From contig JAOPJY010000001.1 in NCBI GenBank assembly GCA_025517425.1, positions 372,001 to 436,000 on the forward strand: 64,000 nt of DNA, written 5' to 3'. Shown here one piece after another: positions 1-64,000 of the stretch. This stretch comes from Halobacteria archaeon AArc-dxtr1. Lineage in GTDB: Archaea; Halobacteriota; Halobacteria; Halobacteriales; Natrialbaceae. Under the pieces are notes generated by a model that saw only the letters and a list, made by a program, of their open reading frames with translations, was not told the origin of the DNA and did not search any database. Each line of letters starts with the position of its first letter. Position 1 is the stretch's first letter. The translations under genes and the position numbers were made by a program.

Positions 1-360
1 GTCAAGCGCCGCATCCTCCTCGGAACCTACGCCCTCTCGGCGGGTTACCACGACAAGTACTACAAGAAGGCACAGGACGCCCGCGCCTGGGTCAAACAGG
101 ACTTCGACGAGGCGCTCTCCGAGGTCGACGTACTCGCCTCGCCGACGATGCCCGTTCCGCCGTTCGAACTCGGCGAGAGTCTTGACGATCCGCTCCAGAT
201 GTATCTCGCGGACGCGAACACGGTTCCCGTCAACCTCGCGGATCTCCCCGCTATCTCGGTTCCGATCGGCGAGACCGACGGTCTCCCCGTCGGCCTCCAG
301 TTCGTCGGCCCCGCATTTGGTGAGGAGAGGATTATTCGGGCTGGCAGCGCGCTGGAGTAA
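1..360 (+). CDS. gatA: Glutamyl/aspartyl-tRNA amidotransferase subunit A, C-terminal part (truncated by window edge)
   Basis: The reading frame is open from base 1 and ends at TAA 358-360, giving the last 119 residues. Text such as '[15 protein letters not shown]' and '[19 protein letters not shown]' matches the C-terminal part of the amidase-signature family, where the hydrophobic 'PAISVP' strand and 'GLPVGLQ' segment are conserved. GatA releases ammonia from glutamine for transamidation of mischarged Glu-tRNA(Gln) or Asp-tRNA(Asn) in the cytoplasm. The catalytic Ser-Ser-Lys lies upstream of the window, so activity cannot be judged. Another amidase is possible, but GatA is the best match. 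Base composition turns AT-rich just after the stop. Confidence 0.85.
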
Positions 361-675
361 CTGCCCTCACCTATTCTATCGTTGGTTGCGCGTCGTTTTC
401 AAACCGCGTTCTGAACGGATAGTCCCCATTCGATCACTACGCGTGCGAATGTATCGCCAGATAACCTTCCAGTTGCGACAGATTTTCGTAGGGTCGTGCA
501 AGAAGCACAGTGCAAATCTAGCATAACAGCAATCCCTGAGTGTGGGAATTAGATTCGTTTAACATGGAGGGTGTTTCCCACCGAATTAGCCTCTCTCCAG
601 ATCACTGAGACGGATGGTTCTGTCACCGTTCATGGAAACCGCCACAGTTCTAGTACTGGAACGTGACCATTCCTT
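361..675. other. Intergenic, no gene seen
   Basis: These 315 bases separate the gatA stop from the end of the convergent permease gene. Short open frames are present but lack coding character. The stretch is richer in A/T than the core genes. No tRNA, clear terminator or repeat was recognised. Confidence 0.6.
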
Positions 676-1749
676 TCAATCGGGGAGAATTTTCGGTAGT
701 TGGATCCGCAGAAATTGAATGGTGACAACCATGATGAACGGGCCGAGGAATATCCCATACCACCCGAAAATTGCTGGTCCCAGGAGATACGCGAACATGA
801 CCATCCCCGTGTGAAAGAGACGTCCGGAAAGGAAGGGCCGGACATACGTCCGGATGATGTTGTCGAAGAGGACTCCCATCACTACGTAGAATATGATCGG
901 GAACCAAATATATGACAAATTTGTTTGGAAGGCTACGACAGTGAGATAAAGAACGATCGACCCATACAGCAGATTCCGACCGAGGAGTGGAATCACTGAA
1001 ATCAGTCCAGTGACTAAACCGAGAAGTATCGCATGAGGGATTGCGAGACCTGGCGGAGCAACGAGATTCAACACGTTATAGATAAGTGCGGCCACAAGAC
1101 CGATCACAATAATAGTAAGCGTATATCCAAAATAGACCGAAGCGAGCCCTCGATCAACCGCTTTCAAATATTCGTACACGTTTGACTCCCGCTTTACAAT
1201 GGTGGATCGAAACCAGGAAGTGATTCTTCGCTCGTCTCGAATCAGGAAAAACGCGAAGATGAATGTGATCAATGCGTTGAATACTTGTCCAGTAAACGTC
1301 CCGACGAACCCGATCACCAACGGAGCAAACGTGGCGATGGTTGGATCGCTCCGTAGGGTTTCAATGAACGCGTAGAGTTCATCCTCACTTGTGGGGAGTG
1401 TCTCTATATCAAGCCCGGGAAATAGCGTTTCCAGTACCCCTTCGACGTCCGTCGCCTCTATCGCTGCAAGCTCTGCAAGTAGTAAAACGATTAACACCCC
1501 CAGAACTGCGACGAATGGCAATATAACCAGACCAAGTGAAAGGAGAGCAGAGAGTCCCGGTGAAACGCCTTGCTGTTGAAGACGTCTGGCAACTGGCCGC
1601 ATGACGTAGTAAAGGAAGAGTCCAAACACAATCCATCCAAGGTAGGTGTGCAAGGCCACAACGAGGACAAGTGCAAGAGCGAGCGCGAAAACCCACCAGC
1701 CGATCGTCTCAGAGGGTCCTCCGCCGTTCGAAGAATCGCTCCATCTCAT
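676..1749 (-). CDS. AI-2E family transporter (PerM/UPF0118-like membrane protein)
   Basis: This 357-residue protein has about eight hydrophobic helices. Two lie near the N-terminus (residues ~15-75, around 'VFALALALVLVVALHTYLGWIVF' region) and a run fills the C-terminal half. A soluble segment at ~95-130 ('LFPGLDIETLPTSEDE') sits between the first and second membrane blocks, as in the AI-2E/PerM exporter family. Family members export small molecules or ions; substrates in archaea are largely unknown. It starts at ATG 1747-1749. The gene stands alone in an AT-richer region between gatA and a small zinc-finger membrane protein, so context does not suggest a substrate. Confidence 0.82.
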   Translation of the reverse strand: MRWSDSSNGGGPSETIGWWVFALALALVLVVALHTYLGWIVFGLFLYYVMRPVARRLQQQGVSPGLSALLSLGLVILPFVAVLGVLIVLLLAELAAIEATDVEGVLETLFPGLDIETLPTSEDELYAFIETLRSDPTIATFAPLVIGFVGTFTGQVFNALITFIFAFFLIRDERRITSWFRSTIVKRESNVYEYLKAVDRGLASVYFGYTLTIIVIGLVAALIYNVLNLVAPPGLAIPHAILLGLVTGLISVIPLLGRNLLYGSIVLYLTVVAFQTNLSYIWFPIIFYVVMGVLFDNIIRTYVRPFLSGRLFHTGMVMFAYLLGPAIFGWYGIFLGPFIMVVTIQFLRIQLPKILPD

Positions 1750-2151
1750 AAGATACGAAAATCATGGTTTGGATCCACATAAGTAGCGTCAATCTACCAA
1801 CGGCTAATCGGTCAGCTACGGCTCAAAAGCGGACAGCGTGGCTCAAATGAGTTTGTTCATGCGTATTCGAAACAGAATGGTATTCAATTGATCATGTTTG
1901 GAGTGTAATTTCCATCCGGCTCCATAACCAGTTGGATTTATAAAATAATCTTAATATAAGCGTGTGAGAATAAAATACTCTCGTGCTGGATATATCCTCT
2001 GCATGTTTTAGGCTAATTCTGACAATTTTGGTAACGGTGATTCAGCACGTGATGAATCCACGGCACGAATCAGTCACGGAGGGCAACTGCTACATACGGA
2101 TTTAGGATTGGTTGATGTGGATCGAAACAACCCGACAATCACTCCGGAGGT
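1750..2151. other. AT-rich intergenic region
   Basis: About 400 bases without a credible gene. The part around 1921-1980 is strongly A/T-rich (16 G/C in those 60 bases by direct count), unlike the rest of the window. It probably contains the promoter of the AI-2E gene just upstream of its start. No repeat or tRNA-like structure was recognised. Confidence 0.55.
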
Positions 2152-2583
2152 TCAGGCTGAACCATGGGATTGAATCCACCAGTGAAGTTGTTCTTCGGGG
2201 TGGTTTCGGTCGAGATGTTCCCCGAGGAGTACTCCAGTTTCGAACTCCTGGCTACAGATATTGCAGTAATAGTGATGATTGCGCCACGGGGTAGACTCTT
2301 TCGTGATGTCACCTGGTGCGTGTTCGGTATGTGAACCGTCGTTGCCAAAGATCGACGACCGGATTAGCATAGATAGTCGATCAAAGTGCAGAAATTTCGG
2401 ATGGTCAACGATGAGTTCAGAAAGGATGGCAAAGGGGATGGCGATTAGAACAACTACGATGACGATGTCGGTAGAAAGCTCTGCATCAGTTGCAATTAGA
2501 ACCGCCAGAATATCTTCAGTCACTCCAAAAACTATCCCGATTACAAAAAACTCCAACAACCGTTTGAGTCTACCGTGATCCAT
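2152..2583 (-). CDS. Small membrane protein with C-terminal C2H2 zinc finger
   Basis: This 143-residue protein has two hydrophobic segments at about residues 8-32 and 38-60. They are followed by a soluble tail with a C2H2-type finger: 'YCNICSQEFETG' supplies C-x2-C, and His residues about 12 and 17 positions later complete the site ('LGEHLDRNH'). The finger may bind nucleic acid or protein on the cytoplasmic face, but no specific function is recognised. It starts at ATG 2581-2583. The neighbourhood is AT-rich and looks accessory. Its function is unknown. Confidence 0.6.
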   Translation of the reverse strand: MDHGRLKRLLEFFVIGIVFGVTEDILAVLIATDAELSTDIVIVVVLIAIPFAILSELIVDHPKFLHFDRLSMLIRSSIFGNDGSHTEHAPGDITKESTPWRNHHYYCNICSQEFETGVLLGEHLDRNHPEEQLHWWIQSHGSA

Positions 2584-3003
2584 GAATTGTTATCCGATTG
2601 CGATAGCTTACCACGTTCGGTCGGTAATAAGTATCGTGCTGAGTGAGAGCCTATACAGTCGGAACTGAAGTCGGTCAAATTTCTCAAAGTGAGAGATCTG
2701 ATCGACAGCCACCGCACAGTCTGTACGCTTACGAATTGTCGGATTCTGTTGATTAAATCGGAACGAATGCAATCGCAGTGATGCACTCACATTCTATAGT
2801 CAATAGGCGACTTTTCGCAGATCCAAGAGAGATCGATAGTGGATCCGGTAACTGCTCGACCTACACTGACCGCGAGTTTCGCGTAGCTTTCGAATATGCG
2901 CTACTGTTTTAATTTGCGTAGCGCTTACGACCGTCTTCGGAAGAATGGACCACCAACGGCTCTTGGACGGTTCGATCGAGAGTGCTGGAAAAGACCGACG
3001 CGA
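2584..3003. other. Intergenic, no convincing gene
   Basis: These 420 bases lie between the end of the winged-helix gene (transcribed toward this region) and the zinc-finger membrane gene. Open frames on both strands overlap each other and show no family features. The only structure noticed is the inverted repeat at 2898-2924. Confidence 0.5.
2898..2924. terminator. Inverted repeat, possible terminator-side hairpin
   Basis: The 7-bp arms GCGCTAC (2898-2904) and GTAGCGC (2918-2924) are perfect complements around an A/T-rich loop. The hairpin sits 80-105 bases downstream of the stop of the minus-strand winged-helix gene, so it could mark the transcript end. It could also be chance or an operator. 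Confidence 0.3.
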
Positions 3004-3354
3004 CTACTCCTGGTAGGCCAGGTTCATGATCCACTGCGAGAAGGCGTCGCTGTTGGGATCGACCTCCTCCTCGCCGATAAACGGCGAGAGCATGTCGCCG
3101 GCCATCAGCAGTGTGAAGTCCAGATCACGGGCGGTCGGCGTGATGTAGTAGGTGTTGTGTCCGCCGTAGACCGCGTCCTCGCGGTCGACGAGTTCCTTCT
3201 CGACGAGCGATTCGACGATTCGGCTTCCCTTTCTCGAGGAGACGTCGAGTTCCTTCCAGAAGTCGCTCTGGTGGATGCCGCCGGTCTCGCGGACGAGTTC
3301 GAGCCCGGCGCGCTCGTCCTCGGATAGTTCGGCTTCGAGGGCTGAGAAACTCAT
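3004..3354 (-). CDS. Winged helix-turn-helix transcriptional regulator
   Basis: This protein of about 116 residues starts 'MSFSALEAELSEDERAGLEL'. It contains a winged-helix pattern: 'GGIHQSDFWKELDVSSRKGS' is the HTH, 'RIVESLVEKELVDRE' the recognition-helix side, and 'GGHNTYYITPT' the wing. It belongs to the general MarR/Lrs14-like haloarchaeal group, and no ligand domain is obvious. I chose ATG 3352-3354 because upstream residues in the open frame are Arg-rich and unconserved in character. It lies downstream of the men genes and the NRDE gene on the same strand, so it may be co-transcribed with them. Target genes are unknown. Confidence 0.7.
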   Translation of the reverse strand: MSFSALEAELSEDERAGLELVRETGGIHQSDFWKELDVSSRKGSRIVESLVEKELVDREDAVYGGHNTYYITPTARDLDFTLLMAGDMLSPFIGEEEVDPNSDAFSQWIMNLAYQE

Positions 3355-3429
3355 CGGACCCACCTCGCGACCACGGTCGAAACGAGAGACGGCGCTACGC
3401 ACATACCACAACGACAGTCGGGAAGGCGC

Positions 3430-4179
3430 TTAAATGTGGCCTTCGCGGTCGATGGAGACCGGTTCGTAGGGAGTCGAACACGGCGCCCCGTCCGCGAACA
3501 GGTACCGATCTTCGGACCCGAGTGCGAGCAACGACGACGACCGGGTGCCGAACCCGTCGCCGTGAACGCAGGCGCCGTACTCGTGGTCGCCGAGGACCGA
3601 CCGAGCCCGGTCGAGCCACGACGTGAGGTCTTCGACTGGTTCGGGCTCGAGTTCGGCCCGAATCGCGCCGGCGCTGTCGGCCTGCAGTCGGGCGGCTTCC
3701 ACTCGCGACCGTGGCACGTCGACTGCGTCGTCGACGGCGACATTGACCACCACGTGGACGCCCGGGTCGAAGGCGATTCGTTCGAGGTCACCGTCCCAGG
3801 TGTAGCAGACGGCCGTCTCTGCGTCGGCCACGACGAGACTGAACCCGTCGTACTCGTCGCGCTCGACAGCGGCTTCGATCCGATCGGCGGCTACCGCTGC
3901 GGTCGGCGCCGCGAGCGCATCACCGACGAGCAGCCCGCGGGAGCGCTCGCTCCCGAGATCGGCGTCGGTCCACCGGTTGGTGATCCCGGCGAAGACGCCA
4001 TGCTCATTGTACCCGATCCAGGTGCCTCCGGCCTCGGTGTCGCGGGGGGCGATAACGAGAGGGGCTTCGCGATAGACGGCCGGCCGGGTCGACGGCCTGC
4101 CGACGGCCTCGTCGCGGTTGGCCGCGACGGCAACCGGTGCGTCGGCGAACACCTGCCAGGCGAGAACGAGGGTGCACAC
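3430..4179 (-). CDS. NRDE family protein (TANGO2-like)
   Basis: The 249-residue product begins 'VCTLVLAWQVFADAPV' and carries the family-naming motif in 'AVAANRDEAVGRP' near residue 20. It is followed by 'GGTWIGYNEHGVFAGITNR', typical of the NRDE/TANGO2 fold, an Ntn-hydrolase-like domain with N-terminal Cys. The Cys immediately after the initiator supports start GTG 4177-4179, which also has GGAG just upstream. The biochemical role of the family is not settled; eukaryotic TANGO2 is linked to lipid and haem handling. The gene lies 25 bases after menE on the same strand and is likely part of the men transcript. Confidence 0.82.
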   Translation of the reverse strand: MCTLVLAWQVFADAPVAVAANRDEAVGRPSTRPAVYREAPLVIAPRDTEAGGTWIGYNEHGVFAGITNRWTDADLGSERSRGLLVGDALAAPTAAVAADRIEAAVERDEYDGFSLVVADAETAVCYTWDGDLERIAFDPGVHVVVNVAVDDAVDVPRSRVEAARLQADSAGAIRAELEPEPVEDLTSWLDRARSVLGDHEYGACVHGDGFGTRSSSLLALGSEDRYLFADGAPCSTPYEPVSIDREGHI

Positions 4180-4204
4180 GGTCTCCAATTGAGTCGCGAG
4201 TGGC

Positions 4205-5782
4205 TTAACTCGTCTCCTGGGGTTCCACTCCGTCGTACTCGAGACGCTTTCGGACCGCTTCCCGGTCGACGGTCCCCGACGGCGTCCGGGGGAGCTCTTC
4301 GGTGTATCCGACCGTCTTTGGCCGTTTGAAACCGGCAAGACGATCCTCACAGTGGTCGAAAACCGACTCCAGAGACGGACATGGCGTCGCGTCCTCAGCC
4401 CCATCCGCGTTCCGCATTTTGGTTCCGGACGCAGGCACCACCAGCGCGGCGACGCGCTCACCCCATTCGGGATCTGGGAGGCCGACAACGGCCGCGGTGC
4501 GAATCTCGGGGTGGCTCTCGAGGGCGGCTGTCACCTCCTCGGGATCGACGTTCTCGCCGCCGGTGACGATCCGGTCGCTTCGCCGGCCCGTAATTCGGAG
4601 TCGACCGTCCACGTCACGAGAGCCGAGGTCGCCGGTCCGGAGGCCGTTCTCGCAGAACGCCGTCGCCGTCGTCTCCGCGTCGAGGTAGCCGGGAGAAACT
4701 GTCGGCCCGGAGACGACGATCTCGCCAGTCTCGCCGGACCCGAGTGGCTCGCCCGTCGCGTCGACGATCGTCACCTCGGTTCCGAGGAGTGGCTGGCCGA
4801 CGGTTTCGGGGTGGTCGCGGACCTCGTCGGGCGTCGCAGTCGCGACCTGGGAGGCGGTCTCGGTCATCCCGTAGGTCGGATAGACCGGTACGCCCGCGTC
4901 CAGACACCGCTCTATCAGCGCTTCGGACGCGGGTGCGCCCCCGAGCAGTACGAACCGCAGCGACTTCGAGGGCGTCCACCCCGCGTCGAGCAGCCGCTTA
5001 CACATCGTCGGCACGAGCGAGACGCCTGTGATTTCGTGCTCCGCGAGGATGTCGGCGGTCGCCCGCGGCTCGAACGAGCGCTGGATCACGAGGGTGGTGC
5101 CGTACAACGTCGTCCGGATGAGGGGCGCGAGTCCGCCCATGTGGTACATCGGGAGCGCACAGAGCCATCGATCGGCTGGGCAGACGCCGAGTCGGAACGC
5201 CGAGGCGGTCGCGCTCGCGACGAGGTTTCCGACCGTGAGCCGGACGCCTTTCGGTCGGCCCGACGTGCCAGAGGTAAACGAGAGGAGGAACGTCTCGTCG
5301 CGCTCTCTGGGGACCGGCTCGATCGCTGGCGGCTCGTCGGTCATCGGTTCGTCAGCCGTCAGTTCGTCGCCAGCTTCGCCGTCCGGAACGAGGTCGTCGA
5401 TCTCTCGGACGGGGACGTCCGCGATCGCCGCAGCCGCCGACGTCGTCGCCGACTCGCAGACGATCAGGTCGGGATCGATCCGCTCGCCGACCGCCGAGAG
5501 TTCGCTTCCCGTCTCGCGGGTCGAGCACGGTGCGAGCACTGCGCCCGTCCGCATCGCGGCGAAAACGAGTCCCGCGAACGCCGGCCGGGTGCCGACGACG
5601 GTCGCGATCCGATCGCCCCGGAAGACCCCAAGGTTCCGGACCATCCCGTCGACGTACCGGTCGAACTCCCAGTAGCTCCACTCCCGGCCTGTTTCGACGT
5701 CGACGACGGCGGTTCGCTCCGGCGTCGCCTCTCGCCGGTGGCGCAGCAGGTCCCTTGTCGGCCAGTCGACTGGCGCGTCCAT
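4205..5782 (-). CDS. menE: o-Succinylbenzoate--CoA ligase
   Basis: An ANL-superfamily adenylating enzyme of 525 residues. The P-loop 'SFTSGTSGRPKG' is at about residues 168-179, 'YPTYGMTETASQV' gives the A5 motif, and 'TGDLGSRD' with 'ITGRRSDRIVTGGENVDPEEV' gives the A7/A8 hinge. It activates o-succinylbenzoate with ATP and CoA in menaquinone synthesis; the position between menC and the other men genes supports this. The ATG at 5780-5782 overlaps the menC stop (TGATG); a GTG one codon earlier is possible. Oddity: the C-terminal A10 motif reads 'LPRTPSGTVDRE', with Thr504 (codon ACC, 4271-4273) where the family has its catalytic Lys. Confidence 0.88.
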   Translation of the reverse strand: MDAPVDWPTRDLLRHRREATPERTAVVDVETGREWSYWEFDRYVDGMVRNLGVFRGDRIATVVGTRPAFAGLVFAAMRTGAVLAPCSTRETGSELSAVGERIDPDLIVCESATTSAAAAIADVPVREIDDLVPDGEAGDELTADEPMTDEPPAIEPVPRERDETFLLSFTSGTSGRPKGVRLTVGNLVASATASAFRLGVCPADRWLCALPMYHMGGLAPLIRTTLYGTTLVIQRSFEPRATADILAEHEITGVSLVPTMCKRLLDAGWTPSKSLRFVLLGGAPASEALIERCLDAGVPVYPTYGMTETASQVATATPDEVRDHPETVGQPLLGTEVTIVDATGEPLGSGETGEIVVSGPTVSPGYLDAETTATAFCENGLRTGDLGSRDVDGRLRITGRRSDRIVTGGENVDPEEVTAALESHPEIRTAAVVGLPDPEWGERVAALVVPASGTKMRNADGAEDATPCPSLESVFDHCEDRLAGFKRPKTVGYTEELPRTPSGTVDREAVRKRLEYDGVEPQETS

Positions 5783-6852
5783 CACTCCTCCCAGAGGTCC
5801 GAAACCCCAAGACCCTTCGCCTGCGGAACGACCGCCGCGCCGTTCTCGAACAACACCGGGTCGCGCGCGAGATCGGTCGCGAGCCGGTCGCCGGTCGCCA
5901 GCCCGCAGGCGGGCACGTCCGGGATCGCGGCGGCGAGATGCACCGCGCCCGTCCTGGCGGCGACCGCGTCGATCGTCGTCGTCACGATCGTCTTTACCCC
6001 GAGCTGGCTGGTCCAGATCGCGATATCTCGCGCGCGATCGACGCCGCCAAGTGCCATTGGTTTCAGGACGAGCGCGTCGGCCGCCCCCGAGCCGATGATC
6101 GCGTCGACGCCGTGCTCGTGGACGCCCTCGTCGAGGGCGATGTCGACGCCCTGATCGCGCAACGCGGCGTGGCCCTCGAGTTCGTCGGCCGGCAGCGGCT
6201 GCTCGAGCAGCGCGAGATCGTGCTCGGCGAACCCGGAAACGGCCTGCCGGGCCTGTTCATCGCTCCAGGCACCGTTGGCGTCTGCTCGCAGTTCGATCTC
6301 GGGGCCGACCGCCTCTCGCACGCGACGGATCCGCTCTACGTCCGCCTCGACGGCGCGCTGGCCAACCTTCAGCTTGCAACACCGAAAGCCGCGCTCGACG
6401 GCCCGCTTGGCGGCCGCGACGGTCTCGTCGGGTCCGCCATCGCCAAGCGTTGCGTTGGCCGGGACGCGGGCGACCATCGATTCGGCGCCGAGGTGGCGAT
6501 ACAGCGGCGTCGAGGCGCGCGTCGACCGCAGGTCGGCGAGCGCAAGCGTCACCGCGTGGCGGGTCGCCGGGATATCGTCGACGGCCTCGACCGCGGCGAA
6601 CGCGCCCTCATCGATCGCTGTAGTGGCCCGCTCGAGGGCGCGCTCGCAGTCGGCGAGCGGTTCGGTCCAGCCCGGAAGCGGGGCTGCCTCGCCATAGCCG
6701 ACGGTTTCACCGTCGTCGATCCTGACGAGAAAGCCCTCCCGGCGATCGATCTTCCCGGCGGCGGTCTCGAGGGGATCGGACAACTCGAGTGAGAACTCCC
6801 GGTACGCGAGGTTCAGGTCGCGCTCGTGATCTGGATCGTAGGTTTCAGTCAC
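5782..6852 (-). CDS. menC: o-Succinylbenzoate synthase
   Basis: A 356-residue enolase-superfamily enzyme that dehydrates SHCHC to o-succinylbenzoate in menaquinone synthesis. Visible signatures are the 'CCKLKVGQ' Lys-x-Lys pair (~residue 170), metal ligands in 'ELRADANGAWS' and 'LALLEQPLPADE', the third ligand in 'DIALDEGVH', and the opposite-face Lys in 'ALVLKPMALGG'. It starts at GTG 6850-6852, which overlaps the menA stop as GTGA, indicating translational coupling. It sits between menA and menE in one minus-strand transcript. Dipeptide epimerases share the fold, but context makes MenC clear. Confidence 0.88.
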   Translation of the reverse strand: MTETYDPDHERDLNLAYREFSLELSDPLETAAGKIDRREGFLVRIDDGETVGYGEAAPLPGWTEPLADCERALERATTAIDEGAFAAVEAVDDIPATRHAVTLALADLRSTRASTPLYRHLGAESMVARVPANATLGDGGPDETVAAAKRAVERGFRCCKLKVGQRAVEADVERIRRVREAVGPEIELRADANGAWSDEQARQAVSGFAEHDLALLEQPLPADELEGHAALRDQGVDIALDEGVHEHGVDAIIGSGAADALVLKPMALGGVDRARDIAIWTSQLGVKTIVTTTIDAVAARTGAVHLAAAIPDVPACGLATGDRLATDLARDPVLFENGAAVVPQAKGLGVSDLWEE

Positions 6853-7787
6853 GCAAGCACCACCCCGGCGGCGAACAGCGCAGCGTAGAGTGCGAGCAGC
6901 TTTCCGGTCGCCTCGAGGGCGGGGTTCAGCGCCTTCCCGTCGGTCCGCGCCAAGACGGGTCGGGCGACGACCGCGGCGAAGGGGAGCGTCACCAGGGGGG
7001 CGAGCACCGCCGGCCCGAAGCCGGCCGCGAGCCAGAACCAGACCGGAACGAGGTACGCGAGCGCGAGCAGCCCGACGTACTGGAGTCGGCTGGCGCGGTA
7101 GCCAAGACGCACCGCGAGCGTCCGCTTGCCCGTCTCACGGTCCGTCTCCAGATCGCGGACGTTGTTGACGACCAGAATCGCGGTCGCGAGCGCCCCGATG
7201 GGGAGGCTCGCGACGAACGCCTCGATCGGGATGGTTCCCGGAGGAATCGTCGTCGTCAGGGGTTCGGCGAGCGTCGCGGCCGCCTGCACGTAGACGGTCC
7301 CCATCACGGCGACGACCCCGAAGAAGACGAAGACGAAGACGTCGCCGAGTCCGTGGTAGCCGAGGGGGTAGGGGCCACCGGTGTACGCCCAGCCACAGAG
7401 AACGCTCACGAGTCCGATCGCGAGGATCGGGAGGCCGCCGACGTAGACGAGGTAGGTGCCCGAAAGGATCGCCAGCCCGAAGGTGACGACCGTTGCGAGC
7501 TTGACTCGTTCGGGCGGAATCAGTCCCGCCTGGGTCACTCGCGTGAAGCCATCTCGGTCGTCCGTGTCCGCGCCGCGGACGGCGTCGTAGTAGTCGTTCG
7601 CGAAGTTGGTGCCGACCTGGATCAGGGCCGCGCCGACGAACGCGAGAAGCGCCGGTACGGGTGCGAACACGCCCTCGTGGACGGCGATCGCCGTTCCGAC
7701 GAGGACCGGCGCGGCGGCCGCCGGCAGCGTCTGCGGGCGGGCGGCCATCACCCAGGCTCTGGTCCGCGAGACCGTGGCCGTACTCAT
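6849..7787 (-). CDS. menA: 1,4-Dihydroxy-2-naphthoate polyprenyltransferase
   Basis: A UbiA-family membrane prenyltransferase of about 312 residues with roughly nine hydrophobic helices. It joins the polyprenyl chain to DHNA, producing demethylmenaquinone in the cytoplasmic membrane. The two Mg-pyrophosphate motifs are visible: '[18 protein letters not shown]' near residues 55-70 and '[17 protein letters not shown]' near 185-200. I prefer ATG 7785-7787, which has GGAG about nine bases upstream; an in-frame GTG at 7803-7805 would add six residues. Its stop overlaps the menC start, and menB lies upstream. Confidence 0.9.
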
Positions 7788-7926
7788 TGGTCTCGTCTCC
7801 GACACGCGGGAGTGTCAACGTTGGCATTGCGGAGCGGAACGGTCCGGTTGACTGACCGCCGGATCTCGTTCCGATCAGCAGTGCCGTGGACGTCGTTCCG
7901 GTCAGTAGTGCCCGGGTCCCTCTTGA

Positions 7927-8850
7927 TCAGTAGTGCCAGGGGAAGTCATCGAAGTCGGGATCACGGCCCTCGAGGAAGGCGTCTCGGCCCTCCGCGGCCT
8001 CGTCGGTCATGTAGCCGAGCCGAGTCGCCTCGCCGGCGAACACCTGCTGTCCGACCATGCCGTCGTCGGCCATGTTGAAGCCGTACTTCAGCATCCGCAT
8101 CGCCGTCGGGCTCTTCGCGTTGATCCGTTCGCCCCATTCGAGGGCCGTCTCTTCGAGTTCCTCGTGGGGGACGGCCTCGTTGACCATCCCCATCTCGGCT
8201 GCCTCCGCGGCGGAGTAGGTCTTTCCGAGGAAGAACACCTCGCGGGCTTTCTTCTGGCCGATCTGTTTGGCGAGGTACGCCGAGCCGAAGCCGGCGTCGT
8301 AGCTCGCGACGTCCGGGTCGGTCTGGAGGAACTTTGCGTGCTCGTCGCTCGCGAGCGTGAGGTCACAGACGACGTGCAGCGAGTGGCCGCCGCCGACGGC
8401 CCAGCCGGGGACGGCGCAGACGACGATCTTCGGGAGGTGGCGGATCTGGCGTTGCACGTCGAGGATGTGGAGGCGTCCGGGCCCAGGGGCGGAATCGGTG
8501 CGTTCCTCGGCGTCGGCCGCTCCGTGATCGGTGTTCTCCTCTGCGTACTGGTACCCGTCTTCGCCCCGGATCGACTGGTCACCGCCGGCACAGAACGCCC
8601 AGCCCCCGTCCTTCGGGGAGGGGCCGTTCCCGGTCAACAGGACGCAGCCGACGTCGGTCTGGCGCTTGGCGTGGCTCAACGCTTCGGAGAGTTCGTCGAC
8701 AGTTTCTGGCCGGAAGGCGTTGCGGACCGCGGGTCGGTCGAACGCGATCCGCAGCGTTCCCGAGTCCACGGCACGATGGTAGGTCAGGTCACGAAAGTCG
8801 AAGCCTTCGACCGGCTCCCACCGGTCCTCGTCGAAGAGTGCCGAAACCAT
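7927..8850 (-). CDS. menB: 1,4-Dihydroxy-2-naphthoyl-CoA synthase
   Basis: A 307-residue crotonase-fold enzyme that closes the second ring of o-succinylbenzoyl-CoA. Family signatures are the oxyanion-hole segment 'AFCAGGDQSIRGEDGYQ', the second oxyanion segment 'VPGWAVGGGHSLHVVCDLT', 'DAGFGSAYLAKQIGQKKARE' and the C-terminal 'EGRDAFLEGRDPDFDDFPWHY'. I chose ATG 8848-8850 ('MVSALFDEDRWEPVEGFDF') because residues upstream in the open frame have no family character. It is the first gene of the menB-menA-menC-menE run, with about 140 bases to menA. A leader with an (AT)n tract lies upstream. Confidence 0.92.
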   Translation of the reverse strand: MVSALFDEDRWEPVEGFDFRDLTYHRAVDSGTLRIAFDRPAVRNAFRPETVDELSEALSHAKRQTDVGCVLLTGNGPSPKDGGWAFCAGGDQSIRGEDGYQYAEENTDHGAADAEERTDSAPGPGRLHILDVQRQIRHLPKIVVCAVPGWAVGGGHSLHVVCDLTLASDEHAKFLQTDPDVASYDAGFGSAYLAKQIGQKKAREVFFLGKTYSAAEAAEMGMVNEAVPHEELEETALEWGERINAKSPTAMRMLKYGFNMADDGMVGQQVFAGEATRLGYMTDEAAEGRDAFLEGRDPDFDDFPWHY

Positions 8851-9223
8851 ACCTGAGATCCGGACCTGAAACGCAAATAGCTTCCCGTCGTCTGACTCCG
8901 TTCGGCGACCGGGGCCCGTCTTCGCCTGTTGTTCCAGCCGAGACAACACGCACGCCACACTTCCCAAACTCTAAACATATATATATATATATATATATAT
9001 ACGGCCTCTCGACGAACGACCGGCCGTGTCCACGAGAACGAGGGGTGCAGCGCGCTGCACTGAGTGTGGTCGGGCGCTCGCCGTCTGGCGATCGTCGGAG
9101 GGACAAACCGTCCCGATCGGGAGCGTCGATGGCTGTCCGTGCGGGGGAACACAGTTCCAAATGCTGTGAACGGGTGACCGTCTCCGGGCCCGCTTTTTTG
9201 GTGCTGTCGGACGTATCTTGCCT
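8851..9223. other. Intergenic region between divergent menB and trmB-like gene
   Basis: About 370 bases holding the promoters of two divergent genes. The only striking element is the alternating A/T tract at 8977-9001. A T-run at 9194-9199 precedes the regulator start. No small gene was supported. Confidence 0.55.
8977..9001. repeat. (AT)12 dinucleotide tract
   Basis: Twenty-five bases of uninterrupted alternating A and T, ending in A, lie about 130 bases upstream of the menB start and 220 upstream of the regulator. Pure dinucleotide tracts of this length are unusual in a GC-rich haloarchaeal genome. They may unwind easily, act as a promoter element, or vary in length by slippage. Confidence 0.95.
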
Positions 9224-10012
9224 GTGTCCCAGACCGCCGAAGCGGTCAACGCGATGGAGTCACTCGGTCTGACGGAGTACGAATCTCGATGCTTCGTCGC
9301 ACTGACACGGCTGTCGAAGGGGACGGCGAAGGAAGTCGGCCGGGTGGCCGACGTCCCGCGCTCGCGCGTCTACGACACCGTCAAGCGCCTCGAAGAGCGG
9401 GGTCTCGTCGAGGTGCAGCGGTCGGAACCCCAGGAGTACAAGGCCGTGCCGATCGACATGGCGACCCGGCGCATCCGCGAGGACTACGACTCCCGGGTCA
9501 ACGCCGCCGAAAACGCACTCCAACAGGTCGAAGAACCCGAATCGAAAGACGACGAGGGAATGTGGGCGATCACCCAGCCCGATCACGTCGCCGACCGTAT
9601 CGTGACGTTCGTCGACGACGCCGAGGAGACGATCCACTACCTCCTGGCCGACGAGGAGGTCGTCGAACAGCGGACCCTCGACGCCGTCCGGCGTGCGACC
9701 GACCGCGACGTCGACGTGGTCGTCGAAGTACCCAGCGACGACCTCTGTGATCGGGTCGAGCGCGGTGTTCCGGACGCGAAGATCGTCGTGGAGTCGGATC
9801 TTGGGGCGACAAACCCGGTCTACTCCGAGTGGCCGGGACAGCTCCTGATGGTCGACAAGGGGGCGATTGTCGCGGCGGGGCTCAAAGAGAGCGGCCTCCC
9901 TGACGTGACCCAGCAGATGGCGATGTGGACGTACGGACACGACCACGGATTTGCCGCGTGGCTGCGCGAACTGCTCGACGATCGGCTCGGGCGCACGGAC
10001 GCCGGCGCCTGA
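9224..10012 (+). CDS. TrmB family transcriptional regulator
   Basis: A protein of about 262 residues with an N-terminal winged helix: 'MESLGLTEYESRCFVALTRL' and 'VPRSRVYDTVKRLEERGLVEV' are the hallmark TrmB HTH (residues ~10-75). A C-terminal sensor-type domain follows ('ITQPDHVADRIVTFVDDAEE', 'LLADEEVVEQRTLDAVRRA'). TrmB proteins control sugar or central metabolism genes in archaea. GTG 9224-9226 gives 'MSQTAEAVNAMESLGLTEYE'; a TTG two codons earlier is less likely. It lies inside the menaquinone locus, divergent from menB, so it is a candidate regulator of menB-A-C-E. Its ligand is unknown. Confidence 0.83.
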   Translation: MSQTAEAVNAMESLGLTEYESRCFVALTRLSKGTAKEVGRVADVPRSRVYDTVKRLEERGLVEVQRSEPQEYKAVPIDMATRRIREDYDSRVNAAENALQQVEEPESKDDEGMWAITQPDHVADRIVTFVDDAEETIHYLLADEEVVEQRTLDAVRRATDRDVDVVVEVPSDDLCDRVERGVPDAKIVVESDLGATNPVYSEWPGQLLMVDKGAIVAAGLKESGLPDVTQQMAMWTYGHDHGFAAWLRELLDDRLGRTDAGA

Positions 10013-10080
10013 CGACCGTCTGTGCCTCGAAGCAGGCGTTGCTGGTCGATTTTGCAACCGACCGTGCCAACCCCTCAGAC

Positions 10081-10100
10081 GTTGTTACTGCCGTAACAAC
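10081..10100. promoter_or_regulatory. Perfect 20-bp inverted repeat
   Basis: Arms GTTGTTAC (10081-10088) and GTAACAAC (10093-10100) are perfect complements around TGCC. The element lies 70 bases past the stop of the TrmB-like gene and 70 before the zinc-ribbon gene. It could be an operator for the latter or a transcript-end hairpin. A further partial copy ('GTGTTAC') follows at about 10105. Confidence 0.5.
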
Positions 10101-10169
10101 TCCGGTGTTACCCCTCTTGGATTCACACAATCGTTTTTTCAGACTCTTTCTGAGTGACGGTCGAAGGCG

Positions 10170-10355
10170 ATGGGGAATACCGACGGCGGGTCTCGGATCA
10201 TTGGTGCCTGTACAGCGTGTGGATCGATGTATGCGGCAGTCGAACTCTCAGGCGGAGGCGTGCTCCCGATCGGCAGCCGGGACGGCTGTACGTCCTGTGG
10301 TGGGACGGAGTTCGTCGCCCTCTCGGAACTCTCGATCGACGACGACTCCGACTAA
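10170..10355 (+). CDS. Small CxxC zinc-ribbon protein
   Basis: This 61-residue protein has two CxxC knuckles: 'CTACG' at residues 14-18 and 'CTSCG' at 40-44. The spacing is right for one four-cysteine zinc ribbon. Small one-domain zinc proteins of this kind are abundant in haloarchaea; most have unknown partners, and some influence stress survival or motility. It begins at ATG 10170-10172. It lies on the plus strand between the TrmB-like gene and the convergent menD, and a 20-bp palindrome precedes it. Confidence 0.75.
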   Translation: MGNTDGGSRIIGACTACGSMYAAVELSGGGVLPIGSRDGCTSCGGTEFVALSELSIDDDSD

Positions 10356-10459
10356 GTTCCCGTCTCGAAGCACGCCGAGATGGACACGCGTTTCTGCTTC
10401 CGTTCGTTTCACGCTGAGACGGACGACCGTTCGGACCCATCTCCAGGCGACCTCCGTCC

Positions 10460-12292
10460 CTACTGGCTGGTGCCGTCACGGATAGCCGATCGGACCGAGT
10501 CGGCGAGGCGCTCTCGGCGACGGTGGCTCGTTTCGGCGTCGAACTCGACGACGAGCACCTGCGTCCCCGGTGTGGCCAGGGACGTCCGGTAGGCATCTGT
10601 GAACGACGCCGGCTCGACGCGTTCACAGTCGAGACCGTAGCTCGCCGCCAGCGAGGCGAGATTGATCCCGTGGGGCGTTTTGAACTGCTCGGTAAAAGGC
10701 GGATCGTGGTCCTCGATCGGCAGCATATGGAAGATACCGCCGCCGTCGTTGTCGAGTACCACGATGGTCGCGTCCACCCCACAGCGCTCGACGGCGAGCA
10801 AGCCGTTTGCGTCGTGGCAGAACGCCAGATCGCCGGTCACCAGTACGAGCGGCTCGTCCGTCGCGCTACCGGCGCCAAGCGCCGTGCTCGCGATGCCGTC
10901 GATGCCGCTCGCGCCCCGGTTCCCGAGCGCCGACAGCGACGCCTGGCGCGGTCTGGCGAACCGGTCTGCGTCTCGGATCGGCATGCTGTTCGAGACGAAG
11001 ATTGTACTCGGGTCGGGCGCCTCGGCGAACACCCTCGACAGGATCGCCCCTTCGAAGGAATCGCCGTCACCGCCTTCCAGCGCTCGGTCGAGCTGGCCCC
11101 AGTGTACGTGCTCGGCCGTCTCGAACGCTTCGAGCCACGACGAGCGCTCGCTCGACGCAGCGACGTCCCCACCTGTTTCGACTCGTTCGGCCAGTGACGC
11201 CAGTGTGGGACCCGGCTCGGCGGCACACAGGTCTGTCGCGGTGAACGTCGCCTCTCGCCACTCGCCAGCGGGGTCGAGAAGGAACTGGCGCGCCCCCGAC
11301 GCCGCGAGGTACTCGCGCAGTCGTTTCGAGGTGGGCGACGCGCCGATCCGGACGACCACGTCGGGTTTTGGGAGCGCGTCGACGTAGCCGTCGTAGCCGC
11401 CACAGACGAGCGCTCGATCGACGTGCGGACCGAACCGACACGCAGAGAGTGGATCGGCTAGAATCGGCGCCCCGACGGCGTCTGCGAGTCTCGCAGTCGC
11501 GTTCGGACCGGCGGCCAACGCGTCGTAGTCTGACGAATCGGTTGGCGTGTTCCCGATCGACGTCGGGTCGGCCGGGCCGGCGACTAGCAGGGGTCGATCA
11601 GCGGTCTCGAGCGCCGTTGCGATGGCTTCTACGCGCTCCTCATCGGCGGTCGCCGTTCCCGCACTCGTCCGAACGAAGGGGCCGTCTCGCCCGCGTGCAG
11701 CGACCGTCTCGAGCAGCGAGTCCGGCACGTCACCCGACACCGGTGTGGGCTCGAGGGGCTTTCGGAACGGACAGTTGAGGTGGACTGGTCCCGCAGGCGT
11801 CCCGATCGTCTTCGAGAGCGCCCGGGCGACTGAGACTCGGAGAGAGCGAAGCGTCCGGGCCTCGGGCTCGGGTACCGGAAGCTCCGCGTACCACCGGACG
11901 GCGTCGCCGTAGAGCTTTGCCTGATCGACCGTCTGGTTGGCGCCGCTGTCCCGCAGTTCAGGGGGTCGGTCCGCGGTCAGCGCGAGCAGCGGGACGCGAC
12001 CCTGATTCGCCTCGACGATTGCAGGGTGGAGGTTCGCGGCCGCGGTTCCGGACGTGCAGACGACCGCCGTCGGCTCGCCCGTGCGCCGAGCACGACCGAG
12101 AGCGAAAAATGCCGCCGATCGCTCGTCAATGTGTGAGTAGACAGTTATATCCGGGTGATCGGCAAACGCCACCGTCAGCGGCGTCGATCGACTTCCGGGA
12201 GCGATACAGACCGCTTCGAGCCCGCCCGCGGCGAGTTCGTCGACGATCGCACGTCCCCACAGCGTCGCCCGGTTTGGCACCTCGGGGGTCAT
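10460..12292 (-). CDS. menD: 2-Succinyl-5-enolpyruvyl-6-hydroxy-3-cyclohexene-1-carboxylate synthase
   Basis: A thiamine-diphosphate enzyme of 610 residues that adds the succinic semialdehyde unit from 2-oxoglutarate to isochorismate. Visible parts are the N-terminal catalytic Glu region 'YSHIDERSAAFFALG' and 'CTSGTAAANLHPAIVEA', a middle domain, and the C-terminal ThDP/Mg motif from 'VTGDLAFCHDANGLL' to 'LDNDGGGIFHMLP'. The ATG at 12290-12292 overlaps the menF stop as ATGA, so the two genes are coupled; the open frame upstream of it runs inside menF. Length and motifs are normal for MenD. Confidence 0.93.
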   Translation of the reverse strand: MTPEVPNRATLWGRAIVDELAAGGLEAVCIAPGSRSTPLTVAFADHPDITVYSHIDERSAAFFALGRARRTGEPTAVVCTSGTAAANLHPAIVEANQGRVPLLALTADRPPELRDSGANQTVDQAKLYGDAVRWYAELPVPEPEARTLRSLRVSVARALSKTIGTPAGPVHLNCPFRKPLEPTPVSGDVPDSLLETVAARGRDGPFVRTSAGTATADEERVEAIATALETADRPLLVAGPADPTSIGNTPTDSSDYDALAAGPNATARLADAVGAPILADPLSACRFGPHVDRALVCGGYDGYVDALPKPDVVVRIGASPTSKRLREYLAASGARQFLLDPAGEWREATFTATDLCAAEPGPTLASLAERVETGGDVAASSERSSWLEAFETAEHVHWGQLDRALEGGDGDSFEGAILSRVFAEAPDPSTIFVSNSMPIRDADRFARPRQASLSALGNRGASGIDGIASTALGAGSATDEPLVLVTGDLAFCHDANGLLAVERCGVDATIVVLDNDGGGIFHMLPIEDHDPPFTEQFKTPHGINLASLAASYGLDCERVEPASFTDAYRTSLATPGTQVLVVEFDAETSHRRRERLADSVRSAIRDGTSQ

Positions 12293-13626
12293 CTGAGCTC
12301 CCCGAGGATCGGATCGAATTTGAGCGTGACTTCGGCCCACTCCTCCTCGGGGGCGCTGTCGGCAACGATTCCGTTACCGGCGAACAGCGTGACGGTTCCG
12401 TCCCCGACCAGTCCCGACCGGAGCGCAACGGCGAACTCGCCGTCGCCGGCCGCGTCGAACCAGCCGACGGGTGCGGCGTACCAGCCCCGGTCGAACGACT
12501 CAGTCGAGCGAATCGTCTCGCGGGCGGCCCCAGGTGGCACGCCGCCGACGGCGGGCGTCGGGTGGAGGCTCTCGACGGTGTCGAGAACGTGGCGGTCGGT
12601 TTCGAGACGCGCCTCGATCGGCGTCTGGAGGTGCTGGATGTTCGCCAGCCGACGGATCGTCCGCTCGCCGACCGACAGCGTCGCGGCGGCCCCAGATAGC
12701 TGGTCACGGATGGCGTCGACGACTAACTCGTGCTCGTGGCGGAGCTTCTCGCTGTCGCGCATCTCGTCTGCCAGCGCCTCGTCTTCCTCGGTCGTCTCGC
12801 CTCTCGCGATCGAGCCGGCGAGGGCCTCCGTTTCGATGTGGTTGCCCCGCTGGCTGACGAGCCGTTCGGGCGACGCCCCGAAGAACGGCCCGGCCTCGTC
12901 GTAGTCGATCGCGAACCGGTAGCAACCCGGATACCGGCGGCGCAATCGCTCTAGGGTCGCCGGGACGTCGATCGGTTCGGCCAGCGACACCGACAGCGAC
13001 TGGGCCAGTACGACCTTGGTCAACTCACCAGCGCCGATCCGGTCGACGGTCGCCTCAACGTTCTCGATCCACGCCGCTTTCGTCGTCGTCCAGGTCGTCG
13101 ATTCGATGCCGGGGCTATCCCCGCTGGGTCGCATCGCGGGCAGCTCCTCGATTCGCGTCTTCCACTCCGAACGCGTCTGCTCTGCTGCGGCCTCACCCTC
13201 GGCGGTCGCGGTAAGCCAGCAGCCCCGATCGCTGCGTGTCACCTGTACCCGCGGGATGACGAACGAGGCCGCGCCGAACCCCTGCCAGATGCCCGTCGGG
13301 ACGTGGTCCTCGTGGAACGCGAAGCCCCCGAACGCTCGCGGTCTGGCGACTGCTGGGCCCTCGTACTCGAGCCCGTCGAATGCACGTTCGGCCTGGGAAC
13401 GAATCTGCGAAAATCGGTCGCCGTCCGTCGCTTCGAACCGCGCCGCGACGCCACAGCCGACGACTTCGAGACCGTCAGGGGTTGCCCACTGGACTCGCGG
13501 TGCGTGGTCGGTGTCGACGATCGCGCCGAAGGAAACGTCCTCGAGGGCACAGCTTCGACTGTGGAGATCGGCTCCCCGCCGGCCACCGACCTCCGTGAGT
13601 TCCCGCCCGCCCGACGGTCGATTCAT
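12289..13626 (-). CDS. menF: Isochorismate synthase
   Basis: A 445-residue chorismate-utilising enzyme that converts chorismate to isochorismate, the first committed menaquinone step. Family motifs are 'PFFGASPERLVSQRG', 'EALAGSIARGETTEED', 'LHPTPAVGGVPPGAA' and the C-terminal 'DRGWYAAPVGWFDAAGDGEF'. It starts at ATG 13624-13626 and is the first gene of the men locus, with menD directly coupled behind it. Anthranilate and para-aminobenzoate synthases are related, but 'HPTPAVGG' and linkage to menD favour MenF. Confidence 0.92.
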   Translation of the reverse strand: MNRPSGGRELTEVGGRRGADLHSRSCALEDVSFGAIVDTDHAPRVQWATPDGLEVVGCGVAARFEATDGDRFSQIRSQAERAFDGLEYEGPAVARPRAFGGFAFHEDHVPTGIWQGFGAASFVIPRVQVTRSDRGCWLTATAEGEAAAEQTRSEWKTRIEELPAMRPSGDSPGIESTTWTTTKAAWIENVEATVDRIGAGELTKVVLAQSLSVSLAEPIDVPATLERLRRRYPGCYRFAIDYDEAGPFFGASPERLVSQRGNHIETEALAGSIARGETTEEDEALADEMRDSEKLRHEHELVVDAIRDQLSGAAATLSVGERTIRRLANIQHLQTPIEARLETDRHVLDTVESLHPTPAVGGVPPGAARETIRSTESFDRGWYAAPVGWFDAAGDGEFAVALRSGLVGDGTVTLFAGNGIVADSAPEEEWAEVTLKFDPILGELR

Positions 13627-13920
13627 CGACGAATGGTCAGGACCGCCGCGCCTTCAGCCTAACTATCTCGCCGCCCGTGTGGCTGCTGTCACGCATTCCC
13701 GACCACTCTTGTTCGGCCGTTGGTAATCCGGCGATCGAACTACGGTTCGGACCGAGTCATGCGCTGTCTCGGCACCGCTTTTTCGCAACGTAACACCACA
13801 TTCACCGGACGGCAGCCCCGTTCTAACGGTCCGAAACGGTTGTCCCGTCGATCCAATCCAGCTATACCGATCGAAACCCTCGCCACGGCTTAGTACGCGC
13901 CCGCCGACCGCAAGTATTGC

Positions 13921-14220
13921 ATGGCATCGAAACAGCAGATGACTGAACGGGAGATATCCGATGAGGCTGCACAGGAAGTTGGCGAGCAGGCGATGGGTCC
14001 GGCAGCGGTTGCGGCAGCCGCGTCGGTCGGCCTGGCATGGTACTACTTCTTCCTTCGCGGGGACCGCCAGCGGGGACTGTTTGTCGGGCTCTGGCCGCCG
14101 ACGATCCTCGCATTCGCGAGTTACTTCAATCAGCGAAAGATGCGCCGGCAGCTCGATACGATCACCCAGCCTGGCACCACCCTGAAGAACGCGTTCGACT
14201 CCATGATGGGAAACCGCTAA
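13921..14220 (+). CDS. Small two-helix membrane protein, function unknown
   Basis: This 99-residue protein has two hydrophobic segments at about residues 27-45 ('PAAVAAAASVGLAWYYFFL') and 52-68 ('LFVGLWPPTILAFASYF'). A basic C-terminal tail ('NQRKMRRQLDTI') follows, suggesting a hairpin in the cytoplasmic membrane. ATG 13921-13923 has little room for a leader. It does not resemble a characterised family, and no functional partner is evident. Confidence 0.65.
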   Translation: MASKQQMTEREISDEAAQEVGEQAMGPAAVAAAASVGLAWYYFFLRGDRQRGLFVGLWPPTILAFASYFNQRKMRRQLDTITQPGTTLKNAFDSMMGNR

Positions 14221-14340
14221 CCGCGGGCGCCGTCAACTCGGACGACCGTCGTACTGCATAAACGGATCCCGTTGATCCGGCAAGTCACCTTTCAGCCCCG
14301 AAAACAATTCTTTCCCCTCGAGATAGAATCCCCGTCAGAG

Positions 14341-14348
14341 CTAAATAC
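14341..14348 (+). promoter_or_regulatory. TATA-like box for the RHH gene
   Basis: The sequence CTAAATAC is centred about 27 bases upstream of ATG 14372, the spacing expected for a leaderless haloarchaeal transcript. Confidence 0.55.
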
Positions 14349-14371
14349 CCCCTCGCCGAAACGCGAATCAG

Positions 14372-14587
14372 ATGCCGAAAGTAGAGATCACGATACCCGA
14401 GCACCTCGAGATGCAGATCGCCCAGATGGTCGAGCGTGGGGAGTTCGTCAACCGGGAGGAGGCGATCGAAGACCTCCTCTCGACCGGTATCAAAGCCTAC
14501 AAAACGAGCGGACCGATGGACGACGACGAACCGGGCGGACTGGAGGACGACGGAATGATGGGCCACGACGACGAGTACGTCTTCTGA
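14372..14587 (+). CDS. Ribbon-helix-helix (CopG/Arc-like) DNA-binding protein
   Basis: This 71-residue protein begins 'MPKVEITIPEHLEMQIAQMV', the alternating strand plus first helix of an RHH domain. The second helix follows ('GEFVNREEAIEDLLSTGIKA'). The C-terminus is an acidic tail with Asp-Asp and Met-Met pairs. It probably binds DNA as a dimer, and its targets are unknown. A TATA-like box is correctly placed for a leaderless message. It may be a free-standing regulator, since no toxin gene is adjacent. Confidence 0.78.
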   Translation: MPKVEITIPEHLEMQIAQMVERGEFVNREEAIEDLLSTGIKAYKTSGPMDDDEPGGLEDDGMMGHDDEYVF

Positions 14588-14616
14588 GAACGACGAGTGC
14601 GGCTTTTCACTCCATT

Positions 14617-14799
14617 CTAGAGCGCGAACAGCGGGACGCCGAACGCGAGCACCGATCCGACGAGGAGAACGACGACTCCGACGGCAACGTCGCGACCCGT
14701 AAACTCGCTCATCGGCGCTGTCGTTCGCTCCGCAGAGCGGTCGTGCCCGACGTCCGCGCCGGTATCCGGTCCAGTTACGTCTTCGACGTCGTCTGCCAT
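14617..14799 (-). CDS. Small single-helix membrane protein
   Basis: This 60-residue protein has an acidic soluble N-terminus (about 35 residues) and one C-terminal hydrophobic helix ('AVGVVVLLVGSVLAFGVPLF'). It resembles conserved haloarchaeal tail-anchored small proteins of unknown function. It starts at ATG 14797-14799, divergent from hisF and convergent with the RHH gene. Confidence 0.65.
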   Translation of the reverse strand: MADDVEDVTGPDTGADVGHDRSAERTTAPMSEFTGRDVAVGVVVLLVGSVLAFGVPLFAL

Positions 14800-14903
14800 G
14801 TGTTCGACTCGTCGGGTCGATTACTTAACTGCTCTGGCCAAGCCCGAACGCGAATCGCGCCGCCGTCGAAACCGTCAAACACCGGTCGCTCTAAAGACGC
14901 CAC

Positions 14904-15716
14904 ATGCTCACCAAACGGATTATTCCCTGTATCGACGTCGATCTCGACGAGGACGGGAATCCGGCGGTCTACACCGGCGTCCACTTCGAGGATCTGAAAT
15001 ACACGGGCGACCCGGTTGAGATGGCCAAAGCGTACAACGAATCGGGCGCCGACGAGTTCGTCTTCCTCGACATCACCGCCTCCGCCGAGGGCCGAGAGAC
15101 GATGCTCGACGTCGTTTCGCGCGTTGCCGACGAGGTGTTCATCCCGCTTACCGTCGGCGGGGGTATCCGAACGACCGAAGACATCAAGGAGACACTCCGC
15201 GCAGGCGCGGACAAGGTCTCGATCACCACCGGCGCGCTCGAACGTCCCCAGCTGGTCAACGAGGGCGCCGCAGCCTTTGGCAGCCAGTGTATCGTCATCA
15301 GCGTCGACGCCCGGCGTCGGTTCGACGAGGGGGGTGAACACTACGTCGAGGTAGATGGCGAGTCCTGCTGGTTCGAGTGTACGAAAAAGGGTGGTCGCGA
15401 GGGAACCGGTATCGACGTCCTCGAGTGGGCGGCCGAAGCCGAATCCCGTGGCGCTGGCGAACTATTCGTCAACTCGATCGACAAGGACGGAACGAAAGAC
15501 GGCTACGATATCCCTCTGACGAAGGCGGTCTGTGATGTCGTTGACACGCCGGTGATCGCCTCCTCTGGGTGTGGCGGCCCCGAGCACATGCACGAAGTAT
15601 TCACCGACGCGGGTGCCGACGCCGGTCTCGCCGCCTCGATTTTCCACTTCGACGAGTACTCTGTTGCTGAGGTAAAAAAGGATCTCGACGAGCGTGGCGT
15701 TCCGGTTCGGCGATAA
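14904..15716 (+). CDS. hisF: Imidazole glycerol phosphate synthase, cyclase subunit
   Basis: A 270-residue TIM-barrel enzyme that, with HisH, makes imidazole glycerol phosphate and AICAR in histidine synthesis. The N-terminal '[20 protein letters not shown]' carries the general-acid Asp. Other HisF marks are '[20 protein letters not shown]', phosphate loop '[17 protein letters not shown]', '[13 protein letters not shown]' and '[14 protein letters not shown]'; the second catalytic Asp is in '[17 protein letters not shown]'. ATG 14904-14906 gives the canonical N-terminus. No other his gene lies in the window. Confidence 0.95.
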
Positions 15717-15760
15717 CGACGGCCGCTGGTTATCTTCTACGAGAGTCCGTCTCAATCTGA

Positions 15761-15778
15761 GGTTGGGCAGATTTGAAC
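15761..15778 (-). repeat. Partial copy of tRNA 3' end
   Basis: Bases 15761-15778 read GGTTGGGCAGATTTGAAC. They differ by one missing G from 15869-15887, which encode the acceptor 3' strand and T-arm of the neighbouring tRNA-Val. A direct repeat of a tRNA 3' end about 108 bp away is the usual form of an integrase attachment scar. It may equally be a decayed tRNA fragment. Confidence 0.45.
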
Positions 15779-15866
15779 CACGATGGTTCGCGTTGCGTCA
15801 CCCCCTGGTTCAAACTTCCAAATGTCATGATTTCGTCGCTCGCGAATTTGCTCGCGACAGAAGTAG

Positions 15867-15941
15867 TGGGTTGGGGCAGATTTGAACTGCCGACTTCCTC
15901 CGTGTGAAGGAGGTATCATAACCGGACTAGATCACCAACCC
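15867..15941 (-). tRNA. tRNA-Val (anticodon CAC)
   Basis: The minus strand folds into a 75-nt cloverleaf. The acceptor stem pairs GGGTTGG with CCAACCC and the discriminator is A. The anticodon stem CCTCC/GGAGG has loop TTCACAC, placing CAC at positions 34-36 (reads GUG, Val). The T-arm is GGCAG-TTCAAAT-CTGCC. The CCA is not encoded, and no intron is seen. Confidence 0.93.
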
Positions 15942-16097
15942 GCAGCCGTTGCTATCCCGGCGTTGGACTTAAGACTTCCTTTCAGTCGTGGATGAGGGTG
16001 TTCGGAACGCTGGCTGCTATGCTCCACTCCCCATCCCTTGAATTTCATATTGCAGCATGTGATTTACCAGGGTGGGGTGCTTCGCGCCAACCAGTAC

Positions 16098-16105
16098 GTT
16101 AAATG
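16098..16105 (+). promoter_or_regulatory. TATA-like box for zinc-ribbon gene
   Basis: GTTAAATG lies about 27 bases upstream of ATG 16129, consistent with leaderless transcription. Confidence 0.5.
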
Positions 16106-16128
16106 TGATCCGGTCCCTGCTCACCAGT

Positions 16129-16290
16129 ATGGCTCAGGAACTCGAACACGAGTGTCCCGACTGCGGTGTGAAGACGTTCTATCGCGCCGCGAGCACGACC
16201 CTCCACCTCGGCGAGAAGGTCAAGTGGCACTGTCCGGACTGTGAGTACGGTTTCGTTCAGATCAACGGCATCGATTCGAGCGCCGCATAG
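16129..16290 (+). CDS. Small zinc beta-ribbon protein (DUF7838-like)
   Basis: This 53-residue protein has two CPxC knuckles: 'CPDCG' near residue 9 and 'CPDCE' near residue 35, separated by 'KTFYRAASTTLHLGEKVKWH'. It forms one four-Cys zinc ribbon in a pattern conserved in haloarchaea. I start it at ATG 16129, which has a TATA-like box at the right distance; the open frame extends further upstream but that part is unlike the family. It may be a nucleic-acid or protein adaptor; the role is unknown. Confidence 0.78.
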   Translation: MAQELEHECPDCGVKTFYRAASTTLHLGEKVKWHCPDCEYGFVQINGIDSSAA

Positions 16291-16673
16291 TCACGCAGCC
16301 GACGAGACGACTCGAGACGGCGCCAAAGATCCAGAAACCGGCCCGGAACTTGTCATACTCACCGCTCTTTTGTCGGTGTGCACTTCGTTCATAGCTCGGC
16401 ATGGGGCGTAACGGACGCTGATTCTCGAAGGTGGGTGACGACTTCGCCGAGCCTTCCGAACCTCGACACTTGTTTTGAGCGTTCGCTCGACCGTGGTCGT
16501 CTCTACTCCTGAATTTCGAAGTGGGTCTGGAGCAGTTGCTACTCCAAACCGACGCTACGACGATCAATAAACCAATATCTGCGATACATAATCTCGACGA
16601 AGAGTACCAGCACGTCGACACTGCTGGCGCTCGTCGGTTGAGAAGCAGTACAGAACAAGACCCGAGAACTGCG
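16291..16673. other. Intergenic between convergent genes, no gene seen
   Basis: About 380 bases between the zinc-ribbon gene and the end of the HMG-CoA synthase gene. Open frames here lack family features and differ in composition from neighbouring genes. No repeat or RNA gene was recognised. Confidence 0.5.
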
Positions 16674-18011
16674 TTACTCGACGAAGCGATACTTTCGCTC
16701 GCCCATCCGACCCCAGCCGTCGAAGACGAACTCGCTACTGGGTGCCGTCAATGGTTCGATATCCACGTCCATCTCGTGGTTGTGTACGTCGTGGATCATC
16801 TCGTAGTCCGCCCAGGAGAGATCGTAGCGCGCGTTGAGTTGCTCGTCGACGTTGAGTGCTGCAAGCTCGTCCTCCCACCCATCCTGGACGACCTCGGTGT
16901 GGATCTCCGCCTGTGCACCGCTACCGTACGAGCCGACCGCGAGCGTGTCTCCGGACAGGTCCTCGCCGGCGTCGAACGCGCTCTTGAGCGCGCTGACGCG
17001 GGCGACGTGAACCGAGCCCGTGTACCAGTTCCCGACCTCTCGGGAGATCGTGAGCGTCGGTTCGACCGTCTGGGCGTACCAGTCCTGATACCGTTCGGTC
17101 CGCTTCAAGGCGTCCATGTACTCTCGGAGCGCTTCGTGGTAAGCGTCTTCGCCATCAAATGCCTCCGAGCGCGGCTGGCGGCCAATCTCCTCGGCGAGTA
17201 CGTCCTCGATCGCCGTATCGCGGGTGATGTGTCGGTACGCGAGCAGAGCCGCCTTCCGGACCATTCCCGGGAAGGGCGTATGGAATGGGACGAATCGGAC
17301 GTCGTCGGGGTGGACGTCACCTGCGATCGTCTCGTAATCCTCAAGTGCTTCGCGCATGCGTGCGAGGTACACCTGCACCGAGCGTTTGCCGTCGACCGAG
17401 GGGAACTGCTGGTTTGGTTTTAAGAAGTCGGTCTCGTCGGCCGAACCGTAGCCCTGCTCTGTCGAGAGCGAGACGAGGTCGGGATCCTCGTCGATGAGCA
17501 TCGCGACGGCGCCCGCGCCCTGGGTCGCCTCCCCGGCGTCTCCCCGGGCGTACAGTGCTGTGTCACTCGCGATGACCAGCGCCGCTCGCCCGCGGTTGCG
17601 GCCCGCGCGGATCCAGTTGTAGGCATCGTCTAAACTCTGCGTGCCGGCGATACAGGCGAACTTTCGCTCACCTTTGTTGGCATGATGGAAGTCGCCCTCA
17701 AAAACGGTCTCCAGACAGCCTGCGACGTACGTCGAAACCGGCTTCGAGTTGTCGAAGGAACTCTCAGTGGCAACGTCGATTCTGCCAATATCGTCGGGTT
17801 CGAGCCCCTTTCGATCCATCAGCCGGTAGGCAGCATTGGCCCCCATCGTGACGATGTCCTCGTAGCTATCAGGGAACGAGCTGGCGTTCAGCCCGAGCCC
17901 CTTCGTGTACTTTTCGGGGTCCTCGCCCTTCTCGGGTGCAAACGTCCCGGGTAAGTCCAGCTTGAGGTTCCCGGTCCAGATTTCGACGGCGTCGATACCG
18001 ACCGTAGACAT
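16674..18011 (-). CDS. Hydroxymethylglutaryl-CoA synthase
   Basis: A 445-residue thiolase-fold enzyme that condenses acetoacetyl-CoA and acetyl-CoA to HMG-CoA, feeding mevalonate and archaeal isoprenoid lipid synthesis. Catalytic elements are the general-base Glu in 'IDVATESSFDNSKP' (~residue 83), the nucleophile Cys in 'RKFACIAGTQSLDD' (~119) and the His in 'FVPFHTPFPGMVRKA' (~248). It has the eukaryote/haloarchaeal HMGS length, longer than the usual 350-residue archaeal form. ATG 18009-18011 gives 'MSTVGIDAVEIWTGNLKLDL', the classic N-terminus. It stands alone, with DUF2150 upstream on the same strand. Confidence 0.93.
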   Translation of the reverse strand: MSTVGIDAVEIWTGNLKLDLPGTFAPEKGEDPEKYTKGLGLNASSFPDSYEDIVTMGANAAYRLMDRKGLEPDDIGRIDVATESSFDNSKPVSTYVAGCLETVFEGDFHHANKGERKFACIAGTQSLDDAYNWIRAGRNRGRAALVIASDTALYARGDAGEATQGAGAVAMLIDEDPDLVSLSTEQGYGSADETDFLKPNQQFPSVDGKRSVQVYLARMREALEDYETIAGDVHPDDVRFVPFHTPFPGMVRKAALLAYRHITRDTAIEDVLAEEIGRQPRSEAFDGEDAYHEALREYMDALKRTERYQDWYAQTVEPTLTISREVGNWYTGSVHVARVSALKSAFDAGEDLSGDTLAVGSYGSGAQAEIHTEVVQDGWEDELAALNVDEQLNARYDLSWADYEMIHDVHNHEMDVDIEPLTAPSSEFVFDGWGRMGERKYRFVE

Positions 18012-18156
18012 ACCTGTCTAGTGTGGGTGTGGCTACAAGGGCGTGTCGTTCGATTGTTCGACGATCGACGAACTCACTGGGCAACCAGCTGGCTGTGAAC
18101 TGATCGGGCGACTACTGAGATGTGAGGAAAACGGAAACCGCTGCTCGGCCACCTTC

Positions 18157-18735
18157 TCAGTCTTCTTCTTCGACGACTTCCGGGTCACTCATCGCACTCT
18201 GGAGGCTGTCGAGTCCGTTGACCCACTCGGTGACCAGTCCGTACTCGAGCTCTTCGGCCAGCGCCATGTCGAGTTCCTCACCGTCGACGATGAGCGTGCC
18301 GGCCTGTGCGGCGTAGCCGAGGGCTGCGTCTAAGTCCTCTTCGACCTCGGCGTCTGCGGCTGCCCGGACGTAGTCGTCGACGCTTCCCTCTTCGGCCGGT
18401 CCGTTGGCGACGTACTCCTCCGCTGCAAAGAACACACAGACGAGGCTCGTCTGAACACCGTCGACGAGGATGAGCTTCTCCTCGTCCTCGATGTCGACCT
18501 CCGAGAGGACGATCTCGCGAACCTCGCCGATCTCTGAGAGGGCAGCCTCCTCGTCTAGCTCTCCGTCGTCGTAGGCAGCGACGATCTTGGCGATGGCGAT
18601 CGCGGTGTCGTCCTGTAGGTTCAACAGCAAGCGCGCCGAAGACTCGTCTTCCGGATCGATCTCTTCGTCTTTGATGCGACCGATCCAGTTTTGCCAGCGT
18701 TCGGCCGAGTAGAACTCTGTCGGGGGATTGCTCAT
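18157..18735 (-). CDS. DUF2150 family protein
   Basis: This 192-residue acidic protein begins 'MSNPPTEFYSAERWQNWIGR' and has a helical body ('DDTAIAIAKIVAAYDDGELD', 'EEKLILVDGVQTSLVCVFFA'). This is the pattern of the archaea-specific DUF2150 family. The C-terminus ends in a run of Glu/Asp. No catalytic residues or membrane segments are apparent, and the function is unknown. It starts at ATG 18733-18735, between the TatD-like gene and HMG-CoA synthase on the same strand. Confidence 0.82.
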   Translation of the reverse strand: MSNPPTEFYSAERWQNWIGRIKDEEIDPEDESSARLLLNLQDDTAIAIAKIVAAYDDGELDEEAALSEIGEVREIVLSEVDIEDEEKLILVDGVQTSLVCVFFAAEEYVANGPAEEGSVDDYVRAAADAEVEEDLDAALGYAAQAGTLIVDGEELDMALAEELEYGLVTEWVNGLDSLQSAMSDPEVVEEED

Positions 18736-18828
18736 ACAGACACCTACACCGGCCGCTTGAAATGCCTTTCTCTACTCTGCGAACGCGGTACGGCCTGACA
18801 ACGGCGCGATCGCCACTCTTGCAGGCGA

Positions 18829-19677
18829 TTATGTGCGTTCGAGCGTCGCCACCGTGTCGATTCCGTACACCTGCCGGGGTGTCTCCACGTGGGCGACGCT
18901 GACCGCGTCCTCGAACCCCGATTCGAGCAGCCACGAGACGCGGCGTGGCACCGTCTTCGGACCCAACACTGCGCCTGGCCGATCCGGATCGTCGACGAAA
19001 TCGGTTTCCATCAGGAACGGCTTGCCGCGCTCGGCGGCGACTTCGAGACGGTCTTTCTCGCTCATCACGCTCGGCGTCGGCCCCGCGAGCCGTCCCGCAG
19101 CGTAGTGCTTTACCACCTTGTGGGCGGGGACCCCTGCCTCCTCGGCCCAGTCGGTGACCTCTCGGAGATCCTCGCTCGCTTCCGTATGGAGTTGGACGGC
19201 ACAGTCGCGATCACCCGCGAGATCGAACGCGTGGCGCATGACCGCGTTCGAGGCCTCCCAGACGGCGTCCTCGACCTCGTAGTGCGGACGGCCGGATTTC
19301 AGCGCAAGCGCCTCGCCACGGTCGACGTACTCCGCCGCGACGTCGAGACCCCCCTGCATGATCGCCCGCGCTTCCGCAGGGGAGTACCCGCGGTCGATCA
19401 GCTGTGAGATCAACCCGGGATGGACACCGAGGACCGGCCACGCGCGACCCGGAAGGACCTCCGACGCTGCCGAAACGATCTCGACGGTCCGCTCGAAGAC
19501 CGGACGGAAGTCTTCCCCTGCGTCGGCCTCGACGCCGAGGTACCACGAGGGTTTGTTCACCACCAGCAGGTGGGTGCCGCCGAGTCGAACGAAGTCCTCG
19601 ACGGCGTCCAGCCCACGACCGTGGTCCGGATCGAGGTGCATGTGGTTGTCGAGTACCGGCATCTCGTCGTCTTCCAT
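18829..19677 (-). CDS. TatD-like metal-dependent hydrolase (COG1099 type)
   Basis: A 282-residue amidohydrolase-fold protein. Metal ligands visible are the His-x-His in 'VLDNHMHLDPDHGRG' near the N-terminus, a Glu in 'YVDRGEALALKSGRPHYEVE', His residues in 'AVQLHTEASED' and 'HKVVKHYAAGR', and the late Asp in 'FLMETDFVDDPDRP'. The TatD family hydrolyses phosphodiester bonds in nucleic acids, but this archaeal branch is uncharacterised. ATG 19675-19677 is used; an ATG five codons later is equally possible. It lies in a minus-strand series with the NYN gene. Confidence 0.8.
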   Translation of the reverse strand: MEDDEMPVLDNHMHLDPDHGRGLDAVEDFVRLGGTHLLVVNKPSWYLGVEADAGEDFRPVFERTVEIVSAASEVLPGRAWPVLGVHPGLISQLIDRGYSPAEARAIMQGGLDVAAEYVDRGEALALKSGRPHYEVEDAVWEASNAVMRHAFDLAGDRDCAVQLHTEASEDLREVTDWAEEAGVPAHKVVKHYAAGRLAGPTPSVMSEKDRLEVAAERGKPFLMETDFVDDPDRPGAVLGPKTVPRRVSWLLESGFEDAVSVAHVETPRQVYGIDTVATLERT

Positions 19678-19771
19678 ACCCAGCTGTGTGAACGCTGCAG
19701 ATGAAAATGCCTCGGCTTTGATCGCCCTCTCGTCCAGACGGCCCGCCCGGCAGCACTCGCACGTGGGGCCG

Positions 19772-20245
19772 TTACTGCTCGAGAGTCACGGCGTCGTCTG
19801 CGGCGTTTCGAAGCGCGTCCGAGCGCCCGTGGCTGCCCGGCGCAATCGCGACAGTCCCGATCCCGAGGGTGCCAGCGTACTCGAGGACGGGTTTGAAGTC
19901 CGTATCTCGGGAACCGATCACCAGCCGGTCGATGGATCGCTCAGCACAGAGCGCCGTCGCGTCGACCGCGAGTTTGACGTCGACGTCACCGCTAGTGACG
20001 ACGACTTCGAATCCTCGTGCCTCCGCCGCCTGGATGAGTCCGGGCGTCGCGTGTTCATCCAGATAGAGACGCGTTACGCCGACCCGACCGTACTCACCGG
20101 CAGCGACCCGCAGATCGTCCAGATCGACGTCGAACTCGTCCCGGAGGACGTTCGGTCCGTCGACGAACAGTCCGACTGTTGGCTCCGTTGAGCCGCTGGC
20201 TGGAGAATCGGTGAGCCGATCGCGCAGGTGTTCGAGGACGGACAT
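19772..20245 (-). CDS. NYN domain protein (LabA/TIGR00288-like, PIN-fold)
   Basis: This 157-residue protein has the NYN/PIN-like nuclease fold. The acidic residues expected at the active site lie in 'TVGLFVDGPNVLRDE', 'VTSGDVDVKLAVDATAL' and 'LVIGSRDTDFKPVLEYAG'. Family members are predicted metal-dependent RNA-processing nucleases. It begins at ATG 20243-20245 and precedes the TatD-like hydrolase on the same strand, so the two may work together on nucleic acids. Confidence 0.85.
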   Translation of the reverse strand: MSVLEHLRDRLTDSPASGSTEPTVGLFVDGPNVLRDEFDVDLDDLRVAAGEYGRVGVTRLYLDEHATPGLIQAAEARGFEVVVTSGDVDVKLAVDATALCAERSIDRLVIGSRDTDFKPVLEYAGTLGIGTVAIAPGSHGRSDALRNAADDAVTLEQ

Positions 20246-20557
20246 GCGTTTTCGCGACCGTACTCGGGGGGACGCGATAGGTGTGACGAAAGCGCGGCGG
20301 GCGCTCCGATTCGCTCACCTGGCTTGTACTCACAGGTGTCACCGTTTAGTTCGGTCGGCACATTTGACCACGTGGCTCCGGCCCGATCGGTTACGAGAGC
20401 ACACTCGAACGCGGCGACGGAACGGCCGCCGGAGCCGATCGGCGGAGGTCCCCCACCTCCGCCGTTCGATCGTCGACGCCGAGCGCTAGCCCACACGTTC
20501 GGCCCGTCCCAACTGCGACCCACCCCAACGCTCGTTCGGTCGCCGCTTTTGTAGCCC
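20246..20557. other. Intergenic, no gene supported
   Basis: Around 310 bases between the NYN gene and the end of the oxidoreductase/mini-ORF pair. Open frames in the GC-rich part are low-complexity and not protein-like. Nothing regulatory could be assigned. Confidence 0.5.
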
Positions 20558-20650
20558 TCACTCGTCCACTCGATGGAGACGGTAGACGCCGCCACCTTCG
20601 CGGTCGTAGTGGACGTGGGTAGCCGAGAGGGGGCCGACGGCAAGCGTCAT
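20558..20650 (-). CDS. Possible 30-residue protein coupled to the oxidoreductase
   Basis: A 30-codon frame starts at ATG 20648-20650, overlapping the stop of the upstream oxidoreductase gene as ATGA, the arrangement used for translational coupling. The product 'MTLAVGPLSATHVHYDREGG' continues for ten more residues. It resembles nothing known and may be the stub of a decayed partner gene. Coding status is uncertain. Confidence 0.3.
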   Translation of the reverse strand: MTLAVGPLSATHVHYDREGGGVYRLHRVDE

Positions 20651-21609
20651 CGCCCTCTCTCTGCGAGCACGACGGATTCTCCCCGCTCGGCCGATCGCTT
20701 CGCGGCCAGTGCGAGCCGCAGCGAGGCGATCGCTTCCTCGCTCCCGACGTCGGGTTCGGTTCCCGACTCGAGGCAGTCGACGAAGTGTTCGAGTTCGCGC
20801 CGATAGCCGCCGCGAGCGAGCGGGCTCTCGACGACCGACTCCTCGCCGGTCCACTCGCGGTAGGGGTGCTTGCCGTCGCTCGAGAACTCGACGAGTCCGT
20901 CCTCGCCGGCGAACTCGAGTTCGACGGTAAACGGCCGAGTTTCGGGCTGGGCCCACGAAGCCTCGACGTAGCCAACGGCCCCACTCTCGAAGCGCAGCGT
21001 CGCGAACCCGTGGGCGGACTCCTCACTGCGGTGCTGGCGGGCGAAGACGCGCTCGACCGGACCCCAGCACCACCGCAGGTAGTCGAGATCGTGGATTGCC
21101 AGGTCGACGAAGATGCCGCCGCTCTTCTCGGAATCGGCGAACCAGTTCGCTGACCCCCAGTCGGGGAACGGGCTGAGCCGGCGCGCCCGGGCGATGCCCG
21201 GTTCGCCAATCACGAGGTCGCGGGCGCGCTGGTGGCTCGGCATGAATCGAACCACGTGTCCGACCATGAACGTTAGCCCCGCCTCGGAGACGAGTGCCTC
21301 GATCTCGTGGGCCTCCTCTAGGTTGTTCGCGATCGGCTTCTCTACGATCAGGTCGGTCTCCGCCTCGACGGCCGCCTCAACGGCCTCGCGGTGGGTGTGC
21401 GTCGGCGTACAGATGTCGAGGAAGTCAATATCGACCTCCGAACACAGTGTTTCGACGTCGGTGTACGCCTCGGCCGCCAGCCCGGACGCCTCGATGAACG
21501 GTTCGGGTCCGCTCGGCGAGGCGACGGCGGCGACCTCGACATCCATCTCGGCGTACGCGTCGGCGTGGGTTTCGGCCATGAAGCCGGCTCCCGCGATACC
21601 AACCCTCAT
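20647..21609 (-). CDS. Gfo/Idh/MocA family oxidoreductase
   Basis: A 320-residue NAD(P)-dependent dehydrogenase. The N-terminal Rossmann motif is 'MRVGIAGAGFMAETHADAYA'. The family 'EKP' motif is in 'DLIVEKPIANNLEEAHEIEA' (~residue 95), and the catalytic His/Asp region is 'GGIFVDLAIHDLDYLRWCWG' (~175-185). These enzymes oxidise or reduce sugars, inositols or amino sugars; the substrate here is not known. ATG 21607-21609 starts directly at the Rossmann strand. A PIG-L deacetylase is divergent from it, suggesting a role in sugar derivative metabolism. Confidence 0.87.
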   Translation of the reverse strand: MRVGIAGAGFMAETHADAYAEMDVEVAAVASPSGPEPFIEASGLAAEAYTDVETLCSEVDIDFLDICTPTHTHREAVEAAVEAETDLIVEKPIANNLEEAHEIEALVSEAGLTFMVGHVVRFMPSHQRARDLVIGEPGIARARRLSPFPDWGSANWFADSEKSGGIFVDLAIHDLDYLRWCWGPVERVFARQHRSEESAHGFATLRFESGAVGYVEASWAQPETRPFTVELEFAGEDGLVEFSSDGKHPYREWTGEESVVESPLARGGYRRELEHFVDCLESGTEPDVGSEEAIASLRLALAAKRSAERGESVVLAERGR

Positions 21610-21768
21610 GGCACGTCCTCCGCTCTGCCGAGCAATAATATTTCGGTACAGGGACAATCATGAATTGAACGCGCCCGTGTCGCGATCACGTCACAGTCGC
21701 TGTTTGTGTGTCTCGTCCGAGTGGGTGGGAACCACAATCGTTTCGGCAACGCGTCGTGAGTGGCCACC

Positions 21769-22599
21769 ATGAGCGACGATCACAGCCTCCTGGTGGTGGG
21801 CGCCCACCCCGACGACTGTTCGATCAAAGCCGGCGGTATCGCTGCGAAGTACGTCGAGGCAGGGCGGGACGTGACGTTCCTCTCGGTCACCGACGGCAGC
21901 GCCGGCCACCACGAGATGGGGCGTGCCGAACTTGCGGCTCGCCGGAAACGCGAGACCGAGGCGGTCGCCGAGACGTTAGGAATCGACTACGAGGTGTTCG
22001 ATATCCGCGACGGCCTGCTGGAGGCGACTCTCGAGAACCGCCGACGGCTCATCCGGTTCATCCGCGAGGTCGAACCGGACCTCGTCCTCGGTCCACGGCC
22101 GAACGACTACCACCCCGACCACCGCTACTGCGCGGCCGTACTCCAGGACGCCGCCTACACGCTGATCGTCCCGAACGTCTGCCCCGAGGTGCCCGCCCTC
22201 TCGGAGAACCCCGTCTTCGGCTACGTCGCAGACCACTTTCAGAAGCCCGCTCCCTTCGAGCCGGACGTCGTACTGGACGTAAGCGACGTCGAAGACCGGA
22301 AGGTCGAGGCCTTACACTGCCACGAGTCCCAGATGTACGAGTGGTTGCCCTACACCTTTGGCGAGCTCGGTTCGGTACCAGAGGGCGAGGCCGAGCGACG
22401 CGCATGGCTCGCCGACGACGGTCTGAGTCACCTCTCAGAGAACACCGAGATGAACGTCGCCGATCGGTTCCGAGACGAGCTCGTCGAGCGCTACGGCGAG
22501 GATGCAGGATCGGCGGTCGAACACGCTGAAGCGGTCGAAATATCAGAGTACGGCGCGGCGCTGACCAGCGAGTTGCGCGAGGACCTGTTCTTCTTCTAA
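21769..22599 (+). CDS. PIG-L family deacetylase
   Basis: A 276-residue LmbE/PIG-L enzyme that removes N-acetyl groups from amino-sugar substrates using zinc. The metal site is visible: 'VGAHPDDCSIKAGG' (His-Pro-Asp-Asp, ~residues 12-15) and the His-x2-His of 'NDYHPDHRYCAAVL' (~115-118). ATG 21769 is chosen over a GTG three codons upstream. It is divergent from the Gfo/Idh/MocA oxidoreductase, a common pairing for amino-sugar or glycoconjugate metabolism. The natural substrate is unknown; haloarchaeal low-molecular-weight thiol precursors or glycans are possibilities. Confidence 0.87.
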   Translation: MSDDHSLLVVGAHPDDCSIKAGGIAAKYVEAGRDVTFLSVTDGSAGHHEMGRAELAARRKRETEAVAETLGIDYEVFDIRDGLLEATLENRRRLIRFIREVEPDLVLGPRPNDYHPDHRYCAAVLQDAAYTLIVPNVCPEVPALSENPVFGYVADHFQKPAPFEPDVVLDVSDVEDRKVEALHCHESQMYEWLPYTFGELGSVPEGEAERRAWLADDGLSHLSENTEMNVADRFRDELVERYGEDAGSAVEHAEAVEISEYGAALTSELREDLFFF

Positions 22600-22627
22600 C
22601 CTCGAATCTGGCGGACTACCAGAGACG

Positions 22628-22634
22628 GCTTTTT
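22628..22634 (+). terminator. T-rich end signal after PIG-L gene
   Basis: A short T run lies about 30 bases past the stop codon, between two convergent genes. Archaeal terminators often consist only of such oligo-T tracts. Confidence 0.35.
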
Positions 22635-22665
22635 GCTTCAGATGTGGTGGGTTCCCCGGATCGGC

Positions 22666-23307
22666 TCAGACGATCTCGATATCACCGACCATCGTTCCTT
22701 GGTGTGGATCGCAGACGTACTCGACCATCTCCTCGCTGGCCTCGAACTCGAGAGTTTGGGTCTCACCCGTTCCTGAGATGACGTCGGTTTCGTAGTCGTC
22801 GACGACCTCACCGTCTTCGTCTCTGATCTCGATGTTGTGCCCGACGCCGTCCTGGTTCTCCCAGGTGATCTCGTAGGTCTCTCCCTCTTCGAGAATCAGC
22901 GTGGGATTGTCCTCGCCGGCAATCTCCTCGGGCTCGACGCCCTCCCAACCTGGCGTCCGTCCGTCTAGTAGGATCTCGCCGGGCTCGATCGCGTCACCGT
23001 TTTCTTCGTCGTCCTCGTCCTCATCCTCCTCGTCCTCTTCCTCTTCTTCGTCTTCGTCCTCTTCCTCTTCCTCTTCGTCCTCTTCATCTTCCTCGTCTTC
23101 TTCATCCGGGTCATCGGTTTCTTCGTCCTCCTCATCCTCTGGGTCGTCTGTTGCTGGATCCTCTTCGTCTTCTGGATCGTCTGCTGGATCCTCCTCCGGG
23201 TCGTCACCGGGCCCTTCGTCCGTACAGCCGGCGATGAGAGCGCCAGCAGCAGCGATACCACTCAGTTCGAGCATACGTCGGCGGGAGAGCGAATCGTCTG
23301 GAGACAT
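22666..23307 (-). CDS. Blue-copper (halocyanin/plastocyanin-like) lipoprotein with acidic linker
   Basis: This 213-residue protein starts 'MSPDDSLSRRRMLELSG', a Tat signal with twin Arg, followed by lipobox 'GALIAGC' (Cys ~25). It is therefore exported folded and lipid-anchored outside the membrane. A very acidic linker of about 75 Asp/Glu-rich residues leads to a cupredoxin domain (~110-213). Copper ligands are the His of 'QDGVGHNIEIRDEDG' and the Cys, His and Met of 'YVCDPHQGTMVGDIE'. It is likely an electron carrier. The ATG at 23305-23307 is chosen because the frame upstream runs antisense to the divergent Bat-type gene. Confidence 0.87.
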   Translation of the reverse strand: MSPDDSLSRRRMLELSGIAAAGALIAGCTDEGPGDDPEEDPADDPEDEEDPATDDPEDEEDEETDDPDEEDEEDEEDEEEEEEDEDEEEEEDEEDEDEDDEENGDAIEPGEILLDGRTPGWEGVEPEEIAGEDNPTLILEEGETYEITWENQDGVGHNIEIRDEDGEVVDDYETDVISGTGETQTLEFEASEEMVEYVCDPHQGTMVGDIEIV

Positions 23308-23488
23308 CGTTTCAGTGTGTTTGAGGGTTCTCAGACGCATAGGTAACTGGCCGTCACTTGCATGGTCCTCTAGCGCGGTAGACAGACGACGAGCAGACCG
23401 TTGCGGTAGCGTGACTGTCTCGATTGGGGCTACTAGCATCTTTGGAGGTGTGGTTAATGCGATCCTCCAAGAAAGACAGTATACGACC

Positions 23489-24157
23489 ATGACTGCAATC
23501 GCAGATCTCGAACTTGCGGCGGGGACGGCGGGACTCGGCGAACTCTTTGACCGAGTGCCGGACATCAGATGCGAGATGGAACGCGTCGTCGCTTCCGGGG
23601 AACGGAATCTCTGGCTGTCGGGTCGAGATCGAGACGCGGTCGAAGCGGCGCTCGACCGGTCCGACCGGATTGTCGACTGGACCCACCTCTGTGAGCGAGA
23701 CGATCGCCGACTGTACAGCGTCGCATTCGACGGCGAAACCGTCGACATCTTCGATCAGGTCGTCGACGCTGGCGGAACTGTCCTCCGAGCGACGGCCACT
23801 GACGGATCGTGGCAACTTCGGGCCAGGTTCAGCGAACGGGAACGAGTCAGCGATCTCTACGAGAGTCTTCGTGCCGCCGAAACACGACCGCGAATCGTCC
23901 GTCTGGTCGATCTCGATACGGCGGTCTCTTCGCGCGCCGGGCTGACGCCCCAGCAACACGAGACGCTCGTGGCCGCGATCGACCACGGCTACTTCGAGAT
24001 CCCGCGGGAGACGTCGATGCAAGAGCTCTCCGATGAGCTCGGAATCTCCCACCAGGCCCTCTCAGAGCGTCTCAGGCGGGCGTATCGATCGATCGTCGCT
24101 GCCGAGCTGGACGTGACCGACGATCGACGCTCCACGCCGTCGATGCCGTCGGACTGA
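23489..24157 (+). CDS. Bat-type HTH-10 transcriptional regulator
   Basis: A 222-residue haloarchaeal regulator beginning 'MTAIADLELAAGTAGLGELF', the typical N-terminus of bacterio-opsin-activator-like proteins. The C-terminus holds the HTH-10 domain: 'LTPQQHETLVAAIDHGYFEI', 'TSMQELSDELGISHQALSER' and 'LRRAYRSIVAAEL'. No PAS or GAF domain is present, so the N-terminal 150 residues must carry the sensing function. It is divergent from the copper lipoprotein across 180 bases and may control it. The start is ATG 23489-23491. Confidence 0.87.
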   Translation: MTAIADLELAAGTAGLGELFDRVPDIRCEMERVVASGERNLWLSGRDRDAVEAALDRSDRIVDWTHLCERDDRRLYSVAFDGETVDIFDQVVDAGGTVLRATATDGSWQLRARFSERERVSDLYESLRAAETRPRIVRLVDLDTAVSSRAGLTPQQHETLVAAIDHGYFEIPRETSMQELSDELGISHQALSERLRRAYRSIVAAELDVTDDRRSTPSMPSD

Positions 24158-24195
24158 AGCGGTACCCGCGTTCCCACCCCGAGTCTTCGCATCGA

Positions 24196-24210
24196 CACGC
24201 ATGATGCGTG
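24196..24210. repeat. Perfect palindrome CACGCAT-G-ATGCGTG
   Basis: Seven-base arms surround a single G about 40 bases past the Bat-type gene and 90 before the PRC-type gene. It may be a protein-binding site for the latter or a transcript-end hairpin. Confidence 0.4.
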
Positions 24211-24300
24211 CGCCGAGATGTAACGTGAGACTACGTAGCACGGGAGGTGTCACACGCAAGCATCACCGGCTTGCCGCAGGTCGTCGTTTCTGTGTTTGCA

Positions 24301-25146
24301 ATGTGTGCACAGTTCAGTGACGACGACGTTGGGAAAAGCGTCGTCAACGAGAACGGCGATGAAGTTGGAATCGTCACCGCAGTCGAACACGGTACTGCCC
24401 ATGTCAAACCGGACCCAGGTGTGACGGACACGATCAAAGCAAAGCTGGGCTGGCAGGGGACTGACGACGAATCCTATCCCCTTCAGGAGCCGGCAATCGC
24501 TAGTGTGACCGACGATGCGGTCCACCTCCAGGGAGACCTCGGCGGGACGAGTACGGGCCGTGGCACCGATACGACAGGAAGCAGGGAGGGGACCACCTCG
24601 GTCGGCGACGACTCTGGAACGAGAACGGACGAACCGGGATCGATGACTGGACAACCCGGAATTAGCGACCACGATTCACAGACAACTGGAAGCGAAGCAG
24701 CCGGTGGCAGTAGCGTCATCAGTAGCGACGACGATGACAGCATGCTCGGCGATGACGATGACAGCATGATCGGCGACGACGATGACAGCATGCTCGGCGA
24801 TGACGATGACAGCATGATCGGCGACGACGATGACAGCATGCTCGGGGACGATGATAGTCGTGTTGGAGACGATGACGACGGTCTCATCGGGGACGACGAT
24901 GACAGCATGATCGGCGATGACGACGACAGCATGCTCGGTGACGATGATGATAGCCGAATTGGGGACGACGACGACAGCATGATCGGGGACGACGACAGTC
25001 GTGTTGGAGACGACGACGACGGTCTCATCGGTGACGATGACGACGACCTCATTGGCGACGACGATGACAGCATGCTCGGCGACGACGATGACAGTCGAAT
25101 CGGGGACGACGATGACGACGACCTCATCGATGACGATACTCGATAA
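24301..25146 (+). CDS. PRC-barrel-like protein with Asp-rich octapeptide repeats
   Basis: This 281-residue protein has an N-terminal domain of about 75 residues ('FSDDDVGKSVVNENGDEVGI', 'TIKAKLGWQGTDDESYPLQE') that looks like a haloarchaeal PRC-barrel domain. A Gly/Thr/Ser-rich linker follows. Residues ~143-281 are about 17 tandem copies of an octapeptide of the form DDDDSMLG, with Leu/Ile alternation and DDDSRVG and DDDDGLIG variants. Such repeats could bind cations or simply be an acidic brush. ATG 24301-24303 starts the conserved domain. No signal peptide is seen, so it is probably cytoplasmic. The function is unknown. Confidence 0.75.
   Translation: MCAQFSDDDVGKSVVNENGDEVGIVTAVEHGTAHVKPDPGVTDTIKAKLGWQGTDDESYPLQEPAIASVTDDAVHLQGDLGGTSTGRGTDTTGSREGTTSVGDDSGTRTDEPGSMTGQPGISDHDSQTTGSEAAGGSSVISSDDDDSMLGDDDDSMIGDDDDSMLGDDDDSMIGDDDDSMLGDDDSRVGDDDDGLIGDDDDSMIGDDDDSMLGDDDDSRIGDDDDSMIGDDDSRVGDDDDGLIGDDDDDLIGDDDDSMLGDDDDSRIGDDDDDDLIDDDTR
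24727..25140 (+). repeat. 24-bp tandem coding repeat (Asp-rich octapeptide)
   Basis: About 17 in-frame units of roughly 24 bp encode DDDDSMLG-type peptides; some units are 21 bp. Units 5-10 and 11-16 share the same order of variants, showing a larger duplication of about 141 bp on top of the basic repeat. The tract can be expected to expand or contract. Confidence 0.9.
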
Positions 25147-25222
25147 GACGAGTCGAGAATCACTCGAGTGACGGGAACGCGTGGACGAACTGGTTTTACG
25201 CGTGGGGCGTCGAGAGGGGTGT

Positions 25223-26053
25223 ATGCACGGCGTGGTCACGCGCAACGCGGCGGAACTGGAGTGGGGATCGTTCGACCGCGGATTCTTCGAGGCCAAAGAC
25301 GTCGCAGGCCGGCAGGAACAACCGGTCGAGAACGGCGTGAACATGGTCTCGTGTTTCGCCGACAACGCCGCCGCCGACGCCGAGCCGTCGCTCGTGCCGG
25401 TCGACGACGAGGGAAATCGAGCGACGCGCGAACAGCCCTACTTCGACTGGGCGTACATCTGCCCGAGCGATCCTGACTACCGTCGCGGACTGCTCGAGAT
25501 CGTCGAGGAGTGTGGGGCAGCAAGCGGCGACGTCCGTCTGGACGACGTCGGCTTTCCGCGCGGAGAGTACTGCCACTGCGAGCGCTGCCGGGAGGCGTTT
25601 GCCGCCTCCGAGTACGACGATCGCCACGAGTGGCGCGCGAGCGTCATCACCGCTTTCGTCGCCGATGCCACAGCGCGGATTCCGGGTCGAACCTATCTCA
25701 CACTGTATCCCGACCCCTATCCAGGCCACCTCTACGAGCGGGCAGGACTGGACCTGGAGGCGCTCTCAGCTCACGTCGACGAATTCATCGTTCCAATTTA
25801 CGACACTCACTACGGAACGACCTACTGGCTCGAGACGATCGCGAAGGGGTTCCAGAGCGCCCTTTCGAAGCCGTTCAGCGTCGAACTCTACGCGGTCGAC
25901 GTCGACATCGACAATCTGGTTCGCGCGACAGCCGTCGCCGAGGCGTACGCAGACGCCGTCCTCTTTGGCTACGATGCGAGCAACGCCCGCGCGACAATCA
26001 GGCGAATGCAGGCCGACGAGCGAGACGGCGTCTCTCATGGCTCACCGTCCTAA
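25223..26053 (+). CDS. Conserved-looking protein of unknown function, possible TIM-barrel hydrolase
   Basis: This 276-residue soluble protein has alternating strand-helix character: 'GDVRLDDVGFPRGEYCHCER', 'RTYLTLYPDPYPGHLYERAG', 'HVDEFIVPIYDTHYGTTYWL' and 'DAVLFGYDASNARATIRRMQ'. The Asp pair followed by a Cys-x-Cys-x2-Cys cluster resembles glycoside-hydrolase-like barrels that end a strand with 'LDD' before a 'CYCERC' segment. This relationship is inferred by eye only. ATG 25223-25225 has a purine-rich stretch upstream; a GTG 14 codons earlier is also in frame. No operon partner is obvious. Confidence 0.6.
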   Translation: MHGVVTRNAAELEWGSFDRGFFEAKDVAGRQEQPVENGVNMVSCFADNAAADAEPSLVPVDDEGNRATREQPYFDWAYICPSDPDYRRGLLEIVEECGAASGDVRLDDVGFPRGEYCHCERCREAFAASEYDDRHEWRASVITAFVADATARIPGRTYLTLYPDPYPGHLYERAGLDLEALSAHVDEFIVPIYDTHYGTTYWLETIAKGFQSALSKPFSVELYAVDVDIDNLVRATAVAEAYADAVLFGYDASNARATIRRMQADERDGVSHGSPS

Positions 26054-26134
26054 CGGCTGTTACCCAACCAGCGATACTCGGCAGCGAAGAATAGTTCGAG
26101 CGCCACGCGACCGCGAACGGCGCGGGGATCGGGG

Positions 26135-26245
26135 TTACTCGGTCGGTTCGTATTCGACGTCGATTTCGGAGGGGCCGCTGAAGACGACCTTCCAGAGGAC
26201 GGCAACTACCACCAGCGCGACCAGGATTTTGAGTGTCCGGGACAT
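26135..26245 (-). CDS. 36-residue single-helix membrane protein
   Basis: A 36-residue frame (ATG 26243-26245 to TAA 26135-26137) reads 'MSRTLKILVALVVVAVLWKV' and then a short acidic tail ending 'EYEPTE'. The hydrophobic N-terminal helix, clean start and stop and haloarchaeal tail suggest a real tail-out membrane microprotein. It lies upstream of nothing on its strand but beside pyrI. The function is unknown. Confidence 0.6.
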   Translation of the reverse strand: MSRTLKILVALVVVAVLWKVVFSGPSEIDVEYEPTE

Positions 26246-26310
26246 ATCAGTTTAGTCAACGCAGCGAGTGTACTTAGGAATTCTGTTAGTTCACGCACGA
26301 TGAGGGGCAG

Positions 26311-26787
26311 TCAGGCATCGATCAGCGACGCAAACGCCTCTCTGACGATCGTCCCACAGTACGCACAGCGGACGCCGCCCTCGAGGACGTCAAAGCGCGA
26401 GTCGACCGGTTCGTTGCCGCCGGTGATACAGCCGGGGTTCGGACACGAGAGGACGCCCTCGACGACATCGGGGCGCTCGACGCGGTGTTTCCCGACGACT
26501 TCGTACTCGCGGACGATGTTGATCGTCGCGTCGGGCGCGATCAACGAGAGAACGTCGACCTCGTCCTGGCTCAACTCGCGCCCCTCGACTTTTACGATGT
26601 CCTTTCGACCGAGTCGCTCTGAGGGGACGTTCATCCCCACCGAGAGCTCCTCACCCTCGCTGCCGTCGATCCCAAGAATCGCGAGTACGTTTAATGCCTG
26701 GCCGCCACGGACGTGGTCGATGACGGTTCCGCTGTGGATCTTGCTGACCCGCAGGTGCTCGTCGTCAGCGCTGTGTTCCTCAGTCAT
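26311..26787 (-). CDS. pyrI: Aspartate carbamoyltransferase regulatory subunit
   Basis: A 158-residue protein that binds the catalytic subunit PyrB and allosteric nucleotides. The nucleotide-binding N-domain has '[20 protein letters not shown]' and '[20 protein letters not shown]'. The C-domain zinc site is '[10 protein letters not shown]' plus 'CAYCG', four Cys as in the family. ATG 26785-26787 overlaps the end of pyrB by a few bases, giving a coupled pyrBI pair. Allosteric control by CTP/ATP is expected from the family. Confidence 0.95.
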
Positions 26788-27697
26788 CGGAATCACCCAG
26801 AAGACGGTCGAGCAGCGCCATCCGAACGGGGACGCCGTTGTGTGCCTGATCGAAGTACGCCGCGTGATCGGTGTCGTCGATCTCGGGGGCGATTTCGTCG
26901 ACCCGGGGGAGCGGGTGCATCACGGTCAGATCGTCGCGCGCTGATTCGAGCGAGTCGGCGTCGATCTGGTACTGGCCGGCCACGTCGTGGTACTCGCTTT
27001 CGTCGGGAAAACGCTCGCGCTGGATCCGAGTGACGTAGAGCACGTCCAGCTCGGGAAGAATCGCCTCGATCTCTTCGTGCTCTTTGATAGATGCGCCTTC
27101 CTGGTGGAGGTCGTAGACGACCTCACGGGGCAGCGAGAGACTCTCCGGGCTAATAAAGTGCTGCGTGGCGCCGAAGTTCGTGAGGGCGTACGAAAGTGAG
27201 TGGACCGTCCGCCCGTACTTCAGATCGCCCATGATGCCGATCGTCAGATCCTCGAGACCGGCGTTTTCCCGGATCGTATAGAGGTCGAGTAGCGTCTGGG
27301 TCGGGTGCTGGCCCGCGCCGTCCCCGGCGTTGACCAGTGGCACGTCGACGAACTCGCTGGCCATCGTCGCCGACCCCTGCTTGGGGTGGCGCAAGACGAG
27401 CGCGTCCGCATAGCCCTCGAGGACCCGTACCGTATCGGCCAGCGTTTCGCCCTTCGTGACGCTCGACGATTCGAGTGCGCCCATATCCAGGACATCGCCA
27501 CCCAGGCGCTTCATCGCCGTCTCGAAGCTGAGCTTCGTCCGCGTGCTCGGTTCGAAAAAGAGGAGCCCGAGCAGCCGCCCCTCGTGGCGGGTCGCGACGG
27601 CCGAGGGATCCTCGGCGATCGCCGCCGCGTGGTCGAGGACGTCCTCGATATCCGCCCGCGAGAGTTGTTTGCTCGTGATGAGATCTTCGTGTCGCAT
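26780..27697 (-). CDS. pyrB: Aspartate carbamoyltransferase catalytic subunit
   Basis: A 305-residue enzyme that makes carbamoyl-aspartate in pyrimidine synthesis. Carbamoyl-phosphate binding '[20 protein letters not shown]' (~residues 48-66), '[18 protein letters not shown]' (His-Pro-Thr-Gln) and '[15 protein letters not shown]' are present, as are the aspartate loop residues '[10 protein letters not shown]'. ATG 27695-27697 gives the normal '[14 protein letters not shown]' N-terminus; the open frame continues upstream but without family similarity. It is followed by pyrI. Confidence 0.96.
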
Positions 27698-27890
27698 TCG
27701 TTCGAGTAGGCAGGTCCAGTCACCTTCAATCCACCCGTTCGCAGTCGCATTCGTCCCAATGGACTCCCGCGCGCTCGGGCCACTGCCGAGCGCTTCTCTC
27801 AGTGGTTGTAGGGCGGCTTCGGGACGGATCGGCCGCGCACTAACGCACACCGTGAGCAAAATACTTGAGATCATACCTACATTTTTCCGT

Positions 27891-28112
27891 GTGAACGAGA
27901 ACTCCGCTACTGACGAACGCGACGAACTCGCGGGACGGGTCGAAACGTTAGAAACGCGTATTAACACTCAAACCACACAATTGCGGATTCTCTGGGGGAT
28001 TGTACTTCTCGTCGGTATGTTCCGTATCACACCTCCCGGTGTCTGGTGGGCGCTGTTTCTCGTGCTTGTCATCGTTTTGGGTCTGACTCACGCCAGGTCA
28101 GATATCGTGTAG
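27891..28112 (+). CDS. Small membrane protein with N-terminal coiled segment
   Basis: This 73-residue protein has a charged N-terminal helix ('[20 protein letters not shown]') that could form a short coiled coil. Two hydrophobic segments follow ('[16 protein letters not shown]' and '[17 protein letters not shown]'). GTG 27891-27893 is favoured because the A/T-rich 'AAAATACTT' about 27 bases upstream fits a leaderless promoter; an in-frame GTG at 27852 is possible. The function is unknown. It is divergent from pyrB. Confidence 0.6.
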
Positions 28113-28285
28113 GCCTGCTCCGAGGAGGATATCCGTCGAAAATCGGCGTACGGCCTCGTCACCCGTACCGACCATCGCTCGGACGGCGCCGAGAGGTGCT
28201 ACGGAAGTCCCATACTCTCGTATCAGAGATTCCCCAACGTGCTGCCTGCGGAACCGTTTTTTGCCTCGCCTGCGACCGCGCCCGT

Positions 28286-29239
28286 ATGGGAGACATCGTC
28301 GTCCTTCGACGCGGAACGCACGGCGCGCCGGTATCCGAGTACGCCGAGGAGTTGCGAACGCGCCTGCCCGATTCGACCGTCTCGCTCGCCCGTACCCCGG
28401 ACGAGGAGCGCGAACTGATCGAAGACGCGCAGTTCGTCACCGGGATGTCACTCGATCGCGAGCTGCTCGAGCGCGCCGAGGAGCTTCGGGTCTTCGCCTG
28501 CGCGTACGCCGGAACTGGCCACCTTCCACTCGACGCGCTCGCCGAGCGCGACGTAACCGTAACCAACGCATCGGGCGTCCACGGGCCGAACATCGGCGAG
28601 CACGTTCTGGGATCGATTCTCTACTTCACGCGGCGCTTTCACGTCGGCGCGCGCCGACAGCGCCGCCGGGAGTGGCGCCACTACCAGGCTCACGAGCTCC
28701 AGGGGTCGACGGTCACCGTCGTCGGCCTGGGAGCGATCGGGCAGGCGGTCTGCCGGCGCCTGGAACCGTTCGGTGTCGAGACGGTCGGCGTCCGGTATTC
28801 GCCAGCAAAGGGCGGCCCAGCCGACGAGGTCCTCGGCTTCGACGCGATCGACGACGCACTGGCCAGGACCGATTATCTCGTACTCGCCTGCCCGCTGACC
28901 GAGGAGACGCGGGGACTCATCGATCGCGAGGCGTTTCTCACCCTTCCGCCGAAGGCTGTGCTCGTAAACATCGCCCGAGGGCCCGTCGTCGACACCGACG
29001 CTCTGGTTGGGGCGCTGCGATCGAACTGGATCCGCGGGGCGTCCCTCGACGTCACCGATCCGGAGCCGCTTCCGGAGGACCATCCCCTCTGGACGTTCGA
29101 GAACGTCCAGATCACACCCCACAACGCAGGCCACACCCCCAGATACTACGAACGACTGGCCGATATCGTCGCAGAGAACGCCGGCCGAATCGACGAGTCG
29201 GGGTGGGACGCGGACCTCGAAAACCGCGTTCGAATCTGA
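28286..29239 (+). CDS. D-2-hydroxyacid dehydrogenase family protein
   Basis: A 317-residue NAD(P)-dependent enzyme. The Rossmann motif is 'GSTVTVVGLGAIGQAVCRRL' (~residue 145). Catalytic Arg is in 'LVNIARGPVVDTDAL' (~235), Glu in 'SLDVTDPEPLPEDHPLW' (~264) and His in 'VQITPHNAGHTPRYYERLAD' (~283). The family reduces 2-oxo acids to D-2-hydroxyacids (glyoxylate/hydroxypyruvate, phosphoglycerate or others); the substrate is not resolved. ATG 28286-28288 matches the family N-terminus. Confidence 0.9.
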   Translation: MGDIVVLRRGTHGAPVSEYAEELRTRLPDSTVSLARTPDEERELIEDAQFVTGMSLDRELLERAEELRVFACAYAGTGHLPLDALAERDVTVTNASGVHGPNIGEHVLGSILYFTRRFHVGARRQRRREWRHYQAHELQGSTVTVVGLGAIGQAVCRRLEPFGVETVGVRYSPAKGGPADEVLGFDAIDDALARTDYLVLACPLTEETRGLIDREAFLTLPPKAVLVNIARGPVVDTDALVGALRSNWIRGASLDVTDPEPLPEDHPLWTFENVQITPHNAGHTPRYYERLADIVAENAGRIDESGWDADLENRVRI

Positions 29240-29315
29240 AGACGAGCGTCTCGCGTTGTGACTGTCCTCCCAGCCATCGGTCCGAAAGGGGGGCAGTAGA
29301 TACCGGACCCAAAGC

Positions 29316-29335
29316 CCGAGCCGAAACCGGCTCGG
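29316..29335 (+). terminator. GC-rich hairpin downstream of hydroxyacid dehydrogenase
   Basis: Arms CCGAGCCG and CGGCTCGG pair perfectly around AAAC, about 77 bases after the stop codon. There is no following T-run, so it may stabilise the transcript end rather than terminate it. Confidence 0.4.
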
Positions 29336-29525
29336 CTTCGGAGCTCCCCTCGTGCGTCACTCACTGGAGCGATTGCCTGACCACCCTCCCCCCAGTGAGT
29401 ATGCGACGTTCTCTCAGGAATCCCTTAATGTTCGCGGTCCCGGAAATTCGGTTGCAGTTATCGACGCGGCCATCTGCCGGCAGTACGAAAACACCTTTTA
29501 CCCAGCGGTCCGCACTGCAGAGCCG

Positions 29526-30914
29526 ATGGCCGACAGCCCCGATGATCGCGTCTACTACGTAATCAGCGACCTCCACATCGGCGGTGACGAGCAGCTAGAA
29601 GAAGTGGAGTTTCTGGACGAACTGCTTTCGTTCCTTCGCGGCTTAGAAGAGACCGACGAGAACGCGGAGTTGCTCATCAACGGCGACGCCTTTGGGCTCT
29701 GGGAACTCACCACGATCTCCGGACTCGAGAAGTTCGACGCCCTGGTAGAGACCTACCCGAAGCTCTTCGAACAGTTCCGTGCCACCGGTGAGAACGTACC
29801 GATCACGCTGTTGCCGGGGAATCACGACCACGAACTGGCGGCCTACGACGAATACGTCGAGCGGTTCACCGAGTACAACGTCGACCTCGTGCAGGAACAG
29901 ACGCTCAGCCGTCCCGTTGGCGACCGGACAATCCATTTCGAACACGGACACCAGCACGATTCGAACAACCGGATCGAGGACTGGGAGAATCCCCACGCCT
30001 CGCCGCTTGGCTACTACTACAACACGCTCGTGACGAGCCGGGCGGGACAGCTCTCAAACCGTGGACGGTACAACTGGCTCAAGGATGTCCAGGCCGTAAC
30101 GCCCACCGAACGGATGCCCGTCTGGCTGTTCTCGAAGTACTTCTACCGGGAGATGAACCCGTTACTTCGGTACGCGCTGGTCCCGTTTCTCCTGCTGTTC
30201 AACATCAGTGCGCTGCTCGCAATTGGGACCGGGCTCGATCTGGCTGGCGTCTGGGAGATGCCCGTCGAGCGAACCACGGAGCTACTCAGTGGCTTCGGCC
30301 TCGCTGGCACGGCGGTGTATAATCTTCTCGTCGTCAACGTCGTCGTTGCCGGGCTGCTGGTGTTGTTGTACATCCCGTACTTCTTCATCAAACACGACCT
30401 CAAACGGACTATCGAGCGCTTTGGCGTCTTCGAGACCGATCTGACCGTCGACCCCGAGACACCATACGAGGATGCCGCCCGCGAGGTCTTCGCGGAGAAT
30501 CCGGAGACGGCGGTCTTCTGTTACGGACACACACACAGACCGAGCGTCCGCGAGGTTGACGGCGGCATGCTCGTCAACACCGGAACGTGGCTCAAACGCC
30601 TCCACCGTCGTGACGGCGTTACCGGCCTCTTACCGCCGGTGTTCTACCCGTCTTACCAGCTCTGTGCCGTTCGGATCGCCGCCGAACCCGAGGGGATCAC
30701 GATCGAACACCAGGCGATCGAGAAGCCAAGCCCCGGCCCCGAGGAGTTAACGCTCACCGAGCGACTGCTGACCCTGGGGCGGACGCCGAATCCCGAGCTA
30801 CCAGAACCTGCGGTACTCGAGCGCGAGTCGGCACCACAGGAACCGGAACCACCGGAGGAGCCATCCGGGGCGACGGCTGCTGCAAGCGAGCGTTCGGACG
30901 GAGCGGGGCGGTAA
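29526..30914 (+). CDS. Calcineurin-like metallophosphoesterase with embedded membrane segments
   Basis: A 462-residue protein with all phosphoesterase metal motifs: 'YVISDLHIGGDEQ', 'LLINGDAFGLWE', 'LLPGNHDHELAAY', 'EHGHQHDSNN' and the late 'CYGHTHRPSVREV'. Two hydrophobic helices ('LLRYALVPFLLLFNISALLA' and the segment around 'VVVAGLLVLLYIPYFFI') lie between the fourth and fifth motifs, so the catalytic domain is folded around a membrane hairpin. The C-terminal tail of about 60 residues is Pro/Glu-rich. The closest relatives are UDP-diacylglucosamine-hydrolase-like (LpxH) phosphoesterases, but the substrate here is unknown. It starts at ATG 29526-29528. Confidence 0.85.
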   Translation: MADSPDDRVYYVISDLHIGGDEQLEEVEFLDELLSFLRGLEETDENAELLINGDAFGLWELTTISGLEKFDALVETYPKLFEQFRATGENVPITLLPGNHDHELAAYDEYVERFTEYNVDLVQEQTLSRPVGDRTIHFEHGHQHDSNNRIEDWENPHASPLGYYYNTLVTSRAGQLSNRGRYNWLKDVQAVTPTERMPVWLFSKYFYREMNPLLRYALVPFLLLFNISALLAIGTGLDLAGVWEMPVERTTELLSGFGLAGTAVYNLLVVNVVVAGLLVLLYIPYFFIKHDLKRTIERFGVFETDLTVDPETPYEDAAREVFAENPETAVFCYGHTHRPSVREVDGGMLVNTGTWLKRLHRRDGVTGLLPPVFYPSYQLCAVRIAAEPEGITIEHQAIEKPSPGPEELTLTERLLTLGRTPNPELPEPAVLERESAPQEPEPPEEPSGATAAASERSDGAGR

Positions 30915-30988
30915 CCAGGTCTTTTGTACGGGCTCCGTACCGACGCTCTGGCTGCTTTGCCCCTCGTGTTATTGCTCCTGGCAAAAGC

Positions 30989-31061
30989 GGGCCGGGCGCG
31001 ATTTGAACACGCGACCGTCTGATTAAGAGTCAGACGCTCTGCCTAACTGAGCTACCGGCCC
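30989..31061 (-). tRNA. tRNA-Lys (anticodon CTT)
   Basis: A 73-nt cloverleaf on the minus strand. The acceptor is GGGCCGG/CCGGCCC with discriminator G. The D-arm is GCTC...GAGC. The anticodon stem TCTGA/TCAGA has loop CTCTTAA, giving anticodon CTT (reads AAG, Lys). The T-arm is GCGTG-TTCAAAT-CGCGC with one G-U pair. The CCA is not encoded. Confidence 0.94.
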
Positions 31062-31177
31062 TATACCCAGAATGTTCCCGCAGGCATTGAAATACGTTTC
31101 CCTTGGAAACCGCTGTGCCACACCGCCACACCGCCTCCGTCTCCCGGTCGTTCTCGGAACCTTCCACTCTTCGGGAA

Positions 31178-31185
31178 CGTTAAGT
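31178..31185 (+). promoter_or_regulatory. TATA-like box for RCK-DHH gene
   Basis: GTTAAGTG is centred about 28 bases upstream of ATG 31210, as expected for a leaderless promoter. Confidence 0.5.
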
Positions 31186-31209
31186 GTTGTGGGTCCGACC
31201 ACACGATCA

Positions 31210-32658
31210 ATGAGTACGGGGGTTACGATTTCGTCGATATCTGACTACGCCATTCTGGGTTGTGGGAGCGTCGGCTACGCGGTCGCCGAGGAGCTCGTCG
31301 AACAGGGGAAAGACGTTCGCATTATCGATCGCGACGAGAGTCGCGTCGAATCGCTTCGGGATCAGGACTTAGACGCACGGACTGCCGACATCCGCACGGC
31401 TGCCTCGGCCGAGCTGGTCGCCGATCGGGACGTCGTCCTTATCCTGGCCTCCGACGTCGAGGCGAACAAGCAGGCTGTCGAGCACATCCGTGAGGCCGAC
31501 GCCAACCAGTTCGTCGTCGCCCGCGCCAGCGACCCCGTCTCCGGCGACGAGCTGTCGGCAGTTGGTGCCGACGTCGTGATCAACCCCTCGGCCGTCATCG
31601 CGGACTCGGCGCTCCGAGCGCTCGAGTCGGGCGAACTCGAGTACAATGCGACCCAGCTTGCAGCGCTCGTCGAGAACGCCTCCGACCGGCTCGCGATCGT
31701 CACACAGGACAGCCCCGATCCCGACTCTATTGCCAGTGCAGCCGCGCTGCAGGCGATCGCATCCCACCTCGGCGTCGAGGCGGATATCCTCTATCTCGGC
31801 GATATGGGCCACCAGGAAAACCGGGCGTTCGTGAATCTTCTCGGAATCGAGCTGGTACAGTGGGACGAAGTGGATGACATCTCGGTGTACGACACCGTTG
31901 CGCTCGTCGATAATGCGACTTTGAGCACCGTCGACGTCGACGTCGACATCGTCATCGATCACCACGAGCCAGAGGCCGATCACGAAGCCGAGTTCGTCGA
32001 CATCCGACCGAACATGTCCTCGACGTCGACGATCATGACGAAGTACATCCAGGAGTTCGACGTCAACGTCTCCGAGGAGGTCGCGACCGCGCTGCTCTAC
32101 GGTATCCGCGCGGAGACGCTCGATTTCAAACGCGACACCACGCCTGCAGACCTCACTGCCGCCGCGTACCTCTACCCCTTCGCTAACCACGACACCTTAG
32201 AGCAAGTCGAGTCGCCGTCGATGTCACCCGAGACGTTAGACGTGCTCGCGGAGGCGATCGCAAACCGAGACGTCCAGGGGAGTCATCTCGTCTCGAATGC
32301 CGGCTTCGTCCGCGACCGCGAGGCGCTCACGCAGGCGGCGAACCACCTGCTCAATCTGGAGGGTGTGACGACGACGGCCGTCTTCGGTATCGCCGACGAG
32401 ACGATCTTCCTCGCAGCGCGCTCGAAGGACATCCGGATCAACATCGGCAAGATTCTGGGCGACGCCTACGGCGAGATTGGCGAGACAGCGGGTCACTCGA
32501 CGCAGGCCAGCGCGGAGATCCCACTTGGCATCTTTACCGGTATCGAGATCTCAGAGGATACGCGATCGACGCTGCTTCAGCTAACCGAGGAAGCGGTCAA
32601 ACGGACCCTGTTCGACGCGATGGGCGTCGACGGGACCGAAGGATCGAACGGAAACTGA
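31210..32658 (+). CDS. RCK-N/DHH-DHHA1 phosphoesterase-like protein
   Basis: A 482-residue fusion. Residues ~12-130 form a TrkA/RCK nucleotide-binding domain ('YAILGCGSVGYAVAEELVEQ', 'DVRIIDRDESRVESL'). Residues ~160-320 form a DHH phosphoesterase domain with 'DSPDPDSIASAAALQ' and 'IVIDHHEPEADHEAE'. A DHHA1 substrate-binding end follows (~380-465, 'GHSTQASAEIPLGIF'). DHH-DHHA1 proteins hydrolyse short oligonucleotides or cyclic dinucleotides, and the RCK part may bind NAD(H) or a nucleotide ligand. The combination suggests a ligand-gated nuclease or signal-nucleotide hydrolase. ATG 31210 is preceded by a good TATA-like box. Confidence 0.87.
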   Translation: MSTGVTISSISDYAILGCGSVGYAVAEELVEQGKDVRIIDRDESRVESLRDQDLDARTADIRTAASAELVADRDVVLILASDVEANKQAVEHIREADANQFVVARASDPVSGDELSAVGADVVINPSAVIADSALRALESGELEYNATQLAALVENASDRLAIVTQDSPDPDSIASAAALQAIASHLGVEADILYLGDMGHQENRAFVNLLGIELVQWDEVDDISVYDTVALVDNATLSTVDVDVDIVIDHHEPEADHEAEFVDIRPNMSSTSTIMTKYIQEFDVNVSEEVATALLYGIRAETLDFKRDTTPADLTAAAYLYPFANHDTLEQVESPSMSPETLDVLAEAIANRDVQGSHLVSNAGFVRDREALTQAANHLLNLEGVTTTAVFGIADETIFLAARSKDIRINIGKILGDAYGEIGETAGHSTQASAEIPLGIFTGIEISEDTRSTLLQLTEEAVKRTLFDAMGVDGTEGSNGN

Positions 32659-32664
32659 GGCCGG

Positions 32665-32958
32665 TCAGGCGACGATCTCTTCGTGTTCTTCGTCCGGATC
32701 GCGAAAGCGCTCGACGACGTCGTTGATCAGGATGACGTCGCCGACGGCCCGGACCCAGCGGTAAGGGAGGATAATTCCCGTCGAGCCCTGTGATTCGGCT
32801 TCGAACAGCTCCGAATTCAGTTTGCCGAGCGCGAGGCCACTGACGGCCGCCCCCTCGATGTTCAGTCGCAGATCTTCGACTTCGCCGACGAAGACGCCGT
32901 TGTTCGAGTAGACCTCGCGACCGACGATCGAGGTGATCTCTTGTGGAGTATCGTCCAT
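32665..32958 (-). CDS. PRC-barrel domain protein
   Basis: A 97-residue single-domain PRC-barrel. 'EITSIVGREVYSNNGVFVGE' and 'VEDLRLNIEGAAVSGLALGK' are the diagnostic strands, followed by 'IILPYRWVRAVGDVILIND'. Small PRC-barrel proteins in archaea often act in RNA processing (RimM-like) or in cell division (CdpB type), and which applies here is not decided. It starts at ATG 32956-32958 and is convergent with the RCK-DHH gene. Confidence 0.87.
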   Translation of the reverse strand: MDDTPQEITSIVGREVYSNNGVFVGEVEDLRLNIEGAAVSGLALGKLNSELFEAESQGSTGIILPYRWVRAVGDVILINDVVERFRDPDEEHEEIVA

Positions 32959-32994
32959 GGCGTGACTCTCTCGCGGCGGACTCTTAATTCTTAG

Positions 32995-34149
32995 TCAGAC
33001 GGATCGGCTGGCATCGCCGAGGATGTCGTCGACGGCCGCATGGTCCGTGAGCAGCGACTCCATCCGATCGACGGTTCGTTCGTCACGCGTCCGACCGCTT
33101 CGGACGACCGCCTCTGCGCGATCGATGGTCGAGACCGTGTCCGTCTGCACCGAGAGGATCGGGACGCCCTTCTTCGCGGCGCGCCCGAGAATCGCCTCCG
33201 ACGGGCGGTGACCGCCGGTGAGGATCAGACACCGGACGCCCGGTGCCTCGAGGGCCGCCGTCTGGATCTCTGCGCGGTCGCCGCCGGTGATGACGGCGGC
33301 GTCTTTCGTCCGGCGGAAGTGTCGCAACGCGCTGTCGGCGCCCATCGCGCCGACGGTGAATCGCTCGACGTACTCGTCTGCCCCCGCCTCGGCGAGGACA
33401 CGCGCGCCGAGTTCATCGGCGAGTTCGCCGACGGTCACGCCCGCGAGCGTCTGCTCTCGCGGGAGCACGCCGTAGACCGAAATGCCGCGCCCCTCGAGGA
33501 AGGGAACGGCGTCGGTCTCGAGTTCGTCGTACGCTGCGTCGGCGACGTCGTTGAAGATGACGCCGTGGAGGCGATCTCCGAGTAGGCGAGCGGCCGCCAG
33601 CACGTCGTCTACATCGCCAGCGACCTCGTAGGGCGCGAGCAGCAGGATCTGTGCGTCGAGCAGGTCGGCGACGTCGGCGTCGGTGAGATCGACGATCCCG
33701 CCGACGTCGAGATTGCCGCCGCCCTCGACGAACATGCGGTCGGTTCCCTCCGCGAGCGTCGCGTACGCCTCGCGGACGCGCCCGTGGATCTCCGCGGGCG
33801 TCTCGCGGCCGCGGATCGCCTGTTCAACGAACGTCGGCGAGTAGACCACCGGCTCGAAGTCGTGTAACTCGGCCTCCAGGCCGAGTACCTCGCGGGCCAA
33901 AAGCGGGTCCGAGTCGACGATTTTCCCGACGTTGCTCTGTAAGCGCGTTCCCTTTGGCTTCATATAGCCGACGCTGTCGCCGTCCTCGCGGGCCAGTCGG
34001 GCCAACGCGAGGGCGACGGCCGTCTTGCCCGTCGCCTCCTCGAGAGAGGCCACGACGAGCGGTGTCGTCTCCGTCCCGTCTGCGTGATCAGTGTCTGTGC
34101 TGTCTGCCGTATCGGTGCTGCCGTCCGGATCGGTGTCGGTGTCTGTCAT
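32995..34149 (-). CDS. Phosphotransacetylase-like P-loop protein with DRTGG domain
   Basis: A 384-residue protein. An acidic Asp/Thr-rich N-terminus of ~28 residues precedes a BioD-like P-loop domain ('VVASLEEATGKTAVALALAR', 'MFVEGGGNLDVGGIVDLTDA'). A DRTGG domain follows (~215-320, 'GVLPREQTLAGVTVGELADE', 'AAVITGGDRAEIQTAALEAP'). The architecture is that of the N-terminal part of long Pta proteins without the phosphotransacetylase catalytic domain, so it is probably regulatory or a nucleotide-dependent ligase. Its start overlaps the stop of the ADP-forming acyl-CoA synthetase as ATGA, tying it to acetate/CoA metabolism. Confidence 0.85.
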   Translation of the reverse strand: MTDTDTDPDGSTDTADSTDTDHADGTETTPLVVASLEEATGKTAVALALARLAREDGDSVGYMKPKGTRLQSNVGKIVDSDPLLAREVLGLEAELHDFEPVVYSPTFVEQAIRGRETPAEIHGRVREAYATLAEGTDRMFVEGGGNLDVGGIVDLTDADVADLLDAQILLLAPYEVAGDVDDVLAAARLLGDRLHGVIFNDVADAAYDELETDAVPFLEGRGISVYGVLPREQTLAGVTVGELADELGARVLAEAGADEYVERFTVGAMGADSALRHFRRTKDAAVITGGDRAEIQTAALEAPGVRCLILTGGHRPSEAILGRAAKKGVPILSVQTDTVSTIDRAEAVVRSGRTRDERTVDRMESLLTDHAAVDDILGDASRSV

Positions 34150-36245
34150 GGTTCCTCCGTATCCACGGTGAGTCTGAGGTCGATCGCCTGTACGCCCTCG
34201 GGGCCGACGACTAACGGATTGACGTCGAGTTCGAGGATCGAGGGGAAGTCGGTCACGAGCTGTGAGAGGCGCTGGATCGCATCGACGACGCCCTCGACGT
34301 CTGCGGGCTCACGGCCGCGAGCGCCCCGCAACAGCGGTGCCGCGGTGATCTCGTCGACCATCTCGCGGGCCTGGTCCTCGCCGATCGGTGCGACCCGAAC
34401 CGACGTGTCCTCTAAGATTTCGACGAAGATACCGCCCAGTCCGAACAGCAACAGTGGTCCGAACTGCGGATCCCGGTTCATCCCGACGATGGTCTCGGTC
34501 GTCCCCTCCAGATCGAGCATCTCCTGGACCTGGACGCCCAAGATCGTCGCATCGGGCTGGTAGTTTCGTGCCCGGGTGACGACGTCCTCGTAGGCGTCGT
34601 ACACCTCCTCGTCTTCGACACCGACGCGAACGCCACCGATGTCGGACTTGTGAGAGATGTCGGGGCTGACGATCTTCAACACCACGTCGCCGTCGATTTC
34701 GGCAGCGACCTCGCGGGCCGCCTCGGGATCGTCGACAATTTCGCCAGTCGGCGTCGGGATGCCGTAGGCCTCGAGCAGGTCCATCGATTCGACCCCGAGG
34801 CGGGTGTCGCCCCGGTCTCGCGCTCGGTCTATCACCGCACGAGCACGCTCGCGATCGACGTCGTCGAAGGCAGCCGGCTCGTCGACCCGTCGATCACGGA
34901 CCTCGCGGTACTGGGCGAGTGCGTCGAGCCCGGAGACGGCCCGCGCCGGATCGAAGTAGTTCGGGATGCCGAACTCCTTGAGGACCTCGCCTGCGAGACG
35001 GGCGCGCTCGCCGCCCATCATACTCGTGACGACCGGCTTCCCGTGTTTTTCGCGGATGTCGATGACGACCTCCGCGAGGCGATCGTACTTGAGGACGGCC
35101 GTTGGCGCGGCGACGACCACCGCGCTGCCGACGTTCGGGTCGGCAAGCGCTGCATCGAGAGCCTCGCCGAACCGGTCGACGTCGGCGTCGCCGATCGCGT
35201 CGATCGGGTTATGCAGGTTCGCTTCTTCCGGGAGCGACTCTGAAAGGCGCTCGACCGTCTCCGAGGCGAACGACGCCATCCGCAGTCTGGAGTCGCCGAC
35301 CGCGTCTGTCGTCAGCACGCCTGGGCCTCCGGCGTTTGTCACCACTGCCACGCCGTCGGAGTCGGGGACCGGCAGGCCCGAGAGCGCGCGGGCGTAGTCG
35401 AACAGTTCCTGGACCGACTGCGCCCGGACGACGCCGGCCTGTTCGAGCCCCGTCTCGTAGGCGCGCTCGCTGCCGGCGATCGCGCCGGTGTGTGAGGACG
35501 CCGCCTGCGCTCCGGCGTCCGTCCGGCCGGACTTGACGAAGACGATCGGCGTCTCGTCGCTCACCTCGCGTGCCACCCGGAGGAACTCGTCACCCCGGTC
35601 GATATCCTCCAGGTAGCCGATGATGACGTCCGTCTCGGGATCGTCACCCCACTCACGGACGAAGTCGGTCTCGTCGAGCACCGATTTGTTGCCAAGCGAG
35701 ACGACGTCGCGAAAGCCGACGCCCTGCTCGTTGGCCCAGTCCAGGACGGCAGTGATGAACGCCCCCGACTGGCTCATAAACGAGATCGAGCCCTCGCGAG
35801 CGCCCTCGGGACCGAACGTCGCGTTCATCCCGACCGGAGTGCTCATCACGCCCAAGCTGTTCGGACCAACGACGTTCAGGTCGTACTCGTCGGCGATCTC
35901 GCGAAGCTCTCGCTCACGGCTCGCGCCCTCGCTGCCGGTCTCTGCGAACCCGGCCGTGATGACGACGACGTTCTCAGTTCCTGCCTCGGCGATCTCTCTG
36001 ACTGCCGCTAAGACGATCGGTGGCGGGACGACGACGACGGCCAAGTCGGCCGCCGGTGCGCTGGCCATATCGGGATAGCAGCTAAAGCCGAGGACCTCTT
36101 CCCGGTTGGGGTTGACGGGGATCACCTCGCCGTCGAAGTCGCCTCGGAGATTCTCGAGGACGGCTCGTCCAACCGCGCCCTCGCGGTCGGTCGCGCCGAC
36201 GACAGCAATCGTCTCGGGTGCAAACAGCGCCGATAACCCTCCCAT
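34146..36245 (-). CDS. Acetate--CoA ligase (ADP-forming), fused alpha-beta
   Basis: A 699-residue NDP-forming acyl-CoA synthetase. The N-terminal CoA-binding Rossmann part has 'LFAPETIAVVGATDREGAVG'. The phosphorylated-His loop is 'QAASSHTGAIAGSERAYETG' (~residue 255). The C-terminal ATP-grasp beta part has 'VVLKIVSPDISHKSDIGGVR' and 'LLLFGLGGIFVEILEDTSVR'. It converts acetyl-CoA or other acyl-CoA, ADP and phosphate to acid plus ATP, the archaeal route of acetate formation. It starts at ATG 36243-36245 and is coupled to the downstream DRTGG gene. Confidence 0.92.
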   Translation of the reverse strand: MGGLSALFAPETIAVVGATDREGAVGRAVLENLRGDFDGEVIPVNPNREEVLGFSCYPDMASAPAADLAVVVVPPPIVLAAVREIAEAGTENVVVITAGFAETGSEGASRERELREIADEYDLNVVGPNSLGVMSTPVGMNATFGPEGAREGSISFMSQSGAFITAVLDWANEQGVGFRDVVSLGNKSVLDETDFVREWGDDPETDVIIGYLEDIDRGDEFLRVAREVSDETPIVFVKSGRTDAGAQAASSHTGAIAGSERAYETGLEQAGVVRAQSVQELFDYARALSGLPVPDSDGVAVVTNAGGPGVLTTDAVGDSRLRMASFASETVERLSESLPEEANLHNPIDAIGDADVDRFGEALDAALADPNVGSAVVVAAPTAVLKYDRLAEVVIDIREKHGKPVVTSMMGGERARLAGEVLKEFGIPNYFDPARAVSGLDALAQYREVRDRRVDEPAAFDDVDRERARAVIDRARDRGDTRLGVESMDLLEAYGIPTPTGEIVDDPEAAREVAAEIDGDVVLKIVSPDISHKSDIGGVRVGVEDEEVYDAYEDVVTRARNYQPDATILGVQVQEMLDLEGTTETIVGMNRDPQFGPLLLFGLGGIFVEILEDTSVRVAPIGEDQAREMVDEITAAPLLRGARGREPADVEGVVDAIQRLSQLVTDFPSILELDVNPLVVGPEGVQAIDLRLTVDTEEP

Positions 36246-36339
36246 CGTGTGAGCCGTGGTTCCGCGGGGTGTTAAACCCGACTCCTGTTCCCGCGGGGTC
36301 GGAACATCGAACCAGAAGACGGAACCGCCGTCCAGCGAA

Positions 36340-37494
36340 TTATCGTGTCGAAAGCGGTGCGAACCGACCCGACGCCGCGATCGCGAGGAGGTAACAGGTG
36401 ATTGCGGCGACGATGATCGAGCCTCCGGTCGGAAGGCTTGCGCGCAACGCGAACGCGAATCCAGCGAGGACCGCGAACTGACCGATCAGAATCGAGAGAT
36501 ACAGCGTCTCACGGAAGCTGCGTGCGATCTGCGTGGCGGCGGCCACGGGGATGACGAGCATGCCGGCAACGAGGATCACGCCAAGAATCTGCATGGCACC
36601 AACGACGACGACAGCCGTCATCACGACCAGTAAGGTGTTATATCGGTCGACGTCGAGCCGGGCGACTCTGGCTGCCTGTTCGTCGAACGTGATGAACAGC
36701 AGCTGTTTGTAGCTGAGGACGACGATAGCGACCACGACCACGCTCAGGACAGCCATCAGGCGCGCGCCGCTGGGTGTGACAACCGTGATGTTCCCAAAGA
36801 GGAATGCCTCGATATCGGTGGCAATCGTGGTGACCCCACGCCCCCAGCTGATGAGCAACGTCCCGACGGCGAAGCTCCCGGTCAGAACGATGGCGATTGG
36901 CACGTCGCCGTAGGTCCGGGTTCGATCGGCGAGCCACTGGACGCCGAGCGCTCCAAGGACGGCGACGACGAGCGCGACGAGCAACAGCGAGCCTTCCCAG
37001 CCGGTGACGCCGATGATCAACAGCCCGACGGCGACGCCGGCGAACGCCGTGTGAGCGAGCGTTTCGCCGATCAGCGCCATCTCCCGGTGAACGAGATAGG
37101 AGCCGACTAGTGGCGCGACGACGCCGATGAGCACCCCCGTCGCCACCGACCGCCAGATAAACGGGTGGCGCAAGGCGTCGACTCCCAGCGCGTAGTCGAT
37201 CCATGCACCGGCGATGAGTAGCTGCTCGAACGCGATTCCGGCGGCAGGGTCGAGTCCTGTCGCTGCGTACACCGATTCGATCACTGGATGCGCATCGGCG
37301 TAGGGGTAGAGTCGGAGCCAGTCGAGGGCGAGAAACGCGATCATGACGGCTGCGAGGGCGCCGACGACGGCGAGTCCGAACAGTTCGACGCGTTCTCTGG
37401 TGTCGGTGGTCGGAAACCGACTCGCACGCTGGACGTCGCTTCGATCTGTCTCAGCGATGGGGTCTGAGCCGTCGGCAGTGTCTGTGTCGCTCAT
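36340..37494 (-). CDS. znuB: Zinc/manganese-type ABC transporter permease
   Basis: A 384-residue ABC-3 family permease with about nine hydrophobic helices. The N-terminal extension (~40 residues) is acidic and Thr-rich. The core has 'FIWRSVATGVLIGVVAPLVG' and 'GETLAHTAFAGVAVGLLIIG', where the conserved 'ETLAH' couples to the ATPase, and later 'VVGAMQILGVILVAGMLVIP'. It forms the membrane channel for divalent metal brought by the ZnuA-like protein. Its start ATG 37492-37494 overlaps the ATPase stop (TGATG). The metal could be zinc or manganese; the His-rich partners favour zinc. Confidence 0.9.
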   Translation of the reverse strand: MSDTDTADGSDPIAETDRSDVQRASRFPTTDTRERVELFGLAVVGALAAVMIAFLALDWLRLYPYADAHPVIESVYAATGLDPAAGIAFEQLLIAGAWIDYALGVDALRHPFIWRSVATGVLIGVVAPLVGSYLVHREMALIGETLAHTAFAGVAVGLLIIGVTGWEGSLLLVALVVAVLGALGVQWLADRTRTYGDVPIAIVLTGSFAVGTLLISWGRGVTTIATDIEAFLFGNITVVTPSGARLMAVLSVVVVAIVVLSYKQLLFITFDEQAARVARLDVDRYNTLLVVMTAVVVVGAMQILGVILVAGMLVIPVAAATQIARSFRETLYLSILIGQFAVLAGFAFALRASLPTGGSIIVAAITCYLLAIAASGRFAPLSTR

Positions 37495-38234
37495 CAGTGG
37501 TGGTGGTGGACGACCCGTCCCGCCGCGCCGTAGGCTTCGCTCAAGGCGTCGCTCTCGACGAATGACTCGGTGTCGCCGTGGTGGTACAGTTCCGTGTTGA
37601 TACAGGCTATCCGGTTGGCGCGGTCGGTGACGACGCCGATGTCGTGTTCGATGAGGACGATCGTGATACCGCGCTCGTTTAGCGAGTCGAGGAGTGCATA
37701 AAAGTCGTCTCTGGACTCGGCGTCGACGCCGACGGTCGGCTCGTCTAAGGCGAGCAGGTCGGCCTCCGACGCCAGCGCCCGCGCGATGAACGCCCGCTGG
37801 CGCTGACCGCCAGAGAGGTCGCCGACGCGGCGGTCAGCCAGATTGGTGACGCCGACAGTCTCCATTGCTTCTTCGGCGATCTCGTGGTCTCGTTCGGAGA
37901 GGCGGCCGTAGCCGGTATGGGCGAACCGCCCCATCCGTACGCACTCGCGGACGGTCACCGGCATCGTCTCGCCGCGGCTCGTGGCCTGCTGGGAGACGTA
38001 GCCGATGCGCTCGCCCTGATCGAACTCGTGGATGGGCTCGCCGAAGAGTTCGATCGAGCCCGAGTCTGGCTTGAGTAGACCGAGCATCAGGTGCAACAGC
38101 GTCGTCTTCCCGGAGCCGTTCGGTCCGATCAGGCCCAGGAAGTCGCCGGGCTCGATTTGCAAGGAGACGTCTCTGACGGCGTCGCTGCCGCCGTAGGCGA
38201 ACGATACCTGATCCACGTCGACGACTGCGTTCAC
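37494..38234 (-). CDS. znuC: Metal ABC transporter ATPase with C-terminal His tail
   Basis: A 246-residue ATPase. Walker A 'LIGPNGSGKTTLLHLMLGLL' (~residue 40), Q-loop 'IGYVSQQATSRGETMPVTVR', signature 'DLSGGQRQRAFIARALASEA' and Walker B 'LLALDEPTVGVDAES' are intact. GTG 38232-38234 is chosen because GGAGGGTGA lies seven bases upstream; a GTG at 38337-38339 overlapping the znuA stop would add 35 Asp/Arg-rich residues. The protein ends 'RVVHHHH', a short His tail that could bind metal at the cytoplasmic exit. The stop overlaps the permease start. Confidence 0.88.
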   Translation of the reverse strand: MNAVVDVDQVSFAYGGSDAVRDVSLQIEPGDFLGLIGPNGSGKTTLLHLMLGLLKPDSGSIELFGEPIHEFDQGERIGYVSQQATSRGETMPVTVRECVRMGRFAHTGYGRLSERDHEIAEEAMETVGVTNLADRRVGDLSGGQRQRAFIARALASEADLLALDEPTVGVDAESRDDFYALLDSLNERGITIVLIEHDIGVVTDRANRIACINTELYHHGDTESFVESDALSEAYGAAGRVVHHHH

Positions 38235-38328
38235 GGTCGATTCACCCTCCCCTCTGATGCCGACGGATTTAGTTCTTCCATCTCGCCGCTCGTCAGTTCC
38301 GCCTCGTGGGTCGGTACCGTCATGGTCT

Positions 38329-39711
38329 TCAGTCGGCACGCAGCGCCTGCCGGAGCGACGGGATATTGACTTCTTCCATCTGCTCGATCCAGCCCCAGTC
38401 GTTTTCGTCCCATTCCTCGGTCGTTCCCTCGACCGGTGTCAGCGGCGCGGCTTCGGTCGCATCGGTATCCTCGAGCAACACCTCGACCATCGGCGGATAG
38501 CTGCCGCCGTCGGTATCCTCGAACGGATCGTAGAGGATCGTATCGAGGTCGTTCTCGGAGACGACATCCATCATGTCGGTGATATCGGAAGCGGAAACGT
38601 CCTCGTCCGCAGAGACTCCCGTCGGGGTGTGGAGTTCGAAGTCGTACCGGTGTTCGACGTACTGGAAGGAGTCGTGGCCGGCGAAGACAGCAATATCCGA
38701 CTCGGCGTCGGCCGCAACCGCTTCGAGTTCCTCGTCGACGGTCGCGAGTCGCTCGACGTAATCTGCTGCGTTTTCCTCGTACGTGTCGGCGTTGTCGGGA
38801 TCGATGTCGGCGAGCGCCGCTGCGATCGTCTCGACGACGTCCTGAGCGATGACCGGGTCGACCCAGACGTGTGGATCCGGGGACTGTGGAGCCTCGCTGT
38901 CCTCGAGTTCTTCGACGACGTCGAGCGTGATGTTGTCGTTGCTGGTATCCCAGATCACGTCGCCGTCTGCGACGAGTTCGATGACGACTCGCGTTCGCCC
39001 CTCTTCGGTTGCCTCGAAGACGAGATGGTCGCCCCGGGCGTCGATCTCGACGACCTCGGCCGCGCCGTCGACGATGTAGGCGTCGACCTGGAACTGTTCG
39101 TCCTCGCCCAGCGGAAGCACGTTCCCATCTGCATCTTCGAAGACGGGAACGACGCGGGAAGACTCGTCACGAAGCGTCTCGGGTAGATTTCCGTGCCAGT
39201 GGTCGCCGTGCCAGTAGGCGATTTCCTCGTCGGTGCGTCCGTCATAAAGGTCGAGCCCACCGACCTCTACGGTGTCCGGGTCGAAGTCGTGGTCGTCGTC
39301 CGCCTCGCGGTCGCCGTTTCCACGCCCCATCGGTATCAGATGGTGCTCGAGGCCGGCCATCGCGTCGACGATCTCGACGTGGTCGTAGTCGGCTTCGAGC
39401 GAGGTAGCGGCGTCCTGTGCCCAGCTAAACTCCGGCGTATCGAGGTAGAGGAAGATGCCGGCGTCGGCGATGTTTCGCTGTAAGTCGCCTTCGGGCTCCC
39501 AACCGTGTCCCATTCGACCGGTCGGAACCGGATTCTCGAACTCCATGGCGTCGCCAGAGATTTCTTCGGCCCAATCCCATAGCGCAAAGAACGCGGCGTA
39601 GCCGCTGTCAGGCGTTTCCTCACCAAAGGGGCTGTCGAGGCAGCCGGCGACTGCGCCGAGTGCCATCGCACCGGCGCCGGTCTGGAGTAGTGAACGGCGT
39701 GAGTAATTCAT
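38329..39711 (-). CDS. znuA: Zinc-type ABC substrate-binding lipoprotein with inserted metal-binding domain
   Basis: A 460-residue exported receptor. 'NYSRRSLLQTGAGAMALGAV' is a Tat signal and Cys24 of 'AVAGC' the lipid anchor. ZnuA-type metal residues are His69 ('MGHGWEP'), His123/124 ('GLEHHLIP'), His281 ('DPHVWVDP') and His346 ('FAGHDSFQY'). After a short acidic/His loop (~134-147) there is an extra domain at ~148-268 with 'AYWHGDHWHGNLP', 'VDAYIVDGAAEVVEID' and 'RTRVVIELVADGDVIW'. Ordinary ZnuA lacks this domain, and it matches both repeats of the neighbouring His-rich lipoprotein. The insert spans 38908-39270. First gene of znuA-znuC-znuB. Confidence 0.9.
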   Translation of the reverse strand: MNYSRRSLLQTGAGAMALGAVAGCLDSPFGEETPDSGYAAFFALWDWAEEISGDAMEFENPVPTGRMGHGWEPEGDLQRNIADAGIFLYLDTPEFSWAQDAATSLEADYDHVEIVDAMAGLEHHLIPMGRGNGDREADDDHDFDPDTVEVGGLDLYDGRTDEEIAYWHGDHWHGNLPETLRDESSRVVPVFEDADGNVLPLGEDEQFQVDAYIVDGAAEVVEIDARGDHLVFEATEEGRTRVVIELVADGDVIWDTSNDNITLDVVEELEDSEAPQSPDPHVWVDPVIAQDVVETIAAALADIDPDNADTYEENAADYVERLATVDEELEAVAADAESDIAVFAGHDSFQYVEHRYDFELHTPTGVSADEDVSASDITDMMDVVSENDLDTILYDPFEDTDGGSYPPMVEVLLEDTDATEAAPLTPVEGTTEEWDENDWGWIEQMEEVNIPSLRQALRAD

Positions 39712-39741
39712 ATCAACTCATTCTGCTGGAGTGGGTAAAAG

Positions 39742-39773
39742 CGTTATTATCTAAATTAAGTTTTTTAATAACG
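39742..39773 (-). promoter_or_regulatory. Inverted repeat over the znuA promoter
   Basis: Arms CGTTATTA (39742-39749) and TAATAACG (39766-39773) are perfect complements 16 bases apart. The A/T-rich centre contains a TATA-like sequence (CTTAATTTAG on the minus strand) about 40-50 bases upstream of the znuA start. The arrangement suits a metal-sensing repressor that blocks the TATA box. A related CTTAATTAG stretch lies before the His-rich lipoprotein gene at 40825-40834. Confidence 0.6.
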
Positions 39774-39915
39774 AGTGTTGGTGGACGACATCCCCGCTAG
39801 TAACCGAACCGACGGTTCGAAGGAGTTGCACCACAAGCGGTTGCTCGGAAACACGAACAGTCAAATCGGAGAGAGGCGCAGGACAGCGGTCAGTTACGCG
39901 TCGACTGGAGGCAGA

Positions 39916-40803
39916 TCAGTGGTCGTCGACCGAGATTGCGATCGGTTCGGTCTCCCAGTCAGCGTGGTCGTCGTGCCAGAGCATGAAGACCACTTCCGTC
40001 TCGCCTTCCTCCTCGCCGTGGATGTGGACGTGGTCACCGTGGAAGTCCTCGTCTTCGTCGATCGAGACGATTCCTTCCTCGGCGTCGTCTGCGACTCGGA
40101 CGCCGAGTTCGTACTCCTCGTCGTGACCGATGTGAATCTCGTGTTCGTCGTGGTCGTAGAACTCACCGCCCAGAGAGACGTTGTCGCCGGGGTGGATGTG
40201 GGGCAGTTCGCCGTGCCAGTGGCCGTCGTGGTAGTCGGCAACCTCTTCGTGGGGGTCCTCGGCGCGGTCGAGAATCACCAGTTCGTCGACGTCGTCGCTG
40301 CCGTGATCGTGGTCGTGATCGTGGTCGTCACCGACCTCGACTTCGAGCTCGGGTGACTCGTAGACGACCTCGCCGTCCTCCGTCAGCTGGAAGACGATGT
40401 CGGTAAAGCCCTCCTCCTCGCCGTAGAGGTGGACGTGGTCGCCGTGGAAGTCCTCGTCCGGATCGCTCTCGACGATGCCCTCTTGGGCGCCGTCGGCAAC
40501 GTGGACTTCGAGCTCGATTCCGTCACCGAGTTCGACCGTGTCGCCGTCTTCGTCTTCGACGTCTGCACCCAGTGAAAGGTTGTCGCCGTGTGGGACCAGC
40601 AGCGGATCGCCGTGCCAGTGGTCGCCGTGGACGTAGACCGGGACGCTGTCGTCGTCTCGGTCGATAACCTCGAACTCTTCGACGTCGATATCCTCCGGCT
40701 CGTCTTCGCCACCGAGACAGCCAGCGAGGCCCGCAATCGCGAGTCCGCCCGTCGCAGTGAGCACGTGTCGCCGCGGAACCGTTCGGCGTTCGTTGTTAGA
40801 CAT
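39916..40803 (-). CDS. His-rich lipoprotein with two copies of a ZnuA-insert-like domain
   Basis: A 295-residue exported protein. 'RRTVPRRHVLTATGGLAIAG' is a Tat signal, with lipobox Cys29 ('GLAGC'). Two homologous domains follow: residues ~41-157 and ~172-295, joined by a Asp/His linker ('DDHDHDHDHG'). Each has 'HGDHWHG' or 'DGHWHGELP' near its start, a 'GDNxSLG' turn, 'VADGAQEGIV'/'VADDAEEGIV' and 'DFHGDHVHLYGEEEG' or its variant. It probably binds zinc or a similar ion outside the membrane and passes it to the ZnuA-like protein, whose insert is a third copy. ATG 40801-40803 is chosen over a start seven codons earlier. Confidence 0.85.
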   Translation of the reverse strand: MSNNERRTVPRRHVLTATGGLAIAGLAGCLGGEDEPEDIDVEEFEVIDRDDDSVPVYVHGDHWHGDPLLVPHGDNLSLGADVEDEDGDTVELGDGIELEVHVADGAQEGIVESDPDEDFHGDHVHLYGEEEGFTDIVFQLTEDGEVVYESPELEVEVGDDHDHDHDHGSDDVDELVILDRAEDPHEEVADYHDGHWHGELPHIHPGDNVSLGGEFYDHDEHEIHIGHDEEYELGVRVADDAEEGIVSIDEDEDFHGDHVHIHGEEEGETEVVFMLWHDDHADWETEPIAISVDDH

Positions 40804-40824
40804 CACTCGTTCTTTGGCCCACAT

Positions 40825-40834
40825 TACTAATTAA
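40825..40834 (-). promoter_or_regulatory. TATA-like motif shared with znuA promoter
   Basis: On the minus strand this reads CTTAATTAG, about 25 bases upstream of the lipoprotein start. The same CTTAATT core occupies the middle of the znuA inverted repeat, hinting at joint regulation. Confidence 0.4.
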
Positions 40835-40897
40835 GCCATCGATCTTATTAATGGTGGGCGTGAGTGAGCGCCCTGTCTAGCACGCCGTCGGTTCCAA

Positions 40898-41335
40898 TTA
40901 CGGTGAGCGCGTGCTCGTGTCGTCCGACACCAGCGAAACAGTTGTCTCGACGCCGTCGACGCGCTCGTACGTCTGAGTATCGCCGTCGTCTACAATCGTG
41001 AACACGTCGAGACGGACCACAACGCGTCCGGGCGCGATCGTCGCTCGCAACACCGGGCCGCGACTCGTCACGACGACGTACGGTGGTGACGGGACAGGTG
41101 GTGCCGGCAGCGAGAAGCCGGCCGATTCCACCGTATCTGTCAGCACGGTCGCGAACGCACGCTTGAGCCCTGCCTCCGCGAACACCGCTCGGAGCCGGTT
41201 TCGGAGATCGGCGCCGTCGGAGAGCGGTCGCGCATCTTGAGATGCCACCACGTCTGCACACGCGGCCGTCTCGGCCAGCACCTCAGCGTGTCCATCGAGA
41301 AGTCGGCCCTCGATCGTCGCCTCGATCCCAGTCAC
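40898..41335 (-). CDS. Haloarchaeal protein of unknown function
   Basis: This 145-residue soluble protein has a helical first half ('LLDGHAEVLAETAACADVVA', 'LRAVFAEAGLKRAFATVLTD') and a beta-rich second half ('YVVVTSRGPVLRATIAPGRV', 'VVRLDVFTIVDDGDTQTYER'). It resembles no family I can name with confidence. It starts at GTG 41333-41335, seven bases after the stop of the GAPN-like gene, so it is the last gene of the gap-pgk-GAPN series and may be co-expressed with it. Confidence 0.62.
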   Translation of the reverse strand: MTGIEATIEGRLLDGHAEVLAETAACADVVASQDARPLSDGADLRNRLRAVFAEAGLKRAFATVLTDTVESAGFSLPAPPVPSPPYVVVTSRGPVLRATIAPGRVVVRLDVFTIVDDGDTQTYERVDGVETTVSLVSDDTSTRSP

Positions 41336-41342
41336 AACCGAG

Positions 41343-42812
41343 TTAGAGGATGATGCTCTTGGTCTGCATCAGCTCGTGAATCGTCGCGTCAAGCCCCTCT
41401 CGTCCGATGCCCGATTTCTCGTTGCCGCCGAAGGGAACGTCGCCGAGACCGTGACTTGGCGCTCCGTTGACACGGACGGAGCCGGCGTTGACGCGTTCTG
41501 CCACGTCGAGTGCTCGGTCGTAGTCGTTCGTGAAGACGGCGGCGTCCAGCGCCAGGTCGTCGTCGTTTGCGATCCCGATCGCTTCCTCGCGATCGGTAAA
41601 GGAGGTGACGACCGCAACGGGGCCGAACTGCTCTTCGTTGATGAGTCGCGCGTCGTGGGGAACGTTCGCGAGCAGCGTCGGCTGGAAGAACTGATCGTCG
41701 AGTTCGTCCGGAACGCCGTCGGGACCCTCGCGCTCACCACCGAGTACGAGGTCGGCGCCGCGATCGACGGCGTCGTCGACGAGCTCTTCGACCCACTCAG
41801 CCTGTCCCTCGGAGATCAGCGGCCCGAAGGCGGTCTCCTCGTCGAAGAGGTCGCCGGCCTCCCACGTACTCATCGTCGCTTCGAGGCGATCGACGAGGTC
41901 GTCGTGGACACTCTCGTGGGCGAGGATCCGCGAGACAGCCGAACAGCGCTGGCCGCCGTACTTGAGCGACCCCTTCGTGCAGTCGGTGGCTACAGTGTCG
42001 AGATCGGCGTCCTCGAAGACGATCGCGGGAGCGTTCCCGCCCAGTTCCATGTGGAGATTGACCATCCCGCTCTCGCGGGCGATGTGCTCGCCTGCGGCGG
42101 AGGAACCCGTCATCGCGATGGCGTTGATCCGGCCGTCGCCGGCGAGGACGTCGCCGATCTCGCTGCCCCGACCGGGGACGAAGTTGAACGCGCCGTCGGG
42201 AATTGCCTCGACGTCGGCGACGATCTCGGCGAGGATCGACGCCGAGACCGGCGTCTTGCTCGCGGGCTTCAAGAGGACGCTGTTGCCCGCGGCGAGCGCC
42301 GGCGCGACCTGCAGCGCCGTCGTCGCGAGGGGGTAGTTGTAAGGGGTGATACACAGCACCGCCCCGATCGGTTCGTGTTTGACGATCGCCTTCCAGCCCT
42401 CGTGGCCGGCCGTCGATCCCTCGCGGAACTCGCCTTTGCTGACGAAGTAGCGTGCCTCCTCGGCTGCCCGATCGAACCGTTCGGCGGCCGAGTCGACCTC
42501 GCCGCGCGCGGATGAGATCGGCTTGCCAGCCTCGCGGACGATCGTCTCGGCGAGTTCCTCCTCGCGGTCGCGAAGTCCGGCTGCAATCTCTTCACACCAG
42601 TCTGCACGCTCGACGACCGTCGTCTGCCGGAGCGTCGGCTTGATCTCGTGGGCCGCCGCAAGTGCCGCCCGTGCCTGGTCCGGGTCAGCTGCACCGATCT
42701 CCGTTAACTCGCCGCCGTCAGCCAGGTCTGACACCGTCAACGATTCGTCCGTTCCGATCCACGATCCATCGACGTAAACGTCTCCGTGTCGCTGTGTGTC
42801 GTTGAGTCCCAT
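41343..42812 (-). CDS. Aldehyde dehydrogenase, GAPN-like
   Basis: A 489-residue NAD(P)-dependent aldehyde dehydrogenase. Catalytic Cys is in 'SLKYGGQRCSAVSRILAHES' (~residue 286) and the general-base Glu in 'NLHMELGGNAPAIVFEDADL' (~253). The NAD(P) loop is 'INAIAMTGSSAAGEHIARES'. The 'GQRC(S/T)AVxR' context is typical of non-phosphorylating glyceraldehyde-3-phosphate dehydrogenase and close relatives such as lactaldehyde dehydrogenase. The position after gap and pgk on the same strand supports GAPN, giving 3-phosphoglycerate directly, but substrate assignment is not certain. Confidence 0.85.
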   Translation of the reverse strand: MGLNDTQRHGDVYVDGSWIGTDESLTVSDLADGGELTEIGAADPDQARAALAAAHEIKPTLRQTTVVERADWCEEIAAGLRDREEELAETIVREAGKPISSARGEVDSAAERFDRAAEEARYFVSKGEFREGSTAGHEGWKAIVKHEPIGAVLCITPYNYPLATTALQVAPALAAGNSVLLKPASKTPVSASILAEIVADVEAIPDGAFNFVPGRGSEIGDVLAGDGRINAIAMTGSSAAGEHIARESGMVNLHMELGGNAPAIVFEDADLDTVATDCTKGSLKYGGQRCSAVSRILAHESVHDDLVDRLEATMSTWEAGDLFDEETAFGPLISEGQAEWVEELVDDAVDRGADLVLGGEREGPDGVPDELDDQFFQPTLLANVPHDARLINEEQFGPVAVVTSFTDREEAIGIANDDDLALDAAVFTNDYDRALDVAERVNAGSVRVNGAPSHGLGDVPFGGNEKSGIGREGLDATIHELMQTKSIIL

Positions 42813-42916
42813 ACGTGGAACAGATTCTCCTGCTTAAAAACCGTTGGCAACTGTGCAAAAACAGGCGGTTCTCGACCCCGGTTTTCTTGCGAACGTACTG
42901 TTGGGGACGAACGCGC

Positions 42917-44143
42917 TCAGTCGTCGTCCATCCGGGCTTGTGCCTCGTCGAGGGCGTCGACGCCGACCAGCGGTTCGCCGGTCAGCGCTCGGAGGTAGGA
43001 GCCGCCGGCGATCGAGAGGTGGTCGAACTGCGTCTCGTCGAGGCCGTACATCGGCACCGTTCGCGACGTGTCGCCGCCGCCGACGACGGCGAAGGCGCTC
43101 GACTCGCCGACCGCCCGCAGCACCTCGACGGTCCCGTGGCTAAAGCGCTCGTCCTCGAAGACGCCCAGCGCGCCCTTTACCAGGACGGCTGCGGAGTCAG
43201 CCAGAGCTGCCGCGTAGTTCTCGGCGGTCTCGTGGCCGATGTCCATGTAGGAGACGGTCTTCTCGTCGATTTCGTCGACGACGTGCTCGGCGCGCTCGCC
43301 GTCGTCGTCCTCGTAGGCGAGGTCGACGGCGGTCTCGATCCGATCGCCGAAGCGATCGAGTACGTCTGCGATCAGTTCCTCGTTCTCCGCGTAGTTGTCG
43401 TCGTACAGCGCCGGCCCGTCGGGCAGGTCACGTCCGACGGGGTGTCCCTGTGCGCGCAAGAAGAGTTCGCCGACGACGCCGCCAAGGAGGAACTGGTCGA
43501 CGTCGTCCTCTAAGTGGTCCATCGCAGCGATGACGTCCTCGGCTTTGGTGCCGCCCAGTATCATCGTCACGGGACCGTCGAACTCGCGGCGCTCGACGGA
43601 GGTATTGAACTCGTACTCGACTTCCATTACCGGGCCGGCGTAGGCGTCCATCACAGCCGGGAAGCCGACGACCGAGGCGTGGGCACGGTGAGCAACCGAG
43701 TAGGCGTCGTTGACGTACGCGTCGAACTCGGGAGCGAGCGTCTGGACGAACTCGCTTTCTGCGTGCTCGTCGGCCGGCTTTTCCGGTAGCTCGTCGTCGG
43801 TCATGCGGGTGTTCTCGAGCAAGACGACGTCACCCGATTCGAGCCCGTCGATCGCTTCCAGAGCCTCCTCGCCGTAGGTGGAGGAAACGTACTCGACGGA
43901 CTGACCGAGATGATCGGAAAGGATGTCGGCGTGCTGTTCGAGCGTGACGAACGTCTCCCGTCCCGGCCGCCCCTGGTGGGCCAGCAAGGCGACCGCGTGG
44001 TCGTCGGCCAGGAGCGTCTCGATCGATTCGGCGTGGCGCTCGAATCGGCGGTTGTCCTGTACGTCGCCGTCCTCGACGGGGGCGTTGACGTCGATTCGGG
44101 CCAGCAACGTCGCTCCGGACTCGAGGTCGTCAGTCGTGTACAT
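42917..44143 (-). CDS. pgk: Phosphoglycerate kinase
   Basis: A 408-residue two-domain kinase interconverting 1,3-bisphosphoglycerate and 3-phosphoglycerate. It has the N-terminal substrate site 'LLARIDVNAPVEDGDVQDNR' and 'VALLAHQGRPGRETFVTLEQ', the hinge 'VNDAYSVAHRAHASVVGFPA', and nucleotide elements 'VTMILGGTKAEDVIAAMDHL' and 'FAVVGGGDTSRTVPMYGLDE'. It starts at ATG 44141-44143. It lies between gap and the GAPN-like gene on the minus strand, all in central carbon metabolism. Confidence 0.95.
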   Translation of the reverse strand: MYTTDDLESGATLLARIDVNAPVEDGDVQDNRRFERHAESIETLLADDHAVALLAHQGRPGRETFVTLEQHADILSDHLGQSVEYVSSTYGEEALEAIDGLESGDVVLLENTRMTDDELPEKPADEHAESEFVQTLAPEFDAYVNDAYSVAHRAHASVVGFPAVMDAYAGPVMEVEYEFNTSVERREFDGPVTMILGGTKAEDVIAAMDHLEDDVDQFLLGGVVGELFLRAQGHPVGRDLPDGPALYDDNYAENEELIADVLDRFGDRIETAVDLAYEDDDGERAEHVVDEIDEKTVSYMDIGHETAENYAAALADSAAVLVKGALGVFEDERFSHGTVEVLRAVGESSAFAVVGGGDTSRTVPMYGLDETQFDHLSIAGGSYLRALTGEPLVGVDALDEAQARMDDD

Positions 44144-44250
44144 ATCTCAGTGCTCGTTCCGTGGCGAATAAAACCCGTCGATCAGCCGTCGTACTCGTTG
44201 GGATGCGTGACCGGGAAAATTCGCTCGCCGTCCAGTATGTCGTCGCGACG

Positions 44251-45264
44251 TCAGTCCAGGACGTACTCTGCGAGGTCGAGCATCCGGTTTGCGAAGCCGT
44301 ACTCGTTGTCGTACCACGCGAGAATCTTGACCTGACCCGCGGTCGCCATCGTGGAGTCGGCGTCGACGATCGAAGAGTACGACTGCCCAATGACGTCTCG
44401 TGAGACGATTTCGTCCTCGGTGTAGCCCAGCACGCCCTCGAGTTCGCCGGTCGACGCGGCCTCGAGCGCCTCGTTGACCTCGTCCTCGGAGACGTCTGCG
44501 TCTAACGTGACGACGAGGTCGGTGATCGAACCGTCGGGGACGGGAACGCGCATCGCCATCCCGTCGAGTTTGCCCTCGAGGTTCGGGAGGACCTCGGTGG
44601 TCGCCTGTGCGGCGCCCGTCGAGGTCGGGATGATGTTCTCGGCAGCGGCGCGGCCGCGGCGGGTCTTCTCCAGCGGACCGTCGATGAGATTCTGCGTGCC
44701 CGTGTACGCGTGAGTCGTCGTGAGCAGACCGGACTCGATGCCGAACTCCTCGTCTAACACCTTCGCGACCGGCGCGACGGAGTTCGTCGTACAGGAGGCG
44801 TTCGAGACGACGGCCTCGCCGTCGTACTCGTCGTGGTTCACGCCGTAGACGACCGTCAGGACGTCCTTCTCGCCTTTCGGTGGCGCGGAGATGAGCGCGC
44901 GGTCGGCACCGGCCTCGACGTGCTTGTACGCGTCGTCGTAGGTTCGGAAGAGACCGGTACACTCGAAGGCGACGTCGACGCCGAGTTCCTCCCACGGTAG
45001 GTCGGCAGGATCGCGCTCGCTCAGCGTCTGAATCGTCCGATCGCCGACGATGAGATCGTCGCCGTCGGTCTCGACGCCCTCGGTGCGGCCGTGGACACTG
45101 TCGTATTTGAGGAGGTAGGCCATGTCCTCGATGTCCATGATGTCGTTGATCGCGACGACGTCGATGCGATCGTCTTCGAGGCTGGCGCGGAGCACGTTGC
45201 GACCGATGCGACCGAACCCATTCAGACCGACCGTGATCGTCTCGTTCGCAGTTTGACCACTCAT
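44251..45264 (-). CDS. gap: Glyceraldehyde-3-phosphate dehydrogenase, type I (phosphorylating)
   Basis: A 337-residue enzyme. The Rossmann start is 'ITVGLNGFGRIGRNVLRASL'. The catalytic Cys is in 'VVSNASCTTNSVAPVAKVLD' (~residue 155) and His in 'LLTTTHAYTGTQNL' (~182). Sequence is of the bacterial type I class, not the archaeal type II class, a known trait of haloarchaea. ATG 45262-45264 ('MSGQTANETITVG') is chosen; an ATG seven codons upstream is possible. Upstream is the divergent dpsA gene, downstream pgk. Confidence 0.94.
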   Translation of the reverse strand: MSGQTANETITVGLNGFGRIGRNVLRASLEDDRIDVVAINDIMDIEDMAYLLKYDSVHGRTEGVETDGDDLIVGDRTIQTLSERDPADLPWEELGVDVAFECTGLFRTYDDAYKHVEAGADRALISAPPKGEKDVLTVVYGVNHDEYDGEAVVSNASCTTNSVAPVAKVLDEEFGIESGLLTTTHAYTGTQNLIDGPLEKTRRGRAAAENIIPTSTGAAQATTEVLPNLEGKLDGMAMRVPVPDGSITDLVVTLDADVSEDEVNEALEAASTGELEGVLGYTEDEIVSRDVIGQSYSSIVDADSTMATAGQVKILAWYDNEYGFANRMLDLAEYVLD

Positions 45265-45422
45265 ATCTGAATCGTTCGTAACCATCGCTTTTGTTGTTGT
45301 CGTCTTGCGTTCGTGGCGATCGGTGTGAATGGACAGCCGAGGGACTTCTTCCATGAAAATTATTCTTCCCTTTTCGAAAACATAGATGGAGTATATGGGA
45401 ACAAAATCTCTGACAGGCCAAG

Positions 45423-45431
45423 GTTTAAGTG
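45423..45431 (+). promoter_or_regulatory. TATA-like box of dpsA
   Basis: GTTTAAGTG lies about 28 bases upstream of ATG 45455, indicating a leaderless transcript. Confidence 0.55.
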
Positions 45432-45454
45432 TAGTCGACGAGTACGTGGATGTG

Positions 45455-46000
45455 ATGAGCACCCAGAAGACCGTCCGTCAACAGGCCAGCACCGTCGAGG
45501 AGAACGAGCTCCGGATAGACCAGGAGAAGGCCGAGCAGATCGTCGACGCGTTAAACACCGAACTGGCGAACGCGTACGTGCTGTACCACCAACTCAAAAA
45601 GCACCACTGGGTCGTCGAAGGGGCGGAGTTCCTCCCGCTTCACGAGTTCTTAGAGGAGGCCTACGAGCACGTCGAGGAAGGCGCCGACGTCATCGCCGAG
45701 CGCGCCCAGGCGCTGGGTGGCGTCCCCGTCTCCGGCCCGACCAACCAGGAGCGCCGCGCCACTGTCGAGTTCGAGGGCGAGGACGTCTACGACATTCGTA
45801 CCTCGTTCCAGCACGATCTCGAGATGTACGGTGACATCATCGAGTCGATGCGCGATACCATCGAACTCGCCGACAACTTAGGCGACTACGCCACCGCCGA
45901 GATCCTCCGGGAGATCCTCGTGACCCTCGAAGAAGACGGCCACCACTTCGAACACTACCTCGAGGACGACACCCTCGTACTCGAGGACGCGACGCACTGA
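45455..46000 (+). CDS. dpsA: DNA starvation/stationary-phase protection ferritin
   Basis: A 181-residue Dps-family ferritin that stores iron and limits oxidative damage. The ferroxidase ligands span 'VLYHQLKKHHWVVEGAEFLP' and 'LHEFLEEAYEHVEEGADVIA', as in the archaeal/bacterial Dps fold of four helices. The C-terminal helix is 'REILVTLEEDGHHFEHYLED'. ATG 45455 ('MSTQKTVRQQASTVEENELR') matches the haloarchaeal DpsA N-terminus and sits at the right distance from the TATA-like box. It is divergent from gap. Iron or oxidative regulation is known for halobacterial dpsA. Confidence 0.95.
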   Translation: MSTQKTVRQQASTVEENELRIDQEKAEQIVDALNTELANAYVLYHQLKKHHWVVEGAEFLPLHEFLEEAYEHVEEGADVIAERAQALGGVPVSGPTNQERRATVEFEGEDVYDIRTSFQHDLEMYGDIIESMRDTIELADNLGDYATAEILREILVTLEEDGHHFEHYLEDDTLVLEDATH

Positions 46001-46032
46001 CGGCGCAGGCGACGATCAGAATCGACGACGGG

Positions 46033-46039
46033 CTTTTTC
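46033..46039 (+). terminator. Oligo-T end signal after dpsA
   Basis: A T-run of five lies about 34 bases beyond the dpsA stop in otherwise GC-rich sequence, a typical archaeal 3' end. Confidence 0.4.
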
Positions 46040-46165
46040 GCGGAGGCGAGCAGAGAATCGGTGGGCGGAGCCTAGCGGTGAAGCCAAGCGAACTGTCGCC
46101 TGTGTACTGACGCGTTCGAGCCGGAGAGCGATCTATCGGGCCCGGATTCTCCTCTCCAGAAGCAC

Positions 46166-46330
46166 CTACCGTTCGAGATCGACGGCGTGATCGGTCGCAA
46201 TCCAGCCGTCGACGTTGTCTCGTTCGGTCAGTACCAGCTTTCCGGGGCGGGGTTCGTGGCTGGCCACGACCGAGGAGCCCTCGGGCTCCTCGTCGGTGAC
46301 GGGTTCGCTGCGTCGCGCGTGTGCGTCCAT
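46166..46330 (-). CDS. 54-residue haloarchaeal protein, possibly metal-regulated
   Basis: A clean small frame from ATG 46328-46330 to TAG 46166-46168 reads 'MDAHARRSEPVTDEEPEGSS', followed by a beta-rich end ('KLVLTERDNVDGWIATDHAV'). Codon character and the acidic N-terminus match neighbouring real genes, and I recall similar proteins in many haloarchaea. A palindrome resembling a DtxR-family operator is ten bases upstream, so expression may respond to iron or manganese. The molecular role is unknown. Confidence 0.65.
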   Translation of the reverse strand: MDAHARRSEPVTDEEPEGSSVVASHEPRPGKLVLTERDNVDGWIATDHAVDLER

Positions 46331-46339
46331 CGAGATGAC

Positions 46340-46353
46340 TTAGGTGGGCCTAA
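46340..46353 (-). promoter_or_regulatory. DtxR/SirR-like palindromic operator
   Basis: TTAGGTGGGCCTAA consists of TTAGG and CCTAA arms around four bases and resembles operators of DtxR/IdeR-family metal regulators. It lies between the small gene's start and an A/T-rich stretch (CTAAATCTAAAAG) that could be its TATA region. A weaker arm (GGTCCGCCTAG) follows to about 46379. Confidence 0.5.
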
Positions 46354-46528
46354 ATCTAAAAGTGTTTTGGTCCGCCTAGACCCCTGTCGCGATCTCAATT
46401 TTCACACCGTCACTGCTACTGCGGCCGGCTCGCGACAGATTTGTCGACCGTCACGACGTCGAACCCAGCCGACGGACGCGACACTGCGTAGCCCATCGTC
46501 AAGTGTGATCGTCCCCGTACGTCCGCAC

Positions 46529-46732
46529 ATGGAGTACGACCTCGTACAGGGCGACATCGCCGAATAGTCAGCCGACGCGCTGGTCAACGCCGTCGGGACG
46601 AGCCTGACGATGGAGTCGGGTGTCGCCGGCTTCGATCTCGCCGAGTGCGCCGCGATCATCAACGAGACGATCTACGCGGCGACCGGGCGAGCAGCGGCCT
46701 CGGAGCAGGGAAGCGACGAGGCGGCTCGGTGA
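46529..46732 (+). pseudogene. Macro-domain (ADP-ribose-binding) protein remnant
   Basis: The frame starts 'MEYDLVQGDIAE', hits TAG at 46565-46567, and continues in the same frame as 'SADALVNAVGTSLTMESGVAG'-like text, the beginning of a macro domain. It then jumps to 'FDLAECAAIINETIYAATGR', which belongs near the end of such a domain, and stops at TGA 46730-46732. An intact macro domain is about 170-190 residues; only 68 codons remain. The join is at 'GVAG', a sequence macro domains contain twice, so recombination between the two copies probably removed the middle. It is not functional. Confidence 0.8.
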
Positions 46733-46782
46733 GTCGCGGATTCGGCGGGACCGAGTGACCGGCGGCCGGGTAGATCTTCCAG

Positions 46783-47547
46783 TTACCAGCTGAGATACCC
46801 GCCGTCGACGCCGAGGGCTTCGCCAGTGACGAACGAGGCCTCGTCGTCGCACAACCAGACGACGGCGTTTGCGACCTCTTCTGGCGTCCCCAGCCGATTC
46901 ATCGCGTGCCGACGCTCGATCTGCTCGCGCATCTCCGGATCGCTCGTGATCCCTCCCTCGTCGAGGAGGGGCGTCTCGATGAACGCGGGACAGACTGCGT
47001 TGATACGGATACCCGTCTCGCCATTTTCGAGGGCAGCCGACTTCGTCAGGCCGAGAATCCCGTGTTTCGCAGCGGAGTATCCCGATGAGTTCTCGAACCC
47101 GACTTTCCCAAGGACCGACGAGTTGTTGACGATGACGCCGCCCTCGCTCTGGGCGTGCATCTGTTTTAGCTCCGACCGCATACAGTTGAACACGCCGACG
47201 AGGTTGACGTCGATGACGGTTTGCCACGCTTCGGGATCGTACTCGCCAACTGGCGCCTGTGCACCGCCGACACCGGCGTTGTTGAACGCGTAGTCCAGAC
47301 GTCCGTACTCGTCGACGGCAGCGTCTACCATCGCGTCTGTCGCCGCGGGATCAGTCACGTCGGTTTCGACGAAGTGGGCCTCGTCACCGTCAGCTGTGAT
47401 CTCTGCAACGGTCTCCTCACCGCCTTCGGTATCTACGTCCGCGACGATCACACTCGCTCCGCGATCTGCAAACGTCCGAGCAGTCGTCCGCCCGATCCCA
47501 GAGCCGGCTCCCGTTACGACAGCGACCGCATCACTGAACGAATCCAT
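46783..47547 (-). CDS. SDR family NAD(P)-dependent oxidoreductase
   Basis: A 254-residue classical short-chain dehydrogenase. The cofactor motif is 'VAVVTGAGSGIGRTTARTFA', the structural motif 'DYAFNNAGVGGAQAPVGEYD', and the catalytic residues are Ser in 'VIVNNSSVLGKVGFENSSGY' and Tyr-x3-Lys in 'GYSAAKHGILGLTK'. It ends 'VTGEALGVDGGYLSW', typical of the glucose-dehydrogenase-like group. The Asp in 'VIVADVDTEGGEE' suggests NAD preference. The substrate is unknown and it stands alone. Confidence 0.9.
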   Translation of the reverse strand: MDSFSDAVAVVTGAGSGIGRTTARTFADRGASVIVADVDTEGGEETVAEITADGDEAHFVETDVTDPAATDAMVDAAVDEYGRLDYAFNNAGVGGAQAPVGEYDPEAWQTVIDVNLVGVFNCMRSELKQMHAQSEGGVIVNNSSVLGKVGFENSSGYSAAKHGILGLTKSAALENGETGIRINAVCPAFIETPLLDEGGITSDPEMREQIERRHAMNRLGTPEEVANAVVWLCDDEASFVTGEALGVDGGYLSW

Positions 47548-47689
47548 ACCGAGAGATGACCCCCGTTCGAGAAAATAGTATGGCTCCGTTCGGCGTCGAC
47601 AGGGGAGTCAGCTTCTGAGGTAACGACAGAACCCACAGCCGTCTCGCGAAGAGACAGAAGTGAGGTGACTGGTAACCGACCGACCCGTC

Positions 47690-48715
47690 TCAGGACAGCG
47701 AGAGCCCGCGAATCTCGACGGACGCGCCCTCCTCGACGCGCCCGATAATCTGGCCGTCCGTCTCGGCGGCGAACGCCTCGGCTCGGTCTTCGGGCAGCGC
47801 CACGACGAAGCCCGTTCCCATGTTGAACGTCCGGTGCATCTCGGCGTCGGAGACGTCTCCTTCCTCCTGGACGAACTCGAAGATCGGCTGGGCCGGCAAC
47901 GGGTCGTCGACCACGTACGTCCGGTCGCCCATTCGGAGCAGGTTCGTCCACCCGCCGCCAGTAATGTGGGCCGCGGCGCGCACGCCGTGTTCGGTCATTG
48001 GGCCGAGCAGGTCGGTGTAGATCCGGGTCGGGCGCAGCAGTTCCTCGCCGATCGTCCGCTCGGAGTCGTACGGGAAGGTATCGTCGTACTCGTGGCCGCG
48101 GGTGACGGCCTCGCGAGCGAGCGTGAGTCCGTTCGAGTGGATCCCGTTCGAGGGGACGCCAACAAGCACGTCGCCGACGGCGGCCTCCCCATCGAGAATA
48201 TCGCCTTTTTCCGCCAGACCGGCGCAGGTCCCCGCCAGATCGAATCCGGAGACGACTTCGGGCATGACCGCAGTCTCGCCGCCCAGCAGCGTCATTCCCG
48301 ACTCCTCGAGTCCGACCGCGAGCCCCTCGCCGATCTCGTTCGTGAGCGCGTCGTCGGGCTCGTCGATCGCGAGGTAGTCGACGAACGCGACCGGTTCGAC
48401 GCCCGCCGCGACGAGGTCGTTGACGTTCATCGCGATGCAGTCGATCCCGATCGTCGAGAAGTCCTCGATGGCTTCTGCCACCAGCAACTTCGTGCCGACG
48501 CCGTCGGTCGCAAGCGCCAGATAGCGGTCGCCAATATCGAGGAGTCCAGCGTACTCGGTCGTGAGACCACTGCCGAAGGCGGAGAGCAACGCGGCGGTCG
48601 CGTCCTCGCTTGCCTCGATGTCGACGCCCGTCTCGGCGTAGGTTAGTCCGTCGGCGTCGTCCGCGCCGGAGTCGGCGTCCGCGTTCCCGTCGGAATCGGC
48701 CGCGTGATCGGTCAT
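47690..48715 (-). CDS. purM: Phosphoribosylformylglycinamidine cyclo-ligase
   Basis: A 341-residue AIR synthetase that closes the imidazole ring in purine synthesis with ATP. It has 'LTYAETGVDIEASEDATAAL', the ATP/Mg segment 'ALATDGVGTKLLVAEAIEDF', 'IDCIAMNVNDLVAAGVEPVA', 'GGETAVMPEVVSGFDLAG' and 'AAAHITGGGWTNLLRMGDRT'. The first ~20 residues are an Asp/Ala-rich acidic extension. ATG 48713-48715 begins that extension. No other pur gene is nearby. Confidence 0.94.
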   Translation of the reverse strand: MTDHAADSDGNADADSGADDADGLTYAETGVDIEASEDATAALLSAFGSGLTTEYAGLLDIGDRYLALATDGVGTKLLVAEAIEDFSTIGIDCIAMNVNDLVAAGVEPVAFVDYLAIDEPDDALTNEIGEGLAVGLEESGMTLLGGETAVMPEVVSGFDLAGTCAGLAEKGDILDGEAAVGDVLVGVPSNGIHSNGLTLAREAVTRGHEYDDTFPYDSERTIGEELLRPTRIYTDLLGPMTEHGVRAAAHITGGGWTNLLRMGDRTYVVDDPLPAQPIFEFVQEEGDVSDAEMHRTFNMGTGFVVALPEDRAEAFAAETDGQIIGRVEEGASVEIRGLSLS

Positions 48716-48783
48716 ATCTGAACGACCCGTCGGCGTCAGCAAAAGGCCACCGGTCCGCCGTCCGTCGGGCGGGGCGTCGGCGC

Positions 48784-49461
48784 TTAGAACCCGAACGAGA
48801 GGCCGAACGTGTAGAGGAAGCCAGCAAGCAACGCGACACTCAGCCCGAAGACCGCGGCGAAGGCTCCATTGTTCCAGTTCCAGACGGATTTCCCGTCGAG
48901 CGGGCCGAACGGGATCATGTTGAACGCCGCCAGAAAGAGGTTTATGAGCACGCCCATGTAGAACAAGAATCCGAGGAACCCGCTCGTTCCGAACAGGAGC
49001 ATCGGCGGGAAAAAGAGCGCGGCCAGGCCGTGGTTCGTCAGCGGGCCGGCGACCGCGACCATCGCGTTCTCGCGCTCGGTGATGTGCCCGGCATGGTAGA
49101 CCGCCCCCGGCGCGGCAAAGAGGAAGCCGATGAGGGCGCTCATGATCGCGATGAACAACATCTGGTAGTCCGCGCGAAACTCCGCGACCTGGCCGTAGTG
49201 AATTGCGACGACCTTGTGGGCCAGTTCGTGGAGGAGGAAGGCGACGCCGACGGTGACGAAGCTCAGCCCGATCATCAGCACGAAACCGCCGGTATCGGCA
49301 AGTCCGAGGTGAATCGGTGCGAGTAATAGCGCGAACGCCACGCTCAGGGCGATCCACGCCGCCGCAAGGTCGAACAGTTCCTTGTCGCTGAAACTGAGTT
49401 CTGGCTCCGGCGGTTGCCGGCGCTGGTAGTTCACTCCTGCACCCGGGGATCCGGCGCTCAT
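48784..49461 (-). CDS. Site-2 protease family membrane metalloprotease
   Basis: A 225-residue protein with about six hydrophobic helices. The zinc site 'VAFLLHELAHKVVAIHYGQV' supplies His-Glu-x2-His, and the third ligand is Asp in 'FNMIPFGPLDGKSVWNWNNG', the S2P 'NxxPxxPLDG' motif. S2P proteins cut substrates inside the membrane. ATG 49459-49461 has GGGGTGG upstream; an ATG three codons earlier is in frame. The gene follows the TraB gene by 28 bases on the same strand, so the two may form an operon. Confidence 0.9.
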   Translation of the reverse strand: MSAGSPGAGVNYQRRQPPEPELSFSDKELFDLAAAWIALSVAFALLLAPIHLGLADTGGFVLMIGLSFVTVGVAFLLHELAHKVVAIHYGQVAEFRADYQMLFIAIMSALIGFLFAAPGAVYHAGHITERENAMVAVAGPLTNHGLAALFFPPMLLFGTSGFLGFLFYMGVLINLFLAAFNMIPFGPLDGKSVWNWNNGAFAAVFGLSVALLAGFLYTFGLSFGF

Positions 49462-49489
49462 GAATGCCACCCCCGCAGTATCTCGATCA

Positions 49490-51244
49490 TCAGAGCAGCC
49501 CCCGCAGCAGTTCGAGGGTGTTCTGTGCTCCCTGGAACAGTTCGCCCATGAGCGCGTCGACGCCGCCGATCTCGGGCGCGAGCCACGGCAGGACGACGAG
49601 TGGGAACAGAATCGTGGCCACGAAGCTCCCGATGTTCGTCAACGCGACGATGAGGATCAGTCGGAACAGCGGGACGTCGATCATCTCCCCGAAGGCCTCG
49701 TCTATCGGGCGCTCGGTGTCGCCGACGATCTCGTTTAGCGTCTGGACGTCGGAGACGTTGACCGGCCGGTAACGCAGTTCGACGTAGCCAGCGAACCAGC
49801 CGGGCGCGAGCAACGGATTGATGCTCGTCAGCCAGGCAACGGAGCCGCCGACGCCGGCACTGGTCCAGCGCGCGCCGGCCAGGCGCGCGAGCGTGAACGC
49901 GAAGATGCCGTTGAAGACGAACCAGGCGACGAACAGCTGTAAGAGGAACGTGTCCTGGACGCCGGCCATGATCAGCAGGAAGAAAAAGCCCACAAAGCCG
50001 ACCATAACGAGGTAGCCAAACAGCTTCATCACCGAAAAGCGCCGGCCGGAGGTCGTTCCGGAGATCGACTCCAGCTCGGGGATGCCCGACGGATTCTCGA
50101 GGTGGCGCTCGATGCCGGCTTTGTGCCCGGCGCCGACGACCGCGAGCACGTCGTACCCCTGATTCGCCAGCGCGTGGAGGTTGTGTGCGATGTAGGCGTC
50201 GCGTTCGTCGATCAACGCGTTCGCGCCGTGGGGGCTAAACTGGCGAAACTCCTCCATCATCGCCGCGACCACGTCGCCGTCGGTCATCTCCTCGATGTCG
50301 ATCTCCTCGATCTCGTCGACGTCGGCGGTCAGTGCGTCCAACAGCAGGCCGAAGACGGCGCCGACGAGCGCACCGAGTCCCAGACCGGCGAGGATCCCGA
50401 CCGCTCCGCGAATCGTGTACTCGCCTGCACTCTCGAAGGCGCCCGCCGAGAACGGCCCGACGAACGTCTCCGTGACCACGAGCACCAGTGCGCCGGCGAC
50501 GCCGATGACTGCACCGCCGACCAGACGGCCGCCGAGCCCGCTTCCGCCGGCGACGTTCTCGAGAGAGGGGAGAAAGAGCAGCCCGAGCAACACGCCTGCC
50601 AGCGCGCCACCGCCGACGGCGCCGACGTACTGCAGCGTCCCGGGGTCGGTGACCCCGAGCGTCAGCGCTTCGCCGAACCCGAGCATCGGGCCCAGAAACG
50701 CGGCGAAGAGGACGCCGAGAAAGATACCGATCGCCGTCCCGAACGCGAGACCGATCGTTCGGGGATTGGTGACGCCGAGGGCCAGCCCTCCGACCATCTT
50801 CACCTTCTCGGAGAAGGACAGCCGCGCCCAGAACCGCTGGATCGTCACCTGGATGTCCCGGTCGACCAGCGCGACGCCGTGGCCGCCCGCCTCGGCTGCG
50901 TCGATCGCCGCGCGCATATCGGCACCGGGCTCGATGTCGAACTGGTCGCCGAGGCGCGACTGGACGTACGAAAGCATCCAGTAGGCTAAAAACTGGAAGA
51001 CCGTGTTGCCAGAGAGGAGGTCCTCGGCTTCGATGTCGTCGGGCGTCCCACCCTGCATCTGTCGGTACCGTCCCTCGTCGAGTTCGACCGCGACGACGTC
51101 TGGTTTCTCGGCCTCGATCGTCGCTTCGACTTCGTCGACGCTCGCCTGGGAGACGTGTGCGGTTCCCAGAACCGTCACGGAGCCGGGCTCGCCGTCGGGC
51201 GCCGCTGGCGGCTCCGGCGTGTCAACGTCGCCTGCATCGCTCAT
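49490..51244 (-). CDS. TraB/GumN-fold membrane protein
   Basis: A 584-residue protein. The TraB domain begins 'GSVTVLGTAHVSQASVDEVE' with 'VVAVELDEGRYRQMQGG', 'GHGVALVDRDIQVTIQRFWA' and the later 'RDAYIAHNLHALANQGYDVL AVVGAGH' region, matching the TraB family's GxxH and ExxR-type motifs. A Gly/Ala-rich multi-helix segment (~residues 160-320) and a C-terminal block of about five helices (~400-584) anchor it in the membrane. Bacterial TraB/PrgY relatives act against peptide pheromones, and the fold resembles Tiki-type metalloproteases. The adjacent S2P protease gene supports a proteolysis-related role. Confidence 0.85.
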   Translation of the reverse strand: MSDAGDVDTPEPPAAPDGEPGSVTVLGTAHVSQASVDEVEATIEAEKPDVVAVELDEGRYRQMQGGTPDDIEAEDLLSGNTVFQFLAYWMLSYVQSRLGDQFDIEPGADMRAAIDAAEAGGHGVALVDRDIQVTIQRFWARLSFSEKVKMVGGLALGVTNPRTIGLAFGTAIGIFLGVLFAAFLGPMLGFGEALTLGVTDPGTLQYVGAVGGGALAGVLLGLLFLPSLENVAGGSGLGGRLVGGAVIGVAGALVLVVTETFVGPFSAGAFESAGEYTIRGAVGILAGLGLGALVGAVFGLLLDALTADVDEIEEIDIEEMTDGDVVAAMMEEFRQFSPHGANALIDERDAYIAHNLHALANQGYDVLAVVGAGHKAGIERHLENPSGIPELESISGTTSGRRFSVMKLFGYLVMVGFVGFFFLLIMAGVQDTFLLQLFVAWFVFNGIFAFTLARLAGARWTSAGVGGSVAWLTSINPLLAPGWFAGYVELRYRPVNVSDVQTLNEIVGDTERPIDEAFGEMIDVPLFRLILIVALTNIGSFVATILFPLVVLPWLAPEIGGVDALMGELFQGAQNTLELLRGLL

Positions 51245-51332
51245 TACCGGTCACACTCGGTGACGACTTTTACCTGTATCGAAGCCGGTAGGAAGACGTG
51301 GATCCCGCGATCGATACTGTTAGCACACCCAC

Positions 51333-52112
51333 TCACAGCAACTCCTCGATGTCGCCCAGAGAATCGAGGACGTAGTCGGGTTCGATGGGGGCGTCTTCGT
51401 GGTCGTCGCCGTCGGCGATTCCGGTCTGTACGAGCGCGGTGGCTGCCCCGGCTCGAGCGCCGAGAGCGATATCCGTATCGAGCCGGTCCCCGACCACCAG
51501 CGTTCGCTCGGGGGTGGCGTCGAGTCGTTCCATCGCCATCGTTGCGGCGATCTGAGAGGGTTTGCCGAGGATCTCGTCCGGCTCACGATCGGCGACGGCC
51601 GACATCGCCGCGAGGATCGCGCCCGATCCGGGGATCGTGCCGTCGTCGACGGGGATCGTCGTGTCGGGGTCGGTTCCGTAGAACGGGAGCCCGCGTTCGA
51701 GTGCGGGGAGAACGTCGTGCAGCGTCGAAAACGAAAAGTCGCGATCGAACGATCCGAGGACGGCGTCGGCGTCGTCGGGGTCGGTCGTCAGCGAAAGGCC
51801 CGCGTTTTCCAGGATTGCGCCCAGCCGATCGCCACCAACCAGATAGATACGCCCGTCCGGATACGTGTCTGTGAGGTGCGCCGCGGTGACTGTCGCCGAC
51901 GTGAGCACCCGCGCTGGCTCCACGGCGATGTCGTGGGCGGCGAGCTTCTCGCCGTAGTGGTCTGCGCCCCGAGTCGGATTGTTCGAGAAGAGGAGTCGAT
52001 CGACGCCCGACTCGTCGAGCGCCCGCAGTCCGTCGGTCGCTCCCGGGATAACCGTCTCTCCACGGACGATCGTTCCGTCGACGTCCAGTATCGCCGCGTC
52101 GTAGGCTGCCAT
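51333..52112 (-). CDS. HAD-IIA family phosphatase (NagD-like)
   Basis: A 259-residue HAD hydrolase. Motif I is 'AAILDVDGTIVRGETVIPGA' (nucleophile Asp ~10), motif II 'DRLLFSNNPTRGADHYGEKL', and motif III/IV 'LGKPSQIAATMAMERL' and 'TLVVGDRLDTDIALGARAGA'. The class IIA cap lies between. Relatives dephosphorylate sugar phosphates, nucleotides or p-nitrophenyl phosphate; the physiological substrate is not known. It starts at ATG 52110-52112 and is followed by the TraB gene on the same strand. Confidence 0.9.
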   Translation of the reverse strand: MAAYDAAILDVDGTIVRGETVIPGATDGLRALDESGVDRLLFSNNPTRGADHYGEKLAAHDIAVEPARVLTSATVTAAHLTDTYPDGRIYLVGGDRLGAILENAGLSLTTDPDDADAVLGSFDRDFSFSTLHDVLPALERGLPFYGTDPDTTIPVDDGTIPGSGAILAAMSAVADREPDEILGKPSQIAATMAMERLDATPERTLVVGDRLDTDIALGARAGAATALVQTGIADGDDHEDAPIEPDYVLDSLGDIEELL

Positions 52113-52241
52113 GTGCTACCAGAGGGAGGGAACTCGATTGAGCGTTGGGGTTCCAGCATCACAAAACAATAGTGGCCGGAGGTGGCTGACAGCGAGGGGG
52201 GAAGACGAATCCTTATCGGGTGACGGTCCGTACGCTCGACT

Positions 52242-52706
52242 ATGACTCTCGAGGTCGAGCCACCGGCGCCGCCTGAACTCTCGTTCGTCGATCCCAACGA
52301 GTACGACGACGCGAGCGTCGACGCTACCGGCGACGTCGATTACCGGCGCGAGGAGCTGCAGGCGTTTTTCGACCAGGGCGCCTGGGAGGAGGCGTTCGAG
52401 CAGTGGGCCAGCGACACCGATCTCGAGTATCGTGAGTACGAGATCGCCCGTGAGCTCGATCTCTTTGCCGAGTTTGACTTCTTCTGGGACGACTTCGCCG
52501 ACCGGGTTGGCTACCACGCACCCGGCATCCCCGAGGACTGGCAGGAACGTGAGTACCATCCCGACCTCGACTCTTGGGGAACCGTCTCCGCGATCAACGC
52601 CGAACTGACGGAGTTCGGACAGATCGTCTCAGAGCTACTAAAGGAGTCGTACGTCGACTGGGAAGCCGAGTACGAGCCGCCGGAAGATCTGCCAAATTTC
52701 GGCTGA
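52242..52706 (+). CDS. Acidic haloarchaeal protein of unknown function
   Basis: A 154-residue soluble protein rich in Asp, Glu and aromatic residues ('FDQGAWEEAFEQWASDTDLE', 'LFAEFDFFWDDFADRVGYHA'), ending 'EYEPPEDLPNFG'. It looks helical and single-domain, with no cysteines, signal peptide or motif I can assign. ATG 52242 has a TATA-like CCTTATCGG about 27 bases upstream. It is probably a conserved haloarchaeal gene. Confidence 0.68.
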   Translation: MTLEVEPPAPPELSFVDPNEYDDASVDATGDVDYRREELQAFFDQGAWEEAFEQWASDTDLEYREYEIARELDLFAEFDFFWDDFADRVGYHAPGIPEDWQEREYHPDLDSWGTVSAINAELTEFGQIVSELLKESYVDWEAEYEPPEDLPNFG

Positions 52707-52765
52707 GTCGGTACTCGCTCGACCAGCCAGTTCGCGGCCGACAGCCGACATTCCCCCGGTTTCCG

Positions 52766-52915
52766 TCACTCGCGAGCGACGCTGATGTTCATCACGGCGC
52801 CCTGACACACAGGACAGTAGCCGATCGGTTCTGCCGTCTGGGTACGGTGGCCACAGGATCGACACTCGTACGTTCGATTCGATCCATCTGGGTCGTATGG
52901 GTCTGAATATACCAT
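52766..52915 (-). CDS. Rubrerythrin-like zinc/iron knuckle microprotein
   Basis: This 49-residue frame (ATG 52913-52915, TGA 52766-52768) encodes two CxxC pairs: 'TYECRSCGHRTQTAEPIGYC' and 'CPVCQGAVMNISVARE'. This is the rubredoxin/zinc-ribbon pattern of the small 'rubrerythrin-like domain' proteins found in haloarchaea. It could bind one zinc or iron. Its partners are unknown. The four-Cys pattern and clean start and stop make it a likely real gene. Confidence 0.75.
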   Translation of the reverse strand: MVYSDPYDPDGSNRTYECRSCGHRTQTAEPIGYCPVCQGAVMNISVARE

Positions 52916-53059
52916 GGGGTATCGCCACCATTTCGATACAAAAGCGTTGCTCTAACCCACTATGGTGTTTGTATGTACAATATTGTATCGGTAAAGAGGA
53001 TTTAATACTGACTGAACGTCCACCTCTCCGTCAGCGACGGGTCACCGGCGCCCCGCGCC

Positions 53060-53860
53060 TTACTCGACTTCCTCTGCGATGGGAGGCTCGATCGCGACCA
53101 CATCACCCACGGCGAGTTCGCGACCCCACGACGCACGCGGGACGCGCGTGTTCACCATTAGCCGGAAGAAGTGGTCGAACTGCTCCCGGGTCGCCCACGG
53201 TGGGAGCGTCTCCTCACGACGCTCGACGAACCGCTCTCTGAACCCGGTCGTCTCGGCGCCGGTATCTGGCTCTCGGATCGGGACGACACAGCGCTGACAC
53301 GGATTGACGCCGCGAAACTCGACCTCACCGACGGTAAACGGTACGACGCGTCCCGGACGGTCGTAGAGTCGATCCTCCCAGAAGGGGTCGACGCCGCCGA
53401 CGACCAGGTTCGGGCGCAGTCGTCGGCGCATCTCCGTGGCGTCGATCTCGTCGTACCAGGTGGCGACCGCGCGGAGCGTTTCGGCACCGATCACCGTCGG
53501 CCCCGCCGCGTCGGTATCGTCCGGAAACCCACCCGCCTCGTTGCGTCGAATCGAGACCGGGTAGCCGAGAAACGCCGACAGCCACGCGGCCAACTCGTCG
53601 CGTTCGTCCTCGAGACCGAACGTCTTCGTGGGCGCGTCGGGTGCGGTCACGGTCACAGTCTCGGCCACGAGGTCGTACGCCGCGTCAATCCGGTGGATCG
53701 CCCGCTCGCGCTTTCCGTTCACGTATTCGCCCGCGTCGTCGACCACGGCGTACCGGCGATCCCACGCCAGCCCGCCGCCCTCAGCGACGGTTGCGCGCTC
53801 GACCGTCGTTCCGTCGAGTGACTTGATCGGGTAGACGATCGCCGATTGAAGACGGCTCAT
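53060..53860 (-). CDS. MOSC domain protein with N-terminal MOSC beta-barrel
   Basis: A 266-residue protein. The N-terminal barrel starts 'SRLQSAIVYPIKSLDGTTVE'. The MOSC domain follows with 'NLVVGGVDPFWEDRLYDRPG' and the key Cys in 'RGVNPCQRCVVPIREPDTGA'. MOSC proteins bind the molybdenum cofactor or carry sulfur; members of this two-domain type (mARC/YiiM-like) reduce N-hydroxylated compounds or mobilise sulfur. ATG 53858-53860 is chosen over one four codons upstream. Confidence 0.87.
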   Translation of the reverse strand: MSRLQSAIVYPIKSLDGTTVERATVAEGGGLAWDRRYAVVDDAGEYVNGKRERAIHRIDAAYDLVAETVTVTAPDAPTKTFGLEDERDELAAWLSAFLGYPVSIRRNEAGGFPDDTDAAGPTVIGAETLRAVATWYDEIDATEMRRRLRPNLVVGGVDPFWEDRLYDRPGRVVPFTVGEVEFRGVNPCQRCVVPIREPDTGAETTGFRERFVERREETLPPWATREQFDHFFRLMVNTRVPRASWGRELAVGDVVAIEPPIAEEVE

Positions 53861-53990
53861 CAGACGACACATTGCTGGTTTCGACCAAATATCTGTCCGT
53901 TCGTCGTGAGATTGGCGTGGGAAGTCAACGAGTCGTGTCGTGGGGATGTGTCACGCCTCCCGAATCGGCCCTTGACACACACAGTCACGG

Positions 53991-53998
53991 TTATATAC
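53991..53998 (+). promoter_or_regulatory. TATA box of HEWD gene
   Basis: TTATATAC is centred about 26 bases upstream of ATG 54021. It is one of the best-matching TATA boxes in the window and implies a leaderless message. Confidence 0.65.
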
Positions 53999-54020
53999 CC
54001 CCGGTTCACATAGCACTGCA

Positions 54021-54206
54021 ATGAGCGTGCAGCTGCGAACTCCAACAGCCCGAACCTGCGAACGGTGCAGTCGCGCCGAACGATGGGACGACTACCTCGA
54101 AGCCTGGCAACTCGTCGTCGAAGACGGCGAGAAGTGCGTCGGAAACCCCCACTGTATCCACGAGTGGGACATCAACGGGACGTTCAATCCGACGAACAAT
54201 AACTGA
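54021..54206 (+). CDS. HEWD family small protein
   Basis: This 61-residue protein contains the family-naming 'CIHEWDINGTFNP' near its C-terminus. It has four Cys: a CxxC pair in 'ARTCERCSRAER' (residues 13-16) and 'EKCVGNPHCIHEWD'. It probably folds around one zinc. The family is haloarchaea-specific and uncharacterised. A strong TATA box at the leaderless distance supports ATG 54021. Confidence 0.85.
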   Translation: MSVQLRTPTARTCERCSRAERWDDYLEAWQLVVEDGEKCVGNPHCIHEWDINGTFNPTNNN

Positions 54207-54267
54207 ACGTTCGACGCCGAACGCTCCGACGGCCAGCTTTTTCAGCGCCAGCGCCGTATCCCAGCCC

Positions 54268-54570
54268 ATGCCGACCGCGTACGTTACGTCGCCCCCCGAC
54301 GCCGCCGAGGAGATCGCGACGACGCTCGTCTCCGAGCGTCTGGCTGCCTGCGTCAATCAGGTTCCCTGTACCTCGACCTACCGCTGGGAGGGGGACATTC
54401 ACCGCGACGACGAGGTCGTTTTGCTGGCGAAGACGACCGACGACGCCTACGACGCGCTCGTCTCCCGCGTTCGCGAGGTCCACCCCCACGAAGTGCCCTG
54501 TATCGAGCGATTCGACGAGACACGCGTCCTCGACTCCTTCGCGGAGTGGCGAGACGAGAGCGTGCGGTAG
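54268..54570 (+). CDS. cutA: Divalent-cation tolerance protein CutA
   Basis: A 100-residue CutA1-fold protein, usually a trimer. It shows 'PTAYVTSPPDAAEEIATTLV', 'LAACVNQVPCTSTYRWEGDI', 'EVVLLAKTTDDAYDALVSRV' and 'HPHEVPCIERF', all conserved in CutA. It is associated with metal tolerance in bacteria, although the true function is unsettled. ATG 54268 follows the HEWD gene by about 60 bases and precedes the L11 gene. Confidence 0.93.
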   Translation: MPTAYVTSPPDAAEEIATTLVSERLAACVNQVPCTSTYRWEGDIHRDDEVVLLAKTTDDAYDALVSRVREVHPHEVPCIERFDETRVLDSFAEWRDESVR

Positions 54571-54609
54571 GTTCGCGTCGGGCTGGCGTGACTGCCTCGA
54601 AAAGCAACC

Positions 54610-54617
54610 CTTAAAAC
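54610..54617 (+). promoter_or_regulatory. TATA-like box of the L11 gene
   Basis: CTTAAAAC lies about 27 bases before ATG 54640, so the L11 message appears leaderless and separately transcribed from L1-L10-L12. Confidence 0.55.
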
Positions 54618-54639
54618 TCGAGCGAGGCTTCGTTCGGGT

Positions 54640-55116
54640 ATGGCTGGAACCATCGAAGTGCTCGTTCCGGGTGGCCAGGCCAACCCTGGCCCACCGCTCG
54701 GTCCCGAGCTCGGACCGACGCCCGTCGACGTACAGGCGGTCGTCAGCGACATCAACGACCAGACGGCAGCGTTCGACGGCACCGAAGTGCCCGTAACCGT
54801 CGAGTACGAGGACGACGGCTCGTTCTCGATCGACGTCGGCGTCCCGCCGACGGCCGCCCTCGTCAAAGACGAGGCCGGTTTCGATACCGGCTCCGGTGTC
54901 CCACAGGAGGAGTTCGTCGCAGACCTCTCGATCGATCAGGTCAAAACGATCGCCGAGCAGAAACACCCCGACCTGCTCGCCTACGATACGAAAAACGCCG
55001 CCAAGGAAGTCGTCGGTACCTGCGCCTCGATGGGTGTCACCATCGAGGGCGTCGACGCGCGAGAGTTCAAGCAGAAAGTCGACGACGGCGAGTTCGACGA
55101 CGCGCTCGTCGAGTAA
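54640..55116 (+). CDS. rpl11: 50S ribosomal protein L11 (uL11)
   Basis: A 158-residue stalk-base protein. The N-terminal domain has 'VPGGQANPGPPLGPELGPTP' and the C-terminal rRNA-binding domain 'AKEVVGTCASMGVTIEGVDA'. It binds the GTPase-associated region of 23S rRNA and helps factor recruitment. ATG 54640 is supported by a TATA-like box at leaderless distance. The L1-L10-L12 genes lie 5.6 kb downstream on the same strand, separated by an opposite-strand gene block. Confidence 0.95.
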   Translation: MAGTIEVLVPGGQANPGPPLGPELGPTPVDVQAVVSDINDQTAAFDGTEVPVTVEYEDDGSFSIDVGVPPTAALVKDEAGFDTGSGVPQEEFVADLSIDQVKTIAEQKHPDLLAYDTKNAAKEVVGTCASMGVTIEGVDAREFKQKVDDGEFDDALVE

Positions 55117-55223
55117 CGAGAGACTCGCGGCCCACGTTTCTGGGTCGTCGTACCCACTTCCGTAAGCGGTGCGTCTGTCGATGGCTGTAGCACAATCGAC
55201 AGTTGTGGCACAATCGACGCTGG

Positions 55224-55598
55224 CTACGATCGGTGAGCGGTGACGTCGGTCGAGGACACCATCCCGACGTAATCATCGTCGACAACCGGGAGGTGTTTGA
55301 TGCCGTAGGTGGTCATCATCGCCGCGACCTCTTCCATGTACAGATCCGGAGTGGCAGTCTCGACGTCGGTCGTCATCACGTCGGCGACCCGGAGTTCGGT
55401 GACGTCGCGCCCTTCCGCGACGGCGTCTAAAACGTCCGTACTACTGATGATCGCGCGCGGCGAGGTCGGGACGACCAGCGCGTTGATATCTTTCGCCCGC
55501 ATCTGCTGCGTGGCTTCCATTACCGTCGCATCCTTCGAAATCGTTTCCAGCGGTGTGGACATCACGTCTTCGACGGTCGTCCGGTTGGAGTCTGCCAT
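55224..55598 (-). CDS. Tandem CBS-domain protein
   Basis: A 124-residue protein made of a CBS pair: 'VEDVMSTPLETISKDATVME'...'ALVVPTSPRAIISSTDVLDA' and 'VADVMTTDVETATPDLYMEE'...'HLPVVDDDYVGMVSSTDVTA'. CBS pairs bind adenosine nucleotides and regulate partners. It starts at ATG 55596-55598 and is the last gene of the minus-strand pterin/glycosyltransferase block, 44 bases after the methyltransferase, so it may sense energy status for it. A stand-alone role is also possible. Confidence 0.88.
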   Translation of the reverse strand: MADSNRTTVEDVMSTPLETISKDATVMEATQQMRAKDINALVVPTSPRAIISSTDVLDAVAEGRDVTELRVADVMTTDVETATPDLYMEEVAAMMTTYGIKHLPVVDDDYVGMVSSTDVTAHRS

Positions 55599-55642
55599 AC
55601 AGTGAAGACGGAGCGGGTACGTATCATATTTTCCACTGAACG

Positions 55643-56593
55643 CTACTGTGACGGATCGGGAGCGAGCCCGAGCACGTCGAGGTGGTGGGCGACGAGCACC
55701 AGTTCGCCCCGTTCGAGCTGTTCCCGTCTCGTCTCTCGCCACTCCCGCCGATCGGCCGGATCGAGTGTTTCGGGCGGATACTCCGCCAGTGCCCCGTCTA
55801 TCGTCGAGAGCAGCGCCTCGAGGAAGGCGGCCTCGTCGGCCGGATACCCGCCCTCGCTATTCGGGCGGACGATCCAGTCTGACCCGCCGGCGGCCCGAAC
55901 GTCGACGCCGGCAGCCGGCAGCGCGGTCAGTAGTGTTCGACCAGCCCGGCTCCCGCCCGGCTCGTCCCGGATCTCGTCCATGTGTCGGTGGTAGAGCCTG
56001 GTGATCCGATCGTCGGCGGGGTGAGAGGGCGAGAATCCCGTCTCGCCGTCGAACGTAACCGGCGCGTAGAGGGCGCCGCCGGGAACGAGGACGTCCCGAA
56101 TCGCCGACAGCGCGCGGTCCAGGTCGACGATATCGAGGACAGCGGCAGCCACCACGGCGTCTGCTGTCGCGTCGACTGTGAAGGCGTCGGCGACCTCGAG
56201 CGAGATCTCGAGGCGGGTCGGCTGGCGGTCATCATCCACCTCCTCGCCGTCGCACGTGTTGAGTGCCGCGAACCCTGCTGTGGTTTCCTCGACGGCGTAC
56301 CCGGCTGACTCGAGCCACGCTGGAAGCGCTTCGTGCGCGTGATCGATACTCGCTGCGTCGCGGTCGATCGCTCGATACCGAACGGTTCCCGACGGGAGCG
56401 CGTCCCACGCTGCGAGCCGGGCGATCATCGTCCCGGTCCCGGCCCCGAGTTCGAGGATTCGAACCGGCTCGTCACCGCGTTCGCGCGCCCGCTCGTCGAG
56501 TACGTCCACAAACGCCTCCCAGACGCGCCGGTTCAGCGCTCGGTCGTCAACGGTCCGTTTCGCGGTCAAGTACCGCTGCATCGAGTCGGTCAC
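55643..56593 (-). CDS. Class I SAM-dependent methyltransferase
   Basis: A 316-residue methyltransferase. SAM motif I is 'PVRILELGAGTGTMIARLAA' (~residue 45), the acidic loop 'VRYRAIDRDAASIDHAHEAL', and motif IV region 'DAVVAAAVLDIVDLDRALSA' followed by 'VLVPGGALYAPVTFDGETGF'. GTG 56591-56593 overlaps the glycosyltransferase stop as GTGA, so the two are translationally coupled. The substrate is unknown; context suggests a glycosylated or pterin-derived metabolite. Confidence 0.87.
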   Translation of the reverse strand: MTDSMQRYLTAKRTVDDRALNRRVWEAFVDVLDERARERGDEPVRILELGAGTGTMIARLAAWDALPSGTVRYRAIDRDAASIDHAHEALPAWLESAGYAVEETTAGFAALNTCDGEEVDDDRQPTRLEISLEVADAFTVDATADAVVAAAVLDIVDLDRALSAIRDVLVPGGALYAPVTFDGETGFSPSHPADDRITRLYHRHMDEIRDEPGGSRAGRTLLTALPAAGVDVRAAGGSDWIVRPNSEGGYPADEAAFLEALLSTIDGALAEYPPETLDPADRREWRETRREQLERGELVLVAHHLDVLGLAPDPSQ

Positions 56594-57738
56594 GGCGATC
56601 CCCTCCCCTGTCGGTCGTCGGATTCTGCCGGCTGTGCTGCGACGCGTTCGTAGAGAAACTCCCTGATCCGGGCCATTGACTCCGCCCACGTTGGGTGGGT
56701 GTCGGCGGTTTCGAGGGCTGCTTGTCCCATCGCGGCGAGGCGCTCACGATCCGCTGCTAGCTCCGCGAGGGTGGCGGAAACGAGCTCGGGACGGTCGGGT
56801 GCCAGCAGAAATCCGTTCTCGCGGTGGCTGACGAACTCACTGGCGCCACCCGCGGTCGTCGCGACCGGGACGGTTCCGTACTCCATCGCTTCCAGATAGA
56901 CCATGCCGAAGCTCTCGTAGGTCGAGGGACCGACCAGAACGTCCGCGCGGTCGAGTTCGGCCTCGACGACTCGGTCGGGAACGCCCCCCAGAACTGACGT
57001 TCGAACCGTCTCGAGGCGCCGAATTCGCTCGCGCATGCGGCGGGCGTACTCCGGGGCGGCGTCTGTGGGTCCGATCGCGACGAACTCCCACGACGTCCCG
57101 GAGTCGTCCGCACGTCGCTCGAGGGCGTCGACGAGTGTGTGCAGCCCCTTTCGCGGGACGAACGAGCCGAGAAAGAGCACCCGAAATGGATCGGCGCGCG
57201 CTCGATTCGCCACCGCCTCGGCCGACACCGCAGCTCCCTCGGTGCGGCCAGCCGGCGGCGCGATCACCGACGGCGGGCCCCGATCGCTGTGCCCGGATGA
57301 TCGGCGTCCGTCGCCGCTCGTGAGAGCTCGAACACGGCGCCCGAGGTCGGCACTCGGGCAGACGACGCCGTCGACGGTCGCGAGGTATCGACGCTCGATC
57401 GGCTTGGCGATCGAGCCGGTCAGCCCAGGCCCGGGCGACGACCGCAGAAGGTGGACCAGCGAGACGATCGCCGTCGGGCGAGTCAGCCGGCGGTTGTGTC
57501 GCCACAACACAGGGTGACAGAGCTCGTCTTGCAACAAGACGTCGTAGGGGCGATCCAGCCGGGACCGGACCGTCGGTGAGAGCCCGTCGACGAGACTCCG
57601 GCCGTAGGACCGCCAGGGGAGCGCGACGACCTCGACGGTGTGGCCCGCGTCCTCGAGTGTCGCCGCGAGCCGTCGATCGTACCGGAATCCCCCGGAGCGT
57701 TCGGAGAGTCCGCCGTAGACGACCAGTCCGACGTACAC
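56590..57738 (-). CDS. GT4 family glycosyltransferase
   Basis: A 382-residue GT-B glycosyltransferase. The N-terminal acceptor domain begins 'VYVGLVVYGGLSERSGGFRY'. The donor domain has 'RVLFLGSFVPRKGLHTLVDA' (~residue 205) and the E-x7-E type motif 'PSTYESFGMVYLEAMEYGTV' followed by 'TTAGGASEFVSHRENGFLLA'. Retaining GT4 enzymes use nucleotide sugars. GTG 57736-57738 lies two bases after the PTPS stop, and the C-terminus overlaps the methyltransferase start. The tight packing argues for one pathway with the PTPS-like enzyme. Confidence 0.87.
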   Translation of the reverse strand: MYVGLVVYGGLSERSGGFRYDRRLAATLEDAGHTVEVVALPWRSYGRSLVDGLSPTVRSRLDRPYDVLLQDELCHPVLWRHNRRLTRPTAIVSLVHLLRSSPGPGLTGSIAKPIERRYLATVDGVVCPSADLGRRVRALTSGDGRRSSGHSDRGPPSVIAPPAGRTEGAAVSAEAVANRARADPFRVLFLGSFVPRKGLHTLVDALERRADDSGTSWEFVAIGPTDAAPEYARRMRERIRRLETVRTSVLGGVPDRVVEAELDRADVLVGPSTYESFGMVYLEAMEYGTVPVATTAGGASEFVSHRENGFLLAPDRPELVSATLAELAADRERLAAMGQAALETADTHPTWAESMARIREFLYERVAAQPAESDDRQGRGSP

Positions 57739-57740
57739 GG

Positions 57741-58118
57741 TTAGAGCGCCCGCTCGTGGCTCACCGTCGCGACGTCGTCCTCCTCGATCGCGACCCGCAA
57801 CCGGGTCGCGCCGACGGGATCGAACCGTTTGAGGAGGCGATCGCCGAGGGTCTTCGCGAGCAACTCGACGCTCGGATTTCGCCCGTCGAACGGCGGGAGT
57901 TCGTTCAGTGTCTCGTCGCGAAACGCGTCGACGGTGTCGTCGACGGCTGCGGTGAGGTTGTCGATATCGACGAGGTACTCGTACTCGTTGCGCTCCGGTC
58001 CGGCGACTTCGATCTCGACGTCGAAACAGTGGCTGTGGAGCCGTCCCTCGGGCCCCGGATCGGGTACCGTCAGGTAGTGCTGGGCGACGAACGACCGGGA
58101 AACGGAGACTGCGTACAT
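57741..58118 (-). CDS. 6-Pyruvoyl-tetrahydropterin synthase-like enzyme with Glu at the Cys position
   Basis: A 125-residue PTPS/QueD-fold protein. Zinc ligands are His14 ('SRSFVAQHYLTVP'), His28 and His30 ('EGRLHSHCFDVEIEV'); the pterin-anchoring Glu is in 'RLRVAIEEDDVATV'. The catalytic Cys normally sits four residues before the second His; here that residue is Glu24. The same exchange defines PTPS-III enzymes, which form 6-hydroxymethyl-dihydropterin from dihydroneopterin triphosphate. ATG 58116-58118 is chosen because upstream residues lack family character. It lies between an MDR dehydrogenase and the glycosyltransferase. Confidence 0.87.
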   Translation of the reverse strand: MYAVSVSRSFVAQHYLTVPDPGPEGRLHSHCFDVEIEVAGPERNEYEYLVDIDNLTAAVDDTVDAFRDETLNELPPFDGRNPSVELLAKTLGDRLLKRFDPVGATRLRVAIEEDDVATVSHERAL

Positions 58119-58156
58119 TCTGCGTGCGTCTACAGTCTGGTGGAGTAACCAAAACG

Positions 58157-59218
58157 TTAGCGCCAACCGTCGTCGGCTGACGGCTGCGTCTCGTGGCGAC
58201 CGTACTCGAGGAGGACGCCGACCGCCTCGTGGGGGCGGTCCGCGACCAGTTCGTAGGCCTCACGCGCGCGCTCGAACGGAATCCGGTGGGTGATGAGCTC
58301 CTCGGCTGGGATCTCTGCGAGGAGGTCGAGCGCGAGGTCGTGGCGTCGCTCGCGGCTCCACCGGCCGGTGTACTCGGGTGCGATCGTGCTCACCTGACTG
58401 CTCTCGATCGAGATCCGACTCCGGTGAAAGCGCCCCCCGAGATCGATCGGTGCGGTTCGAGACCCGTACCAGGAGCCGACGACGACGCGTCCGTCGTAGC
58501 CAGTCGCCGTAATCGCGTCGTCGAGTGCAGCCGGCGAGCCGGTCAGTTCGTAGGTGAGATCGGCGCGGTCGTCCCCCTCGAGAACGTCTTCTGCGGACGC
58601 CTCGGCGGGATCGATAGAGAGGTCTGCGCCGAGGCGCTCGGAGAGCTTCCGGCGCCGCTCGTGGTGATCGACGGTCACGAGCGTATCCAGCGGGTACCGG
58701 GAGAGGACAGCCGTGGTCAGCAATCCCACGACACCCTGGCCAAAGATCGCGACGCGCTCGCCGACGACGGGGGCGCCGTCGAGCGCGAGCGTGACGGCCG
58801 TCTCGATGTTCGCGAGCAGCGTCGCCGTCTCGGGTGAACACGCCGGCGAGAGCGGGACGACTGCCGATGGCTCGACGGTGAACCCGCTCTCGTGTGGATT
58901 GTACGCGAACACGCGCCGATCCAGCCACTCGTCGTCGACGGCACTCCCGACATCCATTACGTGCCCGACGGCCGCGTAGCCGTACTTCAGCGGGTACGAG
59001 AAGTCGGTTGCGATCGCGTCGATAGGATCGTCCGGTTCGGATTTCGTCGGCACCTCCCCCTCGAAGAGCAGTCGCTCCGTCCCGGCGCTGATCGCCGAGT
59101 AGGCGGTTCGGATCTGTATCTCGTCTCGGTCCGGTTCCGGAAGCGACTCCTGGCGGTGTGTCACCTGCCCCGGTCCGGTAACGTAGAGGCTGCGCCTTTC
59201 GTCGACGTTCGTGGTCAT
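58157..59218 (-). CDS. MDR superfamily dehydrogenase, BchC-like
   Basis: A 353-residue medium-chain dehydrogenase/reductase. The N-terminal catalytic domain has 'RTAYSAISAGTERLLFEGEV' in place of the zinc-binding Cys region of alcohol dehydrogenases, so catalytic zinc is probably absent; the same 'SAGTERLL' text is seen in BchC-like proteins. The cofactor motif is 'VGERVAIFGQGVVGLLTTAV' (~residue 155). ATG 59216-59218 starts 'MTTNVDERRSLYVTGPGQVT'. It precedes the PTPS-like gene by 38 bases and probably oxidises or reduces an intermediate of the same pathway. Confidence 0.85.
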   Translation of the reverse strand: MTTNVDERRSLYVTGPGQVTHRQESLPEPDRDEIQIRTAYSAISAGTERLLFEGEVPTKSEPDDPIDAIATDFSYPLKYGYAAVGHVMDVGSAVDDEWLDRRVFAYNPHESGFTVEPSAVVPLSPACSPETATLLANIETAVTLALDGAPVVGERVAIFGQGVVGLLTTAVLSRYPLDTLVTVDHHERRRKLSERLGADLSIDPAEASAEDVLEGDDRADLTYELTGSPAALDDAITATGYDGRVVVGSWYGSRTAPIDLGGRFHRSRISIESSQVSTIAPEYTGRWSRERRHDLALDLLAEIPAEELITHRIPFERAREAYELVADRPHEAVGVLLEYGRHETQPSADDGWR

Positions 59219-59320
59219 CTGGGGATCCGTGGGGTGGCTCCGTCGGTCGGTTCGTGTACCCGCGTCACGACACCGTGTTCGCGTCGCTGACACTTGGTCG
59301 TTCGCCTCCCGGCGACCGCC

Positions 59321-60166
59321 TCACCGTCCGAGTCGGCCGCTGACCGCCAGCCAGTCGCGACCGAAGCTCGCGAGCAGCGGTGCCAACGCCAGGGTCGTCA
59401 CCAGCCGCGACGCTCCCGTTCCAAGAAGCGGGGAAAGCGCCAGAAAGATCGCCACCAGCTGGCAGACGCCGACGACCCGCCGCAGCTGGCTGGGCGGCAG
59501 CGGGTAAACGGGTCGGTCTCGGAACTCGCGGTAGCGAATGCCACCGACGAACGCGTACCGTGCAGCGCCGGCGGCGAGGTAGACGACGGGGGCGAACCCG
59601 ACGCTTACCGCGACGACGGCGCCGACGAGGACGGTGAGTGAGTCTCCGCTCGCATCGAGCTTCTCGCCGAGGACGGTGGTCGTTCCCGTCGCCCGAGCGA
59701 GGGCTCCGTCGACGCCGTCGAGCGCCGCGGCGACGCCGAACAGCATCGCCGGAAGCCACGCGGTTGTTCCTTCGGGGTAGGCGACGAGCGCGAACCCGCC
59801 TACCCCCGCGACGAGCCCGACACGTCCCAGCGTCAGGATCGTGGCCGTCGTAAGCGGTGTCGGCGGGCTATCCTTGGTAGCCCGGCTTTCGGCGTCCGCG
59901 TTTCCGCCGCGGATGCGGGTGATGGTCCACGCGGTCGCCCCGAACGCGGCGATCGCGGTGGCTGTGACACCGGCGAGATACGGCGGGCCGATGGCGGCCG
60001 GGTGGCTCAGTCGCGTCGCGACGAGCGCAATGGCGGCGCCGAGTGCGATTGCGCCCGCGGCGCCAGCGAGCTGGGTTCGGGAGGCACGAAGCAGCCGAAT
60101 CGTTCCCAGCTGTCGGGCGTCCCGTTCGACGGCGGTCACGGGGCTGTCTTCGGGATCCCGGCTCAC
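59321..60166 (-). CDS. CDP-alcohol phosphatidyltransferase family protein
   Basis: A 281-residue membrane enzyme with about seven hydrophobic helices. The full active-site motif D-x2-D-G-x2-A-R-x8-G-x3-D-x3-D is visible in 'LDGVDGALARATGTTTVLGE' and the next residues 'KLDASGD'. The family transfers a phospho-alcohol from CDP-alcohol to an acceptor in lipid or small-molecule synthesis. GTG 60164-60166 overlaps the stop of the upstream membrane gene as GTGA. About 100 bases separate it from the MDR gene; it may supply a phosphodiester group to the same product, but this is inference. Confidence 0.88.
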   Translation of the reverse strand: MSRDPEDSPVTAVERDARQLGTIRLLRASRTQLAGAAGAIALGAAIALVATRLSHPAAIGPPYLAGVTATAIAAFGATAWTITRIRGGNADAESRATKDSPPTPLTTATILTLGRVGLVAGVGGFALVAYPEGTTAWLPAMLFGVAAALDGVDGALARATGTTTVLGEKLDASGDSLTVLVGAVVAVSVGFAPVVYLAAGAARYAFVGGIRYREFRDRPVYPLPPSQLRRVVGVCQLVAIFLALSPLLGTGASRLVTTLALAPLLASFGRDWLAVSGRLGR

Positions 60167-60537
60167 ACCGTCTCACGGCGGTACAGCACCACCAGGATGG
60201 CGAGTAACAACAGCTGGGCGACCTTATCGACCACCTCGATCGTCGAGATCGCTCCGAGCGCGGTCGGCTCGTTGACGGCGTACCAGCCGACGAGCTGGAC
60301 GCCGACGAACGGGATCCCGACCAGATACAGCAGGCGACGGCGGTAGTTCACCAGCAACAGGACGATCGCGCCGAGAAAGCCGCCGGTCGCGAGCAAAAAG
60401 AGGACGCCCATCCAGTGGGGGAGAAAGCCGATTCCGAGGACGAGGTGAACGGCGGCGCTCACCAGCGCGAGGACGACCCCGACCCAGTGAAGCGGTCCCA
60501 GTGACGCGAGGTCGATTCCGGGTCGATTCGTCGCCAT
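60163..60537 (-). CDS. Four-helix membrane protein (DUF7475-like)
   Basis: A 124-residue protein with four hydrophobic helices ('LHWVGVVLALVSAAVHLVLG', 'MGVLFLLATGGFLGAIVLLL', 'LYLVGIPFVGVQLVGWYAV', 'VAQLLLLAILVVLYRRE'). It resembles a haloarchaeal membrane family of unknown function. ATG 60535-60537 is the start. Its stop overlaps the CDP-alcohol transferase start, so the two are coupled and probably act together in the membrane. Confidence 0.75.
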   Translation of the reverse strand: MATNRPGIDLASLGPLHWVGVVLALVSAAVHLVLGIGFLPHWMGVLFLLATGGFLGAIVLLLVNYRRRLLYLVGIPFVGVQLVGWYAVNEPTALGAISTIEVVDKVAQLLLLAILVVLYRRETV

Positions 60538-60633
60538 ACTCCCACCAATTTCGCCGAGCGAGTTAGCCGTTCCCCCGCGTTCGACGGATTCGGGGCCCGT
60601 CTCGACCGTCCACCGGAATCTCGGTTCGACGGG

Positions 60634-60639
60634 TTTAAG
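60634..60639 (+). promoter_or_regulatory. TATA-like box of the L1-L10-L12 operon
   Basis: TTTAAG lies 88-93 bases before the L1 start. This places the transcript start near 60660 and leaves a leader of about 65 nt, unlike the leaderless genes elsewhere in the window. Confidence 0.5.
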
Positions 60640-60659
60640 TCCGCGATGACACTCGTTTC

Positions 60660-60726
60660 AATGGAGACAGGCTTCGCCTGTTTCACTGACCCGTAGGAGC
60701 ATCCCTGCGTACTACGGAGGTGAACG
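60660..60726 (+). promoter_or_regulatory. 5' leader of L1 mRNA with hairpin, probable L1 autoregulation site
   Basis: The leader contains a perfect hairpin at 60667-60681 (ACAGGC, loop TTC, GCCTGT). Further down is a strong Shine-Dalgarno GGAGGTGA, with spacing of about four bases to ATG 60727. Archaeal L1 is known to repress its own translation by binding an mRNA site that imitates its 23S rRNA site, and the haloarchaeal leader has been described as such. The exact L1-binding nucleotides were not modelled here. Confidence 0.55.
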
Positions 60727-61359
60727 ATGGCAGATTCGGATATTGAAACCGCAGTGGCTCGCGCACTCGAGGAGTCGCCCGATCGGAACTTCACCGAGAC
60801 GGTAGACCTCGCGATCAACTTGCGCGACCTTGATTTGAACGAACCGTCGAACCGTGTAGATGAATCCATCGTCCTGCCGTCCGGAACCGGCCAGGAGACG
60901 ATCATCGTGGTCATCGCCGAAGGCGAGACCGCGGTCCGCGCCGAGGAGGCTGCAGACGACGTCCTCTCCGGCGACGACGTGGCCGATCTGGACGACGACG
61001 ACGCCAAGGATATGGCAGACGAGACGGACTTCTTCATCGCCGAGGAGGCGATGATGCAAGACATCGCCCGACACCTGGGTACGATCCTGGGTCCTCGAGG
61101 GAAGATGCCCGATCCGCTCGCGCCCGACGACGACGTCGTCGAGACCGTCAACCGGCTCAAGAACACCGTGCAGCTGCGCTCTGGCGACCGGCGAACGTTC
61201 CACACGCTCGTCGGCGCCGAGGACATGTCCGCAGAGGACATCTCGAGTAACATCGACGTGATCCTCCGCCGCCTGCACGCCGACTTAGAAAAGGGTCCAC
61301 AGAACATCGACGGCGTCTACGTCAAGACGACGATGGGGCCGTCCGTGGAGGTGGCCTAA
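60727..61359 (+). CDS. rpl1: 50S ribosomal protein L1 (uL1)
   Basis: A 210-residue L1. It has '[20 protein letters not shown]', '[20 protein letters not shown]', '[20 protein letters not shown]' (the conserved LGxxGxMP signature) and '[20 protein letters not shown]'. It forms the mobile stalk near the E site and represses its own operon in archaea. ATG 60727 has a clear Shine-Dalgarno. The stop is one base before the L10 start. Confidence 0.96.
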
Positions 61360-61360
61360 C

Positions 61361-62404
61361 ATGAGCGCCGGAGCCGAACGAAAGACCGAGAACCTCCCCG
61401 AGTGGAAACGCGAGGAGGTCGACGAACTCGCGACGCTCATCGACGAGTACGAGAGCGTCGGCGTCGTCGGCATCGCCGGCATTCCGTCGAAGCAGCTCCA
61501 GGACATGCGCCGTGGCCTCCACGGAACCGCGGTCCTGCGCGTGAGCCGCAACACGCTCCAGACGCGTGCGTTGGACGACGCCGGACTCGACGATCTCGTC
61601 GAACACGTCGAGGGACAGGTCGGACTCATCGCGACGAACGACAATCCCTTCGCGCTCTACAAGGAACTCGAAGCCTCGAAGACGCCCGCCCCGATCAACG
61701 AGGGCGAGGTCGCCCCGAACGATATCGTCATTCCCGAGGGCGACACCGGCGTCGACCCGGGTCCGTTCGTCGGCGAACTCCAGCAGATCGGCGCGAACGC
61801 ACGCATCGAGGACGGCTCGATTCAAGTCATGGAAGACTCGACGGTTCTGGATGCCGGCGAGGAGGTCTCCGCTGACCTCTCGAACGTCCTGAACGAGCTC
61901 GGCATCGAGCCCAAGGAGGTCGGACTCGACCTTCGGGCTGTCGTCGCCGAGGGCGTCCTCTTCGACCCCGAGGATCTCGACATCGATGTCGATGCCTACC
62001 GCAGCGACGTCCAGGCGGCCGCCGCCGGCGCCCGAAACCTCTCGATCAACGCGAGCTACCCGACCGCAAGCACGGCGCCGACGCTCATCGCGAAGGCGAC
62101 CGGCGAGGCAAAGAGCCTCGGTCTACACGCCGCGATCGAGGACGAAGCGCTCATGCCCGACCTCGTCAGCAAGGCCGACGCGCAGCTTCGCGCGCTCGCG
62201 GCCCAGATCGACGACGAGGAGGCACTCCCCGAGGAGCTCCAGGGTGTCGAGGCCCCGGCCGCGCCCGCGGCCACTGAGGAAGCCGACGAAGACGAATCGA
62301 CAGACGACCAGCCCGACGACGACGCTGAGGCAGATGCCGACGCCGACGATGACGACGAAGACGACGGCGACGGCGCGGAAGGTCTCGGCGCGATGTTCGG
62401 ATAA
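61361..62404 (+). CDS. rpl10: 50S ribosomal protein L10 (uL10/P0)
   Basis: A 347-residue archaeal P0-type protein anchoring the L12 stalk. It has the N-terminal rRNA-binding part ('[20 protein letters not shown]', '[20 protein letters not shown]'), the archaeal/eukaryal insert ('[20 protein letters not shown]'), helices that bind L12 dimers, and an Asp/Glu tail ending '[10 protein letters not shown]', the same ending type as P1. It starts one base after L1, and L12 follows after 21 bases. Confidence 0.96.
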
Positions 62405-62425
62405 CGACACTACACACAGATTACA

Positions 62426-62764
62426 ATGGAATACGTTTACGCTGCACTCATCCTGAACGAATCGGACGCAGAGATCACCGAAGAGAACGTCACCGACGTG
62501 CTCGACGCCGCCGGCGTCGACGTCGAGGAGTCCCGTGTCAAGGCGCTCGTCGCCGCGCTCGAGGACGTCGACATCGAGGAGGCCGTCGAGGAGGCCGCCG
62601 CCGTCCCCGCTGCCGGTGGAGCCGGTGGCTCGGCTGGCGCCGCCGACGCCGACGAGGGCGGTGACGACGAGGAGGCCGACGAGGCCGACGCCGCAGAGGA
62701 AGACGACGACGATGACGAAGAGGAAGAGGCCAGCGGCGAGGGTCTCGGCGAACTCTTCGGCTAA
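62426..62764 (+). CDS. rpl12: 50S ribosomal protein P1 (archaeal L12)
   Basis: A 112-residue acidic stalk protein. The N-terminal dimerisation part is '[20 protein letters not shown]' and '[20 protein letters not shown]'; an Ala/Gly hinge follows; the tail is Asp/Glu-rich and ends 'GEGLGELFG', the conserved factor-binding end shared with L10. It is the third gene of the L1-L10-L12 operon. Confidence 0.96.
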
Positions 62765-62794
62765 CTCGGCAACCACGCGGTAACCGACACGCGA

Positions 62795-62800
62795 TTTTTT
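62795..62800 (+). terminator. Oligo-T terminator of the L1-L10-L12 operon
   Basis: A run of six T lies about 30 bases after the L12 stop, in GC-rich surroundings and before the next promoter. This is a typical archaeal termination signal. Confidence 0.5.
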
Positions 62801-62858
62801 GGCCACTGACCGTCGAGCCGTGGCGCTGCCGTCCCCGTCTCACTCCCGACGAGCACGA

Positions 62859-62867
62859 GTTTAAAAG
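62859..62867 (+). promoter_or_regulatory. TATA-like box of the TctA-like gene
   Basis: GTTTAAAAG is centred about 28 bases upstream of ATG 62892, indicating a leaderless transcript separate from the ribosomal operon. Confidence 0.55.
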
Positions 62868-62891
62868 CGAGAGCGCGGCCAGAGACTCGCG

Positions 62892-64000
62892 ATGGCCGTC
62901 CCTTCGTTCGAACTCGTGTCGGACCCGGTGCTCGTCGTCGAGCTCTGTCTATGGGTGCTCGCCGGGGCGGCGCTTGGCTCCTGTAGCGGCCTCGTTCCGG
63001 GGCTGCACGCGAACAACTTCGCGCTGTTGCTCGCCGGAATCGCGCCCTCGCTGCCGGGCGAGCCGCTGTTCGTCGGCGCGGCCATGCTCGCGGCGGGGGT
63101 CGTCCACACGTTCGTCAACGCCGTCCCGGCGATGGCACTGGGCGTTCCGGACGCGGAGATGGCCGTCACCGCCTTGCCGGGCCACCGACTGGTCCAGCAG
63201 GGACGGGGCTACGAGGCGATCCGGCTCTCGGCGCTGGGGAGCCTGCTTGCGGTCGTCGCCGCGATCCCCCTCGCGATTCCGATCACCTGGTCTGTGCTGG
63301 CGGTGTATCCGACGGTCCGAGCGAACCTCCCGCTCGTACTGGCGGTGGTCGTCGTCGCCCTCGTTGCCTCCGAATTTACCTGGCGCCGGCGCGTCGGCGC
63401 GGCGATATCGTTTGCTCTGGCTGGCGCACTCGGTCTCGCGACACTCGATCTCTCTCCGGAGTCGCCGCTCTCGGCCGGCGGGATGCTCGCGCCGCTCTTT
63501 GCGGGCCTGTTCGGTGCGCCGGTCCTCATCGACGCGATCCGGGGCGGCGGCGTTCCCCCACAGTCGGACGCCCACATTCGGCTCTCGAAACCGCTGCTCC
63601 TCGCGACGGCGCTGGCCGGCGCGCTTGCCGGCGCAGTCGTCGGCTACCTGCCGGGGATTTCGGCGGCAATCGCAGCCGTCGCCGTGCTGGTCTTCGTGCC
63701 CGGAAACGCGGGCGATCGGGGCTACATCGTCGCGACCAGCGGCGTCGATACGTCGAACACGATCTTCGCGCTGGTCGCGCTGGCGGCGATCGGCCAGCCC
63801 AGAAGCGGCGTAATGGTCGCATTCGAGAACGCAAACGCCCCGCTCGAGTTACCGATACTGCTCGCGAGCGTGCTCGTCGCTGGTGCGATCGGCTTCGTAC
63901 TGGTGCTGGTCATCGGCGACGTCTATCTCGAACTGGTCGGACGGGTCGCCTACTGGAAGATCTCGGCTGCGGTGCTGTCGCTCTTGCTCGTCCTCTCCTA
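62892..64000 (+). CDS. TctA-like (DUF112/COG1784) membrane protein, 3' end outside window
   Basis: The frame is open from ATG 62892 to the window end (369 complete codons). It encodes a very hydrophobic protein with about ten helices. The start 'LAGAALGSCSGLVPGLHANN' carries the Gly-rich 'GxxPGLH' signature of tripartite tricarboxylate transporter large subunits. A second copy-like segment is 'GALAGAVVGYLPGISAAIAA', as expected from the family's internal repeat. Archaeal members occur without the TctB/TctC partners, so the substrate and mechanism are unknown. A TATA-like box precedes it. Confidence 0.8.
   Translation, partial: MAVPSFELVSDPVLVVELCLWVLAGAALGSCSGLVPGLHANNFALLLAGIAPSLPGEPLFVGAAMLAAGVVHTFVNAVPAMALGVPDAEMAVTALPGHRLVQQGRGYEAIRLSALGSLLAVVAAIPLAIPITWSVLAVYPTVRANLPLVLAVVVVALVASEFTWRRRVGAAISFALAGALGLATLDLSPESPLSAGGMLAPLFAGLFGAPVLIDAIRGGGVPPQSDAHIRLSKPLLLATALAGALAGAVVGYLPGISAAIAAVAVLVFVPGNAGDRGYIVATSGVDTSNTIFALVALAAIGQPRSGVMVAFENANAPLELPILLASVLVAGAIGFVLVLVIGDVYLELVGRVAYWKISAAVLSLLLVLS

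Follow-up and report, generated by a model that had tools for sequence, protein, structure and literature searches.

Why should a haloarchaeal receptor of the zinc type carry, within its sequence, a block of about 120 residues that occurs twice more in a His-rich lipoprotein encoded beside it? We examined this question in Halobacteria archaeon AArc-dxtr1, in a stretch of 64,000 nucleotides (hereafter, the window) where the genes for a ZnuA-like receptor, its transporter and the lipoprotein lie together on one strand. The features of the locus are reported in Table 1.

The receptor scores 151 bits against PF01297 (cut-off 29), and its stop codon is overlapped by the start of the ZnuC-like ATPase. 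NCBIfam AztA also matches this ATPase (6e-57), but under the cut-off of that model. In the AlphaFold2 model of the receptor (pLDDT 81.7), the core superimposes on Lmb with a Z score of 29.1 (2.0 Å across 260 residues) and on AztC and AdcA with Z scores of 28–29, leaving the insert as an extra domain. The predicted metal ligands, H69, H281, H346 and D395 (three histidines and an aspartate), are contributed by both lobes of the cluster A-I fold and are invariant across 19 homologues. A start of the lipoprotein at 40803 is favoured over one at 40824 by an operator-like site at 40823–40852. Further upstream is a 145-residue open reading frame (window 40898–41335, minus strand), to which no family could be assigned.

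Table 1. Features of the receptor–lipoprotein locus, in window coordinates.
Feature	Position	Strand	Basis
ZnuB-like permease	36340..37494	-	PF00950, 1.1e-56
ZnuC-like ATPase	37494..38339	-	PF00005, 2.4e-33
ZnuA-like cluster A-I receptor, 460 aa, Tat lipoprotein signal	38329..39711	-	PF01297, E 4.6e-44
Inserted domain of receptor, residues about 147-270	38902..39273	-	homology, AF2 model, profile-profile
HGDHWH core motif of insert, residues 168-173	39193..39210	-	conservation in 61 inserts
Operator-like inverted repeat before receptor gene, GTTATTA-N16-TAATAAC	39743..39772		pattern search
Two-domain His-rich Tat lipoprotein, 295 aa	39916..40803	-	Tat signal, lipobox Cys29
Lipoprotein domain 2, residues 169-295	39919..40299	-	homology, AF2 model, profile-profile
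HDHDHDHG linker between lipoprotein domains	40300..40323	-	sequence
Lipoprotein domain 1, residues 39-160	40324..40689	-	homology, AF2 model, profile-profile
Operator-like inverted repeat before lipoprotein gene, ATTAATAAGATCGATGGCTTAATTAGTAAT	40823..40852		1 mismatch to RTTAWTA-N16-TAWTAAY

A preliminary description of the locus, made by eye, had proposed that the lipoprotein contains two homologous domains and that the block in the receptor is a third copy. Both proposals were borne out, and all three segments align with significant similarity. The two halves of the lipoprotein align with each other at z = 23. BLASTP matched the insert to the lipoprotein over receptor residues 144–256 (E 2.2e-12), and phmmer searches with the insert recovered both lipoprotein domains (4e-13 and 6e-12). 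Smith-Waterman scores of the insert against the two domains were 158 and 163, compared with shuffled means of 39 (z about 16), and none of 2000 shuffles reached the observed scores. A profile–profile comparison of separate sets, comprising ten inserts and ten lipoprotein domains, gave 99.9% (E 4.3e-33) over 118 columns. Judged by these sequence comparisons, the homology between insert and lipoprotein is far above chance or composition. The block placed earlier at residues 148–268 is real, its bounds being slightly wider (about 147–270), and the landmarks described for the three copies do align in the same order. The same description had placed this system outside the cytoplasm, which is supported by receptor and lipoprotein both being Tat lipoproteins.

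Across 124 domain copies from 81 loci, the tryptophan of the HxDHWH core is the only invariant residue. Among 61 inserts, H168, H171, W172 and H173 are kept in 100, 100, 100 and 90%, respectively. The late histidines (the HGDHVH and HDDH clusters) are mostly gone from the inserts, which have a median of 5 histidines against 10 in other copies, so the loss noted before in this receptor holds for the family. The view that the domain has no name and differs from ZinT was likewise supported: no Pfam or NCBIfam family matched the domain copies or could be assigned to the lipoprotein in profile searches, and in these two libraries the ZinT (YodA) family matched neither the lipoprotein nor the domain copies, nor did the polyhistidine triad (Pht) profile match at E ≤ 1. 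Searches of the open-access literature turned up no account of this insert in haloarchaea. A sequence search of the PDB with the domain profile gave a VP4 protein as its best match (E 0.049), which we judged to be chance.

Structure prediction with AlphaFold2 yielded three separate domains, one for the insert and two for the lipoprotein, that are alike in being all-β with a similar strand order; the linker between the lipoprotein domains has a pLDDT near 50. Foldseek matches to the lipoprotein model were Ig-like sandwiches, namely the S-layer proteins SbsC and Sap, LigA, Big_2 and filamin. The domain aligned with Big_2 (7quz) at a Z score of 6.9 (3.1 Å across 86 residues) and with a Sap domain at 7.3, although such Z values are common. 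The domain is predicted to adopt an Ig-like β-sandwich, a common fold in a family that is itself unnamed. The probable likeness to SbsC, Sap, LigA and Big_2 is one of predicted fold and comes without a sequence match, and the haloarchaeal domain differs in its conserved His/Trp core.

The position of the insert is informative. In 20 insert-less receptors, the region before the DPHVW motif is a His-rich loop with 5–21 histidines per 75 residues (median 13), whereas 55 insert-bearing receptors have, once the domain is set aside, a median of 1 histidine there. The domain occupies the exact slot of the His-rich loop. Five receptors (L069 and L096–L099) have both insert and loop, in what looks like an intermediate state. 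Cluster A-I receptors specific for zinc commonly have a poly-His loop, and in bacteria the flexible His loop of the receptor has been tied to zinc transfer from ZinT and AztD (PMC6689063).

Insert and lipoprotein also go together across genomes, and the link near znu genes is seen in many haloarchaea. A domain protein is encoded directly upstream on the same strand at 37 of 55 insert-bearing loci compared with 1 of 20 insert-less loci (Fisher 9e-7, from counts not corrected for phylogeny). Genome-wide, a separate domain protein is present in 45 of 52 insert-bearing genomes and 1 of 19 insert-less genomes. These counts are phylogenetically non-independent, except for two nested reversals. A tree of the receptor core requires at least four changes between the insert and no-insert states, and two pairs of insert-less receptors (L105/L106 and L110/L120) nest with strong support within insert-bearing clades that have two-domain lipoproteins. 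No domain copy was found anywhere in the four genomes concerned (G071, G039, G024 and G046). Most simply, insert and lipoprotein were lost together twice, and on both occasions the slot came to hold a His loop. A further receptor, L147 (577 residues), has in this slot two tandem His-rich domains of the lipoprotein type joined by an HDHDHD linker. No separate lipoprotein is encoded in the stretch examined around it, and a search of its genome (G148, incomplete at 78%) returned only these two copies. This protein is much like a whole lipoprotein inside a receptor, a natural fusion. The joint loss in two lineages and the fusion suggest that insert and lipoprotein act together.

In the domain tree, most inserts fall in one clade (41 rows, support 98/96) and others lie elsewhere; to judge by their length, two rows of that clade labelled 'other' (L149_24 and L144_31) are receptors too. 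This tree, of 125 columns, tentatively suggests that the same slot was hit by insertion repeatedly. Within the order, 50 of 293 genomes carry the domain, and a sample of 295 genomes drawn from the phylum added just three carriers from outside the order, all in one non-haloarchaeal family. In two of these three, a protein of two domains, anchored in the membrane by its C-terminus (L135:6844-7872 and L137:6597-7610), is encoded between cobalamin-synthesis genes and CbiM of a cobalt ECF transporter, which in one of the two operons is followed by CbiQ and CbiO. This placement associates the domain with cobalt uptake as well. The operon at L137 additionally holds a His-rich PGF-CTERM protein. Bacteria were covered by one pattern scan, in which a lone GYWHGDHWH in Poribacteria (L174:7776-8546) proved to lie in an unrelated protein with no further similarity to the domain.

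The receptor and lipoprotein genes are each preceded by an operator-like inverted repeat (Table 1). With at least 12 of 14 positions matching, RTTAWTA-N16-TAWTAAY was present upstream of 48 of 55 insert-bearing receptors, all 20 insert-less receptors and 31 of 42 lipoproteins, compared with 1 of 144 znuB/znuC controls. Receptor and lipoprotein are apparently regulated together. The half-sites were 16 nucleotides apart in 40 of 45 pairs. Over 61 genomes we counted 83 operator-like sites against 5 for reversed controls. GC-rich CGACGAC words among the upstream 8-mer counts were judged compositional. When one mismatch was allowed, the pattern occurred at six places in the genome of AArc-dxtr1 and its reverse at none. 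The putative regulon identified through these pattern searches comprises the receptor, the lipoprotein, a rhodanese Tat lipoprotein (L196) and two COG0523/CobW GTPases (L200 and L201; PF02492 and PF07683); the sixth place (L202) has no obvious metal gene.

At L201, the COG0523 gene is divergent from a gene for a NikR_C protein (L201:1565-1975; contig C2 of this genome, about 48.7–49.1 kb), with the operator-like site between them. The operator of E. coli NikR, GTATGA-N16-TCATAC, likewise has N16 between its half-sites, the letters of which differ from those of the haloarchaeal half-sites. Because this spacing matches, we infer that the NikR-like protein of L201 is a candidate regulator of the N16 site, and it is possibly zinc-responsive. 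The genome encodes two further NikR_C proteins. A second NikR-like gene, 4.5 kb from the first, has as neighbours a corrin methylase-like gene and one for a membrane protein rich in histidine.

Other observations concern the members of this set. L200 and L201 are paralogous pairs, each of a COG0523 GTPase and an FAD/NAD-binding oxidoreductase adjoining the operator-like repeat. The repeat at C1:1100256-1100288 precedes the Tat lipoprotein gene L196:420-1469 (minus strand), the product of which fuses an unnamed His/Cys domain (LLAESSVGHIHACSHATFDDRTPL...) to rhodanese. This His/Cys domain alternates with the inserted-type domain in surface proteins (L141, L058, L088, L148 and L188), and large surface proteins of 600–1000 residues combine it with one to three copies of the latter.

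We consider it probable, with somewhat better than even confidence, that the lipoprotein captures zinc and that the insert hands it over to the receptor for import by ZnuBC. When zinc is scarce, expression of the lipoprotein would go along with that of the receptor–transporter operon. The two His-rich Ig-like domains of the lipoprotein and their HDHDHD linker would gather Zn2+ near the outer face of the membrane. The insert, in the slot that other ZnuA proteins use for zinc capture or chaperone docking by a His loop, would take the metal and pass it to the receptor's own site of three histidines and an aspartate, from which the zinc would be imported by ZnuBC. A function of this kind in zinc capture and hand-over is well supported by the genomics. 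The homology, the Tat signals, the slot, the co-occurrence and co-loss, the fusion and the common operator-like site are observed; from them we infer that the domain binds metal, that this metal is zinc, the direction of transfer and the response to zinc. The preliminary description further held that metal is delivered by homotypic contact between like domains. Such delivery is plausible, but it is the least certain part of the proposal and we would expect it to prove wrong sooner than right. A strict homotypic requirement is disfavoured because 7 of 52 insert-bearing genomes (G035, G093, G052, G104, G087, G066 and G053) have no other domain copy, and because at L116 an insert-less receptor adjoins a domain lipoprotein.

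The same exceptions would fit a different division of labour, in which the insert captures metal for the receptor on its own, as a folded replacement of the His loop, and the lipoprotein buffers or stores zinc separately, with like domains passing no metal directly to each other. In the seven genomes the insert would have to work alone, and at L116 the lipoprotein is paired with a receptor of the other kind; the insert also has few late histidines, so its site may differ from that of the lipoprotein. A storage role has a counterpart in C. diphtheriae ZnuF/ZnuG, which may sequester or store zinc (PMC12445094). We nevertheless regard this reading as rather unlikely, since independent functions sit poorly with the L147 fusion and with two lineages having lost both insert and lipoprotein. 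That the domain might be mainly a structural Ig-like surface module, serving S-layer contact or adhesion as other Ig domains on haloarchaeal cell surfaces do and only incidentally His-rich, is suggested by the Foldseek matches to S-layer, LigA and filamin Ig-like domains and by copies within the 600–1000-residue surface proteins. We find it very hard to credit given the conserved HxDHWH core, the exact replacement of the His loop and the operator-like site held in common with COG0523 genes.

The identity of the metal can be questioned separately. Nickel or cobalt is possible given the NikR-like regulator, encoded beside a copy of the operator-like site, and the link of two-domain relatives to CbiM in a cobalt operon among cobalamin genes; the COG0523/CobW genes of the putative regulon point the same way. 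Against this, the receptor belongs to cluster A-I, has a Zn/Mn-type site of three histidines and an aspartate and is closest to AdcA, Lmb and AztC, and in its homologues without an insert one finds the poly-His loop typical of cluster A-I receptors for zinc (PMC6689063). A nickel or cobalt system is therefore improbable. Returning to zinc hand-over from lipoprotein to receptor, a fuller version would hold that this is an Ig-like relay to a homologue within the receptor, that it arose independently of the corynebacterial system, that the module has also been reused for cobalt uptake in another archaeal family and that NikR-like control serves zinc. We offer this combination tentatively, and hold it doubtful as a whole.

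The corynebacterial system provides a close precedent for the domain-in-receptor architecture. ZnuA of C. diphtheriae has the ligands H63, H317 and H383, the first two of which are separated by a large insertion (PMC12445094) that we estimate from the ligand numbers at about 170 residues relative to ordinary receptors. It carries an HxD/HxH motif, of which its neighbours ZnuE, ZnuF and ZnuG have one or two, and zinc binding has been shown for ZnuE and ZnuF (PMC12445094). In the haloarchaeal system as in ZnuAECB-FG with CmrA/CmrA2 of C. diphtheriae, a cluster A-I receptor with an insertion carrying a known or putative zinc motif is accompanied by surface neighbours with one or two copies. The corynebacterial ZnuA, dip0438, is annotated as being of the anchored-repeat type (PMC6711530), and the haloarchaeal receptor, with one domain inside it and repeats of that domain next door, shares its architecture. 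The zinc/Zur regulon of C. diphtheriae includes a GTP-binding protein (PMC6711530), and the putative haloarchaeal regulon, with a transporter, predicted extracellular zinc proteins and a GTP-binding protein, parallels it. The two differ in motif (HxDHWH plus GDHVH, compared with HxD and HxH about 150 residues apart), in anchoring (Tat lipoproteins, compared with sortase or transmembrane anchors) and in regulator (a NikR-like candidate, compared with Zur). With E ≤ 1 as the limit, TIGR03769, the repeat itself, matched nothing here and none of 36 domain copies, and we rejected membership of this repeat on sequence. TIGR03772 ('anchored repeat ABC transporter, substrate-binding protein') reached 47 bits on the receptor, over the core only, against a cut-off of 350. 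A plasmid search with an actinobacterial motif found nothing. As TIGR03769 does not match, the likeness is in working: by analogy, the haloarchaeal system would work like ZnuAECB-FG, and we do not claim membership by homology.

Two other bacterial arrangements bear comparison. AztD, like the lipoprotein, is a partner protein outside the cytoplasm whose gene accompanies that of a cluster A-I receptor, AztC, and transfer between them depends on the flexible loop of the receptor (PMC6689063). AztD is a β-propeller (PMC6689063), whereas the haloarchaeal domain has about 120 residues, a predicted Ig-like sandwich fold and a copy in the receptor as well. In ZinT–ZnuA and in AdcA, a ZnuA–ZinT fusion, an accessory zinc domain is likewise either free or fused to the receptor, and the His loop is involved. 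In AdcA, however, the ZinT domain is added at the C-terminus, while the haloarchaeal domain is inserted within the receptor.

Extracellular metal capture and hand-over to ABC receptors have hardly been studied in archaea. The natural controls found here, namely receptors with an insert or a His loop, two cases of reversal, one fused protein and a putative regulon of small size, make protein-to-protein zinc transfer testable by haloarchaeal genetics, with a candidate zinc-limitation regulon and a candidate regulator on offer. The corynebacterial parallel suggests that putting a metal-trap domain where a His loop would otherwise lie is a recurrent solution.

The domain also occurs in some minimal, orphan single-domain lipoproteins, with no obvious metal transporter among their neighbours, which counts against zinc hand-over. 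Divergent single-domain lipoproteins (L193:1082-1651, L150 and L152) have the motif HW(H)...SHWHF. The first of these adjoins an Fe2+-transport-like lipoprotein (PF10634, DUF7350), a DUF7405 protein and a DsbD-like membrane protein, a neighbourhood perhaps concerned with copper or iron handling.
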